Positions 1 to 64,000 are shown, counted from the first letter of the stretch. The stretch is 64,000 nucleotides of DNA from Halomicroarcula saliterrae (GCF_031624395.1 NZ_JAMQON010000003.1:186001-250000); one strand, 5' to 3'. The notes: a model not told the origin generated them from the letters alone. Program-made: numbers and translations.

Positions 1-1
1 C

Positions 2-103
2 GTCACCGTCGACGGCGACCTCGTCACGGCCCGGGGCCCGCCCTCCTCGGCCGAGGCCGCCCGGACGCTGCTCGACGAGCTCGGTGTCGAGCAGCCGGCG
101 TAA
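2..103 (+). CDS. C-terminal end of a DJ-1/PfpI-like protein (partial)
   Basis: Only the last 33 codons are inside the window, ending in TAA. The reading frame gives a strand-turn-helix ending of the kind seen in DJ-1/PfpI family proteins: a VDGDLVTARGP segment, then a short loop and a final helix containing LLDELG. In that family this segment closes the glutamine-amidotransferase-like fold. The active-site Cys would lie upstream, outside the window, so the catalytic state and the exact subfamily cannot be judged. Codon use matches its neighbours. The family call rests on this short tail alone. Confidence 0.5.
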   Translation, partial: VTVDGDLVTARGPPSSAEAARTLLDELGVEQPA

Positions 104-228
104 CCAGCCGACAGCGGTCTACCGCGTTCGGCTCGCGGCCGCATCGGGGCCCGAGTCACGCAGTAACGCCCCCGAAACCGCCTATAAGCTGTTTGTAACT
201 TTCTCGCCGGCTGGATAATTGTGAGCAC

Positions 229-1236
229 ATGTCACGCAGAACGACACGGCGGCGGTTACTGCGGCTTACCGGCCTCGCTGGTGTCGCCGCGCTGGCAGGT
301 TGTGGCGGAAACGGTGGGTCGGGCGGTGGCGGTGGGAACCGGCTCTCCTGGCACGCTGGGGGGACCGGCGGGACCTACTTCCCGCTCTCGAACGAGTTCA
401 AGACCGTCGTCGAGGGCCGGACCGACTACACGCTGAACGTCCAGTCAACCGGCGCGAGCGTCGAGAACGTCGGTAACCTCGCCAGCGGTGACGCCGACTT
501 CGCGCTCATCCAGAACGACATCGCCTCCTTCGCGAAGAACGGCACCGGCATCGACGCCTTCGAGGGGAGCCCCGTCGAGAGCCTGCGGGGCGTCGCGACG
601 CTGTACCCCGAGACCATCACCATCGTCACGCTGGGGAGTACCGGCATCACGCAGATGTCGGACCTCTCGGGGGCGACCATCAACACCGGCGACCTCGGGT
701 CGGGGACGCAGGTCAACGCCCTCCAGATTCTGGACGCGGTGGGTATCAGCGACTTCACCGAGCAGAACGCATCCTTCTCGCAGGCGGCCGACCAGCTTCG
801 CAACGGCGACATCGACGCTGCGTTCGTCGTCGGCGGCTGGCCCGTCGGCGCCATCGAGGACCTCGCGAACACCAACGACGTCGTCCTCGTCCCCATCGAG
901 GGGCAGAACCGCCAGTCAGTCAAAGACGCCGCGTCGTGGTTCTCCGACGACACCATCCCGGCGGGCACCTACACTGGCGTCGAGCAGGCTGTCGAGACGG
1001 TCGCGGTGCAGGCCATGATAGCCACGCGGGCGGGGATGGCCGAGGCGACGGTCCGGGAGGTGACCGCGGCCATCTTCGACAACACGGGCGAGCTCACCAT
1101 CAAGACCGACTTCATCACGAAGGACAGCGCTCAGGACGGGATGTCCATCGAGCTCCACCCCGGCGCCGCGGCGTACTTCGGCACCGGGGCAGGCACCGGC
1201 ACCGGCACTGCCACTGGCACCGGCATGGGGAACTGA
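229..1236 (+). CDS. TAXI-family TRAP transporter solute-binding lipoprotein
   Basis: 335 aa. The N-terminus has a twin-arginine signal (RRTTRRRLLRL, residues 3-13) and a lipobox ending at Cys25, followed by a Gly/Ser-rich linker, so the protein is expected to be exported folded by Tat and lipid-anchored outside the cell. The mature part matches TAXI binding proteins: an early GGTGGTYFPL segment, ATG-VENV and LASGDADFALIQND blocks, and a two-lobed periplasmic-binding fold. TAXI proteins capture small organic anions, often dicarboxylates or amino acids such as glutamate, for a TRAP permease. The substrate cannot be read from the sequence. The C-terminus ends in a Gly/Thr-rich tail (about residues 320-335). 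It is the first gene of an operon with DUF1850 and fused-permease genes. Confidence 0.93.
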   Translation: MSRRTTRRRLLRLTGLAGVAALAGCGGNGGSGGGGGNRLSWHAGGTGGTYFPLSNEFKTVVEGRTDYTLNVQSTGASVENVGNLASGDADFALIQNDIASFAKNGTGIDAFEGSPVESLRGVATLYPETITIVTLGSTGITQMSDLSGATINTGDLGSGTQVNALQILDAVGISDFTEQNASFSQAADQLRNGDIDAAFVVGGWPVGAIEDLANTNDVVLVPIEGQNRQSVKDAASWFSDDTIPAGTYTGVEQAVETVAVQAMIATRAGMAEATVREVTAAIFDNTGELTIKTDFITKDSAQDGMSIELHPGAAAYFGTGAGTGTGTATGTGMGN

Positions 1237-1250
1237 CCGCGGGCGCCCAC

Positions 1251-1733
1251 ATGCCCACCGCCCGCACCGTCGCACTTGCCGCCGTCGCACTGGTCGCACT
1301 CGCGGCCGCCCCGGCCGTGCCGACCGGACGCGCCCTCGTCGTCGCGGACGCCGAGACCGGCGAGGCCTACCTGCAAACGCCGGTCGAGAACGGGACCGCC
1401 GTCACCCTCGCGTACACCCACAGCGTCGAGAAGACTCCGGTCAGAGACGTCTACGTCGTCGACGGCGACCGCCTCGTCGCCGCGAGGATGACCTTCGAGT
1501 CCTACGGCTGGGGGTTACCGAGTCGCGCGAACGTCACGCGAGAGGACGGCCGCTTCGTCTCCGACCCGTCCGGGGCCTACCAGCGCATCACCGTCGCGCC
1601 CGGCGACGTCGCCGGCCACAGGCTGCGCGTGGGGAATCGGAGCTACGACCTCGTCGGCCTGACCGACGAGCGCTCGGTCGATATCCACATCACCCGGCGG
1701 TCGGCGGTCGCGGCCGCCGCTGACTCACTATGA
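1251..1733 (+). CDS. DUF1850 protein of a TAXI-TRAP operon
   Basis: 160 aa. The start at ATG 1251 was chosen because it gives a clean N-terminal hydrophobic signal or anchor (residues 5-22) and lies 15 bases after the upstream stop. The family signature YTHSVEKTPV is at about residues 55-64, followed by a FESYGWGLPSR block. DUF1850 proteins are small exported proteins encoded almost only beside TAXI-TRAP transporters. Their molecular role is not established; an accessory role in the transporter is inferred from context. The stop overlaps the permease start as ATGA, indicating translational coupling. Confidence 0.85.
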   Translation: MPTARTVALAAVALVALAAAPAVPTGRALVVADAETGEAYLQTPVENGTAVTLAYTHSVEKTPVRDVYVVDGDRLVAARMTFESYGWGLPSRANVTREDGRFVSDPSGAYQRITVAPGDVAGHRLRVGNRSYDLVGLTDERSVDIHITRRSAVAAAADSL

Positions 1734-4429
1734 CTGGCACACACACCGACGACGACCCGCCAGCCGAATCGGACGATCAGGAAGACGTCGAGGAGATGCT
1801 CCAGGAGATAGAGCGGCGGCGGTCGCTCCAGGGCGTGGCGGCCGTGACAGTCGCCGTCGTCGGCATCTCCTTCTCGCTGTTCCAGATGTGGCTCGCCGCG
1901 AAGGGGTTCGTCCTCTCGGTGACACTGCCCGGCCTCGGCCGGTTCCAGCTCGCGGCGCTCCAGTTGCTCCAGATAAACGCCGTCCACGTGGCCTTCGGAC
2001 TGGTGCTCGCGTTCCTGCTGTATCCCACGTCGACCGGCGACGGCGTGGTGAGCCGCCGGTTCGCGAGCCTCGGAACCCGGACGCGCGAGCGCCTCGGGCC
2101 GGACCACCCCGTGAGCCGCGGCGTCGACACCGTCGGCGACGGGCTGGCCTGGCTCGCCCTGGACCGCGACATGGACCGGGTGACGCCGTTCGACCTGGTC
2201 TTGATAGCTATCTCGGTGCTCGCGGCGTCGTACTTCATCACCGACTTCGCGGAGATACAGCGGATGCGCGCGCTCGGGCTGGAAGCGGGCCGGACGCTCG
2301 TGGAGGTGTATCCGCTGCTTTCGCCCGTCGCGGGGCTGCTCGGTCCGCTCGCCGACACGTCGTACGCGTTCGTTCTGGGGGTGCTGGGCGTCCTGCTCGT
2401 CCTCGAAGCGACCCGACGGGCCATCGGCCTGCCGCTGATGCTCATCGTCGCGGCCTTCGTCGTCTACGCCCGCTACGGCTACCTCATTCCGGGCGGGACC
2501 GCCTACGTCGGCGTCCTCTCTATCCCGCGGCTCGGGTGGAACTCCATCATCCAGAACCTCTGGTACAACACCGAGAACGGCGTCTTCGGGATTCCGGTCA
2601 CCGTCTCGGTGCAGTTCATCTACATCTTCATCCTCTTCGGCGCGTTCCTGGAGATGTCCGGTGCCGGCCAGTGGTTCATCGACCTCGCCTACGGCGCCAC
2701 CGGGACCCGGCGGGGCGGCCCGGCGAAAGCGAGCATCCTCGCCAGCGGGTTCATGGGCACTATCTCGGGCTCCTCTATCGCGAACACCGTTACCACCGGC
2801 GCCTTCACCATCCCGCTGATGAAGCGGTCCGGCTACCGGCCGGAGTTCGCCGGCGGCGTCGAGGCGTCGGCGTCCTCGGGCGGGCAGATACTCCCGCCGG
2901 TGATGGGCGCCGCGGCCTTCCTCATCGTCCAGTACACGGCGACGCCCTTCGCCGACGTCATCATCGCCGCCTCGATTCCCGCCATCGTCTTCTTCTTCGG
3001 CGTCTGGGTGATGGTCCACTTCGAGGCGACGAAGGAGCAGATCGGGGGGCTGGACCCCGCGGAGCTGGTCGACCTCCGCCAGCACCTCCGGAACGGCTGG
3101 TTCTACCTCGTCCCGATCAGCTTGCTGCTGTACTACCTGCTGGTCGCGCGGCTCTCGGTCGCCCGGTCGGCGTGGTTCACACTCATCGCAATCGGGGCGC
3201 TCATCACGCTCGTGGCGGCCTACAGCCACGAGACGCGGGGGCGGTTGCTCGGGCTGCTCGGGCTCCTGTTCGCGGGGACCCTCCTCGCCCAGTACCTCGC
3301 CGGCGCGGGCGTCCTCGGGGCGCTGCTGGGCGGTGGCTCCGGCGGCCAGTCGCTGCGAGCCGCCTTCGCGGCCACCGTCGGCTCGCTGGGCGGCATCGCC
3401 ATTACGGCCGGCGTGCTCACGCTCGCCACGCACCCGTACATCGACGCGCACGTCCTCGACTTCGACGATGCGGTCGACAACGCTGCCGAGCGCACCGCGA
3501 GAGTCGTCGGCAGCCCCTCCCTGACCGGCAACGGGCTCTACCGGCTGGGCACCTTCCTCGGGAAGTCGATGGAGAGCGGCGCGCGGACGGCGGTGCCGGT
3601 CGTCGTCGCCGTCGCCGCCGCTGGCATCATCCCCGGCGTCATCAGCGTCTCCGGACTGGGGCCGAACCTCGTCGCGCTCATCCGGGCGGTCGCCGGCGGC
3701 TCGCTCGTCCTGCTCTTGCTCGTGACCGCCGTCGCCTCCATCATCCTCGGGATGGGGATGCCGACGACGGTGACCTACATCATCCTGGTCTCGCTGCTCG
3801 CGCCCGCGCTGGTCACCTTCGGCGTCCCCGAGCTGGCGGCGCACCTGTTCATCCTCTACTTCGGCGTCATCGCCGACATCACACCGCCGGTGGCGGTCGC
3901 GGCCTACGCGGCCGCCGGGGTGGCCAAGTCGGACGCCTTCCAGACCGGTATCGAGGCGTTCTCGCTGTCGCTGAACAAGGCCATCGTCCCGTTCGCGTTC
4001 ATCCTCGCGCCGGGTATCGTCCTGCTCCGTCCCACGGAGCCCGGCAGCCAGATCTACCGGGTCGTCAGACTGTCGGACTTCGCCGACCCGGGCTTTGCCA
4101 TCTTCGAGGTCGCCATCCCGGTCATCGGGGTGTTCGTCGGCGTCGTGGCGCTGGCGGCGACGGTCATCGGCTTCGTCTCCGCGCCGGTCGCCCGGAGCCG
4201 GCGGGTGGCCTTCGCCGTGAGTTCACTGCTGTTGATGGCCCCCGGGCTGGCCGTCTCGGGGACCTACGACGTCCTCGGGTTCATCGGCATGGGCGGCGGC
4301 GAGATGACGCTCCTGCTGGACGTGGCGTTGCGGGCCGCGGGGCTGGCGCTCTTTGCCGTCCTGCTGGCCGAGAACCGTCGGCAGTCGGAGGGCGTCACCG
4401 AAACGACCGGGAGCCCCGAGCCCGCGTGA
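1730..4429 (+). CDS. TRAP transporter fused permease (small plus large membrane subunits)
   Basis: 899 aa polytopic membrane protein joining the small 4-helix and large 12-helix TRAP permease subunits in one chain, the arrangement normal for TAXI systems. After a charged cytoplasmic N-terminus come hydrophobic helices throughout. Two inverted-repeat transport segments of the DctM type are visible, one around residues 340-400 (GFMGTISGSSIANTV, then GGQILPPVMGAAAF) and the other near residue 674 (GMGMPTTVTYII). TRAP systems are secondary transporters driven by an ion gradient, probably Na+ here given the salty habitat. It starts within the DUF1850 stop codon, so the three genes make one transport unit. 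Confidence 0.93.
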   Translation: MTGTHTDDDPPAESDDQEDVEEMLQEIERRRSLQGVAAVTVAVVGISFSLFQMWLAAKGFVLSVTLPGLGRFQLAALQLLQINAVHVAFGLVLAFLLYPTSTGDGVVSRRFASLGTRTRERLGPDHPVSRGVDTVGDGLAWLALDRDMDRVTPFDLVLIAISVLAASYFITDFAEIQRMRALGLEAGRTLVEVYPLLSPVAGLLGPLADTSYAFVLGVLGVLLVLEATRRAIGLPLMLIVAAFVVYARYGYLIPGGTAYVGVLSIPRLGWNSIIQNLWYNTENGVFGIPVTVSVQFIYIFILFGAFLEMSGAGQWFIDLAYGATGTRRGGPAKASILASGFMGTISGSSIANTVTTGAFTIPLMKRSGYRPEFAGGVEASASSGGQILPPVMGAAAFLIVQYTATPFADVIIAASIPAIVFFFGVWVMVHFEATKEQIGGLDPAELVDLRQHLRNGWFYLVPISLLLYYLLVARLSVARSAWFTLIAIGALITLVAAYSHETRGRLLGLLGLLFAGTLLAQYLAGAGVLGALLGGGSGGQSLRAAFAATVGSLGGIAITAGVLTLATHPYIDAHVLDFDDAVDNAAERTARVVGSPSLTGNGLYRLGTFLGKSMESGARTAVPVVVAVAAAGIIPGVISVSGLGPNLVALIRAVAGGSLVLLLLVTAVASIILGMGMPTTVTYIILVSLLAPALVTFGVPELAAHLFILYFGVIADITPPVAVAAYAAAGVAKSDAFQTGIEAFSLSLNKAIVPFAFILAPGIVLLRPTEPGSQIYRVVRLSDFADPGFAIFEVAIPVIGVFVGVVALAATVIGFVSAPVARSRRVAFAVSSLLLMAPGLAVSGTYDVLGFIGMGGGEMTLLLDVALRAAGLALFAVLLAENRRQSEGVTETTGSPEPA

Positions 4430-4555
4430 TACCGCCGGCCGGACGGTCGTCGCGAGCTTCGCCGGCCCGTGCGCGGCGTCCGCTCGAAACGGGACAGCCG
4501 GCAGTACGACCGGCGCGCCGTCAACGTTTACTCCCCACCCGCCGAGAGCCACCGT

Positions 4556-5233
4556 ATGGCACTCGAACGGCGCGGTGACGCCTCGCTGGTCACACACGCG
4601 CTCGCGAAGGACGAACTCTCCCGGCTGCGCGAGAAGGACACCGAACAGGTCGAGTTCCGGAAGGGGCTGGTCCGGCTGGGTCGCCTCTGTGGTTACGAGA
4701 TAATCGACGGGCGCATGGAGACCGAGTACGTCGAAATCGAGACGCCCCTGACCACGACGATGGGCGAGCGGGTGACGGGGCTGGACGACGTGGTCATCGT
4801 CAACGTCCTCCGGGCGGCGACGCCGTTCGTCGAAGGGCTGTTGAAGGCGTTTCCCCGGGCCCGGCAAGGCGTCATCTCGGCGAGCCGCGACGAGTCGGCT
4901 GGGATGGACGAGGACGGCGAGTTCCCCATCTCCGTCGACTACGTCAAGCTCCCCGACATCGGTCCCGACGACACCGTCATCGTCGCCGACCCGATGCTGG
5001 CGACCGGGTCGACGATGACCGCCGTGCTGGACCACATCACCGGGGCGGGCGGCGACCCCGACCACCTCGTCGTCCTCTCGGCGGTGGCCGCCCCGCCCGG
5101 CATCGTCCGCGTGAGCGAGGCGTTCCCCGACGTGGACCTGCTGACCGTCGCTATCGACGACGAGCTCGACGAGGAGGGCTTTATCGTCCCCGGACTTGGC
5201 GACGCGGGCGACCGGGCGTTCCGGACGACCTGA
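4556..5233 (+). CDS. upp: uracil phosphoribosyltransferase
   Basis: 225 aa, the usual length for Upp. It converts uracil and PRPP to UMP in the cytoplasm (pyrimidine salvage). The PRPP-binding loop [13 protein letters not shown] lies at about residues 141-153, and [20 protein letters not shown] and the C-terminal [11 protein letters not shown] uracil-binding block are clear. ATG 4556 was preferred because the extra N-terminal residues of the longer open frame have no Upp character. It is separate from the TRAP operon (126-base gap), and a possible TATA-like AACGTTTACT stretch lies about 30 bases upstream. It is convergent with the YigZ gene. Confidence 0.95.
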
Positions 5234-5432
5234 GGGGAGCGCCGGCCCCGTCGGCAGCTCGCTACAGCGGCTCCGCCGAGTCGAAACGGTTTTTGTGTGG
5301 GTCCGATTATGACGGATATCCCGTCGACCAGCCGAACCGCAAACCCCCTTTCTTCCGCTGGAAACCGACAGACAGCGCCGGTTTTTCTCTCCACCCGAAA
5401 CTCAGTTCGCTGAGAGCATGACCGGGGTGCTC

Positions 5433-5517
5433 ATACTGTTGGCTGTAACTTCGTGAAGATATTCGCCACCCCGGGGTGGCGAAATCGGTCACGTGATTAC
5501 AGCCGACAGTATCAGTA
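5433..5517. repeat. 80-bp imperfect palindrome, copy 1 of a dispersed repeat
   Basis: Positions 5433-5512 form two 40-base arms with no loop. The outer 16 bases differ at one position, and 31 of 40 positions match overall; the centre is CGCCACCCCGGGGTGGCG. The end on the YigZ side runs directly into the YigZ stop: on the minus strand CTACTGA is followed at once by TACTGTCGGCTGTAATCACG. Copy 2 at 14457-14542 aligns over its whole length and abuts a stop in the same way. It lies between the convergent upp and YigZ genes, so it could serve as a two-way terminator, a REP-like element or a non-autonomous mobile element. Confidence 0.85.
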
Positions 5518-6111
5518 GTCGATGTCGGCTCGGCCGCTGGTCGCGCTGCGAATCCGGTCCCGGAGGTCGCTCGCCTCGGCCGTCGGCAACCGGACTGAAA
5601 ACGTCACCTCGGCCCCGTACTCGGCCGAAAAGTCCACATCGGCCGACTCCAGCAGGCTCCGCACGCTGCCCGAGTCGTCGTATTCGACGGTGACGGTGAA
5701 CCGCTCGTGTGGGACCGACTCGACGACGCCGGCGGCGTCGACGGCGTCTTTGACCGACCGCGAATACGACCGGGCCAGCCCGCCCACGCCGAGGTTCGTC
5801 CCGCCGTAGTAGCGGGTGACCACGGCGGCGACGTTCTCGATGTCCCGTTGCTGGAGCACGTTCAGGGCCGGCTTGCCGGCGCTCCCGCTGGGTTCGGCGT
5901 CGTCGCTCGAATACTCCCGGAACGGTTCGGCCCGCACCCGATACGCCGGGACGTTGTGGGTGGCGTCGGCGTACTGCTCGCGTATCTCGTCGACGAACGC
6001 CTCGGCCTCGGCGACGGTCTCGGCTGGCGCGACGTGGCCGATGAACTCCGAGCCCTGCACCTCGAAGCTCGCGGCGGCGCGCTCGGCGACGGTCCGGAAA
6101 CTCTCTGCCAC
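5512..6111 (-). CDS. YigZ/IMPACT family protein
   Basis: 199 aa from a GTG start, close to the usual length of about 200 for the family. The longer open frame upstream was rejected because it overlaps the ferredoxin gene and has no family similarity. The UPF0029/IMPACT signature RYYGGTNLGVGGLARSY lies near residues 97-113, preceded by the GSEFIGHVAP opening and the AYR segment. The second half has the ferredoxin-like C-terminal domain. In eukaryotes IMPACT modulates GCN2; the role of the prokaryotic proteins is unclear. The last codons and stop (TAC TGA) lie against the 80-bp palindrome. It is convergent with upp. Confidence 0.88.
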   Translation of the reverse strand: MAESFRTVAERAAASFEVQGSEFIGHVAPAETVAEAEAFVDEIREQYADATHNVPAYRVRAEPFREYSSDDAEPSGSAGKPALNVLQQRDIENVAAVVTRYYGGTNLGVGGLARSYSRSVKDAVDAAGVVESVPHERFTVTVEYDDSGSVRSLLESADVDFSAEYGAEVTFSVRLPTAEASDLRDRIRSATSGRADIDY

Positions 6112-6142
6112 ACCGGTGGTTCGCCCGACGGCCGCATAGCCC

Positions 6143-6496
6143 TTATTCTTGCTCGCCGCGCGAGGCGGCGTCGGGGTCGCGGCTACCCCACAGCCGCTTG
6201 TCGAGCAGTCGGACGCGCATCCCCGCCCGGACGCGAATCTGACAGGACAGCCGCGGGTAACCAAAACGCTCCGCGAGGTCGTCGTGCCAGTGGTCCGGGT
6301 CGGACGGCTCGGCCAGCCGGACGCCACAGGTGGCACAGAGCCCGTTGCCGCCGCAGTTGAGCCGGCGGGCGTAACGGCCGTGGGGCGAGAGACCGGCATC
6401 GAGGAGGGCGTCGCGGAGAACACTCCCCGCCGGCGCGGTCAGCTCCTCGACCGAGCCGTCGGGCAGTTCGACGGTGATGGTGACCGGGTGCGCCAT
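6143..6496 (-). CDS. 2Fe-2S ferredoxin
   Basis: 117 aa soluble electron carrier. Cluster ligands are Cys48, Cys54 and Cys57 in NCGGNGLCATC (spacing C-x5-C-x2-C) and Cys85 in RLSCQ, a spacing closer to adrenodoxin/Isc-type than plant-type ferredoxins. The N-terminal half is a beta-grasp fold (VTITVELPDGS). The start ATG overlaps the stop of the ACT-domain gene as ATGA, so the two are translationally coupled. The redox partner cannot be told from the context. Confidence 0.9.
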   Translation of the reverse strand: MAHPVTITVELPDGSVEELTAPAGSVLRDALLDAGLSPHGRYARRLNCGGNGLCATCGVRLAEPSDPDHWHDDLAERFGYPRLSCQIRVRAGMRVRLLDKRLWGSRDPDAASRGEQE

Positions 6497-6999
6497 CAGG
6501 CCAGTTCGATAGTCCGGACGAACGCCATCTCGCGCAGTTCGTTGATGAGGTCGCCGGGCAGCGCCTCGTCGGTGATGACGTAGAGCCGGGGGTCGTCGGT
6601 GAACTCCGGGTCCTCGCTGAGCACCTGCCGGATGGAGATGTCGCGCTCGGCGATAGCGGCCGTCACCCGCGAGACGATACCGGACTCGTCGGCCGCCCGC
6701 ACGGAGATGGTGATAGCGGTGAGGTCGAGCACCGGCGCGAGGTCCAGCAGACTGGGAACGGCGGAGATGTTCCGGAAGATGCGCCGCAGCTCGTCGTCGG
6801 CGAGGATAGCGTCCGTCGTGGCGTTGACGACCCGGCGGTCGACGCCGACCTCGCGGGCGATGCCGGTGTTGGGAATCTCGATGCCGCCCGAGACCACCCG
6901 CCCCTCCTCGTTGACCGAGAACCCCCGTTCGAGCAGCAGGCGGATGACGGCCTGCTGGCCCGGAGAGTCCTCGAACTTCTCCATAATCTCGTCGAACAT
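6496..6999 (-). CDS. ACT-domain regulator of amino acid metabolism (COG2150-like)
   Basis: 167 aa. The N-terminal half (about residues 38-66) holds a helix-turn-helix-like segment, NTGIAREVGVDRRVVN. The C-terminal half, from about residue 93, is an ACT domain (ITISVRAADESGIVSRVTAAI) expected to bind an amino acid. The domain order matches the archaeal COG2150 family of predicted amino-acid-responsive regulators. ATG 6999 is chosen because the family begins with a MFDEIMEKFEDSPGQQ-type helix, whereas the longer frame adds unrelated sequence. Its targets are unknown. It is coupled with the ferredoxin gene downstream. Confidence 0.85.
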   Translation of the reverse strand: MFDEIMEKFEDSPGQQAVIRLLLERGFSVNEEGRVVSGGIEIPNTGIAREVGVDRRVVNATTDAILADDELRRIFRNISAVPSLLDLAPVLDLTAITISVRAADESGIVSRVTAAIAERDISIRQVLSEDPEFTDDPRLYVITDEALPGDLINELREMAFVRTIELA

Positions 7000-7039
7000 G
7001 GGAGACCAATCGTGAGCAGTGCGTTTCGCTCTTGGGGTC

Positions 7040-7978
7040 CTAGAATTCGAAGGTGTCAGACGAGACAGTAAACACGATCCGCTTGCCCTGCTGTTCGAGA
7101 CTCTCCAGAGTCTGGTCGGCGTCGGGTGCGTCCGCCCGTATCTCGTCCTCGTTGTTTTCGAATACCTCCGCAGCTCTGCTCTCGGAGTCAAACATCAGGT
7201 GGGCCGTGATGGTCGCGCCGCCGCCGCTGGCCGCGTTGATAGCGATCCCGCTTCGGGGGACGCTGACCGACAACGAGTCGACGAACGAACCGGACTGGAC
7301 ACCGGAGAGCGTCCCAGAGCTGACCACCGAGAGCAGCGTCTCCCAGCCCGTCCCGGCTGCATCGATAGACTGGGTGCCCCCGAATCGCGTGTCCAGCACC
7401 GTCTGGTAGTTGCTCGTGACGATAGCGTCCGGCCCCCAGGCGAGCCCATCGTAGACGGTGGACCCCTGATACGACTCGGTGTCCGACTCCGAGACCCCGA
7501 GGTTCGAACGAATCTCGTCCTGGTCGAACGTCCCCGTCAGAAAGACGAGCCCGGAATCGTCCGACCGTTCCATCCCGCCAAGATAGTCGATGTCCGACTG
7601 TTCGATACCGAACGTGTCGGCGATGTCTTGTATCTCGTAACGCTCGTACTCCGCCTGCGGGAACTCCGCTCGCGCCCCCTGTACGTCGAGCGCAAATGTC
7701 TCCGCAGTGCCCGAGACGACCGGGTCGGACGGAATCCACTGGGCCCAGGCAGGCGTGTCGGTCTGCCCGCCAGTCCCTGTCTCTCCGCTGCTCTCGGGCT
7801 GTTCGTCGGTCTCTCCGTCACTCTCGGTCTGTGTCCCAGTCTCGGTGCCCGTCGACTGACTGGTGGCAGTCCCGGTCCCCGACTCCGGGTCGCCGAGACG
7901 GAGACAGCCAGCCATCGCACCGACACCGGCGCCCCCGAGCCCGGTGAGTAGTGCCCGCCGCGACTGTCGCTGTGTCAT
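7040..7978 (-). CDS. Tat-exported lipoprotein of unknown function
   Basis: 312 aa. The signal is RRALLTGLGGAGVGAMAGC: twin arginine at residues 7-8 and lipobox Cys at 25, then a long Thr/Ser/Gly/Glu-rich linker up to about residue 85. The remaining folded part is acidic, mixed alpha/beta and without a motif I recognise. It resembles haloarchaeal hypothetical lipoproteins that lie on the outer face of the membrane. The start is supported by a TATA-like box 25-30 bases upstream (8001-8010), so the mRNA is probably leaderless. No operon partner: the small frame upstream is doubtful and hisB lies beyond it. Confidence 0.8.
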   Translation of the reverse strand: MTQRQSRRALLTGLGGAGVGAMAGCLRLGDPESGTGTATSQSTGTETGTQTESDGETDEQPESSGETGTGGQTDTPAWAQWIPSDPVVSGTAETFALDVQGARAEFPQAEYERYEIQDIADTFGIEQSDIDYLGGMERSDDSGLVFLTGTFDQDEIRSNLGVSESDTESYQGSTVYDGLAWGPDAIVTSNYQTVLDTRFGGTQSIDAAGTGWETLLSVVSSGTLSGVQSGSFVDSLSVSVPRSGIAINAASGGGATITAHLMFDSESRAAEVFENNEDEIRADAPDADQTLESLEQQGKRIVFTVSSDTFEF

Positions 7979-8000
7979 GGTTTGGTGTGATTGCCAATCA

Positions 8001-8010
8001 GTATAAATTT
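8001..8010 (-). promoter_or_regulatory. TATA-like box of the lipoprotein gene
   Basis: On the minus strand this reads AAATTTATAC, an AT-rich island in GC-rich DNA, centred about 27 bases before the ATG at 7978. The spacing is that of a haloarchaeal TATA element driving a leaderless transcript. Confidence 0.6.
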
Positions 8011-8048
8011 TCTTTATTGAGATCAGAATTATCGCGTTGCAGCGCCAG

Positions 8049-8267
8049 TCACCCGAACATAGCGGGACGCACCGGTTCGGGACCGGACTGGAAATCGAGC
8101 GTGTCCTGTTCGGTGGCGACGACGAGCCGGCGTCCCCGCTGTTCGATACGCCGGACAGCTCCCGAACTGCTCGGTGAGCGTCGGTCGGTGTCGTAGACAG
8201 TGCCGGCCTGGAACTCGGAGACGAAGAGACACTGCGCCAGAAGTGCTCGGTACCGCGTCGAACGCAC
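8049..8267 (-). CDS. small hypothetical protein, 72 aa
   Basis: Open frame from a GTG start, lying downstream of hisB on the same strand (31 bases after the hisB stop). Codons end mostly in G or C, as in real genes here, and the predicted chain has beta-like stretches (RRLVVATEQDTLDFQ), which supports a real coding region. I recognise no family and see no Cys pair, signal or membrane segment. It could equally be the remnant of a longer gene. Confidence 0.42.
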   Translation of the reverse strand: MRSTRYRALLAQCLFVSEFQAGTVYDTDRRSPSSSGAVRRIEQRGRRLVVATEQDTLDFQSGPEPVRPAMFG

Positions 8268-8298
8268 GTCTCGTCCGTCGACACCACCGTGAGACAGC

Positions 8299-8886
8299 CT
8301 ACAGTTCGCCTTTCGTGCTGGCCACGTCGCTGCGCCGTTCGTCGATACGGGTCGCGTCGTCCAGCGCTCGGGCGAGCCCCTTGAACAGCGCCTCTATCTC
8401 GTGGTGGGCGTTCTCGCCCTCGACGGCACAGTGCAGCGTCAGTCCCGCGTTCGTCGCCAGCGAGCGCCCGAAGTGGCCGGCCATGTCGCTGGTCATCCCG
8501 CCGACCTCCGCTTGCGAGAACGCCCCGTCGAACTCGTAGTACGGTCGCCCGGAGATGTCGACGACGACGCTCGCGACGGCCTCGTCGAGGGGCACCTTCC
8601 GGTCGGCGAAGCGGACGATACCGCGCTTCTCGCCGAGCGCCTCGGTAAAGGCCTCACCGAGCGTGATGGCCACGTCCTCGACGGTGTGGTGGTCGTCGAT
8701 TTCGAGGTCGCCGTCACACTGGACGGTGAGGTCGAACAGGCCGTGTGTCGAGAAGGAGTCCAGCATGTGGTCGAAAAAGCCGATGCCGGTGTCGACCGTC
8801 GAGTCGCCGTCGCCGTCGACGTCGAGGGTCACCTCGATGTCCGTCTCGGCCGTCTCGCGTGTCACGGCCGCCGTGCGGTCGGTCAT
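8299..8886 (-). CDS. hisB: imidazoleglycerol-phosphate dehydratase
   Basis: 195 aa, the normal size of the single-domain enzyme. It dehydrates imidazole glycerol phosphate to imidazole acetol phosphate in histidine synthesis. Metal-binding and catalytic blocks are intact: [14 protein letters not shown] (residues 36-49), DDHHTVED (64-71), and later GHFGRS and [13 protein letters not shown]. No other his genes are adjacent, as is common in haloarchaea, where they are scattered. It is divergent from udk across 236 bases. Confidence 0.96.
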
Positions 8887-9040
8887 ACCCGGACTCTCGC
8901 GGGCCGGCTATTTGGGGGTTTTGTCCGCTGTGAATCGTTTTCCGTGCCACCGGGTCTGAGCCCGAAGTCCACCCGCCGGCACGCGCGGGGCAGAGCGGCA
9001 GACGGTCGGCGCGCCACCCGCGTGTCAGTGGCCGTCCGGA

Positions 9041-9052
9041 CCGATATATCGG
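9041..9052. promoter_or_regulatory. perfect 12-bp palindrome CCGATATATCGG between hisB and udk
   Basis: A perfect palindrome with an AT-rich core in the hisB-udk divergent spacer. It lies 71 bases before the udk ATG and 155 bases before the hisB ATG. It could be a promoter (the core is TATA-like) or an operator. The rest of the 236-base spacer shows no gene. Confidence 0.35.
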
Positions 9053-9122
9053 CAACGAGACGCGCTGTCAGTGGGTAGCTCGGAAGACAAGCTATTCGTA
9101 GCAGCACGAGATACCTCTGTCA

Positions 9123-9761
9123 ATGTCAGAGTCGCCGTTTCTCATAGGAATTGCGGGTGGTACGGGCGCCGGAAAGACGACAATCGCGACCGAAATCGTG
9201 GACGCGGTGGACGTGGATATGGTTCTGCTGTCGCTGGACAACTACTACTGCGACCAGTCGGAGCTCTCGCCGGAAGAGCGGGCAGAGCTAAATTTCGACC
9301 ATCCCGACGCGATCGACTGGGAACGGTTGATCGGCGACGTCCGTTCGCTTTCGGAGAACGAGGCGGTCGCCGTTCCACAGTACAACCTGGAGACGCACAC
9401 GCGTGAGCGAGACCCCATCACAGTCGAACCCGAACCGATCGTCATCGTCGAGGGCATTCTCGCCCTGTACCACGACCGCATTCTGGACCAGCTGGACCTC
9501 TCGATTTACGTCCAGACGGACCCCGACGTCCGTGTCCTCCGGCGCATCCGGCGAGATATCGAGGAGCGTGACCGAACAGTCGACGGGGTCATCGAACAGT
9601 ATCTATCGACGGTGAAACCGATGCACGAACAGTTCGTCGAGCCCACGAAGCGGAAAGCCGATATCATCATCCCGGAGGGCGTGAACGAACCCGCGATGGA
9701 GCTCCTCCAGGAGAAGGCGATGAGGGAGATCGGTCCGAAAGCCGAGTATCAGGAGATGTGA
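9123..9761 (+). CDS. udk: uridine kinase
   Basis: 212 aa P-loop kinase converting uridine or cytidine to UMP or CMP. The Walker A motif GGTGAGKT is at residues 12-19, followed by [19 protein letters not shown] and [10 protein letters not shown], typical of Udk. The [14 protein letters not shown] block and [12 protein letters not shown] lid region follow. Together with upp at 4.6 kb the window holds two pyrimidine-salvage enzymes. The 3' end overlaps the 3' end of leuS by 13 bases (convergent). Confidence 0.93.
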
Positions 9762-12433
9762 ATCGCGGGCTTGTTCGGTCTGGCCTTCTTCGCGAGGTCG
9801 TCGTCCTCGCTCGCCCGCCGAACGGTCACCTCGGCGCCGAACTCGTCCTCGAAGAGCCAGGCGGCCTGCGCCAGCACGTCGAGCTCCCGCTCGCCGTCGA
9901 CGATCGGTTCGAGGCCCTTGCTCCGGTCGGCCAGGTCGGCGGCGTAGTCCGCGGCGGCGTCGCCGTGGGCCTGCATCGACTCGTCGGCCATGATCTCGCC
10001 GACGATGGCGGCGTCGGGGTCGGCCGACTGGGCCGTGCGGTAGGCCTCGTACTTCCAGTCCTCGGCGACCACGAGCTCGATTCGCTCGGGGTCCGAGATG
10101 TCGACGACCTCGGTGATGTCGCGCACGTCGGCGAGCGTCGTCCGGACGAGCCCGCGCTCGATGCGGTAGTCGGAGACGTCACGCAGCGACTCGGGCCAGT
10201 CGGCCTCGGCGACGAGCCCGTCCGCCTCCAGCAGGTGCCACAGCTCCTCGGCCAGATACGGGGCGATGGGAGCGAGCAGCTTCGTCAGCACGCGCAGCCC
10301 GCGGCTGTAGGCGAACAGGTAGGGCGGTTCGTAGCGCTCGTAGCGCCGGAGGAGGCGGGCGAACCGCTGGAGTTCGCCGACGACGCGGTGGAACCGGAAG
10401 CGGTCGTACTCCTCGGTGACGGCGGCGATGGTGCGGTCTATCTCCCGTTCGAGGTAGGCGTCGTGGGGCTCGCTCTCCGTGCGGACGGGGCGGGCTTCCT
10501 GAGAGCGGTGCCGGCGCGTTCGCTGGTCGACGAAGTCGCTGACCATCCCGTAGATGTCCTGCTGGAACTCGTAGGCCGTCGAGACGTCCTTGACCGTCCA
10601 CTCGAAGTCCTGAGCGGGGTGGGCCGCCGAGAGGACGAACAGTCGGGTGGTCTCGGCGCCGTACTCGTGGGGCGCGACGGCGTTGCCGGCGGACTTGGAC
10701 ATCTTCTCGCCGCTGTGTAACACCGTCCCCTGATTGATGAGCCGCTCGACGGGTTCACGCTCGTCGAGCAGCCCCAGGTCCGCCAGCGCCCGCGTGAAAA
10801 AGCGGATGTACAGCAGGTGGAGCACGGCGTGTTCCTCGCCGCCGACGTAGACGTCGACTGGGAGCCACTGGTCGGCCGTCTGCTGGTCGAACGGCGCATC
10901 GTCGAAGTGAGGACTGAGGAATCGCAGGAAGTACCACGAGGAGTCGACGAACGTGTCCATCGTGTCGGTCTCCCGGGTCGCCTCGCCGCCGCAGTCGGGA
11001 CAGGTCGTCGCTTTCCACTCCTCGGCCGCATCGAGCGGGTTACCGGTCGTCTGGACGTACGCGGGCAGTTCGACGGGGAGGTCCTCGTCGGGGACCGGGA
11101 CGGCCCCACAGTCGGGGCAGTGGACGATGGGGATGGGCGTCCCCCAGTAGCGCTGCCGGGAGATGAGCCAGTCCCGCAGGCGGTAGGTCGTCGCTTCCTC
11201 GACGCCGTCGTGGTCGAGCAGGCGCTCGCGGGCGGCCGTGCTGGCGAGGCCGTCGTACTCGCCGCTCGACGTCAGCATGCCGTCTTCGGTGTAGGGGTCG
11301 TCTGGCAGGTTCGTCCCGCTGCCGTCGACGGGTTCGACCACCTGCGAGACGGGGAGGTCGTGTGCCTCGGCGAAGTCGTGGTCGCGCTCGTTGTGGGCGG
11401 GCACGCCCATCACCGCGCCGGTGCCCACGTCGTCCAGCACGTAGGCGGCGACGTAGACGGGAATCCGCTCGCCGGTGAACGGGTGGGTCGCTGTCAGGTC
11501 GGTCGCGACGCCGGAGAGCCCGGCGTCGTCCGTGCCGGCGACCTCGTCGAGGTAGGCCGCCACGTCGTCGTCCGTCTCGGCCAGCTCGCTCACCAGGTCG
11601 TGGCCCGGCGCGAGCGCGAGATAGGTCGCGCCGTAGACGGTGTCCAGCCGGGTGGTAAAGGCCGACACCTCGCCGTACTCGTCCACGTCGAAAGTCACGC
11701 CGGCACCCTCCTGTCGGCCGATCCAGTTTCGCTGGCTGTCCCTGACCCCTTCGGGCCACCCCTCTAGGTCGTCCAGCCCGTCGTACAGCTCGTCGGCGTA
11801 GTCGGTGATGGTGAAGAACCACTGGTCGAGGTCCCGCTGGGTGACCGCAGTGCCACAGCGCCAGCAGACGCCGCCGGCGGTGTGGCCGTGGGCGGCCTCG
11901 TACTCGTCGGTCTCGACCTGTGCGTCCGCGAGAACGGTCTCACAGTCCGGACACCAGTTGACCGTCGCGGAGTCGTACTCGACGAGGTCGTTGTCGAGAA
12001 ACCGGGTGAACAGCCACTGGTTCCACTGGTAGTACTCCGGGTCACAGGTCGTAATCTCCCGTGACCAGTCGTAGCCAAAGCCCATCTCCTTCAGGTCGTC
12101 GCGCATCCGCTCGATACAGGAGCGGGTCCAGGACTCCGGGTCCGTATCGCGCTCGTAGGCCGCGTTCTCGGCGGGCAGGCCGAAGGCGTCCCAGCCCATC
12201 GGGTGGAGGACGCGGTCCCCGGCCATCCGTCGGTAGCGGGCGTGGGCGTCGGTGATGGCGTAGTTGCGGATGTGGCCCATATGCAGCGACCCGGAGGTGT
12301 AGGGGAACATCCCCAGCACGTAGGTTCGGTCCTCGGGGGCCTCAGCTCCCGAGGGCGTCTCGTAGACCCCCTCCCGCTCCCAGACGTGCTGCCAGTACTC
12401 CGTGACCCGTGCGTGGTCGTAGCGGCGCGACAT
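9749..12433 (-). CDS. leuS: leucine--tRNA ligase
   Basis: 894 aa class I synthetase. The HIGH signature appears as HMGHIRNY (residues 51-58) and KMSKS as EKMSKSAGN (near residue 578). A large CP1 editing domain lies between them, with the threonine-rich [21 protein letters not shown] block. Zinc-type Cys pairs are present ([11 protein letters not shown] and CWRCG; CPDCG and CPDCGG). The C-terminal part carries the anticodon-binding helices. The gene overlaps udk tail to tail by 13 bases, so convergent transcripts would be complementary there. Confidence 0.96.
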
Positions 12434-12506
12434 TCGATAGTGGGAGTGGGTCGCCGTGACACATGAGTGTTCGGCTCACGGGAGCGCGGTGGCTCCGTCA
12501 GACCGG

Positions 12507-13346
12507 TCAGTCGGGTTTTCGGGCCTCGATAGTGGCGGAGACGAGATACTCGCTCGGGTCGTAGTCGTCGGCCCACTCGCGGATGAAGGAGTCGCTGTCG
12601 TCTTTCGGCGAGATGTCGACAGCCTCGAAGCCGGCGTCGGCGAGCATCGTTTCGAGCGCGTCGACGGTCGCCGCGCCGGCCACACACGCGGCGAGCGAGT
12701 CGGGGTCACGCGTCACCTCGGGCGGGAACTCGGCCGTCTGGACCACGTCCGAGACGGCGAGTCGACCGCCGGGGCGCAGCGCCCGGTAGGCCTCGCGGAA
12801 CACCTGCGGTTTGTCCGGCGAGAGGTTGACGACACAGTTCGAGATGACCGCGTCGACGGTGGCGTCGGCTACAGGGAGGTGTTCGATTTCGCCGAGGCGG
12901 AACTCGACCGTCTCCGCGTCGTTCGCCCGGGCGTTCTCGCGGGCTTTCTCGACCATCTCGGGCGTCATGTCGACGCCGATGACACGGCCCGCCGAACCGA
13001 CGGCGTCGGCCGCGAGAAAGCAGTCGAAGCCGGCGCCCGACCCGAGGTCGAGGACCGTCTCGCCGGCGTCGAGGTCGGCGATAGCCTGTGGGTTCCCACA
13101 GCCCAGCCCGAGGTTCGCGTCGCCGGCCACCGCGTCGACCTCGTCGTCCGCGTAGCCCAGCTGGCGGGCCGTCGCGTCGGCGCCGCTCGCGCCCGCGGCG
13201 TCGTCACAGCAGCCGCCGCCGTCCGCCGACTCGTCCCCGCAGCAGCCGTCGCTGTCGGTCGCGATGTCGGCGTACCGCTCGCGGACGATGCGTCGCTGTT
13301 CGTCGTCGGGCCGGCCGGACGGTGTGGGTGAATCAGTGTCAGTCAT
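12507..13346 (-). CDS. arsM: arsenite methyltransferase
   Basis: 279 aa SAM-dependent enzyme that methylates As(III), probably for detoxification. The SAM motif VLDLGSGAGFDCF is at about residues 98-110. The three cysteines conserved in ArsM are present: Cys83 (LGCGNP), Cys171 (SNCVVNLS) and Cys221 (AACVAGA). A Cys-rich N-terminus has pairs at residues 35-36 and 46-47. It overlaps the end of the ArsR-type regulator by 8 bases, so the pair is co-transcribed from the regulator's promoter. Confidence 0.92.
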   Translation of the reverse strand: MTDTDSPTPSGRPDDEQRRIVRERYADIATDSDGCCGDESADGGGCCDDAAGASGADATARQLGYADDEVDAVAGDANLGLGCGNPQAIADLDAGETVLDLGSGAGFDCFLAADAVGSAGRVIGVDMTPEMVEKARENARANDAETVEFRLGEIEHLPVADATVDAVISNCVVNLSPDKPQVFREAYRALRPGGRLAVSDVVQTAEFPPEVTRDPDSLAACVAGAATVDALETMLADAGFEAVDISPKDDSDSFIREWADDYDPSEYLVSATIEARKPD

Positions 13347-13683
13347 CGGTGTGGAGCGTATCGAGGGTGTTCAGCAGCGACGCTGCGGCCGGCGTCAGGT
13401 CGTAGTAGCGCCAGCGGCCGTCCTTCTCGCGCGTGACGAGGCCGGCGTCGAACAGCGTCGAGAGCGCGTGGCTCACGGCGCTCTGGCTCAGCCCGACGGC
13501 GTCGGGGAGCTCGCAGGCGCAGACGGCACCGTCGGCGGCCGAGAGCAACAGGAGCAGCTCGTATCTGGTGTCGTTCGCGGCGCCCGACAGCAGGCCCACG
13601 TCGGCCGCGAGGCGCTCGTCGTCGACGTCGTGGGCCAGCGGTTCACAGCAGGCCCGGCCGTCGGTCCGTTGGTTCGATGCCAT
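13339..13683 (-). CDS. arsR: ArsR-family metalloregulator
   Basis: 114 aa winged-helix repressor. Cys55 and Cys57 in AVCACELP correspond to the CxC As(III) site of ArsR (family motif ELCVCDL), and a further Cys12-Cys13 pair near the N-terminus could complete a three-thiol site. The recognition helix region is VGLSQSAVSHALSTL. ATG 13683 is chosen because it lies just beyond the palindromic operator/promoter; the longer open frame would be translated through it. It probably represses its own operon with arsM until arsenite (or antimonite) binds. Confidence 0.92.
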   Translation of the reverse strand: MASNQRTDGRACCEPLAHDVDDERLAADVGLLSGAANDTRYELLLLLSAADGAVCACELPDAVGLSQSAVSHALSTLFDAGLVTREKDGRWRYYDLTPAAASLLNTLDTLHTDD

Positions 13684-13695
13684 CGTTCTACTTCG

Positions 13696-13711
13696 ATATA
13701 TGAGCATATAT
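13696..13711. promoter_or_regulatory. probable ArsR operator overlapping the promoter
   Basis: ATATATGAGCATATAT is a near-perfect palindrome (only the central AG breaks symmetry) 13 bases before the arsR start. A second CATATG follows at once. The AT-rich repeat also fills the TATA position expected for a leaderless arsR mRNA, so binding of a dimeric ArsR would block promoter recognition. This is the classic arrangement of autoregulated ArsR genes. Confidence 0.65.
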
Positions 13712-13804
13712 GCATATGACTGTTTCGCCGGCGGTGGTACCGGTGTTACCCGGTAACATCGGTGTCCGCGGGCGTTTTTCAGCGGGGCCCGCGAGTACCC
13801 CCAC

Positions 13805-14461
13805 ATGGCCTCGAACAAGGACGGCTACGCGGAGACGGTCGACTACGACAAGTCGCTGGACGAACACCCCACGGACGACGAACTCGACGCCGCCGTCGAG
13901 AACCTCGAAGCCAGTGGCTTCGACGTGGTCGTCGTCGACGACGCGGCGGCCGCGCTGGCCGAACTCGAATCACAGATTCCGGCCGGTGCCGGCGTGATGG
14001 ACGGTCACTCCACGACGCTGGAGGAGATCGGCTTCATGGACCACCTCATGGAGGGCGACCACGACTGGGACAACCGCCACGCCGAGGTGTACGGTATCGA
14101 CGACGACGCCGAGCGCCAGCGCGCCCGCCGGGAGGCCCAGGCCAGCGACTACTTCGTCGGCAGCGTCAACGCCATCGCCGGCACCGGCGAACTCGTCGCC
14201 GCCGACGCCTCCGGCAGCCGCGTCGGGGCCTATCCGTTCGCCGCCGAAAACCTCCTGCTGGTCGCCGGCACCAACAAGATCGTCGACGACCTCGACGCGG
14301 CGCTCGACCGACTGGAAAACGTCGCGTATCCGCTCGAAGACGCGCGTGCACAGGAAGCCTACGGACAGGGGAGTATGATCGGCAAACAGCTCATCTACCG
14401 CCAGGAAGCCGAAGAAGGCCGGACGACACTGGTTCTGGTCCGCGAGTCGCTGGGCTACTGA
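13805..14461 (+). CDS. LUD-domain (LutC/YkgG-like) protein
   Basis: 218 aa. LUD domains occur in lactate-utilisation proteins LutB/LutC. Family features seen are the GVMDGHSTTLEEIG motif near residues 59-72, the ADYFVGSVNAIAGTGELV-like segment (here ASDYFVGSVNAIAGTGELV), and GTNKIVDDLDAALDRL, with a final LVLVRESLGY. No LutA or LutB partner gene is adjacent, so the role is unassigned. Its TAC TGA end abuts copy 2 of the 80-bp palindrome. Confidence 0.85.
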   Translation: MASNKDGYAETVDYDKSLDEHPTDDELDAAVENLEASGFDVVVVDDAAAALAELESQIPAGAGVMDGHSTTLEEIGFMDHLMEGDHDWDNRHAEVYGIDDDAERQRARREAQASDYFVGSVNAIAGTGELVAADASGSRVGAYPFAAENLLLVAGTNKIVDDLDAALDRLENVAYPLEDARAQEAYGQGSMIGKQLIYRQEAEEGRTTLVLVRESLGY

Positions 14462-14542
14462 CACTGTCGGCTGTCATCACGCGGAAAATATCGCCGCGAC
14501 GGGATGGCGGATATTTCCACGAAGTTACGGCCACCAGTACGA
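14457..14542. repeat. 80-bp imperfect palindrome, copy 2 of a dispersed repeat
   Basis: The reverse complement aligns with copy 1 (5433-5517) from end to end, including the shared CTACTGA-C/T-ACTGTCGGCTGT end placed at a gene's stop codon and the GTAACTTCGTG motif in the other arm. The arms themselves pair imperfectly (ACTGTCGGCTGT near 14463 against ACGGCCACCAGT near 14526), with a GCGAC/CCCGT-type centre. It lies between the convergent LUD gene and the ABC permease gene, so both known copies occupy convergent junctions. Confidence 0.85.
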
Positions 14543-14552
14543 GTACCCCCCG

Positions 14553-15608
14553 TCACTCCTCGCCGGACTCGTAGTGTTCGCCGGCCGACTCCGGAAGCCG
14601 GGTCCGGCCGACGAACGCGAGGACGACGATGACCGCGACGAAGGGGATAGTCTGGACGAGCGAGTCGGGCACGGCATAGAGCTGGCTCGTCTGCAGACGC
14701 AACTGGATAGCGTCCAGACCGGCAAACAGCGCCGTCGAGAGCAACGCCCCGACCGGGTTGTAGTTCCCGAAGAGGTACGCGACGATGGCGATGAACCCCT
14801 TGCCGTTGACCATCGTCGGCCCGTTGCCGGTGAACTGACCGATACTGAACGCCAGTGCCGCCCCGCCCATCCCGGAGAAGGTCCCCGACAGCAGGACGGC
14901 GGCGTAGCGGACCCGCGAGACGTCGACGCCGGCGGTGTCGAGCGCCTTCGGGTTCTCGCCGGCGGCCCGGACCCACCGCCCGAAGGCCGTCCGGTTGAGC
15001 GTGTACCACGCGGTGCCGACGGCCAGAAACATCAGGTAGACCGCGGGCGAGGCGTCGAACAGCGCGCCCACGACCGGGAGGTCAGCCAGCACGGGCACTG
15101 TGATGGTCCCGAGCGTCCCGACGCTGTCGGTGTTGGGGCCGCCGTAGATGACCTGCGAACCGAACGGCGCCAGGCCCAGCGCGATGAGCCACACCGCCAG
15201 TCCGGCGATAATCTGGTCGGCCCGGAACTCGATACAGACGACGGCGAACAGGCCGGCGAGCGCCGTCGCGGCGACGACACCGACGAGGAAGCCGAGCCAC
15301 AGGGAGCCGGTGATATCGGCGCCGAAGACAGCCGTGAACGCCGCGATGATGAGCAGCCCCTCCAGCCCGATGTTGATGACGCCCGACTTCTCGGCGAAGA
15401 TGCCGCCGATAGCGGCGAAGACGATAGGGACCGACAGCCGGAGCGTGGCCGCGAGCGTCGACGACGAGACCACGAGCCCGAACAGGCGGCCGGGCCCGGA
15501 GGCGGGCGCGACGAGCGCGGCGACGCCCAGCCCCGCAAGGAGCAGGCCCGCCGCCAGCGCGACGAGTGCCCGCCCGGAGGTCGGGACCGCGTCGAAGCGC
15601 TCAGTCAT
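14553..15608 (-). CDS. ABC transporter permease, BMP/nucleoside type (second permease)
   Basis: 351 aa integral membrane protein of the sugar/nucleoside branched permease family (YufQ-like). The family blocks GGIFAEKSGVINIGLEGLL and VRAAGENPKALDTAGVDV are present, with about ten hydrophobic segments. ATG 15608 is used because it overlaps the upstream permease stop; a longer frame adds only Arg/Ser-rich shadow sequence. It is the last of four genes (binding protein, ATPase, two permeases) of a probable purine-nucleoside importer; substrate inferred from family. Confidence 0.9.
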   Translation of the reverse strand: MTERFDAVPTSGRALVALAAGLLLAGLGVAALVAPASGPGRLFGLVVSSSTLAATLRLSVPIVFAAIGGIFAEKSGVINIGLEGLLIIAAFTAVFGADITGSLWLGFLVGVVAATALAGLFAVVCIEFRADQIIAGLAVWLIALGLAPFGSQVIYGGPNTDSVGTLGTITVPVLADLPVVGALFDASPAVYLMFLAVGTAWYTLNRTAFGRWVRAAGENPKALDTAGVDVSRVRYAAVLLSGTFSGMGGAALAFSIGQFTGNGPTMVNGKGFIAIVAYLFGNYNPVGALLSTALFAGLDAIQLRLQTSQLYAVPDSLVQTIPFVAVIVVLAFVGRTRLPESAGEHYESGEE

Positions 15609-16839
15609 CGGCCTCACCTCCGATGGCGGCGGTGCCCGGGTCGTCCTGCCCGGCGGCGAGGCGCCGCCCGACGAGCCGGAAGAACTCCGGCATCGCCACG
15701 AAGAGGATGATGAGCCCGCGCAACACGCCGACCAGCTGGGGCGGCACGTTCGTCGCGAAGGCCACGACTGTCGACCCCGACTTGAGGACGCCAAAGAGCA
15801 GGGCCGCGAAGACGACGCCGACGGGGTTGTTGCCGGCGAGGATGGAGACGGTGATGCCGTCGAACCCGTAGCTGGGGACGCCCGTCTGGAACGTCCCGAG
15901 TATCATCATCACGTACACCGCGCCGCCGACGCCGCCGATAGCGCCCGACAGCGTCAGCGACGAGACGACGGTCCGCGCGGCGTCGACCCCGCCGTACTCC
16001 GCCGCGGCGGGCTGGATACCCGCGGTTCGGAGGTCGTAGCCGAAGGCCGTGGCGGTCAGCAGGTAGTAGACGCCGGCGACGAACGCGAGCGCCAGGAGCA
16101 GTGCCAGTATCGAGAAGTCGGTCCGCGGGTCGAAGATGACCGACGGGAACTGGCCGGCCGCCGGCAGCGGCGGCGTCTGGTTCGCCTGGCTGTTAGGGTC
16201 GTTGAACGGACCGGTGACGAGATACCGCGCCACCAGCACGGCGACGAAGTTGAGCATGATCGTGGTGATGACCTCGTTGGCTTCGGCGTAGGCCTTCAGC
16301 GCCCCCGGAATCGCCCCGTAGGCGCCGCCACCGACGGCACCGGCCAGGATACCGAGCGGGACCAGCAGCACCGCTCCCAGCCCGCCCGAGACCAGCGGCG
16401 CGGCCCACAGGACCGTCAGCGCCGACAGCAGCCCGCCCATGACGAGCTGGCCCTGCGTGCCGATGTTGAAGATGCCGGCCCGGAAGGCCAGCGCCACCGA
16501 CAGCCCCGTGAACACGAGGACGGTCGTCTCCCGGAGCGTCAGCGCGAACTGCGGGTTCAGCGGCGACCAGCCGCCGGCGAAGGGGTCGCCCAGCGCACCC
16601 AGGAAGAGGCGGTCGAAGACGTAGAACGGGTCGTAACACAGCGTCGACCCGCCGATGGTCAACACGGGGTCCCGGCAGGTGGCCAGCAGGCCGGCGACGA
16701 AGACGATGACCGTCCCGAGGAGTATCGACAGCAAGAGCGCCGAGGCGGCGATGAGCACCCGCTCGCCGACCGACGTCTGTCCCAGCGCGATGAGTCGGCG
16801 GCGCGCCGTCTCGCGCCAGGACTCCCCGTCCGCGCTCAT
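15601..16839 (-). CDS. ABC transporter permease, BMP/nucleoside type (first permease)
   Basis: 412 aa membrane protein of the YufP type. A charged N-terminus is followed by hydrophobic helices, with ALAFRAGIFNIGTQGQLVMG (the family's core NIG-GQ motif), AYAEANEVITTIMLNF, and ATAFGYDLRTAGIQPAAAEYGG. It overlaps the ATPase gene upstream (ATGA) and the second permease gene downstream by 8 bases, so all are translated as one unit. The two permeases are expected to form a heterodimeric channel with the double ATPase. Confidence 0.9.
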   Translation of the reverse strand: MSADGESWRETARRRLIALGQTSVGERVLIAASALLLSILLGTVIVFVAGLLATCRDPVLTIGGSTLCYDPFYVFDRLFLGALGDPFAGGWSPLNPQFALTLRETTVLVFTGLSVALAFRAGIFNIGTQGQLVMGGLLSALTVLWAAPLVSGGLGAVLLVPLGILAGAVGGGAYGAIPGALKAYAEANEVITTIMLNFVAVLVARYLVTGPFNDPNSQANQTPPLPAAGQFPSVIFDPRTDFSILALLLALAFVAGVYYLLTATAFGYDLRTAGIQPAAAEYGGVDAARTVVSSLTLSGAIGGVGGAVYVMMILGTFQTGVPSYGFDGITVSILAGNNPVGVVFAALLFGVLKSGSTVVAFATNVPPQLVGVLRGLIILFVAMPEFFRLVGRRLAAGQDDPGTAAIGGEADD

Positions 16840-18395
16840 CGGTCGCCCCCCGTGGGGACGGGGTCGGGACGCGGGATGTCGGCGGGCTCCTCGCCGGCCA
16901 TCAGGAGCCCCAGTTGCGACTCGGTCACCGAGTCGGGGTCGACCACGTCGACGAGCGACCCCTCGTACATGACGCCGAGGCGGTCGGAGAGCGACTGTAC
17001 CTCGTCGAGCTTCGAGGAGACGAGCACGACGGCGACACCGGCGGCCCGGAGCGCGTCGATGCGGTCGTGGATGAACTCCATCGACCCGACGTCGACGCCT
17101 CTGGTCGGATGAGAGGCGATCAGCACGCTCGGGTCCCGGGCCAGTTCCCGGCCGACGACGAACTTCTGCTGGTTCCCGCCGGAGAGGGATTCGGCGTCCG
17201 TCCCGGCGTCCGGCGGTCGAACGTCGTACTCCGCGATGATCGACTCGGCGTGGTCAGTGGCCACGTCCCAGTCGATGCGCCCAGAGCGAGCGTAGGGCGC
17301 GCTGTGCTGGCTCCCCAGCAACCCGTTGCTCACGAGGTCGAAGTCCATCACGAGCCCCCTGTCCTGGCGGTCCTCGGGGACGTAAGCCATACCCTGCTCG
17401 ATTCGGTCGCGCCGACTCGCCCCGGTCACGTCGGTGCCGTCGAGTTCGACACTGCCGGATTCGACCCTTCGGAGCCCGGTAATCGCCTCGATGAGTTCCG
17501 ACTGCCCGTTGCCGTCGACGCCCGCGATGCCCAGCACCTCCCCGGCCCGGACCGAGAGCGAGACGCCGTCGACGGCGCGCACGCCGCGGCTGTCCTCGAC
17601 GGCGAGGTCGTCGACCCGCAGGCGCTGCTCGCCGGGGTCGGCGGCCCGCCGGTCCACGTCCAGCAGGACCTCGCGGCCGACCATCAGCCGCGCCAGTTCC
17701 TCGCGCGTGACCGCGTCAGCGTCGACGACACCGACGTTCTGCCCGCCTCGCAGGACGGTTATCTCGTCGGCGGCGGTCATCGCCTCGCCGAGCTTGTGCG
17801 TGATGAAGATTATCGTCTTGCCCTGCGCGGTGAGTTCCTCGAACACCGAGAACAGGTCCGAGACCTCCTGTGGCGTCAGAACGGCCGTCGGTTCGTCGAG
17901 AATGAGAACGTCGGCACCGCGGTACAGCGCTTTGAGTATCTCGACGCGTTGCTGGGCGCCGACGCCGATGTCCTCGACGGCCGCGTCTGGGTCGACCGAG
18001 AAGCCGTAGCGGTCCACGAGCGTGCTGACCTCGCGGCGGGCCCGGTCGCGGTCGACAGTCAGTCCCAGCCACTTCCGTGGCTCGTTGCCCAGCGTGATGT
18101 TCTCGGTGACGGTCATCGGGTCGACCAGCATGAAGTGCTGGTGGATCATCCCGACGCCCGCGTCGATGGCGTCGCGCGGCGAGTCGAACGCCCGCTCGCG
18201 CCCGTCGACGACGACCCGGCCCGCGTCGGGCTCGTAGAGCCCGTAGAGGACGTTCATCAGCGTCGTCTTGCCGGCCCCGTTCTCCCCGAGGAGCGCGTGG
18301 ACGGTCCCGCGTTCGACTTCGAGGTCCGCGGCGTCGTTGGCGACGACACCGGGGAACCGCTTCGTGATTCCATCGAGGTGGACGGCCGTACTCAT
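16836..18395 (-). CDS. ABC transporter ATP-binding protein with two nucleotide-binding domains
   Basis: 519 aa, two fused ABC ATPase domains as in sugar/nucleoside importers (YufO/RbsA-like). The first Walker A is GENGAGKTTL (about residues 37-46), with Walker B VLILDEPTAVLTPQE. The second domain has the degenerate GVDGNGQSEL loop typical of this family, the LSGGNQQK signature near residue 405 and a VLIASHPTRGVDVGS Walker B. Two nucleotide sites are therefore asymmetric. Genes on both sides are the binding protein (45-base gap) and permeases (overlap). Confidence 0.93.
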   Translation of the reverse strand: MSTAVHLDGITKRFPGVVANDAADLEVERGTVHALLGENGAGKTTLMNVLYGLYEPDAGRVVVDGRERAFDSPRDAIDAGVGMIHQHFMLVDPMTVTENITLGNEPRKWLGLTVDRDRARREVSTLVDRYGFSVDPDAAVEDIGVGAQQRVEILKALYRGADVLILDEPTAVLTPQEVSDLFSVFEELTAQGKTIIFITHKLGEAMTAADEITVLRGGQNVGVVDADAVTREELARLMVGREVLLDVDRRAADPGEQRLRVDDLAVEDSRGVRAVDGVSLSVRAGEVLGIAGVDGNGQSELIEAITGLRRVESGSVELDGTDVTGASRRDRIEQGMAYVPEDRQDRGLVMDFDLVSNGLLGSQHSAPYARSGRIDWDVATDHAESIIAEYDVRPPDAGTDAESLSGGNQQKFVVGRELARDPSVLIASHPTRGVDVGSMEFIHDRIDALRAAGVAVVLVSSKLDEVQSLSDRLGVMYEGSLVDVVDPDSVTESQLGLLMAGEEPADIPRPDPVPTGGDR

Positions 18396-18440
18396 TATTA
18401 GTGACCCTTGGGAGGGCAGGGTTTCAAGCTAGCGACCTCG

Positions 18441-19517
18441 TTACGCGTCGTTCGGGTCCGTCGGGACGCTGATGTCGCCGGCGATGATGTCCTCGCGGGC
18501 CGTGCTCACCTCGTCTGTGAGCTCCTGTGGGAGTTCGCTGCCGAGCTCCTGCCCGTAGACGGCCTCGACACCGTCCTGGTCGAGTCCCAGCGCCGTCGTG
18601 GCGCCGCCCTCGAAGTTGTCGTTGACCACGTCGTCGACGGCGGAGAAGACGGCGTTGTCGACTCGCTTTACCATGCTCGCGAGGATGACGTCGCTGTAGG
18701 AGGACTTGGTGACCGACTGGTCCCGGTCGACGCCGATAGCGAACTTCCCGGCCTCCTGTGCGGCCTGAAAGACGCCGGTTCCGGTGTTGCCGGCCGCGTG
18801 ATACACGATGTCGGCCCCGGAGTCGAACATCGAGATAGCCGCTTCCTGCCCGCCGGACGGGTCGTTGAAGTCGCCGACGTAGGCGGTCTGGACGTCCACG
18901 TCGTCGCTGGCGTACTTCACGCCGGCGGTGTAGCCGGCCTCGAAGCGCTTGATGAGGTCGGATTCTCTGCCGCCGACGAAGCCGACGTTCGTCGAATCGC
19001 TTGCCGTCGACCCGGCACCCGCCGAGAAGGACATCGTCGTCAGTCGGCCCGCGAGCAGGCCGACGAGGAACGACCCCTCGTGCTCGCGGAAGACGTACGA
19101 CCCGACGTTGTCGGCATCGACGACGGAGTCGACGATCATGAACTGCTGGTCGGGGTACTCGCCCGCGTTCTCGGTCAGGGAGTCGGCCTGCAGGAAGCCG
19201 ATACAACAGACCAGGTCGTAGGCTGGGTCCGTCGACTGAGCGTACTGTTGCTGGAGCGTGCCAAACTCCGACACCGAGTCGGGCTGGGACTCGTCGTAGG
19301 CGATACTCAGCTCCTCTTCGGCCCGGACAGCGCCGGTCTGGGCCTGGTCGTTGAACGAGCCGTCACCGAGCCCACCTGTGGCGTACACCATGCCGATTCG
19401 CGCGGCGGTGTCACCGCCATCGCTGCCACCGCCGCCGCCGATACAGCCGGCCAGTGTGGTCGCAGTTGCGGCTCCGAGGCCCCCGAGTAACGTTCGCCGG
19501 TCGAATTGCATATTCAT
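18441..19517 (-). CDS. BMP-family substrate-binding lipoprotein
   Basis: 358 aa (352 if the second ATG is used). The signal is RRTLLGGLGAATATTLAGC with twin arginine at 7-8 and lipobox Cys25, then a Gly/Asp linker. The mature protein matches the basic membrane protein (BMP/PnrA-like) family: MVYATGGLGDGSFNDQA near the N-terminus, then YDLVCCIGFLQ, and VDIVYHAAGNTGTGVFQAA-like segments. BMP proteins commonly bind purine nucleosides. It is the first gene of the importer operon and is divergent from the PiT permease gene. Confidence 0.92.
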   Translation of the reverse strand: MNMQFDRRTLLGGLGAATATTLAGCIGGGGGSDGGDTAARIGMVYATGGLGDGSFNDQAQTGAVRAEEELSIAYDESQPDSVSEFGTLQQQYAQSTDPAYDLVCCIGFLQADSLTENAGEYPDQQFMIVDSVVDADNVGSYVFREHEGSFLVGLLAGRLTTMSFSAGAGSTASDSTNVGFVGGRESDLIKRFEAGYTAGVKYASDDVDVQTAYVGDFNDPSGGQEAAISMFDSGADIVYHAAGNTGTGVFQAAQEAGKFAIGVDRDQSVTKSSYSDVILASMVKRVDNAVFSAVDDVVNDNFEGGATTALGLDQDGVEAVYGQELGSELPQELTDEVSTAREDIIAGDISVPTDPNDA

Positions 19518-19691
19518 GGAAGTAACATGGTACCGGTTAACAACTTCGATGCCCGCAGGCTTCGCCAGAACCCGTCGCGTAGTCGATAGATAGGCACATC
19601 GTCGCCGTCCGCTCGGGAATCCTTATCACCGCCGCGTGTAAACTGTCGCCAATGAACCGGACCCGACTGCACTGGGAGCGCTGAGTCACCG

Positions 19692-20876
19692 GTGGCGGAC
19701 CTCCTCTTCTGGGCGCTGGTCGCCGTCGCGACGCTGACTGGCCTGGTGACGGCCTGGACCCTGGGCGCCAACAGCAACTCCCCGCCCTTCGCGCCGGCCA
19801 TCGGCGCGAACGCCATCTCGACGATGCGCGCCGCCTTTCTCATCGGCATCCTCGCCGCGCTGGGCGCGCTGACCCAGGGCGGGGCCATCTCCGAGACCGT
19901 CGGTGCGGGGCTCACCGAGGGCGTCCCGATAACGTCGCTCGCGGCCACGGCGGGGCTGCTGACCGCGACGCTGTTCATGGCCTTTGGCATCTACAGCGGC
20001 TATCCCGTGCCGGCGGCGTTCGCGACGACCGGCGCGATGGTCGGCGTCGGGCTCTCGCTGGGCGGCGACCCCGTCTTCGGGACGTACCAGCGCATCGTCA
20101 CCTTCTGGGCGCTCGTCCCGCCGGTCTCGGGCGGTCTGGCCTACCTCACCGCGACCATCCTGCGCCGCGACGACATCCCCGAGACCGTGGGCGTCCCGCT
20201 GCTGGCGGCGGTCGTCGGCGCCATCGTGGCGAACGTCCAGTTGAGCATCATCCCGTCAGCGCCGGGCGAGACGCAGAACTCGCTGGCCGGCTTCGCCGCC
20301 ATGCTCGTCCCGGTCCCCGGCGTGGTCGTCGCCGCGACAGTGCTGCTCGCTGCGGGCAGTTTCGCCTACATCCGGCGGAAGACACAGGCGTCCGTGGACA
20401 AGGGCATCAGGACCTTCCTCGTGGTGCTGGGCAGCGTCGTCGCCTTCTCCAGTGGCGGGAGTCAGGTCGGCCTCGCCACCGGCCCGCTGGAGAACCTCTA
20501 CACGGCGGAGCTGGGACTGCCCAGTATCCTCCTGCTGGGAATCGGCGCCGTCGGGATTCTGGGCGGCGCGTGGATGGGCGCACCGCGACTCCTGCAGGCC
20601 ACGGCGCGGGAGTACGCCCAGCTCGGGGTTCGGCGCTCCATCGCCGCCCTGGTCCCGGGCTTCATCATCGCCCAGAGCGCCATCGCGCTCGGCATCCCCA
20701 TCTCGTTCAACAACATCATCATCTCCGGCGTCATCGGCGGCGGTCTCGCCGGCGGGTCGGCGGGCGTCTCGCGGCGGAAAATCGGCGTCACCGTCGGCTT
20801 CTGGCTCGTCACGCTGGCCACCTCGGTGGTCGTCGGGTTCGTGCTCTACCGGGGGCTCGCGCTGGTGCTCGCGTAG
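19692..20876 (+). CDS. inorganic phosphate transporter, PiT family
   Basis: 394 aa with about ten hydrophobic segments. PiT signatures appear twice: LGANSNSPPFAPAIGANAIS close to the N-terminus and FSSGGSQVGLATGPLENLY in the second half, the paired GANDVAN-like repeats that form the phosphate site, though both are degenerate, so another anion is possible. The GTG start at 19692 is the first that keeps the N-terminal helix. A 10-codon ATG frame (19652-19684) lies just upstream. The gene ends one base before the UspA stop on the other strand. Confidence 0.85.
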   Translation: MADLLFWALVAVATLTGLVTAWTLGANSNSPPFAPAIGANAISTMRAAFLIGILAALGALTQGGAISETVGAGLTEGVPITSLAATAGLLTATLFMAFGIYSGYPVPAAFATTGAMVGVGLSLGGDPVFGTYQRIVTFWALVPPVSGGLAYLTATILRRDDIPETVGVPLLAAVVGAIVANVQLSIIPSAPGETQNSLAGFAAMLVPVPGVVVAATVLLAAGSFAYIRRKTQASVDKGIRTFLVVLGSVVAFSSGGSQVGLATGPLENLYTAELGLPSILLLGIGAVGILGGAWMGAPRLLQATAREYAQLGVRRSIAALVPGFIIAQSAIALGIPISFNNIIISGVIGGGLAGGSAGVSRRKIGVTVGFWLVTLATSVVVGFVLYRGLALVLA

Positions 20877-21308
20877 CTACCGGACGACCGTCACCGTCAC
20901 CGGCGCCTCGCCGACGACGGCGGTCGCGACCGTGCCCAGCAGTCGCCGAGCGAGGTCGTTTCGGGAGCCGCCGTGGCCGCCCATCACGACGTGGTCGATA
21001 TCGCGGTCCTCGACGAAGGCGAGGATGGTGTCGGCCGGGTCGCCCGTCTCTACCGTCGTCTCGACGGTCCGGTCGGCTTCGGTGGCGCGCTCTCGCGCCC
21101 GCTCGACGAGACGGTCCGCCCGGTCCATCGCCGCCTCGCGGCGCGCCTCGCCCGGCTCCAGCAGACCGCCCTCGCTCATCGCCGTGTCCAGGGGCGCGAC
21201 GACGTTCAGGACGGAGACCCGGCAGTCGAAAGTCTCCAGTGCGTGTTCGAGCGCCTCGTCGGCCAGCGGCGAACCGTCCAGCGGGACGAGGACGTGGTCG
21301 GGTGCCAT
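20877..21308 (-). CDS. universal stress protein (UspA family)
   Basis: 143 aa single-domain Usp. It begins DHVLVPLDGSPLADEALEHAL and ends with the ATP-binding signature VVMGGHGGSRNDLARRLLG followed by AVVGEAPVTVTVVR, so it is probably of the nucleotide-binding class. Such proteins are often encoded beside transporters; here the stop is directly adjacent to the stop of the PiT gene on the other strand, with no spacer. Confidence 0.92.
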   Translation of the reverse strand: MAPDHVLVPLDGSPLADEALEHALETFDCRVSVLNVVAPLDTAMSEGGLLEPGEARREAAMDRADRLVERARERATEADRTVETTVETGDPADTILAFVEDRDIDHVVMGGHGGSRNDLARRLLGTVATAVVGEAPVTVTVVR

Positions 21309-21548
21309 GGCTCTAGTGGGTCGTGGAGGGGCAAGTAAGGCGGTGGGTGGTCGACGGTGCTATGGCTCGGGGGTTCGGTAGTAAGAATTGGAAGCATCTA
21401 CACACCGACCGCACTGTCGTCGTGCGGTCGGGTGTGCATGAGCTTCAACGGCTACTATAGCGGGATTCGAACCGCCCGCGGACTCACTCCGTTCGTCCTC
21501 CGCACTGATTACGACACTGTCGCTCACGGGTTTGTTCGCGAGAGGAGT
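21309..21548. other. 240-base noncoding spacer with hairpins
   Basis: No convincing gene. It holds a long hairpin at 21401-21437 (CACACCGACCGCA pairing with TGCGGTCGGGTGTG, one bulge, loop CTGTCGTCG). It also holds a hairpin of the GA-headed family at 21480-21498 (stem GGAC/GTCC, 11-nt head). At 21460-21479 the minus strand reads like the T-arm end of a tRNA (GGTTCGAATCCCGC), but the stem is imperfect and no tRNA body is attached. The large hairpin may terminate the tRNA transcript, which runs in this direction. Confidence 0.5.
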
Positions 21549-21620
21549 AGTCCTAGCTGGATTCGAACCAGCGTCATCGGCCCCAGAAGCCGATAGGATT
21601 GGCCACTACCCTATAGGACT
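21549..21620 (-). tRNA. tRNA-Gln (anticodon CTG)
   Basis: 72 nt that fold as a full cloverleaf on the minus strand. The acceptor stem AGTCCTA pairs with TAGGACT (7 bp). The anticodon stem TCGGC/GCCGA encloses the loop TTCTGGG with anticodon CTG (reads CAG, Gln). The T-arm is GCTGG-TTCGAAT-CCAGC. No intron and no encoded CCA. Confidence 0.95.
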
Positions 21621-21726
21621 GATATGTTCACGTCGGTCGGCGCGTCGCCGCTGTATCATCGGGTAGCGGTGTAGCGCATATCAGTGTTGCGGATTGTACT
21701 ACCCGTGTTGTGGCATTGTGACACGC

Positions 21727-22325
21727 TTACACGTCTGGCGGTGTGAAGTGTTCCTTCCGGTGGCAGTTGGCACAGACGACCTCACATTTCCCCATTTCGT
21801 CGAGAATTTTGTCCCGGCCGTCGCCGTACGATATCATCGTGGTTACCTGCTGTTTCTTCTCGTCCTCATCGAGGTGGTGGAAGTCGAGACACGCCGGCTC
21901 GTCCCCGGGACAGCGAGCACAGCCAGCGGTGCTTTGATGTCGTCGGCCCACGCGCGGAGTTCGGCTCGCCGTTACAGACTTCGCCCCGTGTTCCACTCCC
22001 GGTTCCGGTAGTGCCAGCGCTGACCCTGACTCAGTTCGGTCCACTCCAGCCCGTCCGGAAGCTCGACGTCGTCGGGTTTCGGTTCGACGCGGCTGCCCGT
22101 CGAGGCGTTCGTCCCCAGTCCCGCGGCCGCCTTCGCTTCGTTCCAGCCACCCATGACACGCTGGATAGTGCCCGAGGCGGGCGTCAGCCCGAAGTCCTCG
22201 TAATCGGCCTTTGTCGGTGACTCGCCGAATCGGTCGGTCGCCTCGCACAGAGCCCGGACACAGTCGTCCTCGCTCGTCACGGCGGGGCTGGTCACGCCCT
22301 CGTGTTTCAACGGTCGGACAGTCAC
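21727..22325 (-). pseudogene. HNH endonuclease-like gene with homing-endonuclease-associated repeat, disrupted
   Basis: The first part, read from GTG 22325 (overlapping the GNAT stop as GTGA), gives a homing-endonuclease-associated repeat (AVTSEDDCVRALCEATDRFG, then GTIQRVMGGWNEAKAAAGLG) and WHYRNREWNTGRSL, then meets an in-frame TAA at about 21970. Reading on in frame gives RRAELRAWADDIKA. The coding sense then continues only in another frame: GCARCPGDEPACLDFHH, ending with CEVVCANCHRKEH, the paired CxxC and His residues of an HNH nuclease. So there is a nonsense codon plus a frameshift near 21920-21935. It has probably lost function. HNH genes of this type are common stand-alone genes in haloarchaea. 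Confidence 0.8.
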
Positions 22326-22801
22326 AGCGACTTCTCGTAGAACAGTAGCGTCGTATCTGCGGCCTCGACGTACTCGCGGCCGATTCGCTCGTAGCCGTGG
22401 TGTTCGTAGAACGCGACGGCGGTGGTCTGGGCGGGTGTGGTGTCCAGTTCGGCCCGTTCGAAGCCGCGCTTGCGGGCGCGGGCTTCCAGTTCGTGGAGGA
22501 GGCGTGTCCCGTGGCCGGCCCGCTGGTGGGCGGGCGCGACGCGCATCCGCCGGAGCACGACGGCCCCGTCGTCGGTGTCGTGGGGCTGGAACGCGCCCAT
22601 CGCCACGACCTCGCCCGACCGTTCGCCGACGAGGAACTCCCCCCCGGCGTCCAGATACGCACCGGTGACGTCCCGCAGGTCCGTATCGCGGTGGGCGAAG
22701 GCCTCGTCGTAGCCACCGGCGTCGCGAAGCGCGCGTTCGTGGAGGTCCCATACGGTATCGGCGTCAGCCGGGTCGTACCGTCGAACGGTAAGGTCGCCCA
22801 T
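22322..22801 (-). CDS. GNAT-family N-acetyltransferase
   Basis: 159 aa. The acetyl-CoA binding motif A is MRVAPAHQRAGHGTRLLHELE (Q/R-x-x-G-x-G/A shape), followed by the typical AVAFYEHHGYERIGREY. The N-terminus is the short LTVRRYDPADADTVWDLHERAL strand-helix. The acceptor substrate is unknown. Its stop overlaps the GTG start of the disrupted HNH gene. Confidence 0.9.
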   Translation of the reverse strand: MGDLTVRRYDPADADTVWDLHERALRDAGGYDEAFAHRDTDLRDVTGAYLDAGGEFLVGERSGEVVAMGAFQPHDTDDGAVVLRRMRVAPAHQRAGHGTRLLHELEARARKRGFERAELDTTPAQTTAVAFYEHHGYERIGREYVEAADTTLLFYEKSL

Positions 22802-22900
22802 AGATACTCTTTAGCCAGCCGACAGTTCAAGGGGGGTGTCAACGGCAACACCTGCAGCCGAACCGACACGGCTTTGCCACCTTGCGAGTGACGACCCTGT

Positions 22901-23509
22901 ATGTACGTCGGACGCTTCGTCGTCGTCGGCCCCGCCGTCGGCGCCTACCGAGTCTCCTCTCGCTCGTTCCCGAACCGACAGGCAGTACGGCGAGACGACA
23001 CCGTCACCGTCGAGCCGACACCCGACGCTCCCGAGACGGACAACCCCTACATCTCCTACAACGGTGTCCGGCTCACCGACCGGGGCGCAGTCGTGGGCAA
23101 CGGTTCGCACGTCGACCCTATCGCCGAAAAGCTCGAACTGGGGTATCCCGCCCGCGACGCCGTCGCGGAGACGCTGCTCGCGCTGGACTTCGAGAAGGAC
23201 GACTACGACACCCCCCGCATCGCGGGTATCGTCGGTGTCGACGCGGCGGACCCGACGACGCGGGCCGACGGGCCGGGGGCGGTCATCGGGACCGTCCGCC
23301 GGGACGCGCTGCTGGTCGAGGAAGTCACCGAGCCGACGCTGGTCGCGACCTACGAGCGTGACAGCCCCGGCGCCGTCGACCTGACCGCGGCGACGGCGGC
23401 GGACGCGGCCCGCGAGGTGTACGACCACGAGTTCGAGCACGCCGTCTGTTCGGCCGGCGTCACCGGCGAGGCGGGCGAGTTCGACCTCGCGGTGTACAAC
23501 GGGGAGTAA
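22901..23509 (+). CDS. purO: IMP cyclohydrolase, archaeal PurO type
   Basis: 202 aa. PurO closes the ring of FAICAR to IMP, the last step of purine synthesis in archaea that lack the bacterial PurH cyclohydrolase. Family features are the [11 protein letters not shown] opening with [32 protein letters not shown], and [16 protein letters not shown]. It is upstream of, and in the same direction as, the phosphoesterase gene (74-base gap). Confidence 0.93.
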
Positions 23510-23583
23510 GTCGCCGTGGCACGCACACACCCCAGCCGAGCGAGGGCGGACACTCAAGAGCCCCCACATGCAAGTGACAAAGC

Positions 23584-24279
23584 ATGAAGGTTGGCGTCAT
23601 CTCCGATATCCACGGCAACCGAGTCGCCCTGCGCGAGGTGCTGGCAGCGATGCCGTCGGTGGACCGCTTGCTCTGTGCCGGCGACGTGGTGGGCTACAAC
23701 CCGTGGCACGCCGACTGCGTCGACGCGATGCGGGGCGAGCCGGCGGCGCTCCCCGAGGGGCCCTGGCCCACCGAGGAGATATCGACGGTGATGGGCAACC
23801 ACGACCGCGCGGTCGCCGGCGAGATGCCCTTTACGTTCAACGGGATGGCACAGGCGGGGGTCGAACACGCGAAAGAGACGCTCGACGACGAGCAGCTGTC
23901 GTGGCTGGCGGCGCTCCCGGAGGAGCTGCTGGCGTGTGACGACCGGGTAAAGGCCGTCCACGGCCACCCCGAAGACCCCGACCACTACACCTACCCCGAG
24001 GAGTTCGGGCCGGAGCTGCTCGGCGACGAGGACGTGCTCGTGATGGGCCACACCCACCACCAGCACCACGAGGTGTACGACGAGGGCATCGTGTTGAACC
24101 CCGGGAGCGTCGGCCAGCCCCGCGACGGGAACTACCGGGCGGCCTTCGCGGTCGTCGACCTCGACGAGTGGACCGTCGAGGAGCACCGCGTCCGCTACGA
24201 CACGGGCGCAGTCATCGACGCCGTCGAGGAGGCCGGGCTCCCCCGCGAGATCGGCTTCCGGCTGACGCAGGGGCGGTAG
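23584..24279 (+). CDS. metallophosphoesterase (YfcE/MJ0936-like)
   Basis: 231 aa calcineurin-like phosphoesterase. Metal ligands are all present in order: Asp8 and His10 in SDIHGN, the GD of LCAGDVVGYNP, MGNHD, VHGHP, and GHTHH with a final LNPGSVGQPRDG. Such proteins hydrolyse phosphodiesters or monoesters; the natural substrate is not evident. A T5 tract directly after the stop (24285-24291) suggests termination. Confidence 0.93.
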   Translation: MKVGVISDIHGNRVALREVLAAMPSVDRLLCAGDVVGYNPWHADCVDAMRGEPAALPEGPWPTEEISTVMGNHDRAVAGEMPFTFNGMAQAGVEHAKETLDDEQLSWLAALPEELLACDDRVKAVHGHPEDPDHYTYPEEFGPELLGDEDVLVMGHTHHQHHEVYDEGIVLNPGSVGQPRDGNYRAAFAVVDLDEWTVEEHRVRYDTGAVIDAVEEAGLPREIGFRLTQGR

Positions 24280-24553
24280 CGGCTTTTTGCACTCGGATGT
24301 CTTCTCGCGCAAAGAGCCTACGCTAAAAGAGCCGGACGGCTCGTTCACTCCGTTCGCTCGCGTCCGGTGACCCGCGGCGAGGCGACCACCGCGTGCCGAA
24401 GGCACGCGACGGGAGCCGAAGCCGCGATTTTTCCCACCGGAAGGCCCAAGCGCCTTCCGAGCGCTGCGTCACTTCGTTCAGCAGGACCACGTTTTGTCGC
24501 GGAGGCGTGGCGAGCGCAACCGCGCTCGACCGCCGGAGTGTGCAAAAAGCGGT
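24280..24553. other. 274-base hairpin-rich spacer between convergent genes
   Basis: The two genes end with mirror-image tails: GCGGCTTTTTGCACTC after the phosphoesterase, and ACCGCTTTTTGCACACTCC (minus strand) after lysC. Each has a T5 run suited to archaeal termination. Between them are several perfect hairpins: 24329-24342 (GAGCCG/CGGCTC), 24390-24408 (CGCGTGCC-GAA-GGCACGCG), 24438-24459 (CGGAAGGC/GCCTTCCG) and 24511-24528 (CGAGCGC-AACC-GCGCTCG). There are also GA-headed family members at 24464-24484 and inside 24333-24366. No coding sense is apparent in any frame. Confidence 0.6.
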
Positions 24554-25729
24554 CTAGAAGACACCCTGGACCAGTTCCAGGGCCTGCTCTCGATCGTCCC
24601 ACGGGACGAACACGGAGACCGAGGTGGCCGAGGTGACCACGTCGTAGATCTGGATGTGGGCGTCCGCAAGCGGTTCGATGACCCGGTAGGGGAGCGCGTG
24701 CTCGGCGGGGTCGCCGCCGGTGACGCGGATGACGGCGATGCCGTCCTCGACGGTGACAGAGGAGAGCGTGTCGTCGTCGACGATGCGGTCGTGCAGCAGC
24801 GATTCGACCTCGTCGGCGTCGTCCTCGCTGACGTAGAAGGTCAGCGAGTCCATCCCGGAGGAGTTGGCGTCGATGTTGATGCCGGCGTCGCCGATAGCCG
24901 AGGCGAGGTCCGCGAGGATGCCCGGGCTGTTACGGATAGCCCGCCCGGCGACCGTGACACACGCCACCGGTCCCTCGTGGAGGTCGATGAGGTTCTCGAA
25001 CTCGCCCTCGATGGAGGTCCCGCCGGTCAGGAGGTCGCCGTGCTGGTAGTGGGCCACCCGGACCCCGAGATTGGCGTTCTTGTAGGAGAGCGCGGAGGGG
25101 GCGACGACCTCGGCGCCGCGGAAGGAGAGCGAGCGGAGCTCGTCGACGGATATCTCGCCGACGTTGCGGGCGCCCTCGACGACGCGCGGGTCGCCGGTCA
25201 TGACGCCCTCGACGTCGGTGACGATGACGACTTCGTCGGCGTCCATGTAGTTGCCCAGCATGACGGCGGTGGTGTCGGAGCCGCCGCGGCCGAGCGTCGT
25301 CACGTTGCCCTCGTGGTCCTCCGCGAGGAAGCCGGTGATGACCGGGACGATGTCTTTCATCTGGCCGGCCAGAGCGTGGGCGCGTTTCTTGGTCTCCTCG
25401 ACGTCGACCTCGCCGTACTCGTCGGTGATGATGGGCCACTCCTCGCTGCCGGGTTCGAGGAAGACCGCCTCGATGCCGCGGGCGTTCAGCGCGCCCTTGA
25501 GCATCCGGACGGAGATTCGTTCGCCCATCGAGACGATTTCGGCGCGGTCCTCGTCGGCGGCGTTGTACTCGATGCCCTCCAGCAGTTCGTCCGTCGTGTT
25601 GCCCATCGCCGAGGCGACGACACCGACCTCGTGACCCTGCTGGACGGCGGCCGCGATGGAGTCCGCGGCCCGGTTGATTCGGTCGCCGCTCCCGAGGCTC
25701 GTCCCGCCGAACTTCGCGATTACGCGCAT
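24554..25729 (-). CDS. lysC: aspartate kinase
   Basis: 391 aa. Phosphorylates aspartate for threonine, methionine and lysine synthesis. The kinase domain has the KFGGTSLGSGDRI opening (residues 5-17), TLGRGGSDTTAVML, and VIVTDVEGVMTGDPR. Two ACT domains follow (CVTVAGRAIRNSPGILADL, then VTSATSVSVFVPW) and probably give feedback control by an amino acid. ATG 25729 starts exactly at the MRVIAKFGGTS block. thrC, a later enzyme of the same pathway, is 5 kb away. Confidence 0.95.
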   Translation of the reverse strand: MRVIAKFGGTSLGSGDRINRAADSIAAAVQQGHEVGVVASAMGNTTDELLEGIEYNAADEDRAEIVSMGERISVRMLKGALNARGIEAVFLEPGSEEWPIITDEYGEVDVEETKKRAHALAGQMKDIVPVITGFLAEDHEGNVTTLGRGGSDTTAVMLGNYMDADEVVIVTDVEGVMTGDPRVVEGARNVGEISVDELRSLSFRGAEVVAPSALSYKNANLGVRVAHYQHGDLLTGGTSIEGEFENLIDLHEGPVACVTVAGRAIRNSPGILADLASAIGDAGINIDANSSGMDSLTFYVSEDDADEVESLLHDRIVDDDTLSSVTVEDGIAVIRVTGGDPAEHALPYRVIEPLADAHIQIYDVVTSATSVSVFVPWDDREQALELVQGVF

Positions 25730-25840
25730 CCGACCACCCGTCTGTCGTGTCCGTGAGTCATGCACGCGGATTTGCCGTCGCTCGGGATAACTGTGTCCAT
25801 CTGCCTTGCCTGCCCGCGTCATGGGACTGTCCGACACACC

Positions 25841-25848
25841 GTTTATTT
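25841..25848 (+). promoter_or_regulatory. TATA-like box for the small acetyltransferase-like gene
   Basis: GTTTATTT centred about 27 bases before ATG 25872. This spacing favours that ATG as the leaderless start over the in-frame ATG at 25851, which would lie between box and transcript start. Confidence 0.6.
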
Positions 25849-25871
25849 GCATGGGGCACGGAGGGACACGC

Positions 25872-26279
25872 ATGGAGATTCGCGACGCCGTCGAGGCCGA
25901 CGCCGGGCGTCTCGCCGACCTCGCAGACAGCCCGCCCGACGTGATGCGTAACCTCGTTCACGACCGGACGGTTCGGGTGGCGACGGAGGCGGACGAGGTG
26001 GTGGGATTCGTCAGCTACGACGCCAAGCAGGGGACGGTCCACGTGACACAGCTCGCCGGCTCCCAGGCGGTCTGTGAACGGTTGCTGGCCGAGCCGATTA
26101 CCTTCGCCGAGCGAGAGCACATGGCGGTCGAACTGCTCGTCACGGCCGACGAGTCCGAGGTCGAGACCGCGGTGGAGGCCACCGGGTTCACCCAGTCCGG
26201 GCCGGGGCCGGAGTTCGCCGGTGAGTCGACGGTTCGGTATCGCCTGGAGCCCGCCGAAAAAGCGAGCGGGGAGCGGTAG
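25872..26279 (+). CDS. GNAT-like acetyltransferase domain protein
   Basis: 135 aa beginning MEIRDAVEADAGRLADLADS, a typical GNAT opening. The middle strands are VRVATEADEVVGFVSYDA and TVHVTQLAGSQAVCERLL. The usual Q/RxxGxG/A acetyl-CoA loop is not recognisable (LAGSQAVCERLL is in its place), so catalytic activity is uncertain. The start is set by the TATA-like box. It is divergent from lysC and convergent with the YndJ-like gene. Confidence 0.7.
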   Translation: MEIRDAVEADAGRLADLADSPPDVMRNLVHDRTVRVATEADEVVGFVSYDAKQGTVHVTQLAGSQAVCERLLAEPITFAEREHMAVELLVTADESEVETAVEATGFTQSGPGPEFAGESTVRYRLEPAEKASGER

Positions 26280-26312
26280 GGAGCCGCGAGGACAGCGCGA
26301 GGAGAAGGCGGC

Positions 26313-27281
26313 TCAGTCAGTCGGGACAGCGAGGCGCCAGCCGACGAGCCCCAGCAGCGCGAACCCGAAGGCGTTCAGCGAGCCGTGCAGGGCGACCATC
26401 GTCGCGATGTCGAGCCCGAGGGCCAGCCCGCTGAAGGTGGCGATACCGTAGCCAAGCGCCAGCGCCATCGACACCGGCAGTGCGACGGCCGAGGCGCCGA
26501 GCAAGACGCCCTGTGCCCGCGGCCGGGTCGGCGCGACGCGGAGGACGACGTACCAGCCAAACAGCGCCACGGCAACGGTGAAGCCGCCGACGGCGAGCAC
26601 CTCGACGAGCGGCGAAAAGGAGATGCCCACGGCGATGATGGCCGGACCGGCGAGGATGACCCCGACGAGGCGCCGCCAGGTCGGTGAGCCGAGTTGGCCG
26701 GTGTAGCCGGTGAGCCCCGTCATCACGGGTAACACGAACCCCGCGTAGTGGAAGTGGACCGCCGTCAGCAGGATGATGGTCGAGCCGAACCAGAAGGTGA
26801 TGTCGAGGTGGAACAGCAGCATGGCGACCGCGCCGACGGAGACGTAAGCGAGGCCGGCGTCGACGGCCGTCGCCGGCAGGGCGAGGCCGCCGCGGTCGAC
26901 GGTCCGAAAGAGGGCGGTCAGACCGAGCAGGCCGGTGACGAGGAGCCACGGGGCGGCCAGCCCGGCGGCCGGGACGCCGTCGACCGGCAGCGCCAGCGAC
27001 GCGGTAAAGAGGAGGGCGCCGACGGGCTGGAGCCACACCGCCGCCGCGAGCAACCGGCCGCTGGGACCGGGGAACGGTCGCCGGCCGACCAGCCCGATAC
27101 CGAGCGGGACCAGTACCAGGGGAGCGAGCGCGAGCGCTCGCGGCACCGTCCCGAGCGCCCCCGCCAGCACTGCAGCAGTCCAGACGGCGGCCCCGAAACC
27201 AGCGCTGACGTCGGGGACAGCGACGCCGTTGACGGTCGGAACGGCGCCGGTAGCGGAAGCGGTCCGCTGGTGGGTCGTCAT
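26313..27281 (-). CDS. YndJ-like integral membrane protein
   Basis: 322 aa, almost wholly hydrophobic with about ten membrane segments. It contains HLDITFWFGSTIILLTAVHFHYAGFVLP, whose HFHYAG motif is characteristic of YndJ (shown here split as FWFGSTIILLTAVHFHYAG). The function of the family is unknown. In Bacillus YndJ the membrane part and a DUF4166 domain are in one chain; here the DUF4166 protein is a separate gene directly upstream, overlapping by ATGA, so the two probably act together. Confidence 0.8.
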   Translation of the reverse strand: MTTHQRTASATGAVPTVNGVAVPDVSAGFGAAVWTAAVLAGALGTVPRALALAPLVLVPLGIGLVGRRPFPGPSGRLLAAAVWLQPVGALLFTASLALPVDGVPAAGLAAPWLLVTGLLGLTALFRTVDRGGLALPATAVDAGLAYVSVGAVAMLLFHLDITFWFGSTIILLTAVHFHYAGFVLPVMTGLTGYTGQLGSPTWRRLVGVILAGPAIIAVGISFSPLVEVLAVGGFTVAVALFGWYVVLRVAPTRPRAQGVLLGASAVALPVSMALALGYGIATFSGLALGLDIATMVALHGSLNAFGFALLGLVGWRLAVPTD

Positions 27282-27949
27282 CTCGGCGGGAGCCCGGGGA
27301 GTTCCTGCATCGGTTTGAGCGTCGCGACGTCGTGGTCGCCGCGGTCCTCGCTGGCCTGCCTGAAGCTGCCGCGGTAGCTGAGGACGTGGCCGGCCAGCGG
27401 GTTCTCGACGGTGGCGAGCACGTGGTAGCGCTCGCCGGGCTCGTCGTAGCGGTCACGCACTTCGACGCCGGCGGCCATGGCTTCGGGGAGGGAGACGTAG
27501 CGGCCCTTGCGGTGGAGCCACTGCCGACCCGCCTCGACTACGAGCTCCCCGTCCTCGACGCGGGGGTGGAGTTCGGTGGCGATGAGGCCGCCCTTTCCGA
27601 GGTAGTCCAGCAAGCGCTCGTTCGCGGCGTCCCACACCGTCACGGAGTCGAACCGGCGGCGGGTGCCGTCGAAGTTGAACACTCGTCGGGTGGTCATGGC
27701 CTCGTGTCCACCGAGTTCGTAGCCGACGGTGGTCACGGCGAACCGGATGTCGTGGCCCGCCTCGGGAAACAGCATGTCCCGGGTCGTCATCGCGTACAGC
27801 GCCGGGAGCACGTGGGTCCCGCGGGAGATGTCCATCCGCCCGCGACCGACCGTGACGCCGTCCTCGGGGCCGAGGCTGTATCGCTCGCGGACCTTCGGAT
27901 GGAGGTCGTCGGCCGCCTCGCCAAGCGCCCGCTCGTAGACGCCCGTCAT
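27278..27949 (-). CDS. DUF4166 domain protein
   Basis: 223 aa soluble-looking protein. Features fit DUF4166: LHPKVRERYSL near the N-terminus, MTTRRVFNFDGTRRRFDSV in the middle, and LLGYRG-type C-terminal strand (here HVLSYRGSF). ATG 27949 starts at MTGVYERALG, directly before the LHPKV helix. It is coupled to the downstream YndJ-like gene, and the domain is fused to YndJ in some bacteria. Possible role in lipid or cell-envelope binding is speculation. Confidence 0.75.
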   Translation of the reverse strand: MTGVYERALGEAADDLHPKVRERYSLGPEDGVTVGRGRMDISRGTHVLPALYAMTTRDMLFPEAGHDIRFAVTTVGYELGGHEAMTTRRVFNFDGTRRRFDSVTVWDAANERLLDYLGKGGLIATELHPRVEDGELVVEAGRQWLHRKGRYVSLPEAMAAGVEVRDRYDEPGERYHVLATVENPLAGHVLSYRGSFRQASEDRGDHDVATLKPMQELPGLPPR

Positions 27950-28085
27950 CGGGGCCTCCAGCGTCCGGCATGGGTTGTCGGCGTGGTGCGACGCGGACTG
28001 GTATCTGGGACCACCATAACGTCTTGATTTCGGCCGGTCGATGAATAAGAATTTCCTGTGAGTATGTGCCACGGTGCCGGCGATA

Positions 28086-29336
28086 TCAAGGCGGTCGGAA
28101 CGCTCGAACCGTCTCGCCATCCGTCGTGTAGATCAGGTCGTCGACGGCGACGACCGTCTCGCCGATATCGTCGCCGGGCACCGTCCACCGCTGTGTCCCG
28201 TCGGCCGGGTCGAAACAGTGGAGGGTGTCGGCGGTCGGGACCAGCACGGCTCCGTCGGTCACGACCGGGCGGCCGGCGGTCGCGGCGTCAAGGTCAGTAG
28301 TCGACCACGCCCGCAAACCATCGGCGAGCCCCAGCGCGTACAGGCCGGGGCCGTCGTCTGGACTGTCGTCTCTAGGTTCGACGCTGTCGCCCGGCGCGAT
28401 GCAGTACAGGTGGTCGGCTCCGGCACTCAGCGGGCCGAGACCCGTTACCCAGATGTGTTCGCGCCACTGGGAGCCGCTGTCAGTCCCGGGAGCGGGTCGG
28501 GCGTCGACTGCGGCAGGGAGGAAGTCCCGGCTATAGACAGTGCCGTCCCGGTAGAACCGGGGACTGGGGGAGTCAGTGGCGATGCCCGGTTTCTCGCCGA
28601 CGATGTCGCCGGTGTCGGCTGCGAGTCTCCAGGGCGTCGAGCCGCTCCCGCCGCTGGAGATGAAGACAGCGTCGTCACTCGCAAACAGGTGCGCCGTCGA
28701 CGGGCCGCCAGTGAGGGCTGTCCGCCATCGTTCGGTACCGCTCGCACTGTCGAACGCGACGACGGTGGGCTCCTCGCCATCGACCAGCGCGTACACGCCG
28801 TGGTCGGCCGCGAAGACCCCTGCATCTACCTTCGAGGGCAGGTCAGCGTTCCACCGTTCGCTCCCGTCGGCCACCGCCAGCGCGGCCACGCCGCTGTCGG
28901 TCGGAACCATAACCGACTCACCGACGACCCACGGCGTCTCGGCCGTCCCGGAGAGTGACTGCTGCCACTGCTGGTCGCCGGTGCGGGCGTCCACTGCATG
29001 GAGCGCCTCGTCCGCGCCGACGTACAGCGTCTCGCCGGCGACGACGGGGTCGGTGAGCGAGGCGCCCAGGTCGGTCGTCCACAGCCCGGCCACCGCCGCC
29101 GTGGGACCGGTCGCTCCCGCGGCGTAGTTGCTCCGGCCCGGCTCCGCGCCCGGCACCGGCCACGCCGAGTCGAGGGTGTCGGGCAGGTCGGGGTCGCCAT
29201 CGGGGATAGCGGGGGCACCGGAGGTTGGCTCGCTAGTTGGACTCGGGGATTGCTCGCCGTCGTCGCTGACACAGCCGGCCAGCGCTGCCGTGCCGAGCGA
29301 GGCGAGGAGCGCGCGTCGGGACCAGTAAGAGGGCAC
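28086..29336 (-). CDS. PQQ-repeat beta-propeller lipoprotein
   Basis: 416 aa from a GTG start that places the signal at the very N-terminus: RRALLASLGTAALAGC with twin arginine at 7-8 and lipobox Cys22. A Ser/Pro/Thr linker follows. The body has repeated propeller blades of the WTTDLG/ALHAVDARTGDQQWQ/AALAVADGSERW/VVAFDSASGTERWRT type, at least six, as in PQQ-like domains. No enzyme residues are obvious; in archaea such proteins are usually surface-exposed and of unknown role. Expected outside the cell, lipid-anchored. Confidence 0.87.
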   Translation of the reverse strand: MPSYWSRRALLASLGTAALAGCVSDDGEQSPSPTSEPTSGAPAIPDGDPDLPDTLDSAWPVPGAEPGRSNYAAGATGPTAAVAGLWTTDLGASLTDPVVAGETLYVGADEALHAVDARTGDQQWQQSLSGTAETPWVVGESVMVPTDSGVAALAVADGSERWNADLPSKVDAGVFAADHGVYALVDGEEPTVVAFDSASGTERWRTALTGGPSTAHLFASDDAVFISSGGSGSTPWRLAADTGDIVGEKPGIATDSPSPRFYRDGTVYSRDFLPAAVDARPAPGTDSGSQWREHIWVTGLGPLSAGADHLYCIAPGDSVEPRDDSPDDGPGLYALGLADGLRAWSTTDLDAATAGRPVVTDGAVLVPTADTLHCFDPADGTQRWTVPGDDIGETVVAVDDLIYTTDGETVRAFRPP

Positions 29337-29528
29337 AACTGGGCGTTCAGAAGAGTCCAGTAAGTGTTTTCTGTCGAACTGGAGTCGGCAGACGAGCGTG
29401 TCCGACCCAGCCCCGGCTACGTTCTCCAGCATGCCATCGGGGCCTTTGCTGGCCGACAGCGGTGCGGGCACGACGCGCGTGCCCTCTCAGTCGTGAAGGG
29501 TTATCTGTCAACGGTGAGTGGCGTTCGT

Positions 29529-29686
29529 ATGGACACCGAGACGCAGCGGTGCTGGTGACCATGCTGGGGACGTTCGCCGTCGGCAGTCTGGTGTTCACGC
29601 CGGTCGGCGGCGCGATACTGGCGCTGATACTCGGGTTCTACGTCATGTACGTCCGACAGTACGAGCTGAAGTACATCCCGCGATAG
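29529..29686 (+). pseudogene. small membrane protein gene with an apparent frameshift
   Basis: ATG 29529 opens MDTETQR, then the frame stops at TGA after Cys-Trp. One base back, from GTG 29549, the sequence VLVTMLGTFAVGSLVFTPV and GGAILALILGFYVMYVRQ runs on to IPR and TAG at 29686. Joining MDTETQR to VLVTMLG by a -1 shift at the CGG TGC site gives a sensible about 52-aa protein with two membrane segments and a basic end. Alternatives are translation from GTG 29549 or ATG 29561, a true inactivating deletion, a programmed -1 shift, or a sequencing error. Confidence 0.55.
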
Positions 29687-29736
29687 CGACGGACGCCTCG
29701 AGAGACCGTCCGTGGTCGACCCCTCGCCGGCCGACC

Positions 29737-31110
29737 TCACTCCTTCGAGCGGAGTTTCCGGTAGAGATACGCGACGCCGAGACCGCCGGCGACAAGCGCC
29801 AGCGGAGACGTGAGCACCTTCGACGCCCCTCGCCGGACCGTCGACGACGATTCGGCGCCGATGTGCTCCAGCACGGCTTCGGTGCTGTTTGCGACCGGTT
29901 CTGGGTCGTTCCCCGCCTCGGCCGCCGCGTCGGGGTCTTTGAGCAGGTGGCCCGTCGTCAGGCAGACGACCGACTCGTCGGCCTCGATTTCCCCTTCCTC
30001 GCGGAGCTTGTGGAGCCCGGCGACCGACGCCGCGGAGGCCGGCTCGACGCCGACGCCCTCGCCGGCGAGTTCGCGCTGGGCCTCGGTGATCTCCTCGTCG
30101 GAGACGGCGACGGCCGTGCCGCCGGTCTCGCGGATGCCCGGCAGCGCCTTCGGGGCGTTGACCGGGTTGCCGATACGGATAGCGGTCGCGCGGGTCTCGA
30201 CCGACTCCCAGCGGTTGGTCTCGTCGAGGCCCTCGTGGATGGCCTCGACCATCGGCGCGGCGCCCTCGGCCTGTGCGCCGGTGAGTTTCGGCACCTGGTC
30301 CTCCGTGATGGCGCCCGATTTGACCAGCTCCCGGAAACACTTGTACAGCGCCGCGGTGTTGCCGGCGTTGCCGACGGGCAGGACGATGCGGTCGGGGTAC
30401 TCGCCGTAGTCGGCGTAGTGCTCCTCCATGATTTCGAGGCCGATGGTCTTCTGGCCCTCCAGGCGGAACGGGTTCAGCGAGTTCAGCAGATAGGCCTCGC
30501 CCCGGGCCGCGAGGTCCTGGACGATGTCGAGACACTGGTCGAAGTTGCCGTCGACTTCGAGGATGCGGGCCTTGTGCAGGGCCGCCTGTGCTATCTTCCC
30601 GGCGGCGACCTTCCCGGCGGGGAGCAAGACGAGCGTCTCCATGTCGCCGCGGGCGCCGTAGGCCGCGAGCGCCGCGGAGGTGTTCCCCGTCGAGGCACAG
30701 GCCAGCCGGTCGACGCCGACCTCCTGGGCGACGCGGACGCCGACCGTCATTCCGCGGTCCTTGAACGAGCCGGTGGGGTTCATCCCCTCGTGTTTCACGC
30801 GGAGGCTGTCGACGCCCGCGGCCTCCTCGATGCGGGGCACCTCGTGCAGCGGCGTGTCCCCCTCGGGGAGCGTCACGCCCACGTCGAAGGGCAGGGCGGC
30901 GTGGTAGCGCCAGACCCCGGACCCCTCGCCCTCGAAGTCCTCGAACGTCGGCAGGTCGCCGTAGCGCACTTCGAGGAGCCCGTCGCAGTCGTCGCAGGTG
31001 TAACGGACCTCCTCGAACGGTGCGAACGTCTCCCCACACTCGATACAGGCCAGCCAGACGCCGTCGGCGGCCTCCGGCGGCACGTCGTCAGTGAGTTGCA
31101 GGTCGGCCAT
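29737..31110 (-). CDS. thrC: threonine synthase with a C-terminal membrane segment
   Basis: 457 aa PLP enzyme converting O-phosphohomoserine to threonine. Two Cys pairs (CIEC at 22-25 and CDDC at 39-42) form a zinc-ribbon-like N-terminus. The PLP lysine is Lys117 in GSFKDRGM, with CASTGNTSAALAAYGARG and VLPVGNAGNTAAL. Unusual: the chain continues past the enzyme with a linker (STVRRGASKVLTS) and then a hydrophobic stretch LALVAGGLGVAYLY followed by basic RKLRSKE, a likely tail anchor with the enzyme on the cytoplasmic side. ATG 31110 was preferred; ATG 31137 would add nine residues. Confidence 0.9.
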   Translation of the reverse strand: MADLQLTDDVPPEAADGVWLACIECGETFAPFEEVRYTCDDCDGLLEVRYGDLPTFEDFEGEGSGVWRYHAALPFDVGVTLPEGDTPLHEVPRIEEAAGVDSLRVKHEGMNPTGSFKDRGMTVGVRVAQEVGVDRLACASTGNTSAALAAYGARGDMETLVLLPAGKVAAGKIAQAALHKARILEVDGNFDQCLDIVQDLAARGEAYLLNSLNPFRLEGQKTIGLEIMEEHYADYGEYPDRIVLPVGNAGNTAALYKCFRELVKSGAITEDQVPKLTGAQAEGAAPMVEAIHEGLDETNRWESVETRATAIRIGNPVNAPKALPGIRETGGTAVAVSDEEITEAQRELAGEGVGVEPASAASVAGLHKLREEGEIEADESVVCLTTGHLLKDPDAAAEAGNDPEPVANSTEAVLEHIGAESSSTVRRGASKVLTSPLALVAGGLGVAYLYRKLRSKE

Positions 31111-31320
31111 TATCGTCTCGATGGTCCCATCCGGCAAAAGTCGGACGGTTACGGGCCGTAGCAGTCGGACTTCTTTCGTCTGATGGCGCTACGTACCTCT
31201 CCCGCAAGCACTGACCGCCCTTCAGACCGCAAACAGACCGAACGCTCGACGGCTGCGACTGGAGCAAGCGGGGCTTTCTGGCTCTCTGTATCGGGACCTG
31301 CAGGCACGAATACCGTTGTT

Positions 31321-32310
31321 TTACCACGCCGCCACCAGCGCTTCCCCGTCACGCTCGAACGCAGTATCGAACTCCCGGCTCCGCCGTCGCATCGTCTCGC
31401 GACACCACTGGGCGACCGCGCCGCCGGCCAGATGGACCGCACAGTTCCTGATTTCGACGGGGACCAGCCGAAGCTGCTCCGGCGTCCCGTCCTCGGCGAC
31501 GGTCAGTTCGAAGAGGAAGCTCCGGTCGTTGCGCAGAGCGTCGTCGACAGCGTAGTCGTCGACGAAGTCGCCGCAGTCGTACATGAGGAGTCCGTTGTCG
31601 GCGACCTCGACGGCTTTGAACACGTGAGCGCTGTGGCCGTGGACGACGTCGACACCGCGGTCCAGCAGCCAGTGGCCCACCTCGCGGTGCCGGCCGAACA
31701 CCTCGGTCGTCATGTTGGGGCCCCAGTGGAGCGAGGCGACGAGCAGGTCGGGGTCGGTCGCCAGCGCGTCGTCGACGGCGGTCGCCAGTTTCCCTCGCTC
31801 GGTGGGGTCGTTCAGGTCCAGCGCCGTCCGGGCGACGCCGGGACCGTCGGGACCGGCGGCGTACTCGGGCGTGTTGTCGGTCGCCGAGCAGAACGCCACC
31901 GTGAGCTCGCCGACGGTCGCCGTCGCGGGTGCCCGGGCGTCGCGCTCGTCCCGGCCCGCGCCGCTGTGGGCGATGCCGGCCGCCGAGAGCGCGTCGAGGG
32001 TGTCCAGCAGCGCCGGCTCCCCGAAGTCGAGCAGGTGGTTGTTCGCCAGCGTGGCCCAGTCGACGCCGGCGGCCGAAAGGGCGGGAACCGCCCAGTCCTG
32101 GTCGGCCCGGAAGTGAAAGGGGCGGTGCGTGCGCTGCCAGGGTCGGCCCCGCGTCGACAGCGGGCACTCCAGATTGATGAACAGCGCGTCCAGCGCCCGC
32201 AAGCGCGACAGCGCGCCGTCCCAGACGGCATCGACGGCGCGGGTCCGCTGGCGCTCGTCGACGAGGCGCCCGAGCATCACGTCGCCCGTGAAACCGAGCG
32301 TGTACGTTAT
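31321..32310 (-). CDS. CapA-family (poly-gamma-glutamate synthesis type) protein, start codon abnormal
   Basis: CapA-type calcineurin-like fold. Family blocks: FINLECPLSTRG, NNHLLDFGEPALLDTL, LLVASLHWGPNMT, GVDVVHGHSAHVFKAVEV, and YDCGDFVDDY. The conserved opening TLGFTGDVMLGRLVDE is encoded, but between it and the upstream TAG (32316) the codons are CAC ATA ACG TAC ACG, with no ATG, GTG or TTG. The first normal starts (GTG 32280, ATG 32277) would cut off the GD of the metal site. ATA at 32310 sits where MTYTLGF would begin, so it may be a mutated or rare start; I place the start there. No membrane anchor is present. Confidence 0.75.
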   Translation of the reverse strand: MTYTLGFTGDVMLGRLVDERQRTRAVDAVWDGALSRLRALDALFINLECPLSTRGRPWQRTHRPFHFRADQDWAVPALSAAGVDWATLANNHLLDFGEPALLDTLDALSAAGIAHSGAGRDERDARAPATATVGELTVAFCSATDNTPEYAAGPDGPGVARTALDLNDPTERGKLATAVDDALATDPDLLVASLHWGPNMTTEVFGRHREVGHWLLDRGVDVVHGHSAHVFKAVEVADNGLLMYDCGDFVDDYAVDDALRNDRSFLFELTVAEDGTPEQLRLVPVEIRNCAVHLAGGAVAQWCRETMRRRSREFDTAFERDGEALVAAW

Positions 32311-32355
32311 GTGCTACCGTACGCCGCGCAGGCGAAAAGGGGCGTCGGTCAGGAG

Positions 32356-32766
32356 TCAGGCGCCGTCGGCTGGCGCCTCGTCGAGTGTCTCGCCGTCGAA
32401 CGAATCGATGCTGTCGTGGACCGCGGCGGTCCACCCGTCCAGAGCCTCGTGCATCAGTTCCCGGGCCTCGTCGAGCGGCGTCGCCGTGTACTGGTAGACG
32501 TGGCCGCCGCCGTCGAGCAGACGGCGCTCGCGCCGTGCCAGCCCCTTCTCGCGCAGCGTCGACAGCGAGCGATTGACGTTCGAGCGGTCCCGCTCTAACG
32601 CGTTCGCCAACTCCTCGACGGTGGTGGCCGGCGTGGACAGCAGCGTCCGGTAGGTCCGGACTTCGTGGCCCTGGACGCCGAAAACACACGCCATCACTTC
32701 CGCGAGGTCCGGTTCGTCAGTGGCCATCAGGTCGCGAAACTGCTCCGGCGAGGGGTCGAGACTCAT
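32356..32766 (-). CDS. winged-helix regulator (TrmB/MarR-like)
   Basis: 136 aa. A DNA-binding winged helix covers about residues 30-90: VRTYRTLLSTPATTVEELAN, then LERDRSNVNRSLSTLREKGL as the recognition helix and RRERRLLDGGGHVYQYTAT as the wing. A C-terminal helix follows that could dimerise. No ligand domain. It lies 45 bases upstream of the CapA-like gene in the same direction and may regulate it. Confidence 0.8.
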   Translation of the reverse strand: MSLDPSPEQFRDLMATDEPDLAEVMACVFGVQGHEVRTYRTLLSTPATTVEELANALERDRSNVNRSLSTLREKGLARRERRLLDGGGHVYQYTATPLDEARELMHEALDGWTAAVHDSIDSFDGETLDEAPADGA

Positions 32767-32817
32767 ATGCGAGCGGATAGACGCGCCGGGCGCATAAACG
32801 GGGTTGTTACCCCGAAC

Positions 32818-33054
32818 TCACCCGCTCTCCGTGCCGTACCCCTGGCGCTGCAGGCAGCCTCGCATCTCCTCGCGGGACTCGTGTCTGTGTAGCCGGGTCG
32901 GCGTATCGCAGTACCAGACCCCGTCGTAGCGCAGTGTCACCTCGTGAGAGGACCCGAGGAACTCGGTGCGGACGACGACGCGCTGGCCGGATTCGAGAGC
33001 ATCGAGTATGGTCTCGATGTCCGTGTCACCGGCGTCGACGACGAGTGGCTCCAT
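32818..33054 (-). CDS. small haloarchaeal hypothetical protein, 78 aa
   Basis: Begins MEPLVVDAGDTDIETILDAL, followed by GQRVVVRTEFLGSSHEVTLR and a DGVWYCDTPTRLHRH segment, so it looks like a compact alpha/beta or all-beta domain with one Cys near its middle and one near the end. I recognise no family. Codon use is normal for the window, and ATG 33054 gives the most sensible N-terminus. Same strand as the winged-helix gene (51-base gap), so they might share a transcript. Confidence 0.6.
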   Translation of the reverse strand: MEPLVVDAGDTDIETILDALESGQRVVVRTEFLGSSHEVTLRYDGVWYCDTPTRLHRHESREEMRGCLQRQGYGTESG

Positions 33055-33275
33055 CGGCCGACGGTACCGGGGCCAGCGACTTAGGCTATTGGTAGTGTGA
33101 CGACCGTTCACACCCGGAGTGGAAAGGGTAGTGTTTCGGGTGGAACTCCCGGCCCGAGACGGGCCGTTGCAGTCTCTTACCGGTACTCCTCTGACCGGGG
33201 TCGGCGATACCGGTAGAGAGCTACGGCGGTCAGTGCGACACAACTTCTATACCCGTCTCGGTCGGGGACACACGT

Positions 33276-34013
33276 ATGACGGAACGAGCCGACGAGACAG
33301 TTCTCGTCACGGGCGCGAGTTCGGGTATCGGCGCGGCGACGGTCCGACGGGTCGCTGCCGACGGGGCCGAGATCGCCCTGCTGGCACGCAGTGAGGACCG
33401 GCTCCGTGAGCTGGCCGACGAGGTGGCCGCCGACCACGGCGTCGAGACCCACGTCGTCCCGGCCGACGTGCGCGACTCGGCGGCAGTGGCGGCCGCCGTC
33501 GAGTCCACCGTCGAGACGCTCGGGCCGCTCTCGGGCGTCGTGGTCAACGCCGGCCTCGCCCGCGGGAGCGACGTCGAGGCGATGACCGACGACGAGTTCC
33601 TGACGACACAGCGGGTCAACACCGAGGGCGCGTTCTACACCGCCCGCGAGGCGCTCCCGGCGCTCCGCGAGACGGCGGGCAATATCGTCTTCATCGGGAG
33701 CTTCGCGGGCAAGTACCCCCGGCCGTTCAACCCGGTCTACGCCGCGACGAAGTGGTGGGTCCGCGGGTTCGCGATGAGCCTCGCCGCACAGGTCGGCGAC
33801 GACGATATCGGCGTCACCGTCGTCAATCCCTCGGAGGTCCGCACGGAGTTCGAGAGCGCCGACGGCACCCCTTTCGAGGAGGTGTTCGAGGAAGGCGAGG
33901 TGACCGAACCCGAAGAAGTCGCCGACGCCGTCGCCTTCGCGCTCTCTCAGGAGCCGCCGACGACGGTCAACGAACTCGACGTCTATCGCCGGGACAAGTT
34001 CGGACACTTCTAA
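33276..34013 (+). CDS. short-chain dehydrogenase/reductase
   Basis: 245 aa Rossmann-fold oxidoreductase. The nucleotide-binding motif is TGASSGIG (residues 12-19), the NAG motif is VVNAGLARG, and the catalytic Tyr and Lys are in YAATK (155-159) with the Ser in FIGSFAGKY upstream. The LLARSEDRL segment after strand 2 (Arg instead of Asp) suggests NADP(H). Substrate unknown. A TTGCCC/GGGCAA hairpin follows the stop. Confidence 0.93.
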   Translation: MTERADETVLVTGASSGIGAATVRRVAADGAEIALLARSEDRLRELADEVAADHGVETHVVPADVRDSAAVAAAVESTVETLGPLSGVVVNAGLARGSDVEAMTDDEFLTTQRVNTEGAFYTAREALPALRETAGNIVFIGSFAGKYPRPFNPVYAATKWWVRGFAMSLAAQVGDDDIGVTVVNPSEVRTEFESADGTPFEEVFEEGEVTEPEEVADAVAFALSQEPPTTVNELDVYRRDKFGHF

Positions 34014-34018
34014 CTCGG

Positions 34019-34036
34019 TTGCCCGCCACTGGGCAA
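34019..34036 (+). terminator. hairpin after the SDR gene
   Basis: TTGCCC pairs with GGGCAA across the loop GCCACT, seven bases after the SDR stop and followed by AATTA. It could mark the 3' end of the SDR mRNA; the vapB promoter lies just beyond. Confidence 0.4.
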
Positions 34037-34080
34037 ATTAGGACGTAAATTACTTTCCTGAGCGACACGAACACTCTCCC

Positions 34081-34329
34081 ATGTCCCACGAGGTCGAAGA
34101 CGAGACGACAGTGAACGAGAGCTACTCGGTCACGGTGCCGGCGTCGGTACGGCGAGAAGCCGGTGTCGAAGCTGGTGACAAACTCCGCTGGCACGTCGAC
34201 GAGAGCGGGGGGCTCTCGGTCAAAGTCGTCAAGCAACAGTATGGCGCGTTCTCGAAGCTCGAACCGGTCGACGTCGGCGAACCGACCGACGCCGCCGAGG
34301 ACCACGACCTCCTCGCCGGCGATTACTGA
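34081..34329 (+). CDS. vapB: AbrB-type antitoxin (VapB-like)
   Basis: 82 aa. The N-terminal swapped-hairpin fold shows as NESYSVTVPASVRREAGVEA and GDKLRWHVDESGGLSVKVV, the SpoVT/AbrB (MazE-like) DNA-binding pattern. The C-terminal acidic tail (VDVGEPTDAAEDHDLLAGDY) is the part expected to wrap and block the toxin. Its stop overlaps the toxin start (TGATG). A palindromic GTAAATTAC at 34045-34053, at the TATA position, is a possible promoter/operator for autoregulation. Confidence 0.9.
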   Translation: MSHEVEDETTVNESYSVTVPASVRREAGVEAGDKLRWHVDESGGLSVKVVKQQYGAFSKLEPVDVGEPTDAAEDHDLLAGDY

Positions 34330-34760
34330 TGGCTGCGGTCGTCGTCGACGCCAACGTCGTCATTTCGGCCCGTCTCGCACGGGACCAGAACCACGACCGT
34401 GGCGCCGCGATTACAGCGGCTATCGACCAGGGACGGCTCCCCACGGCGTACGTTCTCAGCGACGTGCTGGAAGAGGTGTGCAACTATCTTCAGGCACGAG
34501 CTGGGCACGACGTCGCGACCGAAACACTGGACGCGTTGCTCGAGAGCAGCGGGTTCGAACTCAGACAGACACCGAAAGCCGACTTCGGCGCCGGCCGCTC
34601 GGTGTTCCGACGGTACGACTCGCTCTCGTTGACCGACGCCGTCATCGTGGCCGCGATGCAGCGACAGGACGTCGAGTATCTCTACAGTTTCGACGACGGG
34701 TTCGACAGCGTCCCCGATATAACGCGTCTCACGACACCCGATAACCCGTTCGAGTCGTAG
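34329..34760 (+). CDS. vapC: PIN-domain toxin (VapC-like ribonuclease)
   Basis: 143 aa. PIN-domain acidic residues are in place: Asp7 (VVVDANV), a Glu in LSDVLEEVCNYL (near residue 47), Asp in SLTDAVIVAAM (about 101) and Asp in SFDDGFD (about 119). These would bind Mg or Mn to cut RNA, commonly tRNA. Together with the upstream antitoxin it forms a type II toxin-antitoxin pair. It sits beside the arginine block, separated by a 74-bp duplicated argF tail. Confidence 0.92.
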   Translation: MAAVVVDANVVISARLARDQNHDRGAAITAAIDQGRLPTAYVLSDVLEEVCNYLQARAGHDVATETLDALLESSGFELRQTPKADFGAGRSVFRRYDSLSLTDAVIVAAMQRQDVEYLYSFDDGFDSVPDITRLTTPDNPFES

Positions 34761-34801
34761 TCGCTCCGTCCGGGTGGGACAGACGGAGAAAGCCACTCCT
34801 C

Positions 34802-34875
34802 CGCTCGCGGCGCTAGTCCTGCTCCGACAGCCACGCCAGCAACCCCTTCTGCGCGTGTAGCCGATTCTCCGCCTG
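34802..34875 (-). pseudogene. duplicated 3' end of argF
   Basis: 74 bases that match 34961-35034 (the true argF end) at 72 positions. They encode the last residues QAENRLHAQKGLLAWLSEQ plus Asp and a TAG stop. Upstream on the minus strand the similarity stops abruptly and no gene body is attached. The copy lies 159 bases from its source. Between the two are hairpins at 34902-34924 and 34950-34970. Confidence 0.85.
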
Positions 34876-34901
34876 CACCGGCACCCACTTTTTCCGCGTC
34901 G

Positions 34902-34924
34902 GGTCGTTCGCTTCGCTCACGACC
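34902..34924. repeat. GA-headed hairpin between the two argF tails
   Basis: Stem GGTCGT/ACGACC (6 bp) around TCGCTTCGCTC. On the minus strand the head reads GA-GC-GAA-GC-GA: tandem G.A mismatches, two G-C pairs and a GAA loop. Same head as the other members listed at 21480, 24464, 34950, 38456, 40201 and 42219. Confidence 0.65.
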
Positions 34925-34949
34925 GCTCGCGCAAAAACCTGGGGAAAAA

Positions 34950-34970
34950 GCCGCTCGCTTCGCTCGCGGC
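34950..34970. repeat. GA-headed hairpin at the argF stop
   Basis: Stem GCCGC/GCGGC (5 bp) around TCGCTTCGCTC, ending one base from the argF stop codon (34972-34974). The position fits a terminator of the arginine operon. The right arm of this hairpin was included in the duplicated tail at 34802. Confidence 0.65.
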
Positions 34971-34971
34971 G

Positions 34972-35865
34972 CTACCCCTGCTCCGACAGCCACGCCAGCA
35001 ACCCCTTCTGCGCGTGTAGCCGATTCTCCGCCTGGTCCCACACCACCGAGTTCTCGGACTCGATGGCGTCGTCGGTAACTTCCTCGCCGCGGTGGGCGGG
35101 GAGACAGTGCATCAGGATGCGGTCGCCGAGCAGCTCCGGCGTGACCTGAAACCCCTCGAACTCCGCGAGCTTCTCCTCGCGCTCGTCCTCCTGACCCATG
35201 CTGACGAACACGTCGGTGTAGACCACGTCGGCGTCCGCGACAGCCGCCTCGGGGTCGTGCGTCGTCTCGGGAGCGCCGCCGAGGTCGGCGGCGCGGGCGA
35301 GCACGTCCTCGTCGACCTCGTACCCCGCGGGCGTGGCGACGGTCAGGTCGAGGCCGACCATCGCCGCGCCCAGCACGAACGACTGACAGACGTTGTTGCC
35401 GTCACCGACCCACGCCACTTCGGCGTCCTCGAAGCCGCCGAACTGTTCGCGGATAGTCAGCAGGTCCGCGAGCGTCTGGCAGGGGTGGGCGTCGTCGGTC
35501 AGCGCGTTGATGACCGGTACGTCGCTGTACTCGGCCAGTCCCTCGACGTCCTCGTGGTCGTAGACGCGGGCCATGACGAAGTCGACGTAGCGGGCCAGCG
35601 CGCGGGCGGTGTCCTTGACCGGCTCGCCGTGGCCCAGGTGGATGTCGTCCGGGCCGAGGAAGATGGCGTGGCCGCCCAGCTGTGTCATCCCGGTCTCGAA
35701 GGAGACCCGGGTCCGCGTCGAGGGTTTCTCGAATATCATCCCGAGCGTCTGCTGGTCGAGCAGGTCGCTGGCGTCCTCGCCGTCGGGACCCTTGATATCG
35801 GCTGCGCGGTCCAGCACGGCGGTCAGTTCGTCAGTCGTGAGGTCGTCGACGTCGAGTAGATGCAT
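34972..35865 (-). CDS. argF: ornithine carbamoyltransferase
   Basis: 297 aa. Makes citrulline from ornithine and carbamoyl phosphate. Motifs: carbamoyl-phosphate site STRTR (EKPSTRTRVSFE), HPCQTLADLLTI, and the ornithine-binding HCLPAHRGEEVTD. ATG 35865 lies two bases after the argE stop, and the protein opens MHLLDVDDL. It is the last gene of the lysW-argX-C-B-D-E-F operon, and its 3' end has been partly duplicated downstream. Confidence 0.95.
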   Translation of the reverse strand: MHLLDVDDLTTDELTAVLDRAADIKGPDGEDASDLLDQQTLGMIFEKPSTRTRVSFETGMTQLGGHAIFLGPDDIHLGHGEPVKDTARALARYVDFVMARVYDHEDVEGLAEYSDVPVINALTDDAHPCQTLADLLTIREQFGGFEDAEVAWVGDGNNVCQSFVLGAAMVGLDLTVATPAGYEVDEDVLARAADLGGAPETTHDPEAAVADADVVYTDVFVSMGQEDEREEKLAEFEGFQVTPELLGDRILMHCLPAHRGEEVTDDAIESENSVVWDQAENRLHAQKGLLAWLSEQG

Positions 35866-35867
35866 GG

Positions 35868-36923
35868 TCACAGCAGTCGTTCGGTCACGTCCGTGAGGAC
35901 GCCGACCGCGCGGTCGTACTCCGCGAGGTCGATGTGTTCGTTCGGCGCGTGGTCCAGGTCGGAGTCGCCGGGCCCGTACGTTACCATCGGGCAGTCCCAG
36001 GCTCTGGCGTAGACGTTCATGTCGCTGGTGCCGGTCTTGCGAAGGAGCGTCGGGTCGCCGCCGTGGTCGCGGATGGCCGCCCGGAACGCCCGGGCGACGC
36101 TGGTCCGCGGGCTCTGCATGACCGGTTCGACCTTGTCGTCCCAGTTGACGGTCCCGTTGCCCAGGTGGCCGTCGGCCATCTCCCGTATCTCGTCGGTCGA
36201 GTACTCCGGGGGCACCCGCAACTGGACCTGCATGGTCGCCTCGACGGAGAGGCCGTCCTCGGAGATGCCGCCCTTGAAATCGACGGGCTTGCAGGTGACC
36301 CGCTCGAAGACGGGGTGCCACTCGTCCCGGGCGAACTCGTCCTCGACGGCGCTCCACCAGTCCATCGCGTCCTGAATCGCGTTGTTCTCCGGGCGCGAGG
36401 AGTGGCCGGACTCGCTCGTGGCGACGTAGGCGCCGCCGAGCAGCCCGCGGTAGCCGAGCGTGATACCCTCCCAGCCGGAGGGTTCGCCGTTGATGACGGC
36501 GTCGGGCTCGCTCTCGCGGTCTTCGACGAGGTAGCGCCCGCCCTTCGAGTCGACCTCCTCGCCGACGACGCCGACAAAGGAGGCCCCGGTGCGGACGGCG
36601 GCAACGGCCATCGAGCACAGCGGCCCCTTCGCGTCGACCGAACCGCGGCCCCACAGCACCTCGCCGTCGTCGGTCTCCTCGACCCGGACCGGGATGTCGC
36701 CCGGAACGGTATCGATGTGGGAAGTCAGCAAGACGCCGTCGTCGGCCGGCGCGCGGACGTTCCCCACGTCGTCTATCCACACCTCGCGGTCGCGGGCCTC
36801 GAAGAACTGCGCGAGACGCTGGGCGGCTTCGCGCTCGTCGCGTGACACCGAGGGGATGCGCACGACGGCTTCGAGCAGGTCGCGCGCTTCCGTGTCGGCC
36901 TCGCGAGTCTGTGCCTCGCTCAT
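35868..36923 (-). CDS. argE: [LysW]-ornithine hydrolase (ArgE/LysK type)
   Basis: 351 aa M20 metallopeptidase that releases ornithine from the carrier protein. Zinc ligands appear in LLTSHIDTVPGDIPV, WGRGSVDAKGPLCSM, and VGEEVDSKGGRYL; a His in HAPNEHIDLAEYD is near the C-terminus. The short form, length and operon position match LysK/ArgE rather than the bacterial N-acetylornithine deacetylase. The start ATG overlaps the argD stop (ATGA). Confidence 0.93.
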   Translation of the reverse strand: MSEAQTREADTEARDLLEAVVRIPSVSRDEREAAQRLAQFFEARDREVWIDDVGNVRAPADDGVLLTSHIDTVPGDIPVRVEETDDGEVLWGRGSVDAKGPLCSMAVAAVRTGASFVGVVGEEVDSKGGRYLVEDRESEPDAVINGEPSGWEGITLGYRGLLGGAYVATSESGHSSRPENNAIQDAMDWWSAVEDEFARDEWHPVFERVTCKPVDFKGGISEDGLSVEATMQVQLRVPPEYSTDEIREMADGHLGNGTVNWDDKVEPVMQSPRTSVARAFRAAIRDHGGDPTLLRKTGTSDMNVYARAWDCPMVTYGPGDSDLDHAPNEHIDLAEYDRAVGVLTDVTERLL

Positions 36924-38047
36924 CCCACGACCTCCGTCATGGCCTCGACCACCTCGTCCGCGTGGCTCCGGTCGATGGTCAACGGCGGGAGCAGGCGGAC
37001 GACAGTTCGACCCGCCGGCAGCGCCAGAATCCCGTGGTTCAGCGCCAGTTGCTTCAGCGCCTTGTTCGCGCCGCGGCCGACCTCGACGCCTATCATGAGT
37101 CCTTCGCCGCGGATGTCCCGCACCTCGTCGCCGACGGCGGCCTCCAGTTCGGTCCGGAGGTAGTCGCCCATCGCGGCGGCGTTGCCCGGCACCGACTCCT
37201 CGACGATGGTCGAGACCGTGGCCCCGGCGGCCGCGGAGATGACCGGGCCACCGGAGAACGTCGAGGCGTGGGAGCCGTAGTTCTCGGCGATCCAGTCCCG
37301 ACAGAGCGTCGCGCCGATGGGCAGGCCGTTGCCCAGCCCCTTGGCCGACGTTATCATGTCGGGGGCGACGTTCGCCCGCTGGGAGTTCCACAGCGCGCCG
37401 GTGCGGCCCATCCCGGTCTGGACCTCGTCGAAGACGAGCGCCGTGCCGGCGTCCTCGGTTATCTCGCGGGCCGCTTCGAGATAGCCGTCGGAAGCGGGGT
37501 TGATACCGCCCTCGCCCTGAACGGGTTCGACGATGAACGCCGCGGTGTCCTCGTCGACGGCCTCGTCCAGCGCGTCGGCGTCGTCGTACGGGACGAACTC
37601 CACGTCGCCGATGAGCGGCTCGTAGGGCTTCTTGTACTTGTTCTTCCAGGTGGTCGCGAGCGAGCCCATCGTGCGACCGTGAAAGCCCTGCATCGTGGCG
37701 ACGATTTTGGAGTTCCCCGTCGCCGAGCGGGCGAACTTCAGCGCGGCCTCGTTGGCCTCCGTTCCCGAGTTACAGAGCCACGTCTTCGCTATCGGGTCCG
37801 GGGCGGTGTCGGCGAGCAGGTCGTACAGCGCCGTCCGCTCGGCGTTGGGATAGGAGGCCTGCACGTAGGTTATCTTCTCCAGTTGCTGGGCGACGGCGGA
37901 CTGGACGGCCTCGTGGCCGTGCCCCAGCGGCACGCAGGCGTAGGAGGCGCCCATGTCGAGATACTCCGTCCCGCTGGCGTCGTAGACGTAGGCCCCGTCG
38001 CCGCGCTCTATCCGAATCGGCTTCTCGTTGAAGACGAAGCCGCTCAC
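36920..38047 (-). CDS. argD: [LysW]-glutamate semialdehyde aminotransferase
   Basis: 375 aa class III PLP aminotransferase, transferring an amino group to the carrier-bound semialdehyde. Motifs: LCNSGTEANEAALKFAR, FIVEPVQGEGGI, VFDEVQTGMGRTG, and the PLP lysine in SAKGLGNGLPIG. It starts at GTG 38047, preceded by a strong Shine-Dalgarno-like GGAGGTGAG, and this GTG overlaps the stop of an 18-codon frame that itself starts at the argB stop. Confidence 0.93.
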   Translation of the reverse strand: MSGFVFNEKPIRIERGDGAYVYDASGTEYLDMGASYACVPLGHGHEAVQSAVAQQLEKITYVQASYPNAERTALYDLLADTAPDPIAKTWLCNSGTEANEAALKFARSATGNSKIVATMQGFHGRTMGSLATTWKNKYKKPYEPLIGDVEFVPYDDADALDEAVDEDTAAFIVEPVQGEGGINPASDGYLEAAREITEDAGTALVFDEVQTGMGRTGALWNSQRANVAPDMITSAKGLGNGLPIGATLCRDWIAENYGSHASTFSGGPVISAAAGATVSTIVEESVPGNAAAMGDYLRTELEAAVGDEVRDIRGEGLMIGVEVGRGANKALKQLALNHGILALPAGRTVVRLLPPLTIDRSHADEVVEAMTEVVG

Positions 38048-38100
38048 AGCGACTCACCTCCGGTCGTCGCGCCGTCGACACGTGTCGTGTGTGCAGTCAT
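38044..38100 (-). CDS. 18-codon micro-ORF bridging argB and argD
   Basis: ATG at 38100 overlaps the argB stop as ATGA. The frame encodes MTAHTTRVDGATTGGESL and ends in a TGA that overlaps the argD GTG start as GTGA. It therefore fills the only real gap between these two genes with exact coupling at both ends and carries the argD Shine-Dalgarno sequence inside it. It may simply carry ribosomes across to argD, or the overlaps may be chance. No family known. Confidence 0.35.
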   Translation of the reverse strand: MTAHTTRVDGATTGGESL

Positions 38101-38990
38101 TGTTCCTCTGTTACAGCCCCGGCCTTGATATGTGTCCCGTCACCGTCAAGCGCTGACAGAATCGGTGTGTCCGCGTTGGCGTCGGCGACGACGGCCTCGG
38201 GCGAGCCGCCCGAAAGGGCCTCCTCGGCGGCCATTATCTTCCGGCCCATGAACCCCTCGGCGGCGGCTTCGAGTGCCTGCCAGTCGTCGCTCGTCTCGAC
38301 CGACTCGATGAGCGTCGACGGGTCGTCGGGGTCTTCGTAGACGCCGGCGACGTCGGTCAGCAGGACGAGCGTGGCGTCGAGTTCGCCGGCGATGGCCGCC
38401 GCCGAGCGGTCGGCGTCGGTGTTGACGGGAATAATCTCCCCGTCGTCGCTGTCTCGCGAGTCGCTCTGCTCCTCGCTCGACGTCTTCGAGGCGCTCCGCG
38501 CCTCGCTACCCGCCATGGGTGGAGCCGCCACCGGGGTGTAGCCGTCACCGAGCAGCGACCGGAGCAGGTCGCCGTTGACCCGCTTGATGGTGCCCGAGTG
38601 GTCGCCGCGGCGAATCTTCTTCTTGCCGTCTTCGACCACGCGGACCGCGGACTTTCGGGGGCCATAGAGCAGCTTCCCGTCGACACCGTTCAGTCCGACC
38701 GCGTCGACGCCCTCGCTCTGGAGGCCCGCGACGAGCTGGGTGTTCAGGTGACCGAAGGCCATCTCGAACACCTCCATCGTCGTCTCGTCGGTAAACCGGC
38801 CGACGACGCCGCTCGGCGTCTCGACGTACTCGGGCTCGATGCCCAGCCGTTCGAGCGTCTCGTCGACTTTGGTGGAGCCGCCGTGAACCACGACGACCTG
38901 TTCGCCCTGTTCGACGAGTGATGCGACATCCGCGAGGGCGCCGGCTGGGTCAACAGCACGGGCGCCGCCTACCTTGATTACTACAGTCAT
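38097..38990 (-). CDS. argB: [LysW]-glutamate kinase (ArgB/LysZ type)
   Basis: 297 aa amino-acid kinase that phosphorylates the carrier-bound glutamate. Motifs: IKVGGARAVDP at the N-terminus, VVHGGSTKVDETL, GLNGVDGKLL, and PVNTDADRSAAAIAGEL. Between the PVAAPPM strand and EIIPVNTDAD is an acidic Ser-rich insert of about 20 residues (GSEARSASKTSSEEQSDSRD) not expected in the family. Its DNA is a twin-hairpin element that also occurs in argX. The start lies 18 bases after the argC stop. Confidence 0.93.
   Translation of the reverse strand: MTVVIKVGGARAVDPAGALADVASLVEQGEQVVVVHGGSTKVDETLERLGIEPEYVETPSGVVGRFTDETTMEVFEMAFGHLNTQLVAGLQSEGVDAVGLNGVDGKLLYGPRKSAVRVVEDGKKKIRRGDHSGTIKRVNGDLLRSLLGDGYTPVAAPPMAGSEARSASKTSSEEQSDSRDSDDGEIIPVNTDADRSAAAIAGELDATLVLLTDVAGVYEDPDDPSTLIESVETSDDWQALEAAAEGFMGRKIMAAEEALSGGSPEAVVADANADTPILSALDGDGTHIKAGAVTEEQ
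38456..38505. repeat. twin-hairpin insert inside argB
   Basis: Hairpin B at 38456-38476: stem GCGAG/CTCGC around TCGCTCTGCTC. Hairpin A at 38487-38505: CGAGGCGC-TCC-GCGCCTCG (8 bp). The argX insert has the same order, spacing and reading frame, but both stems have changed on both sides (GCGAG/CTCGC here, GCGGG/CCCGC there), so pairing is kept. The insert is in frame and sits in a surface-loop position between two conserved strands. Confidence 0.85.
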
Positions 38991-39008
38991 GAAAATTTGC
39001 CTCGGAAG

Positions 39009-40046
39009 TCAGGGTGCGCCGACGGGGTGGAGACCCTGGAACTCCAGTCCAGCGGTCTCCTCGATGCCGAGCGCGACGTTGGCCGCGTGGACGGCCTGTC
39101 CGGCCGACCCTTTCATCATGTTGTCGATGGCCGAGAACACGACCAATCGCTTGTTGCCGGGGTCGAGCTCGAAGCCGACCTCCGCGCGGTTCGTCCCCGC
39201 GACGGCTTTGGGCTCGGGGTAGCGGTAGACGCCGCCACCGCCGGAGACGAGCTCGACGAACGGTTCGTCCTCGTACTCGCCGCGATACGCGCCCCAGAGG
39301 TCGCCTTTCGACACCGGGCCGTCGGGGAAGACGTGACAGGTCGCACTCGCGCCGCGGACCATGTCCACCGCGTGGACGGTAAAGGAGACGTTCACGCCGA
39401 GGAACTGCTGAATCTCGGCCTCGTGGCGGTGGCCCGTCGGGGCGTAGGGGCGGACGACGCCCGAGCGCTCCGGGTGGCTCGACGCCTCGCCGCCGCCGGC
39501 CCCGCCCTCGCTGGAGCCGACCTTCACGTCGACGACGATCTGCTCGTCGCCCGAGAGGACGCCGTGCTCGAAGAGCGGGAGCAAGCCCAGAATCGTCGCC
39601 GTGGCGTTACAGCCGCCCGACGCGATGAGCTCCGCGCCCGCGAGGTTGTCGCGGTTGAGCTCCGGAAGCGCGTACTCCGAGTCGGCGAGCAGTTCGGGCC
39701 GGGTGTGGCCGTCGTACCACTCGTCGTACTGTGCCTCCGTGTCGAGGCGGAAGTCTGCCGAGAGGTCGACGACGGTGTCGGCGGCGTCCTGGAAGCGGTC
39801 TATCTGCTCCATCGAGACGCCGTGGGGCGTCGCGGCGAAGAGGACGTCGACGCTCTCCAGCTCCGCCGGGTCAGAGAAGCGCAGGTCCGAGTGGCGCAGG
39901 TTCGGATGCGTGTTGCCGATCGTCTTGTTCTCCTTCGACCGGCTGGTGGCCTGTTCGAGCTCGAACTCGGGGTGGCCGTCCAGCAGGCGGAGCAGCTCGC
40001 CGCCGGTGAAACCGCTCCCCCCGACGACGCTGGCACTGTAGGTCAT
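39009..40046 (-). CDS. argC: [LysW]-glutamyl-phosphate reductase (ArgC/LysY type)
   Basis: 345 aa NADP-dependent semialdehyde dehydrogenase. The Rossmann motif is VVGGSGFTGGELLRLL at residues 7-22. The catalytic Cys is in ASGGCNATATILGL, and His in VNVSFTVHAVDMVRG follows the family pattern. AATPHGVSMEQI and VDLSADFRLD complete the set. It overlaps argX by ATGA. Confidence 0.95.
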   Translation of the reverse strand: MTYSASVVGGSGFTGGELLRLLDGHPEFELEQATSRSKENKTIGNTHPNLRHSDLRFSDPAELESVDVLFAATPHGVSMEQIDRFQDAADTVVDLSADFRLDTEAQYDEWYDGHTRPELLADSEYALPELNRDNLAGAELIASGGCNATATILGLLPLFEHGVLSGDEQIVVDVKVGSSEGGAGGGEASSHPERSGVVRPYAPTGHRHEAEIQQFLGVNVSFTVHAVDMVRGASATCHVFPDGPVSKGDLWGAYRGEYEDEPFVELVSGGGGVYRYPEPKAVAGTNRAEVGFELDPGNKRLVVFSAIDNMMKGSAGQAVHAANVALGIEETAGLEFQGLHPVGAP

Positions 40047-40978
40047 ACCGGTGTCTCCGGGCCGCTCCCGCTTTGTGCCTTCGATTCGAGCCAGTCGACG
40101 ACCTTCGCGGGGACGTCCACGTCCGAGACCTCGTTGAGCGCCTTGAACTCGACGGTGTGGTTGACCTCGTGGACCGTGTAGTCCTCGAATTCGTAGTCGC
40201 GCGGGTCGCTCTGCTCCCCGCTCGACTCCCGGGTGTCGCTCCGCGACACCCCTACCTCCATCAGGTCGATACCGAGCAGGCCGCCACCGACGGCGTCCGA
40301 AGCCTTCTCCACCAGTTCGAGCGCGCGGTCGTCCAGCTCGAAGCTGTCCGTTTCGGCGCCCTTCGCGGCGTTGGTGAGCCAGTGGTCCGACGAGCGGACC
40401 ATCGCCGCGACCGGCTCGCCGTCGACGGCGAGCACACGGATGTCACGGCCCGGTTTGTCGACGAACTCCTGGACGTAGAATATCTTGTGCTCGTAGTGGC
40501 CCAGCGTCTCCTTGTGTTCCAGAATCGCTTCGGCGGCATCACGGGAGTCGATTTTCGCCATGAGGCGACCCCACGAGCCGACGACGGGCTTCAGGACGCA
40601 GGGGTAGCCGAAGTCCTCGATGGACGCCAGTGCCGCATCCTTGGTGAAGGCCACGTCGGTGTCGGGCGTCGGGACGCCGGCCTCGACCAGCGCGAGGCTG
40701 TTCTTGACCTTGTCCGCACAGACCTCGGCCACGTCGGGACCGTTGACGACGGGCACGTCGTAGGCCTTCGCGAACTTGGTCGCGTAGACGCTCCGTGAGG
40801 TCGACAGACAGCGGTCGACGACGATGTCGAGGTCGTCGAAGGCCTCGGGGGCCTCGCTGATGTTGAACTGTTGCTTGCGGACGTCGATCTTCTCGACGTC
40901 GTGGTCGCGCTCGCGCAGTTCCGAGAGCAGGAGCTTCTCGTCCTTGCGGATGCGTGAGTAGAGGAGTCCGACGTTCAT
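40043..40978 (-). CDS. argX: glutamate--LysW ligase (ArgX/LysX)
   Basis: 311 aa ATP-grasp ligase that attaches glutamate to the C-terminal Glu of LysW. The opening is MNVGLLYSRIRKDEKLLL; ATP-grasp segments are YPCVLKPVVGSWGRLMAKI and YVQEFVDKPGRDIRVLAVDG, and the metal site is GIDLMEV plus HEVNHTVEFKAL. Between MEV and YTVHEVNH is an insert (GVSRSDTRESSGEQSDPRD) encoded by the same twin-hairpin repeat as in argB. It lies directly after the GIDLME metal ligands yet seems tolerated. Confidence 0.94.
   Translation of the reverse strand: MNVGLLYSRIRKDEKLLLSELRERDHDVEKIDVRKQQFNISEAPEAFDDLDIVVDRCLSTSRSVYATKFAKAYDVPVVNGPDVAEVCADKVKNSLALVEAGVPTPDTDVAFTKDAALASIEDFGYPCVLKPVVGSWGRLMAKIDSRDAAEAILEHKETLGHYEHKIFYVQEFVDKPGRDIRVLAVDGEPVAAMVRSSDHWLTNAAKGAETDSFELDDRALELVEKASDAVGGGLLGIDLMEVGVSRSDTRESSGEQSDPRDYEFEDYTVHEVNHTVEFKALNEVSDVDVPAKVVDWLESKAQSGSGPETPV
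40201..40251. repeat. twin-hairpin insert inside argX
   Basis: Hairpin B at 40201-40221: GCGGG/CCCGC around TCGCTCTGCTC. Hairpin A at 40231-40251: GGGTGTCGC-TCC-GCGACACCC (9 bp). Read on the coding strand, 19 codons align one-for-one with those of the argB insert, sharing TCG-AGC-G(A/G)G-GAG-CAG-AGC-GAC. Stem differences between the two copies are compensatory. Confidence 0.85.
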
Positions 40979-41050
40979 GCTATAGGCTCCGTGTCGTCGC
41001 GGGTCGCGGCGTCGTGACCGCCGAGGGGCCACGCACCCACCGCGGACACC

Positions 41051-41215
41051 TCACTCACCCCAGTCCTCTTCGAGCTCGGGGGCGCTGTCGAGCTCGACGG
41101 GGTCGGTGCCGATGACTTCGAGTTCGGCGCCACAGGTGGAACAGTCGACGATCTCTCCGACTTCGAGGCTGTCGTGCAGGGAGACCTCCGCCCCACACTC
41201 GATACAGTCTGCCAT
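41051..41215 (-). CDS. lysW: LysW/ArgW amino-group carrier protein
   Basis: 54 aa acidic carrier. The zinc ribbon is Cys4, Cys7 and Cys25, Cys28 (MADCIECG and VDCSTCG). The C-terminus is EDWGE, whose final Glu takes the substrate glutamate through its gamma-carboxyl in LysW pathways. It protects the amino group during arginine synthesis. First gene of the operon; the ATG is directly preceded by a TATA-like box. Short length hides it from simple ORF scans. The last codons GGT GAG TGA precede argX by 72 bases. Confidence 0.96.
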   Translation of the reverse strand: MADCIECGAEVSLHDSLEVGEIVDCSTCGAELEVIGTDPVELDSAPELEEDWGE

Positions 41216-41242
41216 TGTACCTGTCTCTCCCGGAGCTATCTA

Positions 41243-41250
41243 CTTAAAAC
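41243..41250 (-). promoter_or_regulatory. TATA-like box of the lysW-arg operon
   Basis: Minus strand GTTTTAAG, ending 28 bases before the lysW ATG. It lies in an AT-rich 163-base gap (41216-41378) after argH, so the carrier operon probably has its own promoter besides any read-through from argG-argH. Confidence 0.6.
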
Positions 41251-41290
41251 CATCGAACTTATCAGATTAAATTACACATCCACACTCCAC

Positions 41291-41305
41291 TCTAACGGCG
41301 TTAGA
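41291..41305. promoter_or_regulatory. 15-bp palindrome upstream of the lysW promoter
   Basis: TCTAACGGCGTTAGA is symmetric around its central G (TCTAACG/CGTTAGA). It lies about 45 bases upstream of the TATA-like box, in the only regulatory gap between argH and lysW, so it is a candidate binding site for an arginine regulator. It could alternatively be a short hairpin ending the argH transcript. Confidence 0.4.
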
Positions 41306-41378
41306 AGTCCAACATCCACCCGTGCCCGATTTCTATATCAGAGTTCTGGTATAATAGCCCCGCGAGGGGGTTCGTCGC

Positions 41379-42926
41379 TCACACATAGCTATCGACCTCC
41401 GTCTGCAGACGGTCCCGCGCGCGGGAGACGGCCGTCTCGGCCGCGTCGAGCTGCTCGCTGTGGCTCGCCAACACGTCGTCGGCAGCCGCGAGCTGGTCGG
41501 CCACGGCGTCGGGTGCGGGGCCGCCGCGGGAGTCACGCATCGCGACGCTCTCGGCGGGGTCGAGCGCGCGCTGGACGGCCGCCCGGTCGACGTACTCGGC
41601 GAGCGGAGCGCCCAGCGCGTCTTCGGCGACCGCCGAGAGCGCGTCGAAGTCGGGCGCGTCCTCGTCCGGGTCGAGTTCGGCGGCCGCCGCCGCGACGACC
41701 TCGTGGGCCGTCCGGAACGGGACGCCCGCCATCGCCAGCAGGTCGGCGACGCCGGTCGCGGTCGCAAAGCCCTCGGTGGCGGCCGATTCCAGCCGCTCGG
41801 CCGGCCACTCCGCCGTCGAGACGGCGCCGGCGGCCACGGCCACGCTGTCGGTGACGCTGTCGATAGCGTCCCAGGCGTGCCGGCCCGCGCGCTGCAGGTC
41901 GCGGTTGTACGCGCGGGGCTGGCCCTTGAGGTTCGTCAGCAGGCCGTTCAGCCCCGCGGTGGCGTCGCCCGTGCGCCCGCGGACCAGCTCCAGCGTGTCG
42001 GGGTTCTTCTTCTGTGGCATGATGGAACTGGTCGAAGCGTAGTCGTCGTCGAGTTCGACGTGGCCCTTGCTGGCCATCACCACCACGTCTTCGGCGAGTT
42101 GCGAGAGCGTCGTCGCCAGCGTCGCGACGGCGCTGGTCACCTCGACGAGGAAATCACGCGTCGCCGAGGCGTCCATCGAGTTCTCCGCCACACCGTCGGA
42201 CCAGCGGTCCGACGAGGCCACGCTCGCGGCGCTCGCGTGACCGCCGTCGAAGCCGAGTAGCTCGGCCGTGCGCTCGCGGTCCACGTCGAAGGGGGTACCG
42301 GCGAACGCCGCCGCACCGAGCGGGTTCTGATTGATGCGCCCGTAGGCGTCGAGCAACCGCGCCGTGTCCCGCTGGAGCGCCTGCTCGTAGGACAGGAGCC
42401 AGTGAGCGACCGTCGTCGGCTGGGCGGGTTGGAGATGCGTGTAGCCCGGCATCACCGTCCCGGTCTGCTCGCGGGCCGCGTCGAGTAGCTGCTCGCGGGC
42501 CCCCACGAGTGTCCCGACGAGTTCGAGCACGTCCGAGCGCAGGCGGTAGCGGATGCAGGCGGCCACTTCGTCGTTTCGCGAGCGGGCGGTGTGCATCTTC
42601 CCACCCGACTGGCCGACGCGGTCGATGACCGCGCTCTCGATGGCCTCGTGGACGTCTTCACCGTCCGGAAGCGCTCCGTGGCCCGCCGTCTCGATGTCGT
42701 CGAGGGCCGCCAGAATCTCGCCGGCGGTGTCGGCCTCGATGATGCCCTGCTCGACCAGCATCACGACGTGGGCGCGGTCGACGGCGAGGTCCGCCGCGAA
42801 GATGCGCTCGTCGTCGGCGAGCGAGGAGAGAAACGAGCGGGCGGGCCCGCCGCTGAAGCGGTCGCGGCGGACGGCTGTCTGTTCGTCCGAGGCCTCCCGC
42901 TGGTCGGCGTCGTGCTCCTCGCTCAT
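41379..42926 (-). CDS. argH: argininosuccinate lyase
   Basis: 515 aa, fumarase/aspartase superfamily. Motifs: HTARSRNDEVAACIRYRL, GYTHLQPAQPTTVAHWL, and the signature SSIMPQKKNPDTLELVRG. Splits argininosuccinate into arginine and fumarate. ATG 42926 lies four bases after the argG stop. Before the conserved NSMDASATRDFLVE segment is an insert of about 16 residues (GHASAASVASSDRWSD), encoded by a pair of hairpins of the same general type as in argB and argX. Confidence 0.95.
   Translation of the reverse strand: MSEEHDADQREASDEQTAVRRDRFSGGPARSFLSSLADDERIFAADLAVDRAHVVMLVEQGIIEADTAGEILAALDDIETAGHGALPDGEDVHEAIESAVIDRVGQSGGKMHTARSRNDEVAACIRYRLRSDVLELVGTLVGAREQLLDAAREQTGTVMPGYTHLQPAQPTTVAHWLLSYEQALQRDTARLLDAYGRINQNPLGAAAFAGTPFDVDRERTAELLGFDGGHASAASVASSDRWSDGVAENSMDASATRDFLVEVTSAVATLATTLSQLAEDVVVMASKGHVELDDDYASTSSIMPQKKNPDTLELVRGRTGDATAGLNGLLTNLKGQPRAYNRDLQRAGRHAWDAIDSVTDSVAVAAGAVSTAEWPAERLESAATEGFATATGVADLLAMAGVPFRTAHEVVAAAAAELDPDEDAPDFDALSAVAEDALGAPLAEYVDRAAVQRALDPAESVAMRDSRGGPAPDAVADQLAAADDVLASHSEQLDAAETAVSRARDRLQTEVDSYV
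42194..42242. repeat. twin-hairpin insert inside argH
   Basis: Hairpin at 42194-42214: CGTCGGACC-AGC-GGTCCGACG (9 bp, 3-nt loop). Hairpin at 42219-42239: CACGC/GCGTG around TCGCGGCGCTC, with the outer GG/CC extending it. The 11-nt head keeps the TCGC...GCTC form seen in argB/argX (TCGCTCTGCTC). On the plus strand the tight hairpin comes first, the reverse of argB and argX. In frame, at a position where ArgH proteins normally have a short loop. Confidence 0.7.
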
Positions 42927-42930
42927 CGGT

Positions 42931-44187
42931 TTACTCCTCCGAGTCGTGGTCGGCCTCGCTACCGCCATCAGGCGTTGCAGTGCCCTTCTTGGCGTCTTCG
43001 AGGATATCGTTCGCCAGGCGGGACTGGAAGCCGTGGTACTTCGCGACGCCGGTGGCGTCTTGCTGGGTGATGCCGCCGGTGATGGTCTCCTCGTCGAAGG
43101 AGGCGGCCGACTCGCTGTAGACGGCGTAGTCGGACTCGCGCGAGACCGGGCGGCAGTGGCCGCCTTCCAGTTTCACCGTGACGGTACCGGTGACGCGCTC
43201 GTTGGTGTCGTCGATGAACGCCTCCAGCGCGCTCACGAACGGGGCGTCGATGAGCCCCTCGTAGGCCTTCTGGGACCACTGCTGGTCGATCTGGGCCTTG
43301 AACGAGCGCTCTTCCTTCGTGAGGACGAGCCCTTCGAGGGCCTCGTGGGCCGTCAGCAGCACGGTCGCCGCGGGGTGTTCGTAGTTCTCGCGGACCTTGA
43401 GCCCGAGCATGCGGTCTTCCATCATGTCCGTGCGGCCGATGCCGTGGGAGCCGGCCTGCTCGTTGAGCTGTTCGATGAGCGCGACCGATTCCAGGTCGTC
43501 GCCGTCCAGTTCGACCGGTTCGCCGTCCTCGAAGGTGACCTCGACGAGTTCGGCGGGCTTGTCCGAGGGGTTGTCGGTCCACTTGTAGATGTCGTCGGCC
43601 GGAATCGTGCTGGGGTCTTCGAGCTCGGAGCCCTCGATGGAGCGGCTCCAGAGGTTCGTGTCGATGGAGTAGCGACCGCCGTCGCCGCCCTCGACGGGGA
43701 GACCCTTCTCGCGGGCGTACTCGTTTTCCCACTCGCGGGTCAGGCCCAGTTCGCGCACCGGGGCGATGACCTCGAGGTCGGAGTCGCGCCAGATGGCCTC
43801 GAAGCGCAGCTGGTCGTTGCCCTTGCCGGTACAGCCGTGAGCGATACCGTCACAGCCCTCTTCCTCGGCCACCGAGAGGATGGCCTTCGCGATGACCGGG
43901 CGGGCCAGCGCGGTGCCGAGCGGGTAGCCCTGATAGTCGGCGTTCGCCTTGACGGCCGTGAGACAGAGGTCGGCGAACTCCTCGCGGGCGTCGACGACGT
44001 ACTGCTCGACGCCGAGCGCTTCGGCCGTCTCTTCGGCCTCCTCGAACTCGTAGTCGGGCTGGCCGACGTCGACCGTGACGCCGATGACCTCGTCGTAGCC
44101 GTACTCCTCTTTCAGCAGCGATACACAGACCGTCGTGTCGAGCCCGCCCGAGAAGGCGAGCGCGACGGTGCCGTTTCCGTCTGTCAT
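42931..44187 (-). CDS. argG: argininosuccinate synthase
   Basis: 418 aa ATP-dependent enzyme joining citrulline and aspartate. The PP-loop motif is ALAFSGGLDTTVC (residues 9-21), followed by GVTVDVGQPD, CTGKGNDQLRFE, and the citrulline/aspartate sites in NLWSRSIEGSELEDPS and YSESAASFDEETITGGI. The last about 20 residues are an acidic Ser/Glu-rich tail. argH follows directly. The 363 bases upstream are noncoding. Confidence 0.96.
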   Translation of the reverse strand: MTDGNGTVALAFSGGLDTTVCVSLLKEEYGYDEVIGVTVDVGQPDYEFEEAEETAEALGVEQYVVDAREEFADLCLTAVKANADYQGYPLGTALARPVIAKAILSVAEEEGCDGIAHGCTGKGNDQLRFEAIWRDSDLEVIAPVRELGLTREWENEYAREKGLPVEGGDGGRYSIDTNLWSRSIEGSELEDPSTIPADDIYKWTDNPSDKPAELVEVTFEDGEPVELDGDDLESVALIEQLNEQAGSHGIGRTDMMEDRMLGLKVRENYEHPAATVLLTAHEALEGLVLTKEERSFKAQIDQQWSQKAYEGLIDAPFVSALEAFIDDTNERVTGTVTVKLEGGHCRPVSRESDYAVYSESAASFDEETITGGITQQDATGVAKYHGFQSRLANDILEDAKKGTATPDGGSEADHDSEE

Positions 44188-44550
44188 GGATGTGTAGTCG
44201 TTTGTTACCGTGGTGTGACTGTCGGTTTCGGATGCGAAGGGGCGTCGTACCGATTTCCCGGTGTCGGCCGAGTTGAAGTCGGCGGTATCAGGAAACGGCT
44301 ACAACGGCCCCTTCGACGCGCCGGACAGCCGGCCGGCCGTTGTTTGAGACGAATCGAACCGTCGAGAGGAGAGGTAGTAGTGGGCCTAACGGGGGGCCCG
44401 TCGTCGGTTCCGTCGGTGCGTCGAGAAAGCGGCGGACCCGTCGCTGGCGGCCGTGAGCGAGCCAGTGCGACGAGTCCGCGTCATGTATCAGCGACTACTG
44501 AGGGTCGCGTACTAATAGCTTCCGAGTTTCCGGGGGTGTGCGTGGCGTTC
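44188..44550. other. 363-base gap upstream of argG, no gene recognised
   Basis: No reading frame has coding character. Possible hairpins include GGGCC/GGCCC at about 44382-44400 and GCCGG/CCGGC near 44325. A TATA-like GCTATTAG lies near 44510 on the minus strand, which would give a leader of roughly 300 bases to argG, or a separate small RNA. I checked by eye for RNase P and SRP RNA core motifs on both strands and saw none. Confidence 0.4.
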
Positions 44551-45282
44551 TCACTCGCGCCGTCGAGCGAGCAGTGCGACCGCGAACACCGCCGCGAGTG
44601 CGCCGACAGCGCCGACACCGGGACCGCTCCCGCCGGTGGTCGCCACCGAGGTCGGCGTGGAACTCGGCGTCGCCGTGCCGTTCGCCGCCGTACTGGCGGT
44701 GGCGACGATACTGAGGCCGTCGAGGTTCGAGCCGGACTGATAGACGAGCTCACCGTCTGCCGTGTTCGTCGGCCCCGGCGACACGCTCTCCAGCGTGTAC
44801 CCCTCCGGCAACACGACGACGAACTCCCGGTCGGTCGTGTAGTTGCTGGCGAAGGGCTCGTGTAGCGTCAGCATGCCGTCCCCGGCCGCCGCGAGCCCTT
44901 CCCAGGTGACGGAGTAGGTCGCGACGCCCGTCGACTCCGTCCGTGAGAGCGCGAGCGAACTGTTCGTCACGGCCATCTCGCGGCCGGTCCGGGCCTCCGT
45001 GTTGTTGGCGACGGTGCGCCAGTCGTCGGTGTACCGGTCCGAAAAGGCGTCGCGGGCCGTCTGGTTCGTCCGGAGGTCGTCGAAGGCGGCCGCCTCGCTC
45101 TCGTCGTCCAGGTCGAACGTCGAGACGAGCGTCACCTGCGCGTCACCGTTAGCGGCGAGGACGACGGTGAACGACGACCCGGGCGGGTCGGCCGTCTGGG
45201 CCGCCCCGGCGGGCGCGACGGCCACGCCGACCAGCAGGGCACCGAGCAACGCAGTCGTCGCGAGTGCGTGTCTCGCCTGCAT
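44551..45282 (-). CDS. exported DUF7345-like protein with PGF-CTERM-type tail
   Basis: 243 aa. An N-terminal signal peptide (ATTALLGALLVGVAVAPAGA) is followed by a beta-rich domain with FTVVLAANGDAQVTLVSTFD and VTWEGLAAAGDGMLTL, like DUF7345. Near the end come a Thr/Ser-rich linker and GPGVGAVGALAAVFAVALL with RRRE, the pattern of a haloarchaeal C-terminal sorting signal (PGF-CTERM-like, processed by an archaeosortase). So probably surface-anchored. Its ATG overlaps the stop of the next upstream gene. Confidence 0.75.
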   Translation of the reverse strand: MQARHALATTALLGALLVGVAVAPAGAAQTADPPGSSFTVVLAANGDAQVTLVSTFDLDDESEAAAFDDLRTNQTARDAFSDRYTDDWRTVANNTEARTGREMAVTNSSLALSRTESTGVATYSVTWEGLAAAGDGMLTLHEPFASNYTTDREFVVVLPEGYTLESVSPGPTNTADGELVYQSGSNLDGLSIVATASTAANGTATPSSTPTSVATTGGSGPGVGAVGALAAVFAVALLARRRE

Positions 45283-46028
45283 CAGTTCGTCCCGCGGGCC
45301 GAGCCACCATCGGAACCACTGGTCGTGTCAGTTGCGGAGCCGTCCGCAGTCGGCGTCGCGGGACTGCTCGTCTCGTCTGCTGCGGTCGTGTTCCCGCCGG
45401 CCCGGGCGTTCCCGGCGCTCGAACGGTCGCCCGCCGCGGGCTGGACCGGCTGCCCGGCGTTCTCGCCGGCGATGCTCCGCGCGATTGCGGCCGTCCCCGG
45501 CCCGGTCAGGTTCGCGGCTCGCTCCGAGAGCGTCCGGACAGCGGTGACGTCGACGCCGTTGGCTTCGAGCGCCGCCGCGGGGAGCTGACTCGCCGTCTCG
45601 TTCGTCTGGGAGGCCAGCCGAGCCGTACTCCGGCTTTCGGCGTGGAGCGTCGCCACCCGGGCCCGGTACTGGCCCACGCTCAGCGAGCCGTTCTCGCGGG
45701 CGGTTTCGAGCGCCGCTCTCCGGCTTTCCAGCTCGGTCAGGCGCTCGTCGGTCTCGTTGAACTGCGCGGCGACGACGGCGGCCTTCGCGTCCGAACTGTT
45801 CGCCCGGGCGATTCGGATTCCGTAGGCCCGGGACTCGATCTCGCCGCTGAGTTCGGCCTCTCCCACGCCGACGACACCCGAGAGCTGTGCGCCGGGAGCG
45901 ACGGTGCCGTTCCCGGTCGTCTGGTTCGACTGGTCCGTCTCGGTCTGCTGCGCCATGGCGATGGGCACGGCCACCAGCGCCCCGATGACGAGCAAGGCCG
46001 CAAGCGCCGCGGTAGTGGTTCGTTGCAT
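45282..46028 (-). CDS. exported helical protein of unknown function
   Basis: 248 aa. ATG 46028 (MQRTTTAALAALLVIGALVA) gives a signal peptide, and a TATA-like box lies 28 bases upstream. The mature part is strongly helical and charged (ERLTELESRRAALETARENG), suggesting a coiled coil, followed by a Thr/Ser/Gly/Asp-rich tail of about 60 residues that looks unfolded or glycosylated. No family recognised with certainty. It is followed directly (TGATG overlap) by the DUF7345-like gene, so the two are co-translated. Confidence 0.7.
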   Translation of the reverse strand: MQRTTTAALAALLVIGALVAVPIAMAQQTETDQSNQTTGNGTVAPGAQLSGVVGVGEAELSGEIESRAYGIRIARANSSDAKAAVVAAQFNETDERLTELESRRAALETARENGSLSVGQYRARVATLHAESRSTARLASQTNETASQLPAAALEANGVDVTAVRTLSERAANLTGPGTAAIARSIAGENAGQPVQPAAGDRSSAGNARAGGNTTAADETSSPATPTADGSATDTTSGSDGGSARGTN

Positions 46029-46055
46029 CCTGCATCCACCTCGTGTCCAGATCCA

Positions 46056-46063
46056 CATATAAG
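46056..46063 (-). promoter_or_regulatory. TATA-like box for the exported-protein pair
   Basis: Minus strand CTTATATG, 28 bases before ATG 46028. Fixes that ATG as a leaderless start and rejects the upstream frame beginning MWIWTRGG. Confidence 0.6.
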
Positions 46064-46144
46064 CAACAGGCGTTTACCCCCGATTAACTCGGATTAAATA
46101 GCGGTATAGCACGGGACTGGGAGCGTGACGACGGTCTCGCGACC

Positions 46145-47197
46145 TCATTCGTCGTCGGCATCGCTCAGGTCCGTCTCCGGGAGGGTGACCACGTTCTCGC
46201 GGCCGATACGGAACGTCTCCAGTTCCCCGTCGTCCCGGAGGCCGCCGATGACCTGACTGGTCTTCGCCGCGGTCCAGTCCAGTTCCGACGCGAGGGCCTG
46301 TTGCTTGACGCGACCGCCTTCCGCCCGCAGGAGTTTGAGCACCTGTTCCTCGTTACTGAGCAGGTCCGCCGGCGGTGTGTCGTCGCTGGCTCCGGCGCCG
46401 TCGGCCGGCGTGTCGTCGGGCGATGCAGCCGCCGAGTCACCGCCGCCGTCCCCCGCGTCGTCGTCGGCGAGGACGTACCGATAGGCCCCGTACCCGGCGG
46501 CGGTGACGGCGACCGACACCAGAATCAGGCCGAGGACGCCCGGAAGCGGTGAGCGTTCGACGACGTCGTCACCGAGGGGACGGCCCGCGCTGGCGACGAC
46601 GCGGGGCTCGTCAGCGCCGAAGGACTGCCGACCGCGCCACGTGACCGAGCTGTCGGTCGCCTCGTCGGGCGATGGGGTGACGGTCTGGCTCCGGTAGCCG
46701 CCGGGCCACTGCAGCGTCAGCGACGTGTTGCGGTCGAGATACAGCCCCGAAAGAGCGTCTCCGGCTTCGATGTAGGTGTCGTTGCCCACCGCGAAGTTCG
46801 TCCACCGGAACCGGTAGGTGACGACACCGTACGACTGGCCGAAACTCTCCTGTGTGGTTGCGACGGTGACGTTCTGGATGGCCATCGGCCGGCCGGTGGC
46901 GTTCTCCCCGGCCCGGGCGGTCCGGTTCATCCGCTCGTGGAACGCGTCGGTGTATGTCGACTCGTTCCCCCTGATGTCGGTTCGGAGCCCCTCGAACGCT
47001 CGCGTCTCGTTCTCGTCGGTCAGGCGGACGCGGTAGTCGACCGTCCAGGCGGCGTCGCCGCTCTGAGCGATGTCGGCGGTCAGCACGACCACGTCGGCGT
47101 CGACGGACTGCTGGGCGAGGCCACCGGCCGTGGCCGCAGCCGGAGCCACCGTCGCCAGCAGTATGGCAACTGTCAGGACTGCGTTCGGGCGTCGCAT
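46145..47197 (-). CDS. membrane-anchored sensor-like protein: external DUF7345-like domain plus cytoplasmic winged helix
   Basis: 350 aa. Signal peptide (TVAILLATVAPAAATAGG), then an external beta-rich domain with EVRAFEGL-like and TRPMAIQNVTVATTQ-like features resembling the neighbouring DUF7345 protein. A membrane helix PLPGVLGLILVSVAVTAAGY lies at about residues 230-249. An acidic linker leads to a winged helix (NEEQVLKLLRAEGGRVKQQA then LDWTAAKTSQVIGGLRDDGE and IGRENVVTLPE), DUF7343-like. The layout is a one-component membrane regulator that could bind DNA from the membrane. Same strand as, but 117 bases upstream of, the two exported-protein genes, its probable partners or targets. Confidence 0.8.
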   Translation of the reverse strand: MRRPNAVLTVAILLATVAPAAATAGGLAQQSVDADVVVLTADIAQSGDAAWTVDYRVRLTDENETRAFEGLRTDIRGNESTYTDAFHERMNRTARAGENATGRPMAIQNVTVATTQESFGQSYGVVTYRFRWTNFAVGNDTYIEAGDALSGLYLDRNTSLTLQWPGGYRSQTVTPSPDEATDSSVTWRGRQSFGADEPRVVASAGRPLGDDVVERSPLPGVLGLILVSVAVTAAGYGAYRYVLADDDAGDGGGDSAAASPDDTPADGAGASDDTPPADLLSNEEQVLKLLRAEGGRVKQQALASELDWTAAKTSQVIGGLRDDGELETFRIGRENVVTLPETDLSDADDE

Positions 47198-47285
47198 TCG
47201 TGCGCGTCGTTTCCCGCCACCGGCAATAGGACTTGTTGCCGGGGACGGCCACAAGGTGCTTTGCCGTCGGTCGGGAACCGCCCGT

Positions 47286-47474
47286 ATGGACCGCGGTGAC
47301 ATCGACGTCGACACGTTACTCAAGATACTGCTCGTCCTCCTCGTCGTCTGGATCGGTCTGGAGGTCCTCGAAGGCGTGCTGGGCATCTTCGCAGCGGTGC
47401 TCGGGCCGCTGCAGCCGCTGCTGGGACTCGCGCTCGTCGTCCTCATCGTGCTGTATCTGACCGGACGGCTCTGA
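47286..47474 (+). CDS. small membrane protein (DUF7554-like)
   Basis: 62 aa. Begins MDRGDIDVDTLLKILLVLLV; then two hydrophobic segments separated by a GPLQPLLG turn, ending YLTGRL. Resembles a small haloarchaeal family I recall as DUF7554. Divergent from the membrane regulator gene (88-base spacer). Confidence 0.75.
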   Translation: MDRGDIDVDTLLKILLVLLVVWIGLEVLEGVLGIFAAVLGPLQPLLGLALVVLIVLYLTGRL

Positions 47475-47513
47475 GACCGGCCGCCTTTTGTCGGTAGCCG
47501 GGCTTACTCCGGT

Positions 47514-48026
47514 GTGTACAGTCTGAACGTCTCGCTCCCGTCGTCGGTCACGTCGCTGGCCGGACGACTGGGCCGAGAGCTTCCGCGAGCACGGGCCCGA
47601 CCGCGCGGCGAGCACACGCTCGTCGTCAAGCGTCTCGGGAGCGGCGACCACACGGCCTACGCCCGCATCGAGGCGCGGGCCCGGGACGCCGTCCGTGGCA
47701 CCGCTCCCTTCGAGGTCCGTCTCACGGGCGTCGAGCAGTTCGAGGTCGCCGCCACCGGCCCGTCACCGGTCGTCTATCTGGCCGTCGAGAGCCCCGAGCT
47801 GCGGGCGCTGCACGAACGGCTCTGTGAGGCGTTCGACGCCGTCGAGGGGATGGAGGGCCCCGACGAGTACGTCCCACACGTCACTGTCGCCCGCGGCGGC
47901 GACCCGGCGGCGGCAGAGCGGCTCGTCGAGCGGGATATCGACCCCGTCGAGTGGGCCGTCGAGGAACTGGTCTTTTTCGACGCCGAACGCGGCCAGTCCG
48001 TGAGTCGGGTGTCGCTACCGGCATAG
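47514..48026 (+). CDS. 2H phosphoesterase (2'-5' RNA ligase family)
   Basis: 170 aa from GTG 47514. The two HxT/S-type motifs of 2H enzymes are present: EHTLVVKRL near residues 38-46 and PHVTVARGG near residue 121. LSRV-type ends follow. Such enzymes act on 2',3'-cyclic phosphates or 2'-5' bonds in RNA. The first 35 residues are Arg-rich (RLGRELPRARARPRGE), shorter than usual for the family's first strand-helix unit, so the N-terminus is less certain. Confidence 0.8.
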   Translation: MYSLNVSLPSSVTSLAGRLGRELPRARARPRGEHTLVVKRLGSGDHTAYARIEARARDAVRGTAPFEVRLTGVEQFEVAATGPSPVVYLAVESPELRALHERLCEAFDAVEGMEGPDEYVPHVTVARGGDPAAAERLVERDIDPVEWAVEELVFFDAERGQSVSRVSLPA

Positions 48027-48188
48027 AAGGCGAACAGGCGGCACTCGGAACCCCGAAGCGGCGTGCCACACACCCGCGTCACGCTCCGGGGCGCTGGTCA
48101 GCGCATGTCTGGGGGTGGTCCCGCTATCCGATATGAACCCTCGGCCATGGCGGTACGTTTTTGCCGCCGCCCACCCTCCCCATCGTGT

Positions 48189-48611
48189 ATGGATTATCGG
48201 TCCGTCGAGACATCGGAGGAGTTCGTCTGCCGGCTGGACCACGGCGCGGACTGGCGCGCCGAAATCGAATCGCTGGCCGACGACGAGGGTATCGACGCGG
48301 CCTTCTTCTACGGGCTGGGCGCCGTCGAGGACGCGGAGGTGTGGTTCTACGACCAAGATAGACAGGAGTACGACTCGATGGTCTTTGCCGAGCCGCTGGA
48401 AGTCGCCGCCTGCGTGGGGAACGTCTCGTGGCTGGACGACGAGCGGTTCGCCCACACCCACGCGGTGCTCTCCCGGCCCGACGGGGAGGCTATCGCGGGT
48501 CACCTGAACAGCGCGACCGTCTGGGCCGGCGAGCTGTACGTCAGGGCGTTCGAGCAGCCGCTGGAGCGCGGGCACGACGAACCGACCGATCTGGACCTCT
48601 GGGAGCTATAG
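48189..48611 (+). CDS. PPC/DUF296 domain DNA-binding protein
   Basis: 140 aa PPC domain. Features: FVCRLDHGADWRAEIESLAD, AFFYGLGAVEDAEVWFYD, and HTHAVLSRPDGEAIAGHLNS whose two His could form a metal site seen in PPC structures. In plants the domain occurs with AT-hooks; in prokaryotes it stands alone and its role is unclear. ATG 48189 is the last sensible start. The stop is directly followed by the polD2 ATG with no spacer, so the two are one transcript. Confidence 0.88.
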   Translation: MDYRSVETSEEFVCRLDHGADWRAEIESLADDEGIDAAFFYGLGAVEDAEVWFYDQDRQEYDSMVFAEPLEVAACVGNVSWLDDERFAHTHAVLSRPDGEAIAGHLNSATVWAGELYVRAFEQPLERGHDEPTDLDLWEL

Positions 48612-51600
48612 ATGCGGGAGGCCGACGAGCGCTACTTCGAGACGCTCGAAACCGAACTCGACTCGGCGATGGCCGTCGCCGAGCGGGCCCGCGAACGGGG
48701 CGGGGACCCAAAGCCCGAGGTCGAGATTCCGACGGCGCGGGACATGGCCGACCGCGTCGAGAACATCCTCGGCATCGACGGCGTGGCCGAACGGGTCCGG
48801 GAACTAGAGGGCGAGATGTCCCGCGAAGAGGCCGCGCTGGAACTGGTCGACGACTTCGTCGAGGGCACCGTCGGCGACTACGACACCCGCGAGGGGAAAG
48901 TCGAGGGAGCGGTCCGGACTGCGGTCGCGCTGCTGACCGAAGGCGTGGTCGCGGCCCCTATCGAGGGTATCGACCGCGTCGAACTGCTGGAGAACGACGA
49001 CGGGACGGAGTTCATCAACGTCTACTACGCCGGCCCCATCCGCTCGGCGGGCGGGACCGCACAGGCGCTCTCCGTCCTCGTCGCCGACTACGCCCGGGCG
49101 CTGCTGGGCATCGAGCAGTACGAGGCCCGCGACGAGGAGATCGGCCGCTACGCCGAGGAGGTCGACCTCTACGACAAGGACACCGGGCTCCAGTACTCGC
49201 CCAAGGAGAAGGAGACGAAGTTCATCGCCGAGAACATGCCCATCATGCTGGACGGCGAGGCCACGGGCGACGAGGAGGTGTCGGGCTACCGGGACCTCGA
49301 ACGGGTGGACTCGAACTCCGCCCGCGGCGGGATGTGTCTCGTCCTCGCCGAGGGTATCGCCCTCAAAGCCCCGAAGATCCAGCGCTACACCCGCAATCTG
49401 GACGAGGTCGACTGGCCGTGGCTGCAGGACCTCATCGACGGGACGATAGGGGACAGCGACGGCGACGAGGGGGCGGCCTCGGACGACGGGGACGGCGACG
49501 AGGAGGGCGAGGACAGCGGAGCGGACGGCGGCGACGAGCGCTCGGGGCCGCCCCGCGTCGAGCCCGCGAAGAAGTACCTCCGCGACCTCATCGCCGGCCG
49601 GCCCGTCTTCTCGCACCCCTCGAAGTCCGGAGGCTTTCGGCTGCGCTACGGCCGCGCACGCAACCACGGCTTCGCGACCGCGGGCGTCCATCCGGCGACG
49701 ATGCATCTGGTCGACGACTTCCTCGCGACCGGGACGCAGATAAAGACCGAACGGCCGGGGAAAGCCGCCGGCGTCGTCCCCGTCGACTCCATCGAGGGAC
49801 CGACGGTGCTGCTCGCGAACGGCGACGTCCGGCGCATCGACGACATGGAGGAGGCCCTGGAAGTGCGCAACGGCGTCGAGAAGATACTGGACCTGGGCGA
49901 GTATCTCGTCAACTACGGCGAGTTCGTCGAGAACAACCACCCGCTCGCGCCCGCGTCCTACACCGTCGAGTGGTGGGAACAGGACTTCGACGCCGCCGGC
50001 GCGGACGTACAGGCGATGCGGGACGACCCCGGCATCGACCTCGCCGACCCGGACAGCGAGGAGGCCCTCGACTGGGCCACGGAGTACGACGCCCCGCTGC
50101 ACCCGAAGTACACCTATCTCTGGCACGACGTGAGCATCGAGCAACTGGGGGCGCTGGCCGACGCTATCGACGACGGGGAGGTCGCGGCGACCGACGGGGC
50201 GCGCGAGACCCGGCCGTCGGCCGGGTCTCGGAACGGCGAGCGGGGAGATGCCGAGCGACCCGCGAGCGGGGACGGCAACGGCGACCTCGTCTTGCCGATG
50301 ACCGACCCCGTCCAGCAGGCGCTCGAACGGCTGCTCGTCGAGCACACGCAGACCGAGGAGCGTATCGTCGTCTCCGACTGGCTCCCGCTGGTCCGCACGC
50401 TCGGGTTCAGTCGCTCGCTGGAACGGGACTGGACCGTCGAGGACCTCTCCGAGCACGCCCGGACCTACGGCGAGCAGGAGGAGAGCGACGCCATCGGCTA
50501 CGTCGACGACGAGCTGGGCGACGAGGCGGGCCGGAACGCCATCGAAGCGGTCAACGAGATATCCCCCTTCGAGGTCCGCGAGCGGGCGCCGACCCGCATC
50601 GGCAACCGGATGGGGCGCCCCGAGAAGTCCGAGCGCCGGGACCTCTCGCCGGCAGTGCACACGCTCTTTCCCATCGGCGAGGCCGGCGGCTCACAGCGCA
50701 GCGTCGCCGACGCGACGAAACACGCCGACTCGATGAGCGACACCCCGGGCCGCGTCGAGGTGGAGGTGGCCCGTCGGCGCTGTCCCGACTGCGGCACCGA
50801 GGGCCACGAAGCCCGCTGTCCGTCGTGTGACGCGCTCGCCGAGACCATCTACGTCTGTCCGGACTGCGAGATGGAGGTCGAACCCGACGAGTCCGGCCGG
50901 GCCGAGTGCCAGCGCTGTGAGACGCTGGCGTCGCCGACCCAGTACAAGGAACTGGACCTGCAGGCCATCTACCGGGAGGCCCTGCGAAGCGCCGAGGAAC
51001 GGGAGACGGCCTTCGAGACGCTGAAAGCGGTCAAGGGCCTCACGAGCGAGGCCAAGCTCCCCGAACCGATGGAGAAGGGCGTCCTCCGGGCGAAACACGA
51101 CGTCTCGGCGTTCAAGGACGGCACCGTCCGCTACGACATGACCGACCTGCCGGTGACGGCGCTGCGCCCGGCCGAACTCGACGTCGAGCCAGAGCGCCTG
51201 CGCCATCTGGGCTACGAGACAGACATCCACGGCGACCCACTCACGCATCCGGACCAGCTGTTCGAGCTCAAGGTCCAGGACATCGTGCTCTCGAACGGCG
51301 CCGCCGAACACATGCTCCAGACCGCCGCCTTCGTCGACGACCTGCTAGAGCAGTACTACGGACTCGAACGGTACTACGAGTTCGACGACCGCGACGACCT
51401 CGTCGGCGAACTGGTCTTCGGGATGGCGCCACACACCAGTGCGGCCACAGTTGGCCGAGTTATCGGATTTACGACGGCTGCGGTCGGATACGCGCATCCG
51501 TACTTTCACGCCGCGAAGAGAAGGAACTGCGATGGTGACGAAGATTGCGTGATGCTCCTGATGGATGGTTTGTTGAATTTTAGTAAATCATATTTACCTG

Positions 51601-52280
51601 ACAAACGCGGCGGTCGGATGGACGCTCCGCTCGTCATGTCCTCGCGCATCGACCCCTCCGAAATCGACGACGAGGCCCACAACATGGACATCATGGACCG
51701 GTACCCCCGCGAGTTCTACGAGGCGACGCGGGAACTCACCGACCCCGCGGAGGTCGAGGACATCATGACGATAGCGGAGGAGACGCTGGGCACGGACCGC
51801 GAGTACACCGATTTCCGCCACACCCACGACACCACGAACATCGCCGCGGGGCCGGACCTCTCGGCGTACAAGACGCTGGGGTCGATGGAGGAGAAGATGG
51901 ACGCCCAGCTGCATCTCTCCCGCAAGCTGCGGGCCGTCGTCGAGTCCGACGTGGCCGAACGCATCATCGAGTACCACTTCCTGCCCGACCTCATCGGGAA
52001 CCTGCGGGCCTTTTCGCGGCAGGAAGTGCGCTGTCTGGACTGCGGCGAGAAGTACCGGCGGATGCCCCTGACCGGCGACTGCCGGGAGTGTGGCGGCCGC
52101 GTCAATCTGACCGTCCACCAGGGGTCGGTCAACAAGTACATCGACACTGCGATTCGCGTCGCCGACGAGTTCGGCGCCCGAGACTACACCAAACAGCGGT
52201 TGCAGATTCTGGAGCGGAAAATCGAGTCGGTGTTCCAGAACGACCACAACAAGCAGTCCGGCATCGCTGATTTCATGTAA
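48612..52280 (+). CDS. polD2: DNA polymerase D large subunit (DP2)
   Basis: 1222 aa catalytic subunit of the archaeal replicative polymerase. N-terminal blocks include YYAGPIRSAGGTAQALSVL; internal zinc motifs are RRCPDCGTEGHEARCPSCD, CPDCEMEV and CQRC (about residues 720-775). The catalytic double-psi barrel has HPYFHAAKRRNCDGDED, with Cys973, Asp974 and Asp976 at the acidic core, followed by PDKRGGRMDAPLV. A C-terminal zinc finger (CLDCGEKYRR, CRECGG) is near residue 1140. No intein is present, but DNA around the intein site is AT-rich. Two acidic or Arg-rich inserts (near residues 280 and 530-550) add length; the second is a twin-hairpin repeat. Confidence 0.96.
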   Translation: MREADERYFETLETELDSAMAVAERARERGGDPKPEVEIPTARDMADRVENILGIDGVAERVRELEGEMSREEAALELVDDFVEGTVGDYDTREGKVEGAVRTAVALLTEGVVAAPIEGIDRVELLENDDGTEFINVYYAGPIRSAGGTAQALSVLVADYARALLGIEQYEARDEEIGRYAEEVDLYDKDTGLQYSPKEKETKFIAENMPIMLDGEATGDEEVSGYRDLERVDSNSARGGMCLVLAEGIALKAPKIQRYTRNLDEVDWPWLQDLIDGTIGDSDGDEGAASDDGDGDEEGEDSGADGGDERSGPPRVEPAKKYLRDLIAGRPVFSHPSKSGGFRLRYGRARNHGFATAGVHPATMHLVDDFLATGTQIKTERPGKAAGVVPVDSIEGPTVLLANGDVRRIDDMEEALEVRNGVEKILDLGEYLVNYGEFVENNHPLAPASYTVEWWEQDFDAAGADVQAMRDDPGIDLADPDSEEALDWATEYDAPLHPKYTYLWHDVSIEQLGALADAIDDGEVAATDGARETRPSAGSRNGERGDAERPASGDGNGDLVLPMTDPVQQALERLLVEHTQTEERIVVSDWLPLVRTLGFSRSLERDWTVEDLSEHARTYGEQEESDAIGYVDDELGDEAGRNAIEAVNEISPFEVRERAPTRIGNRMGRPEKSERRDLSPAVHTLFPIGEAGGSQRSVADATKHADSMSDTPGRVEVEVARRRCPDCGTEGHEARCPSCDALAETIYVCPDCEMEVEPDESGRAECQRCETLASPTQYKELDLQAIYREALRSAEERETAFETLKAVKGLTSEAKLPEPMEKGVLRAKHDVSAFKDGTVRYDMTDLPVTALRPAELDVEPERLRHLGYETDIHGDPLTHPDQLFELKVQDIVLSNGAAEHMLQTAAFVDDLLEQYYGLERYYEFDDRDDLVGELVFGMAPHTSAATVGRVIGFTTAAVGYAHPYFHAAKRRNCDGDEDCVMLLMDGLLNFSKSYLPDKRGGRMDAPLVMSSRIDPSEIDDEAHNMDIMDRYPREFYEATRELTDPAEVEDIMTIAEETLGTDREYTDFRHTHDTTNIAAGPDLSAYKTLGSMEEKMDAQLHLSRKLRAVVESDVAERIIEYHFLPDLIGNLRAFSRQEVRCLDCGEKYRRMPLTGDCRECGGRVNLTVHQGSVNKYIDTAIRVADEFGARDYTKQRLQILERKIESVFQNDHNKQSGIADFM
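50204..50263. repeat. twin-hairpin insert inside polD2
   Basis: Hairpin A at 50204-50230: CGAGACCCGGCC-GTC-GGCCGGGTCTCG, a perfect 12-bp stem. Then a 9-base spacer, and hairpin B at 50240-50263: GCGGG/CCCGC with a 14-nt head GAGATGCCGAGCGA. argX has the same order on its coding strand, the same 9-base spacer and the same B stem (GCGGGGAGCAGAGCGACCCGC). Here B begins at codon position 3; in argB and argX it begins at position 2, so the peptide (RETRPSAGSRNGERGDAERP) is unrelated. Confidence 0.8.
51440..51612. other. AT-rich recoded patch around the DP2 intein site
   Basis: Protein sequence is fully conserved DP2, but the codons are foreign to the gene: AGA and AGG for Arg, GAT, TGT-like and TTG, AAT, TTT, AGT, AAA, TCA, TAT, TTA, CCT. 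In 51541-51600 only 21 of 60 bases are G or C, against GC-rich sequence on both sides. The patch straddles the AAC/TGC boundary at 51527/51528 (RRN before CDGDED), where DP2 inteins are known to sit. Confidence 0.8.
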
Positions 52281-52377
52281 ATGAACCCTGCGCTACCAAG
52301 GCGCTGACGACCGCAAGACGCGCGTCTGCCGGTCGTCCGATGGGTGCTTTTGTGACTCCACGCCAATCAGCAATGGT

Positions 52378-52587
52378 ATGACTACGCATCCCAAGCGAGT
52401 GGCGACACCCCAGTCACCGAGCCTCCCCGACCGGTCGGACACCAAACCCGTCTCGGCCACGGTGATGAAGCTACAGCTCACTGTGATGCAACACCGAATC
52501 GAGACACTGCAACAGCAACTCGTCGCCGAGCGCGAGCGCCGCCAGGCCGTCATCGACCGGTACGAACGGCTGCTGGCCGAGCGGTGA
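52378..52587 (+). CDS. small coiled-coil hypothetical protein, 69 aa
   Basis: The first about 28 residues are polar and unstructured (MTTHPKRVATPQSPSLPDRS), the rest a single charged helix with heptad-like hydrophobics (MKLQLTVMQHRIETLQQQLV then RQAVIDRYERLLAER), suggesting a dimeric coiled coil. No family known to me beyond small haloarchaeal proteins of this style. Its own start follows polD2 by 97 bases, and it is convergent with serA. Confidence 0.65.
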   Translation: MTTHPKRVATPQSPSLPDRSDTKPVSATVMKLQLTVMQHRIETLQQQLVAERERRQAVIDRYERLLAER

Positions 52588-52614
52588 GCGGGCGGAAACG
52601 GGTTTGTGCGGTCG

Positions 52615-54201
52615 TTACTCGTCGCCCAGCGCGACGTAGGTGGTCTCGATGATGCGGCTGTCGTCGTTCAGTCGGTCGATGAGCGAGTGGTCGGGCTTCT
52701 CGTCGAGGTTGTAGATAGAGAGCGCCTCCCCGCCGATGGTCTCGCGGCCGTTGAACATCCCGGCGATGTTGATATTCGCCTCGCCCAGCGCGGTGCCGAT
52801 GAAGCCGATGGTGCCCGGCTCGTCCTTGTTGCGGACGACGAGCATGTGGCCGTGGGGGACCGCCTCGATGCGGTGGCCGTCGATGCGGACGATGCGGGAC
52901 TCCTCGCCGCCGAACTGGGTCCCACAGACGGAGACCTCTTCGGCCCCGTCGGAGACGGTGACGGTGATGAGGCTCTGGTAGTCCTCGGCGGAGGAGGTCT
53001 TGGACTCGGTCACGTCGATGCCCCGCTCCTCGGCGATCTGGGGGGCGTTGACGGCGTTGACCTGGATGTCCGAGGGCGCGAAGACGCCTTCCAGCGCGCT
53101 CGCGGTGACGTACTCCACGTCCTCGTCGGCGATGTCGCCGGCGTAGGTGACCTCGACGGAGCTCATGTGGCCGTCGAACAGCTGGACCGCGATGCGGCCC
53201 GCCGTGCTGGCGAGTTCGAGGTACGGCTCGACCTGCTCGAAGGTGGCGCGGTCCAGCGACGGGGCGTTGAGCGCGTTGGCGACGGGCTGGCCGTTCGCCG
53301 CGGCGATGACTTGGTCGGCCGTGGAGGTGGCGACGTTCTCCTGTGCGGCCTCGGTCGACGCCCCGAGGTGGGGCGTGACGATGATGTCGTCGACGTCCAG
53401 CAGCGGGCTGTCGTCGGGGAGCGGTTCCTCGCCGAACACGTCCAGGGCAGCGCCGTTGAGGACGCCGTCCTCGACGGCCTCGGCCAGGGCGGGCTCGTCG
53501 ATGATGCCGCCGCGGGCGCAGTTGATGACGTAGCCGCCCTCGAGCTGGGCGAGCTCCTCTTCGCCGATCATGTTCTCGGTCTCCGGGGTGAGCGGCGTGT
53601 GGATGGTGACGAAGTCCGCGGCCTCGAGACAGTCGTCGAGGTCGTCGACGAGGGTCGCGCCGAACTGCTTTGCGCGCTCCTCGCTGATGTACGGGTCGAA
53701 AGTGACGATGTCCATCCCCAGATTCCCGAGCCGTTTGGCGACCTGCTGGCCGACGCGGCCGAAGCCGACGACGCCCAGCGTCTTCTTGTTGACCTCGGTG
53801 CCGAGGAAAGCGCCCTTGGCCCACTCGCCGTCCTTGAGTCGGTCGTGGGCCTGCGGGATGGAGCGGGCGGTGGCGAACGCCATCGCGACGCTGTGTTCCG
53901 CGGCGGCGCGGACGTTGCCGTCCGGCGCGTTGGCGACGATGACGCCGTGTTCGGTCGCGGCGTCGATGTCGATGTTGTCGACGCCGATGCCGGCACGGCC
54001 GACGATGATGAGGTCGGTGGCCGCCGAGAACACCTCGTCGGTGACCTCGGTGCCCGACCGGACGATGAGCGCGTTCGCGTCAGAGACGGCGTCGAGCAGC
54101 GCGTCGCCCTCGACGTCGTAGGCTGTGACAACTTCGTGGCCCGCCTCTCGCAACCGGTCGAGGCCGGCGTCGGCGATAGGGTCCGTGACGAGTACCTTCA
54201 T
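52615..54201 (-). CDS. serA: D-3-phosphoglycerate dehydrogenase
   Basis: 528 aa, the long form. NAD-binding LGVVGFGRVGQQVAKRL, then the D-isomer signature around FDPYISEERAKQFG, INCARGGIIDEPALAEA and catalytic His in ITPHLGASTEAAQEN-type sequence (VTPHLGASTEAAQENV). After residue about 330 comes the allosteric substrate-binding domain, ending in an ACT domain (HMLVVRNKDEPGTIGFIGTA). First step of serine synthesis from 3-phosphoglycerate. Confidence 0.95.
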   Translation of the reverse strand: MKVLVTDPIADAGLDRLREAGHEVVTAYDVEGDALLDAVSDANALIVRSGTEVTDEVFSAATDLIIVGRAGIGVDNIDIDAATEHGVIVANAPDGNVRAAAEHSVAMAFATARSIPQAHDRLKDGEWAKGAFLGTEVNKKTLGVVGFGRVGQQVAKRLGNLGMDIVTFDPYISEERAKQFGATLVDDLDDCLEAADFVTIHTPLTPETENMIGEEELAQLEGGYVINCARGGIIDEPALAEAVEDGVLNGAALDVFGEEPLPDDSPLLDVDDIIVTPHLGASTEAAQENVATSTADQVIAAANGQPVANALNAPSLDRATFEQVEPYLELASTAGRIAVQLFDGHMSSVEVTYAGDIADEDVEYVTASALEGVFAPSDIQVNAVNAPQIAEERGIDVTESKTSSAEDYQSLITVTVSDGAEEVSVCGTQFGGEESRIVRIDGHRIEAVPHGHMLVVRNKDEPGTIGFIGTALGEANINIAGMFNGRETIGGEALSIYNLDEKPDHSLIDRLNDDSRIIETTYVALGDE

Positions 54202-54294
54202 ACCGAACCGAACTTACCGGGACGGCATAACGCTTGTTTTCTGAAAGCGACGTCGCCACTGGTGGCGAAGTGGACGGCTGGAAAACGGGCCGGG

Positions 54295-54462
54295 CTATCG
54301 CCACTCGGGCAGCGAAGCGGCGTCTACGAGCGGAAGTGTCATATACGCGCCGTCTTGGGAAACGTCCGCGATGACGAACGTGTCAGTCGGGCCTTCCTCG
54401 ACGGAAGCCATAACTTCCGAGTCGGCAGCAACCTTCGCTGGGGCAACCGTATCCGGCTCCAT
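54295..54462 (-). CDS. small haloarchaeal protein (DUF7556-like), 55 aa
   Basis: ATG 54462 gives MEPDTVAPAKVAADSEVMAS, then VEEGPTDTFVIADVSQDGAY and MTLPLVDAASLPEWR. The FVIADVSQDGAY-P-ASLPEWR ending resembles a small haloarchaeal family I recall as DUF7556. The longer open frame was rejected because a TATA-like box (54485-54494) lies within it at the right distance for a leaderless start at 54462. Function unknown. Confidence 0.75.
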   Translation of the reverse strand: MEPDTVAPAKVAADSEVMASVEEGPTDTFVIADVSQDGAYMTLPLVDAASLPEWR

Positions 54463-54763
54463 GCATGACAATATGTAACACCCGTATATAAAAATAGCGA
54501 AATCCGTGAACGAGTGGCACGTTACTCTCACCCGTCTGGCGTATCCGGTGGCGGAATCACCGGACGAAACAGGGAACCCGATGCTGTCTGAATCGGTCCG
54601 AGTGTCCGTTCTCCGCTCGATTACCGATTCTTATCGGCGGTAACTCGGGCGTTCGAGGACCTAATCTGCGCCCGCCTCGACAGGTCACTCCGGTGTTCCG
54701 ACACCCGCGCCCGCGGGGGCGATGTTAACTACTTAGTAGGTGCGGGGCGGACCTTTTGGCAGT
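54463..54763. other. 301-base divergent spacer with promoters
   Basis: No gene seen. It holds the TATA-like box of the 55-aa gene on the minus side, a symmetric TTACCG/CGGTAA pair with an AT-rich CTTAT between (54621-54643) that may be an upstream promoter or operator, and the CBS-gene promoter region GTTAACTACTTAGTAGG about 30-40 bases before ATG 54764. The sequence between is GC-rich and featureless. Confidence 0.4.
54485..54494 (-). promoter_or_regulatory. TATA-like box of the 55-aa gene
   Basis: Minus strand TTTTTATATA, 23-32 bases before ATG 54462; the strongest TATA match in the window and the basis for the chosen start. Confidence 0.65.
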
Positions 54764-55609
54764 ATGAACGTTGCAGACGCTATGACGCCTCGCTCGGACG
54801 TCGTTACGGTCGAGATTCCGGGCACCCGTGACGACGTGCTGGAGTATCTCCAGGAGCGGGCGTTCTCGTCCGTCCCCGTCATCAAAGAGACCGACGACGG
54901 CGAACAGTTCCGCGGCCTCATCTCCCGGGACGCCCTCATCGACCAGCCCGACGAGGACCAGCTCGCACTGCTGGTCGAGGAGGTGCCGACCATCACCGCC
55001 GACGCGACCATCGAGGAAGCGGCCGAGCTGATGCTGGCCGAAGGGGAACGTCGTGTCCCGGTCGTCGACGGGACGCTCGAGGGAATCATCACCGTCACCG
55101 ACATCGTCCACGCCATCGCCAACGGCGACACCGACGGCGACACCGAGGTCGGTGGCCTCGCCCGGAGCGACATCAACTGCCTCTACGTCGACACGCCCCT
55201 GACCGTCGCCGAGCGGGAGCTGTCCCACGCCGAAGTGCCCTACGGCGTCGTGCTCGACGACGACGGCGAGATGACCGGGATGCTCACCGAGGTCGACATC
55301 ATCGAGGTCGCCCGCGTCGTCGAGGGCGAGGATGACACCGGCGAGTCCATCGCCAACGAGGACGACGACTGGGCGTGGGAGGGTATCAAGGCCGTCGGCG
55401 GACGCTACATGCCCACACGAAACGTCGAGATTCCGGTCGAGCCGGTCCGGGAGTTCATGACCGATGACGTCATCACCGTCAGCAAGCGCCGCACCGCGAA
55501 GGAGGCCGCACAGCTGATGATAGAGAGCGATATCGAGCAGATTCCGCTCGTCTCCGGCGACGAACTCGTCGGTATCGTGCGGGACGTGGACCTGCTGGAG
55601 GGGCTATGA
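54764..55609 (+). CDS. protein with four CBS domains
   Basis: 281 aa made of two Bateman modules. CBS repeats start at MNVADAMTPRSDVVTVEIPG, VEEVPTITADATIEEAAELM, LARSDINCLYVDTPLTVAER, and VREFMTDDVITVSKRRTAKE; each ends with the strand pattern of the EGIITVTDIV or LVGIVRDVDLLEGL type. CBS pairs usually bind adenosine ligands and control a partner. It overlaps glyS by ATGA, and CBS-glyS coupling suggests a link to translation or glycine supply, though this is inference. Confidence 0.92.
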   Translation: MNVADAMTPRSDVVTVEIPGTRDDVLEYLQERAFSSVPVIKETDDGEQFRGLISRDALIDQPDEDQLALLVEEVPTITADATIEEAAELMLAEGERRVPVVDGTLEGIITVTDIVHAIANGDTDGDTEVGGLARSDINCLYVDTPLTVAERELSHAEVPYGVVLDDDGEMTGMLTEVDIIEVARVVEGEDDTGESIANEDDDWAWEGIKAVGGRYMPTRNVEIPVEPVREFMTDDVITVSKRRTAKEAAQLMIESDIEQIPLVSGDELVGIVRDVDLLEGL

Positions 55610-57384
55610 ACGAGGGCGAGCGGCTGACGGAACTGGCCAAGCGACGCGGCTTTTATTTCCCCGCCGCGGGCGCGTACGGCGGAGCCGCCGGCTTCTGGAC
55701 GTACGGCCCACAGGGAGCGGCCCTGAAGGACAACATCGAGGACGCCTGGCGCGACCGCTTCGTCGTCCAGGCCGGCCATCAGGAAATATCCGCACCGGAC
55801 GTCATGCCCGAGCCCGTCTTCGAGGCGTCGGGCCATCTCGACGGCTTCGACGACATGATCATCGAGTGCGGCGAGTGCGGGGCGACCCATCGGGCCGACC
55901 ACATCGTCGAGGACAACACGGACATCGAGGAGGCCGAATCGCTCCCGAACGAGGAGGTCATGGACATCATCGCCGAACACGACATCCCCTGTCCGTCCTG
56001 TCAGGCGTCGCTGGCCGACGAGCCCGTCGACAACTTCAATCTGATGTTCGAGACGAACATCGGCCCCGGCACCTCCTCGCCGGGCTATCTGCGCCCCGAG
56101 ACTGCCCAGGGTATCTTCGTCGAGTTCCCGCAGCTCTCGGAGTACGCACGCAACCAGCTCCCCTTCGGCGTCGCCCAGATCGGCAAGGCCTACCGCAACG
56201 AAATCTCCCCGCGGAAATCCCTCGTCCGCGTGCGTGAGTTCACGCAGGCCGAACTGGAGCACTTCGTCGACCCCGAGGAAGACGAGCCCCCTCTCGAATC
56301 GGTGGCGGACGTGACCCTGCCCCTCTACTCGGGCGAGTCACAGCAGGCCGACGACGGCGGCGTCGAACACCTGACTGTCCGCGACGCCGTCGACGGAGGC
56401 GTCATCACCAGCGACTGGGTCGCCTACTATCTGGGCGTCGCCCGCGACTGGTACGAGCGCATCGGTATCGACATGGAGCGGTTTCGATTCCGACAGCACC
56501 TGCCCGGCGAACTCGCTCACTACGCCTCGGACTGCTGGGACGCCGAAGCCGAAATCGACGGCGACTGGATAGAGATAACCGGCTTCGCCTACCGGGGCGA
56601 CTACGACCTGCAGAAACACGCCGAGTACTCCGGGGACGACTACACCGTGTTCAAGCAGTACGACGAGCCGGTCACCGTCGAGCGGCCGACGGTCGACCCC
56701 GACATGAGCTATCTCGGGCCGGAGTTCGGCGGCGACGCCGGCGCCGTGGCTGACGCGCTGGAAGCCCTCGCCGAGCGGGAACCTGATGCCTTCGAGGGCG
56801 ACGACGTGACCGTCGAGGTCGACGGCGAGGCCTACACCGTCCCGGTCGAAGCGACGAACTTCAGCGTCGAGGAGATGACCGAAAACGGCGAGCACATCAC
56901 GCCCCACGTCGTCGAACCGTCCTTCGGCGTCGGGCGACTCATCTACACGGTGCTCGCTCACGCCTACCGTGCGGACGAGGTCGACGGCGAGGAGCGGACC
57001 TATCTCGAACTCCCGGCCGAACAGGCCCCGACGACGGTCGGCGTCTTCCCGCTGATGGACCGCGACGGACTGGGCGAGTACGCGGGCGAGCTCGCCGAAG
57101 GCCTCCGGCGGGCCGGCCACTCGGTCACCTACGACGACTCGGGCGCCATCGGTCGGCGCTACCGTCGGCAGGACGAGATCGGGACGCCGTACTGTGTCAC
57201 CGTCGACTACGAATCCATCGGCGAACCGGCGGACGGAGACGGCGAGTCGGCCACCGACCCGCGGACTGACACGGTGACGCTTCGCGAACGCGACACCACC
57301 GCCCAGAAACGGGTGCCCATCGACGGCCTGGCCGAGACGCTGGACGGGCTCATCGACGGCGATATTGCGTTCGACGACCTGTAA
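55606..57384 (+). CDS. glyS: glycine--tRNA ligase
   Basis: 592 aa class II synthetase of the archaeal/eukaryotic alpha2 type. Motifs: RGFYFPAAGAYGGAAGFWTYGPQG at the start (motif 1 region, here split as GAYGGAAGFWTYGPQG), CGECG and CPSCQ Cys pairs, LRPETAQGIFVEFPQL, then YRNEISPRKSLVRVREFTQAE (motif 2) and EPSFGVGRLIYTVL (motif 3). The C-terminal anticodon-binding domain is present. The chain ends with a DGLIDGDIAFDDL helix. Confidence 0.96.
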   Translation: MNEGERLTELAKRRGFYFPAAGAYGGAAGFWTYGPQGAALKDNIEDAWRDRFVVQAGHQEISAPDVMPEPVFEASGHLDGFDDMIIECGECGATHRADHIVEDNTDIEEAESLPNEEVMDIIAEHDIPCPSCQASLADEPVDNFNLMFETNIGPGTSSPGYLRPETAQGIFVEFPQLSEYARNQLPFGVAQIGKAYRNEISPRKSLVRVREFTQAELEHFVDPEEDEPPLESVADVTLPLYSGESQQADDGGVEHLTVRDAVDGGVITSDWVAYYLGVARDWYERIGIDMERFRFRQHLPGELAHYASDCWDAEAEIDGDWIEITGFAYRGDYDLQKHAEYSGDDYTVFKQYDEPVTVERPTVDPDMSYLGPEFGGDAGAVADALEALAEREPDAFEGDDVTVEVDGEAYTVPVEATNFSVEEMTENGEHITPHVVEPSFGVGRLIYTVLAHAYRADEVDGEERTYLELPAEQAPTTVGVFPLMDRDGLGEYAGELAEGLRRAGHSVTYDDSGAIGRRYRRQDEIGTPYCVTVDYESIGEPADGDGESATDPRTDTVTLRERDTTAQKRVPIDGLAETLDGLIDGDIAFDDL

Positions 57385-57385
57385 G

Positions 57386-57976
57386 ATGACCGACGAGGTC
57401 GCGAGACGGCTCGTTCACGTGACGGGCGCAGCGGTGCCACTCGCCTACCTGCTGGGTGGCGACCTCGTGAGCTGGCGGGTCGTCCAGCTGTTTCTCGCGG
57501 TCGCGCTGGTCGCCGTCGTCGTTCTGGAGTTTCTGCGCCTGTCGGTCGGACTCGACTGGGCCATCTACGAGCGGCTCACCCGCGAGTACGAACAGGAGAA
57601 CCCGGCGGGCTACGCCCTGTACATCGTCGGTATGGCGGCGGTGGCCGGCGCGGTCAGCGTCGGGCTGTCGACCGACATCGCCGTCCCGGCGATGCTGATG
57701 CTCGCCATCGGGGACCCCATAAGCGGCCTGCTGGGGTCCAGCGAGGCCAGCAACGTCAAACAGCTGTGGGTGTTGCTCGTGATGTTCGGCGTCTGTACGC
57801 TGCTTGCCGCCCCGTTCGTCCCGACGCGAGCGGCGGTGCTTGGCGGTGTCGCGGCCACCTTCGCCGACGGCGTCAAACCGACCATCGCCGGCTACGTCAT
57901 CGACGACAACCTCTCGATTCCGGTGCTTGGCGCCGTCGCGATGTGGGTCGGCGTCGTCGTAATAGCCGCCGTGTAG
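57386..57976 (+). CDS. polyprenol/dolichol kinase-like membrane protein
   Basis: 196 aa with about six membrane segments. The phosphatidate cytidylyltransferase/SEC59-like region is visible: RRLVHVTGAAVPLAYLLG at the N-terminus, MLAIGDPISGLLGSS (the GDxxA/SSxxG-type nucleotide site) and ATFADGVKPTIAGYVIDDNL. Such CTP-dependent kinases make dolichyl phosphate for glycosylation or lipid carriers. It starts one base after the glyS stop, so it belongs to the CBS-glyS operon. Confidence 0.87.
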   Translation: MTDEVARRLVHVTGAAVPLAYLLGGDLVSWRVVQLFLAVALVAVVVLEFLRLSVGLDWAIYERLTREYEQENPAGYALYIVGMAAVAGAVSVGLSTDIAVPAMLMLAIGDPISGLLGSSEASNVKQLWVLLVMFGVCTLLAAPFVPTRAAVLGGVAATFADGVKPTIAGYVIDDNLSIPVLGAVAMWVGVVVIAAV

Positions 57977-58052
57977 CCGAACAGGCCGACGGGTTCTACT
58001 TCCGCCACGCTACCTGAACCCTTAACCCCCGGCAGGGACAACCGATACGCCA

Positions 58053-60488
58053 ATGGCGACCACCGCTGACGGCGAGCATCTCGAGCATCCGCTGGTCACC
58101 GACGGGTTCCTCCAGAACCGTCGGTACCAGGTCGAACTCGCCGACACCGCGGGCCGGGACCACGCGCTCGTCTGTCTCCCGACCGGGCTGGGCAAGACGA
58201 CCGTCTCGCTGCTGGTGACTGCGCGGCGGCTCCACGAGGTGGGCGGGAAATCGCTGCTGCTCGCGCCGACGAAGCCGCTGGTCCAGCAACACGCCGAGTT
58301 CTACCGCGAGGCGCTCACGATTCCGGACGACGAGGTCGTCGTCTTCACCGGCGAGGTCCGACCCGACGACCGGGCCGCCCTCTTCGAGGACGCGACGATA
58401 GTCATAGCGACCCCACAGGTCGTCGAGAACGACCTCGTGGGCAACCGCATCGACCTCGCCGACGTGACACACTGCACATTCGACGAGTGTCACCGCGCGA
58501 CCGGTGACTACGCGTACAACTACATCGCGGACCGCTACCACGCCGACGCCACGGACCCGCTCGTGACCGCGATGAGCGCCTCCCCCGGCGACGACGAGGA
58601 GGCCATCCTGGGGGTGTGCGAGAACCTCGGGCTCTCGGAGGTGGCGGTGATGACCGAGGACGACGCCGACGTGGCCGAGTACACCCACGACACCGACGTG
58701 GACTGGAAGCGCATCGAGCTCCCCGAGGTGGTCGTCGAGATACGCGACGCCATCAACGAGGTCGTCGCCGACCGCCTCGAACAGCTCAAGGAGCTGGGCG
58801 TGACGAACAAGTCCTCGCCGGACCTCTCCGAGCGGGAGATTCAGGGGATGCAGGCGGAGCTCCGGAAGCTGATGAACAACGACCAGAGCGAGGGGTATCA
58901 GGGGATGAGCCTGCTCGCCGAGATCCGCAAGCTCCGGACCGCCGTGACCTACGTCGAGACCCAGAGCGTCGAGTCCCTGCGGCGGTACTTCGAGCGGCTG
59001 AAGGAAGCGGCCCGCTCCTCCGGCGCCTCGAAGGCGGACCAGCGCCTCGTCAGCGAGCCCAAAATCCGCGAAGCGATGCGGAAGGCGGACGCGTACGACG
59101 ACCTCCACCCGAAGTTCCGCCAGACCCGGATGTTGCTCGCCGAGACGCTCGGCATCGAGAACGGCGAGCGCGTCATCGTCTTCACCGAATCGCGCGACAC
59201 CGCCGAGACGCTCGTCGATTTCCTCTCGAACCACTTCACGACCCAGAAGTTCGTCGGGCAGAGCGACACCGACGGCAGCGAGGGGATGACCCAGACCGAA
59301 CAGCAGGAGACACTCGAACGGTTCCGCAGCGGGGAGTTCGAGGTGCTGGTCTCGACCTCCGTCGCCGAGGAGGGTCTCGACGTGCCGGAGGTCGACCTCG
59401 TGCTGTTCTACGAGCCCGTCCCGACTGCGATTCGGGCCATCCAGCGCAAGGGCCGGACTGGCCGCCAGGCAGAGGGCCGCGTCGTCGTCCTGCTGGCCGA
59501 AGACACCCGCGACGAGGCGTACTTCTGGAAGGCCCGCAACGACCAGAAGCGGATGCAAAACGAACTGGACGAGCTCAAGAGCGTCGCCGGCGAGATCTCC
59601 GCGGAGTTGGACCAGACCGGGCTGGACGACTACGAGGGGAGTGGGTCGACGCCCGGTGAGTCGGGAGCGACAGCCGCCAACGGCGGTGGGAGTGCCGAGG
59701 ACGGACAGGCCGGTCTGGACGCTTTCGCCGGGGAGGACATGGCCGCCGGGGACGGCGAACCCGGCGACGGGGCTGACGAGGAAGGGAGAGACAGCGACGG
59801 GGACGACGTCGTCGCCAAACCCGAAAGCGACGGGGACGGCGTCGAAATCGTCGCCGACCAGCGCGAACTCGACTCGACCATCGCGCGGGACCTCTCGACC
59901 CGTGACGGCGTCGAGACGCGCCTGGAGACGCTCGCGGTCGGCGACTACGTCCTCTCGGACCGCGTCGTCGTCGAACGCAAGACCGTCTCTGACTTCCTGG
60001 ATACGCTCACCGGCGGTGACCGCTCGATGTTCGAGCAGGTGGGCGACGCCACTCGCAACTACGCCCGGCCGGTCGTCGTCATCGAGGGCGGCGACCTCTA
60101 CGGGGAGCGCAACGTCCACGCGAAAGCCATCAACGGCGCGCTGGCCTCGCTCGCGGTCGACTTCGGCGCGAGCGTGTTACGGACCGACGGGGAGGACGAG
60201 ACCGCCGACCTGCTCGAAACTATCGCGACTCGCGAACAGGACGACGGCGACCGGGAGGTGAGCGTCCACGGCGAGAAACAGTCCAAGACCGTCGCCGAGC
60301 AACAGGAGTACGTGGTCGCCTCGGTCGCCGAGGTCGGCCCCGTGACGGCCCGCAGCCTGCTCGCCCACTTTGGTAGCGTCGAGGCGGTGATGACCGCGCC
60401 CCACGAGGAGTTACTCGAGGTCGAGGGCATCGGCGACGTGACCGCCGAACGGATTCGGTCCGTCGTCGGCAGCGAGTACGAGCCCTGA
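58053..60488 (+). CDS. hef: Hef-type helicase/nuclease
   Basis: 811 aa archaeal Hef (XPF/FANCM relative) for stalled forks. The superfamily 2 helicase part has Walker A PTGLGKT (residues 43-49), the DECH box FDECHRATGDYAY (near 144), SASPGD and the C-terminal helicase motifs (FTESRDTAETLV, STSVAEEGLDVPEVDLV, QRKGRTGRQAEG). After a Gly/Glu/Asp-rich linker comes the nuclease: VADQRELDSTIARDLS and ERKTVSDFLDTL (the ERKxxxD site, near 640), then a helix-hairpin-helix pair (ARSLLAHFGSVEAVMTAP, LLEVEGIGDVTAERIR). Confidence 0.95.
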   Translation: MATTADGEHLEHPLVTDGFLQNRRYQVELADTAGRDHALVCLPTGLGKTTVSLLVTARRLHEVGGKSLLLAPTKPLVQQHAEFYREALTIPDDEVVVFTGEVRPDDRAALFEDATIVIATPQVVENDLVGNRIDLADVTHCTFDECHRATGDYAYNYIADRYHADATDPLVTAMSASPGDDEEAILGVCENLGLSEVAVMTEDDADVAEYTHDTDVDWKRIELPEVVVEIRDAINEVVADRLEQLKELGVTNKSSPDLSEREIQGMQAELRKLMNNDQSEGYQGMSLLAEIRKLRTAVTYVETQSVESLRRYFERLKEAARSSGASKADQRLVSEPKIREAMRKADAYDDLHPKFRQTRMLLAETLGIENGERVIVFTESRDTAETLVDFLSNHFTTQKFVGQSDTDGSEGMTQTEQQETLERFRSGEFEVLVSTSVAEEGLDVPEVDLVLFYEPVPTAIRAIQRKGRTGRQAEGRVVVLLAEDTRDEAYFWKARNDQKRMQNELDELKSVAGEISAELDQTGLDDYEGSGSTPGESGATAANGGGSAEDGQAGLDAFAGEDMAAGDGEPGDGADEEGRDSDGDDVVAKPESDGDGVEIVADQRELDSTIARDLSTRDGVETRLETLAVGDYVLSDRVVVERKTVSDFLDTLTGGDRSMFEQVGDATRNYARPVVVIEGGDLYGERNVHAKAINGALASLAVDFGASVLRTDGEDETADLLETIATREQDDGDREVSVHGEKQSKTVAEQQEYVVASVAEVGPVTARSLLAHFGSVEAVMTAPHEELLEVEGIGDVTAERIRSVVGSEYEP

Positions 60489-60576
60489 ATTGTCAATACT
60501 GCGGTCGGAAACGGCAATGAACCGAAGGGAAGTTTCATTTGCGAGTGGGGTACAGTCCCATGCAGGGGGTCAGCCT

Positions 60577-61104
60577 GTGAACGAACACGAGAGTCGCCGA
60601 CTCGATTTCGAGCTCCCGAACGTGGGTCAGGGGAGCGACACGGTACAGTCCGCGAGCCTCGCTGCCGGCGGGGAGTGTCTGCTCGTGGTGCTGCTGGGCA
60701 GTCACTACTGCTCGCGGTCGCGGGAACTCGTCCGGACGCTGGCCGAGAACTGCGAGGAGTTCCGGGCGCGGTCGACGACCGTCGTCCCCGTCCTGCCCGA
60801 CATCCGGGAGCGGGCCCGGGTGTGGGACCGGCAGTACGACCTGCCGTTCCCGCTGCTCGCCGACCCGGCGGCGGACGCCGACGGACCGGACGAGTTCGGG
60901 GCCTTCGGACCGCTCCAGCGAGCGGTCGACGGGCTACCGGCGTTCGTGCTCTGTACCGCTGCCGACGGAACGCTACGGGTCGATTCGACCGAGACCGAGG
61001 CGACGCTCGACGTGCCACTTGTCGATTCGGTGCTGGAGTTCGTGGACCGCAACCGAGCGGTAGGGAGCGAGGTGCCGTCCACGAACGCGCCGGCGGACAG
61101 CTAG
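60577..61104 (+). CDS. peroxiredoxin-like (thioredoxin-fold) protein
   Basis: 175 aa from GTG 60577; longer starts (60490, ATG 60517) add unrelated residues. Layout is AhpC/TSA-like: RLDFELPNVGQGSD, VVLLGSHYCSRSRELVRTLA, then VVPVLPDIRERARVWD, and PFPLLADPAADADGPDEFGA with GLPAFVLCTAADG. The single Cys of SHYCSRSR sits at the usual peroxidatic position, but the PxxxTxxC motif is not kept, so activity is uncertain. Confidence 0.75.
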   Translation: MNEHESRRLDFELPNVGQGSDTVQSASLAAGGECLLVVLLGSHYCSRSRELVRTLAENCEEFRARSTTVVPVLPDIRERARVWDRQYDLPFPLLADPAADADGPDEFGAFGPLQRAVDGLPAFVLCTAADGTLRVDSTETEATLDVPLVDSVLEFVDRNRAVGSEVPSTNAPADS

Positions 61105-61105
61105 G

Positions 61106-61885
61106 TCAGAACCGCACCGCGTCGAGCGCCTCGGCGGCCTCGCGGGCCGCCGAGAGGTGTTCGCGAGCCGTTCTCGGGTCGTCGGTGTCGGCAGCGCGCT
61201 GTGCGAACCGATGGACCGTCTCCGCGAGCAGTGACTCCGCCGCCGACAGCTCCGCGGTCACCGACTCCCCGGCGTGCCCGCCCCGTGGCGACTCGGGAGC
61301 GGGTCGCCGGTCGGTCGTCGGTTCCGACGGCGTCTCGGCCCGGTCGCGAGCGCCGTCGCCCGACGGTTGCGTTCGACCGGGGTCCCCGGAGGGAATCGTC
61401 CGGGTGGGGTCGGTCGCCGGTGTCGGTTCGGTTTCGGCTGGCTCAGTCTGCTTGTCAGCCGCCGGTTTCGGTTCGGTTTCGGCGGGGTCGGTCTGCGCGT
61501 CGGCCGCCGGTGTCGGCTCGGATTCGGTGGAGTCGGCCTGTGCATCGGCCGCGTCCTCGGTAGCCGCGTCAGCAGCCGCTCCGTCACCGAACTGGACCGT
61601 GGCGTCGTCGCTCGGGTCGGCCACCTCGATGTGGTCGCCCCGGTCGTCCGCGTCCCCGTCGCCAGCGCTCTGGTCGCGGGCGACCGGTTTCTGACAGGTC
61701 GGGCAGAACTCCTGACCGTCGTACCGGAAGATGGGGTCGCCACAGTCCGTGCAGTGGGCGTTGGTCATCGTCGCGCCCTTCAACAGCAACTCGCTCATCT
61801 GCTCGGTCGCTTTGCGCTTTTCCTCCTCTTGCCCGTACTTCTCGCGCAATTTCTCGCGCTCGGCTTCCTTGTCGAAGTCGCTCAT
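61106..61885 (-). CDS. SSSCA1/p27 autoantigen-like zinc protein with tandem repeats
   Basis: 259 aa. The N-terminal SSSCA1-like domain has a helix ([20 protein letters not shown]) and [20 protein letters not shown] then FCPTCQKPV, two CxxC pairs for zinc. The middle is acidic and unstructured, with three tandem 15-residue units ([36 protein letters not shown] types). The C-terminal helical domain ([20 protein letters not shown]) follows. The molecular function in archaea is unknown. Confidence 0.85.
61415..61549. repeat. three tandem 45-bp repeats in the SSSCA1-like gene
   Basis: Units 61415-61459, 61460-61504 and 61505-61549, each coding for a 15-residue Asp/Glu/Thr/Pro/Ala unit ending ETEPxPA or ESEPTPA. 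Copy number is likely to vary between strains. Confidence 0.7.
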
Positions 61886-62056
61886 GTACGGGTGGAGACG
61901 TGCGAGCGGATTATGCGTTGCGGGCGCAGTCCGCACGCCGCTGTCCGCGAGCGGAGTGGGGCGGGTACCGAACCCGACTGGTACGTTTCGGGTGAGGGAC
62001 TCGCCACGGCCGAAAAAGAAGCGTTTACCTCCTCTCGGTCACGACTCCTACCCGGT

Positions 62057-62971
62057 ATGACAAAGGTAAGCATTGTCGGTGCGGCCGGAACCGTCGGTGC
62101 CGCTGCGGGGTACAACATCGCCCTCCGCGATATCGCCGACGAAGTCGTCTTCGTCGACATCCCCGATAAGGAGGCAGACACCATCGGGCAAGCCGCGGAC
62201 ACGAACCACGGCATCGCCTACGACTCGAACACGACGGTTCGACAGGGCGACTACGCGGCGACGGCCGGCTCCGACGTCGTCGTCATCACGGCGGGCATCC
62301 CGCGCCAGCCGGGCCAGACCCGCATCGACCTGGCGGGCGACAACGCCCCCATCATGGAGGACATCCAGTCCTCGCTGGACGAGCACAACGACGACTACGT
62401 CTCGCTGACCACCTCGAACCCCGTAGACCTGCTCAACCGCCACCTCTACGAGGCGGGCGACCGGCCCCGCGAGCAGGTCATCGGCTTTGGCGGTCGGCTG
62501 GACTCGGCGCGCTTTCGCTACGTCCTCGCGGAGCGGTTCGACGCCCCGACGACGAACGTCGAGGCGACCATTCTGGGCGAACACGGGGACGCACAGGTGC
62601 CCGTGTTCTCGAAGGTCCGCGTCGACGGCCGCGACCCCGACTTCTCGGCCGACGAGCGCGAGGAGATCCTCGGCGACCTCCAGGCGTCCGCGATGGACGT
62701 CATCGAGCGCAAGGGCGCGACCGAGTGGGGGCCGGCCCGCGGTGTCGCCCACATGGTCGAAGCCGTCCTCCGCGACACCGGCGCGGTGCTGCCGGCGTCG
62801 GTCAAGCTCGACGGCGAGTTCGGCCACGAGGACACCGCCTTCGGCGTCCCGGTCCGGCTGGGAAGCGACGGCGTCGAAGAGATCGTCGAGTGGGACCTCG
62901 ACGACTACGAACGGGAGCTGATGGCCGAGGCCGCCGAGAAGCTCGAAGAGCAGTACGGGAAAATCGCCTGA
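62057..62971 (+). CDS. mdh: malate dehydrogenase
   Basis: 304 aa lactate/malate dehydrogenase family, haloarchaeal type. NAD loop [19 protein letters not shown] (residues 4-22), acidic residue in [12 protein letters not shown], catalytic loop [16 protein letters not shown] with the Arg typical of malate enzymes, [21 protein letters not shown], and the active-site His in [13 protein letters not shown]. Fits the interconversion of malate and oxaloacetate. The ATG lies just after a GGTAT stretch; the longer frame upstream has no family similarity. Confidence 0.95.
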
Positions 62972-62991
62972 GAGGGGTCACCGGCCGCCGC

Positions 62992-64000
62992 TCACTCTTC
63001 CTCGGTCTCGGTGCGTCGGCGATAGCGGGCTGTCCCGATGAGACTCGCGACGAGGGCGACGAGCGTGCCGTCGGGGCTGGCCCAGTCGACGCCGACGTCC
63101 GACTGGCGCAGCGGCGCTCGCGTGACAAACGAGAGCGTGGTGTCCGGTGTCAACGTGATGTCGTAGACGAGGGCGTTCTCTGTCGTCCGGACTCGGGTGG
63201 CCTCGACGGGCGCCCCGCTGGTAGTCGTTATCTCGAACACCGGGCCGAGCGACTTCCGGCGGACGGCCGACCGGGCCACAGCCACCTGCATCGAGACGGA
63301 CTGGCTCACCGAGGCGTTAGCCGAATCGGTCACTGCGAGCCCGCCGATAGCTGTCCGACCCCTGCTGTCGACGCCCGCGGTGTGGTTCAGGCGGAGCGCG
63401 TAGTCGCCGTCTGTGGGCACGCTCGCCGAGACGTTCCGTATCTCGTAACCGTCGGCGCCGATACCGACCGGCCCGGTCGAGAGCCGCTGGCCGGCCGTTG
63501 CGTTTTCGACCGTCAGGACGGCCGTCTGCCCGCTCGTGGTGACCGACGTTTCGACCGTCCCGGTCGCCGACGCTGACTCGTTCCCGCCGGCGTCGGAGTC
63601 GTCGGTCGTCCCGGCGGCCCCATCGTCGGGCGTTCCGGTGGTGTCGTCCGAGCCGTCGCCGGTCGTCCCATCGTCCGAGCCGTCGCCGGTGTCGTCACCG
63701 CCACTGATGGTCACCTGTTCGGTCGTGGTCGCCTGCACGCCGTCGGCATCGGAGACCGAAGCGGTGATCTCCTCACTGTCGGCGCTCGCGTCGCTCGGCA
63801 CGGAGACGGTGAGCGAGGGGTCTTTGCTCTCCGCCGGCTGGACGGAGAGCCAGACCCACTGGGTACCGTCTTCCCGCCAGTTGTCGCCGTCGTCGTCCCG
63901 GTCGGTCACCGTCCAGCTGTCGGGCAGGGTGACGTCCAGCACGTAGCCGCTCATCTCGTCGCCGGTGTTCGTTACGGTGAACGTGTACGTGACCGTGTCG
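62992..64000 (-). CDS. exported protein with C-terminal membrane anchor (partial, 5' end outside the window)
   Basis: The reading frame continues upstream past 64000 (codons for YTFTVTNTGDEMSGYV are in frame), so the N-terminus is missing. Visible part: an immunoglobulin-like domain (FTVTNTGDEMSGYVLDVTLP and LTVSVPSDASADSEEITASV, the NEW3/CARDB pattern of added beta domains), a long Gly/Asp/Thr linker (GGDDTGDGSDDGTTGDGSDD), then a second beta-rich domain. Near the end WASPDGTLVALVASLIGTAR with basic RRRTETEEE is a weakly hydrophobic stretch that could be an anchor. Likely a cell-surface protein; no enzyme motif. Confidence 0.7.
   Translation of the reverse strand, partial: DTVTYTFTVTNTGDEMSGYVLDVTLPDSWTVTDRDDDGDNWREDGTQWVWLSVQPAESKDPSLTVSVPSDASADSEEITASVSDADGVQATTTEQVTISGGDDTGDGSDDGTTGDGSDDTTGTPDDGAAGTTDDSDAGGNESASATGTVETSVTTSGQTAVLTVENATAGQRLSTGPVGIGADGYEIRNVSASVPTDGDYALRLNHTAGVDSRGRTAIGGLAVTDSANASVSQSVSMQVAVARSAVRRKSLGPVFEITTTSGAPVEATRVRTTENALVYDITLTPDTTLSFVTRAPLRQSDVGVDWASPDGTLVALVASLIGTARYRRRTETEEE

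Follow-up and report, generated by a model that had tools for sequence, protein, structure and literature searches.

The argB and argX genes of Halomicroarcula saliterrae each carry, within the stretch of 64,000 nucleotides analysed here (the window), a twin-hairpin insert, and we conclude that the two inserts are very probably members of a short, non-autonomous family of mobile structured DNA that extends across the haloarchaeal order. The element is 51–60 bp long and consists of two hairpins in a fixed order on one strand.

The insert in argB occupies positions 38448..38507 on the minus strand of a host gene (argB/lysZ, amino acid kinase family; 38097..38990, minus strand), encodes SEARSASKTSSEEQSDSRDS, and was found with an E-value of 1.9e-8 in a whole-genome covariance search; the site is empty in most relatives. 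The insert in argX lies at 40193..40252 (minus strand; E 4.6e-9) in an ATP-grasp gene of the LysX/ArgX family (40043..40978, minus strand) and encodes GVSRSDTRESSGEQSDPRDY, the first two codons of which overlap native GV. Each insert comprises 60 nt, or ~20 codons, on the coding (minus) strand, and the two can be aligned in register. They have in common a 21-nt head, GTCGCTCTGCTCCYCGCTCGA, which occurs exactly twice in the 64 kb compared with 0.03 occurrences expected from shuffles. Both follow the same layout on the coding strand, namely hairpin A with a stem of 8–9 bp and a GGA loop, a short linker, and hairpin B, which leads from an outer helix of 3 bp through a GA/GA tandem mismatch, an inner helix of 5 bp and another GA/GA mismatch to an AGA loop with GC on either side. 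In argB, hairpin A (38487..38505, minus strand) reads CGAGGCGC-GGA-GCGCCTCG, with 8 bp and a GNA triloop, and hairpin B (38451..38481, minus strand) reads GTC-GA-GCGAG-(GA GC AGA GC GA)-CTCGC-GA-GAC, with the outer 3 bp, the GA/GA mismatch and the inner 5 bp. In argX, hairpin A (40231..40251, minus strand) reads GGGTGTCGC-GGA-GCGACACCC, with 9 bp, the outer 5' arm of the stem overlapping the native Gly-Val codons, and hairpin B (40196..40226, minus strand) reads GTC-GA-GCGGG-(GA GC AGA GC GA)-CCCGC-GC-GAC. Relative to shuffled sequence, coding-strand folding has z = -3.2 for the argB insert and z = -5.7 for the argX insert.

The initial annotation of this DNA had proposed the same twin-hairpin element in both genes, and the two inserts do lie where it placed them, align over 60 nt in register and fold as it described, with the stem sequences correctly given. 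Its size of about 19 codons needs revision to ~20. It had also assigned the host proteins to two unrelated folds, which agrees with the AA_kinase fold of ArgB and the ATP-grasp fold of ArgX; in the solved homologues LysZ (3wwm) and LysX (3vpd) the insert sites fall in short connections of only a few residues. The window contains a third copy, missed in that annotation, at 50202..50271 on the plus strand (32 bits, E = 1.6e-4 with covariance model R1), which is more diverged. Its hairpin A (50204-50230, plus strand) has a 12-bp stem, CGAGACCCGGCC/GGCCGGGTCTCG, and its hairpin B (50236-50267, plus strand), GC-GA-GCGGG...CCCGC-GA-GC, is in a different codon phase. The host is an ORF of 1222 aa (48612..52280, plus strand), which from recognition of its sequence we take to be the putative DNA polymerase D large subunit, polD2.

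Exact-pattern searches for the head or hairpin B recovered few copies because the stems vary, and many more, in unrelated genes, were recovered with a covariance model trained on 12 ArgB/ArgX alleles, for which a limited number of candidates was scored, so that all per-genome counts are lower bounds. With this model, the genome from which the window is taken has at least 18–21 credible copies (E below about 0.1–0.2), copies are present in 32 of 32 genomes of the genus (at least 4–36 in each), and in the order 115 of 155 genomes, from 40 of 57 genera, have copies, with E-values down to 1e-11 in relatives. A phylum-wide sample of 148 genomes gave 15 genomes with matches, and all 15 belong to the haloarchaeal order. 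Copies in coding sequence occupy 48 distinct gene sites, a tally restricted to standard-phase copies that consequently measures the diversity of hosts rather than frame bias, and there are additional host genes elsewhere in the order. GC-rich hairpins are common in genomes of this kind, but chance or GC bias as the source of these palindromes has a practically negligible probability and was rejected in view of the excess of the shared head, the E-values reached, and the restriction of all matches in the phylum sample to the order. No curated Rfam family matches at the elements even at E <= 5, and no earlier description of the element was found in the open-access literature, where absence is weak evidence.

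The distribution of filled and empty sites points to movement. In 80 named haloarchaeal loci collected via ArgC, the gene between argB and argX, filled and empty ArgB and ArgX are interspersed among close relatives, and related inserts are found in the same two loops in other genera, such as Halapricum, Halorientalis and Halorhabdus. Within the genus, ArgB has the canonical insert in 5 of the 28 genomes with a readable region, and for ArgX the element is canonical in about a dozen of 31, with additional alleles that are decayed or differently filled. TrpA and TrpB together have four separate sites, one in TrpA and three in TrpB, at which some species have the insert and others lack it. Direct evidence of movement comes from two argX alleles (L272 and L289), in which a second element is nested inside hairpin B of the first. 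Filled and empty pairs, read by eye, indicate a net gain of about 24–57 bp with local replacement and without clean duplication. The element has no terminal inverted repeat, and no insertion within a species was caught. The comparison of orthologues and the search with a covariance model, both recommended in the initial annotation, thus gave sporadic inserts and many further copies, and its suggestion of a mobile structured repeat that tolerates coding sequence is borne out by the nested argX copies, the patchy orthologues and the range of coding sites.

The conserved object in this family is the nucleic-acid fold and not the peptide. Among 113 aligned copies, standard pairs make up 92.5% of pair cells compared with 75.2% after shuffling, double changes number 251 compared with 65, and 13 of the 17 pairs have changed on both sides, where fitting the alignment to the structure somewhat favours the pairing score. 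The covariation signal is lost when the partner is slid by 1–3 columns, and in an all-against-all column scan of 61 independent sites, flanks included, the top nine pairs all belong to the model. The outer 3-bp helix of hairpin B, closed by the GA/GA mismatch, covaries too. Covarying positions often fall, in both arms, on the first or second base of a codon, which results in peptide variants such as SEARSAS, SESRSDS, GVSRSDT, SGPQSGP, RVAGTAT and RAERSSA, while loops vary freely as the stem arms change in step. About 55% of copies have GNA-type triloops; GNA triloops closed by GC, together with tandem GA mismatches, stabilise hairpins of single-stranded DNA. It is because the covariation in the stems alters amino acids, and the loops are free, that we assign the conservation to the nucleic acid, as the initial annotation had argued from the argB and argX stems. 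The converse reading, in which proteins have exchanged an acidic, disordered loop module that is of use in salt, could draw on the single dominant frame and on a recognisable consensus, SEARSASxxSSGDEPRxx. We regard it as very improbable: covariation in the stems alters the amino acids encoded by both arms, as pairing but not peptide conservation requires, fourfold sites in the stems are quiet, and non-coding copies occur. Conservation of the peptide was rejected on the double changes at amino-acid-changing positions.

The peptide is nevertheless not irrelevant, in that one acidic frame is used almost exclusively. Among the copies assigned to an ORF, 96 of 104 share a single codon phase on the coding strand; of the eight exceptions in phase or strand, four are at sites with standard-phase orthologues and the others are ambiguous or intergenic. 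Internal phase shifts affect hairpin B in the polD2 copy and in the SRAG/GRAAEP variants. The standard frame has a net charge of -4 compared with 0 to +7 in the other five frames, and the fact that it alone is acidic would be enough to explain the frame bias by selection on haloarchaeal proteins. A minority of copies are intergenic, some of them in tandem arrays. Where the upstream gene of an intergenic copy could be called, gene and copy share a strand in 12 of 13 cases, and between co-directional genes sense copies outnumber antisense copies 7 to 1; these gene calls are heuristic and few, and the counts hint that copies are oriented with transcription even in places where no peptide results. 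The strand preference of intergenic copies is not explained by a filter acting on the peptide.

The persistence of the stems after insertion bears on whether the hairpins are mere passengers or are kept as domesticated regulatory elements for a role in host RNA, in mRNA stability, pausing or definition of 3' ends. In orthologous copies found with the model, comparison of fourfold sites gave 2 differences in 160 (1.3%) for stem A versus 444 in 1319 (34%) for flanking codons, with loops free; the set is biased toward intact stems, since decayed copies score too low, and therefore overstates the constraint. In sets defined by gene rather than chosen by the model, the stems of ArgB and TrpA have 0 fourfold differences in 64 compared with 0.36–0.38 in the flanks. 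These rates, along with the sense orientation of the intergenic copies, speak for a role in host RNA. However, gene-defined sets that include decayed or truncated alleles have a smaller contrast, with 0.16 in stem fourfold sites versus 0.34 in flanks for ArgX and 0.15 versus 0.34 for all sites, and the contrast is absent at one TrpB site, where two element types are mixed. Stems remain intact for long periods, yet decay also occurs. Moreover, at any given site most species lack the insert with no apparent replacement, and the orientation argument is weakened by the small number and heuristic nature of the gene calls. Taken together, we consider a retained regulatory role unlikely. Also unlikely, in our estimate, is that a selfish hairpin spreads by a transposase-independent route in the sense of transcription, for example via ssDNA or RNA intermediates, with its sense frame tuned to an acidic halophile linker and its fold then selected in dozens of core genes.

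The account that we favour on balance, with some confidence, is that of a mobile structured family in which copies would move as folded single-stranded DNA, insertions would then be filtered by selection, and the inserted element would decay slowly. The most likely mover would be a HUH (Y1, TnpA) transposase of the IS200/IS605 type acting in trans, proposed because hairpin B has the build of a terminal hairpin, with a GA/GA-flanked stem and a GC foot. The selective filter would operate through the frame, as the observed frame alone gives an acidic, hydrophilic, stop-free peptide that could be tolerated in the loop of a haloarchaeal protein. In tnpA/tnpB transposons at two loci (L257 and L258), hairpins of the form GCGA-stem-loop-stem'-GAGC stand near both ends; those of L257, at 1326 and 3091, have the form GCGA-stem-GTCA-stem'-GAGC, and at several further loci the same hairpin lies downstream of tnpB at a similar distance, with matched stem changes. 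Hairpin B of the nested argX copy, GCGAACGGCGACAGCCGTGAGC, differs from the right-end IS605 hairpin of L257 in 1 base of 22. The match in build between hairpin B and the IS605 ends, a resemblance confined to this hairpin, suggests that one class of enzyme recognises both. At the foot of hairpin B, the outer triplet on the 5' side is paired with a triplet 3' of the hairpin, as would be expected of a right-end guide, with no pairing to the flank. The ends of the element lack extended termini of the kind found in IS200/IS605 elements.

That an IS200/IS605-type enzyme moves the element is, as judged from such sequence comparisons, a tentative proposal with somewhat less than an even chance of being correct. 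A gene for a Y1 transposase (PF01797) is absent from the genome that contains the window; across the order such genes occur in 62 of 115 genomes with copies of the element and in 21 of 40 without (Fisher p = 1), and in the genus the copy number of the element is uncorrelated with the number of Y1 genes (Spearman 0.02). Flank profiles contain no conserved target tetranucleotide, only a weak preference for GAY upstream and G downstream, and the all-column scan of 61 independent sites detected no guide-target covariation between flank and element. The lack of a link to Y1 fits a spread without any transposase, in which template switching during replication or repair, between short shared words such as GCGAG at the element ends and at targets, places the hairpin unit in a further gene, and gene exchange carries filled alleles between species. 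The element does start with (A)GCGAG and end with CGCGAG, and the junctions at TrpA, at the TrpB end and at the nested argX copies fit short matching words, with local codons replaced and no clean duplication. These matches were judged by eye, however, and such words are common in GC-rich DNA; template switching also leaves unexplained both the IS605-like terminal build of hairpin B and the constant joint travel of the two hairpins, and we think it doubtful.

Rickettsia palindromic elements (RPEs) are bacterial repeats of ~150 bp whose host genes are often essential and whose orthologues may be filled or empty. Short, palindromic and mobile, they sit in frame within numerous unrelated protein genes (PMC10969869). 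The haloarchaeal element resembles them in lying in frame in several unrelated genes with filled and empty orthologues, and differs in its length, in its two hairpins with stems that change in step, and in its order-wide archaeal distribution; sequence kinship, compared by description only, is presumed absent from length, GC content and host group. The PATEs of Haloquadratum derive from IS605-type transposons, lack a transposase, have palindromes like IS605 ends and no clear target duplication, and include terminal-only versions of 52 bp that may be mobile (PMC3119063). Hairpin B is likewise an IS605-end-like palindrome in a haloarchaeal element without a transposase or clear target duplication. 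In contrast, the part of the PATE description considered here mentions no in-frame insertion, the 52-bp core-deleted PATE has one palindrome where our element has two, and our element is without extended termini or a target oligonucleotide.

Haloquadratum SMRs (80–110 bp) and haloarchaeal MITEs lack a transposase, carry inverted repeats at their termini and are inserted in other elements (PMC3119063). Our element agrees with them in being short and transposase-free and in inserting in another element; unlike them, it lacks the terminal inverted repeat, and its sequence has diverged while its fold is conserved. REPs are extragenic, with a conserved GTAG/GTGG 5' of the foot of the hairpin (PMC6006769). 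With REP, BIME and REPIN systems and their RAYT transposases the element shares short hairpins, many copies and a suspected HUH enzyme; unlike REPs, it is mostly intragenic, has twin hairpins in direct order, and its host is without a Y1 gene. No fixed tetranucleotide corresponding to the GTAG/GTGG tag was found 5' of hairpin A or B, where the linker columns vary, and the host genome has no resident RAYT/Y1 gene.

The element works like the in-frame palindromic mobile elements, and what appears to be novel here is that it is archaeal, spans the order and is defined by its fold instead of its sequence. With it, an entire archaeal order gains a pervasive class of mobile DNA that is apparently unnamed, and trans-mobilisation of IS605-type hairpins in archaea, or another route, becomes testable. 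Core biosynthetic enzymes, including ArgB, ArgX, TrpA and TrpB, have repeatedly acquired the same loop insert of ~18 residues, so that the element sites constitute a natural library of insert-tolerant positions in well-studied enzymes. The element is also a source of variation in protein length, and annotators could misread its inserts as functional loops. Within coding sequence, it represents a rare case in which base pairing outweighs conservation of amino acids.

A third copy of the twin-hairpin element lies in the window at 50202-50271 on the plus strand, within polD2, the gene for the large subunit of DNA polymerase D; its hairpin A has a stem of 12 bp, and the codon phase of its hairpin B differs from the standard one. 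This copy was not included in the initial annotation. In the trpB-trpA loci of the genus (L320-L351), there are three distinct insertion sites in trpB (middle, late and C-terminal) and one in trpA, each occupied in different species. The same hairpin modules form tandem arrays in the host genome, at G000:C3:499593-499761 (L101/L103/L110) and G000:C2:58155-58279 (L102/L104), with repeat units of 48-61 bp each, positioned at gene ends or outside genes.

Covarying hairpins flanked on both sides by GA/GA tandem mismatches, of the form GCGA-stem-GTCA-stem'-GAGC, are found at the ends of haloarchaeal IS605-type transposons (1326-1360 and 3091-3112 in L257; 3' of tnpB in L291, L292, L297, L309, L315, L317 and L318).

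The argX alleles of L279 and L283 lack the twin element, yet a hairpin still occurs at about its usual codons (GGGTGTCG-GAAGA-CGACACCC in L279); this would be either a decayed copy or a precursor. This ArgX loop is also occupied in Halogranum, Haloferax denitrificans, Halorientalis and Halobellus (L032, L037, L053 and L073): the inserts there carry hairpins whose stems differ greatly, and several of them have triloops of the GNA type. These inserts are possibly other subfamilies of the twin-hairpin element.
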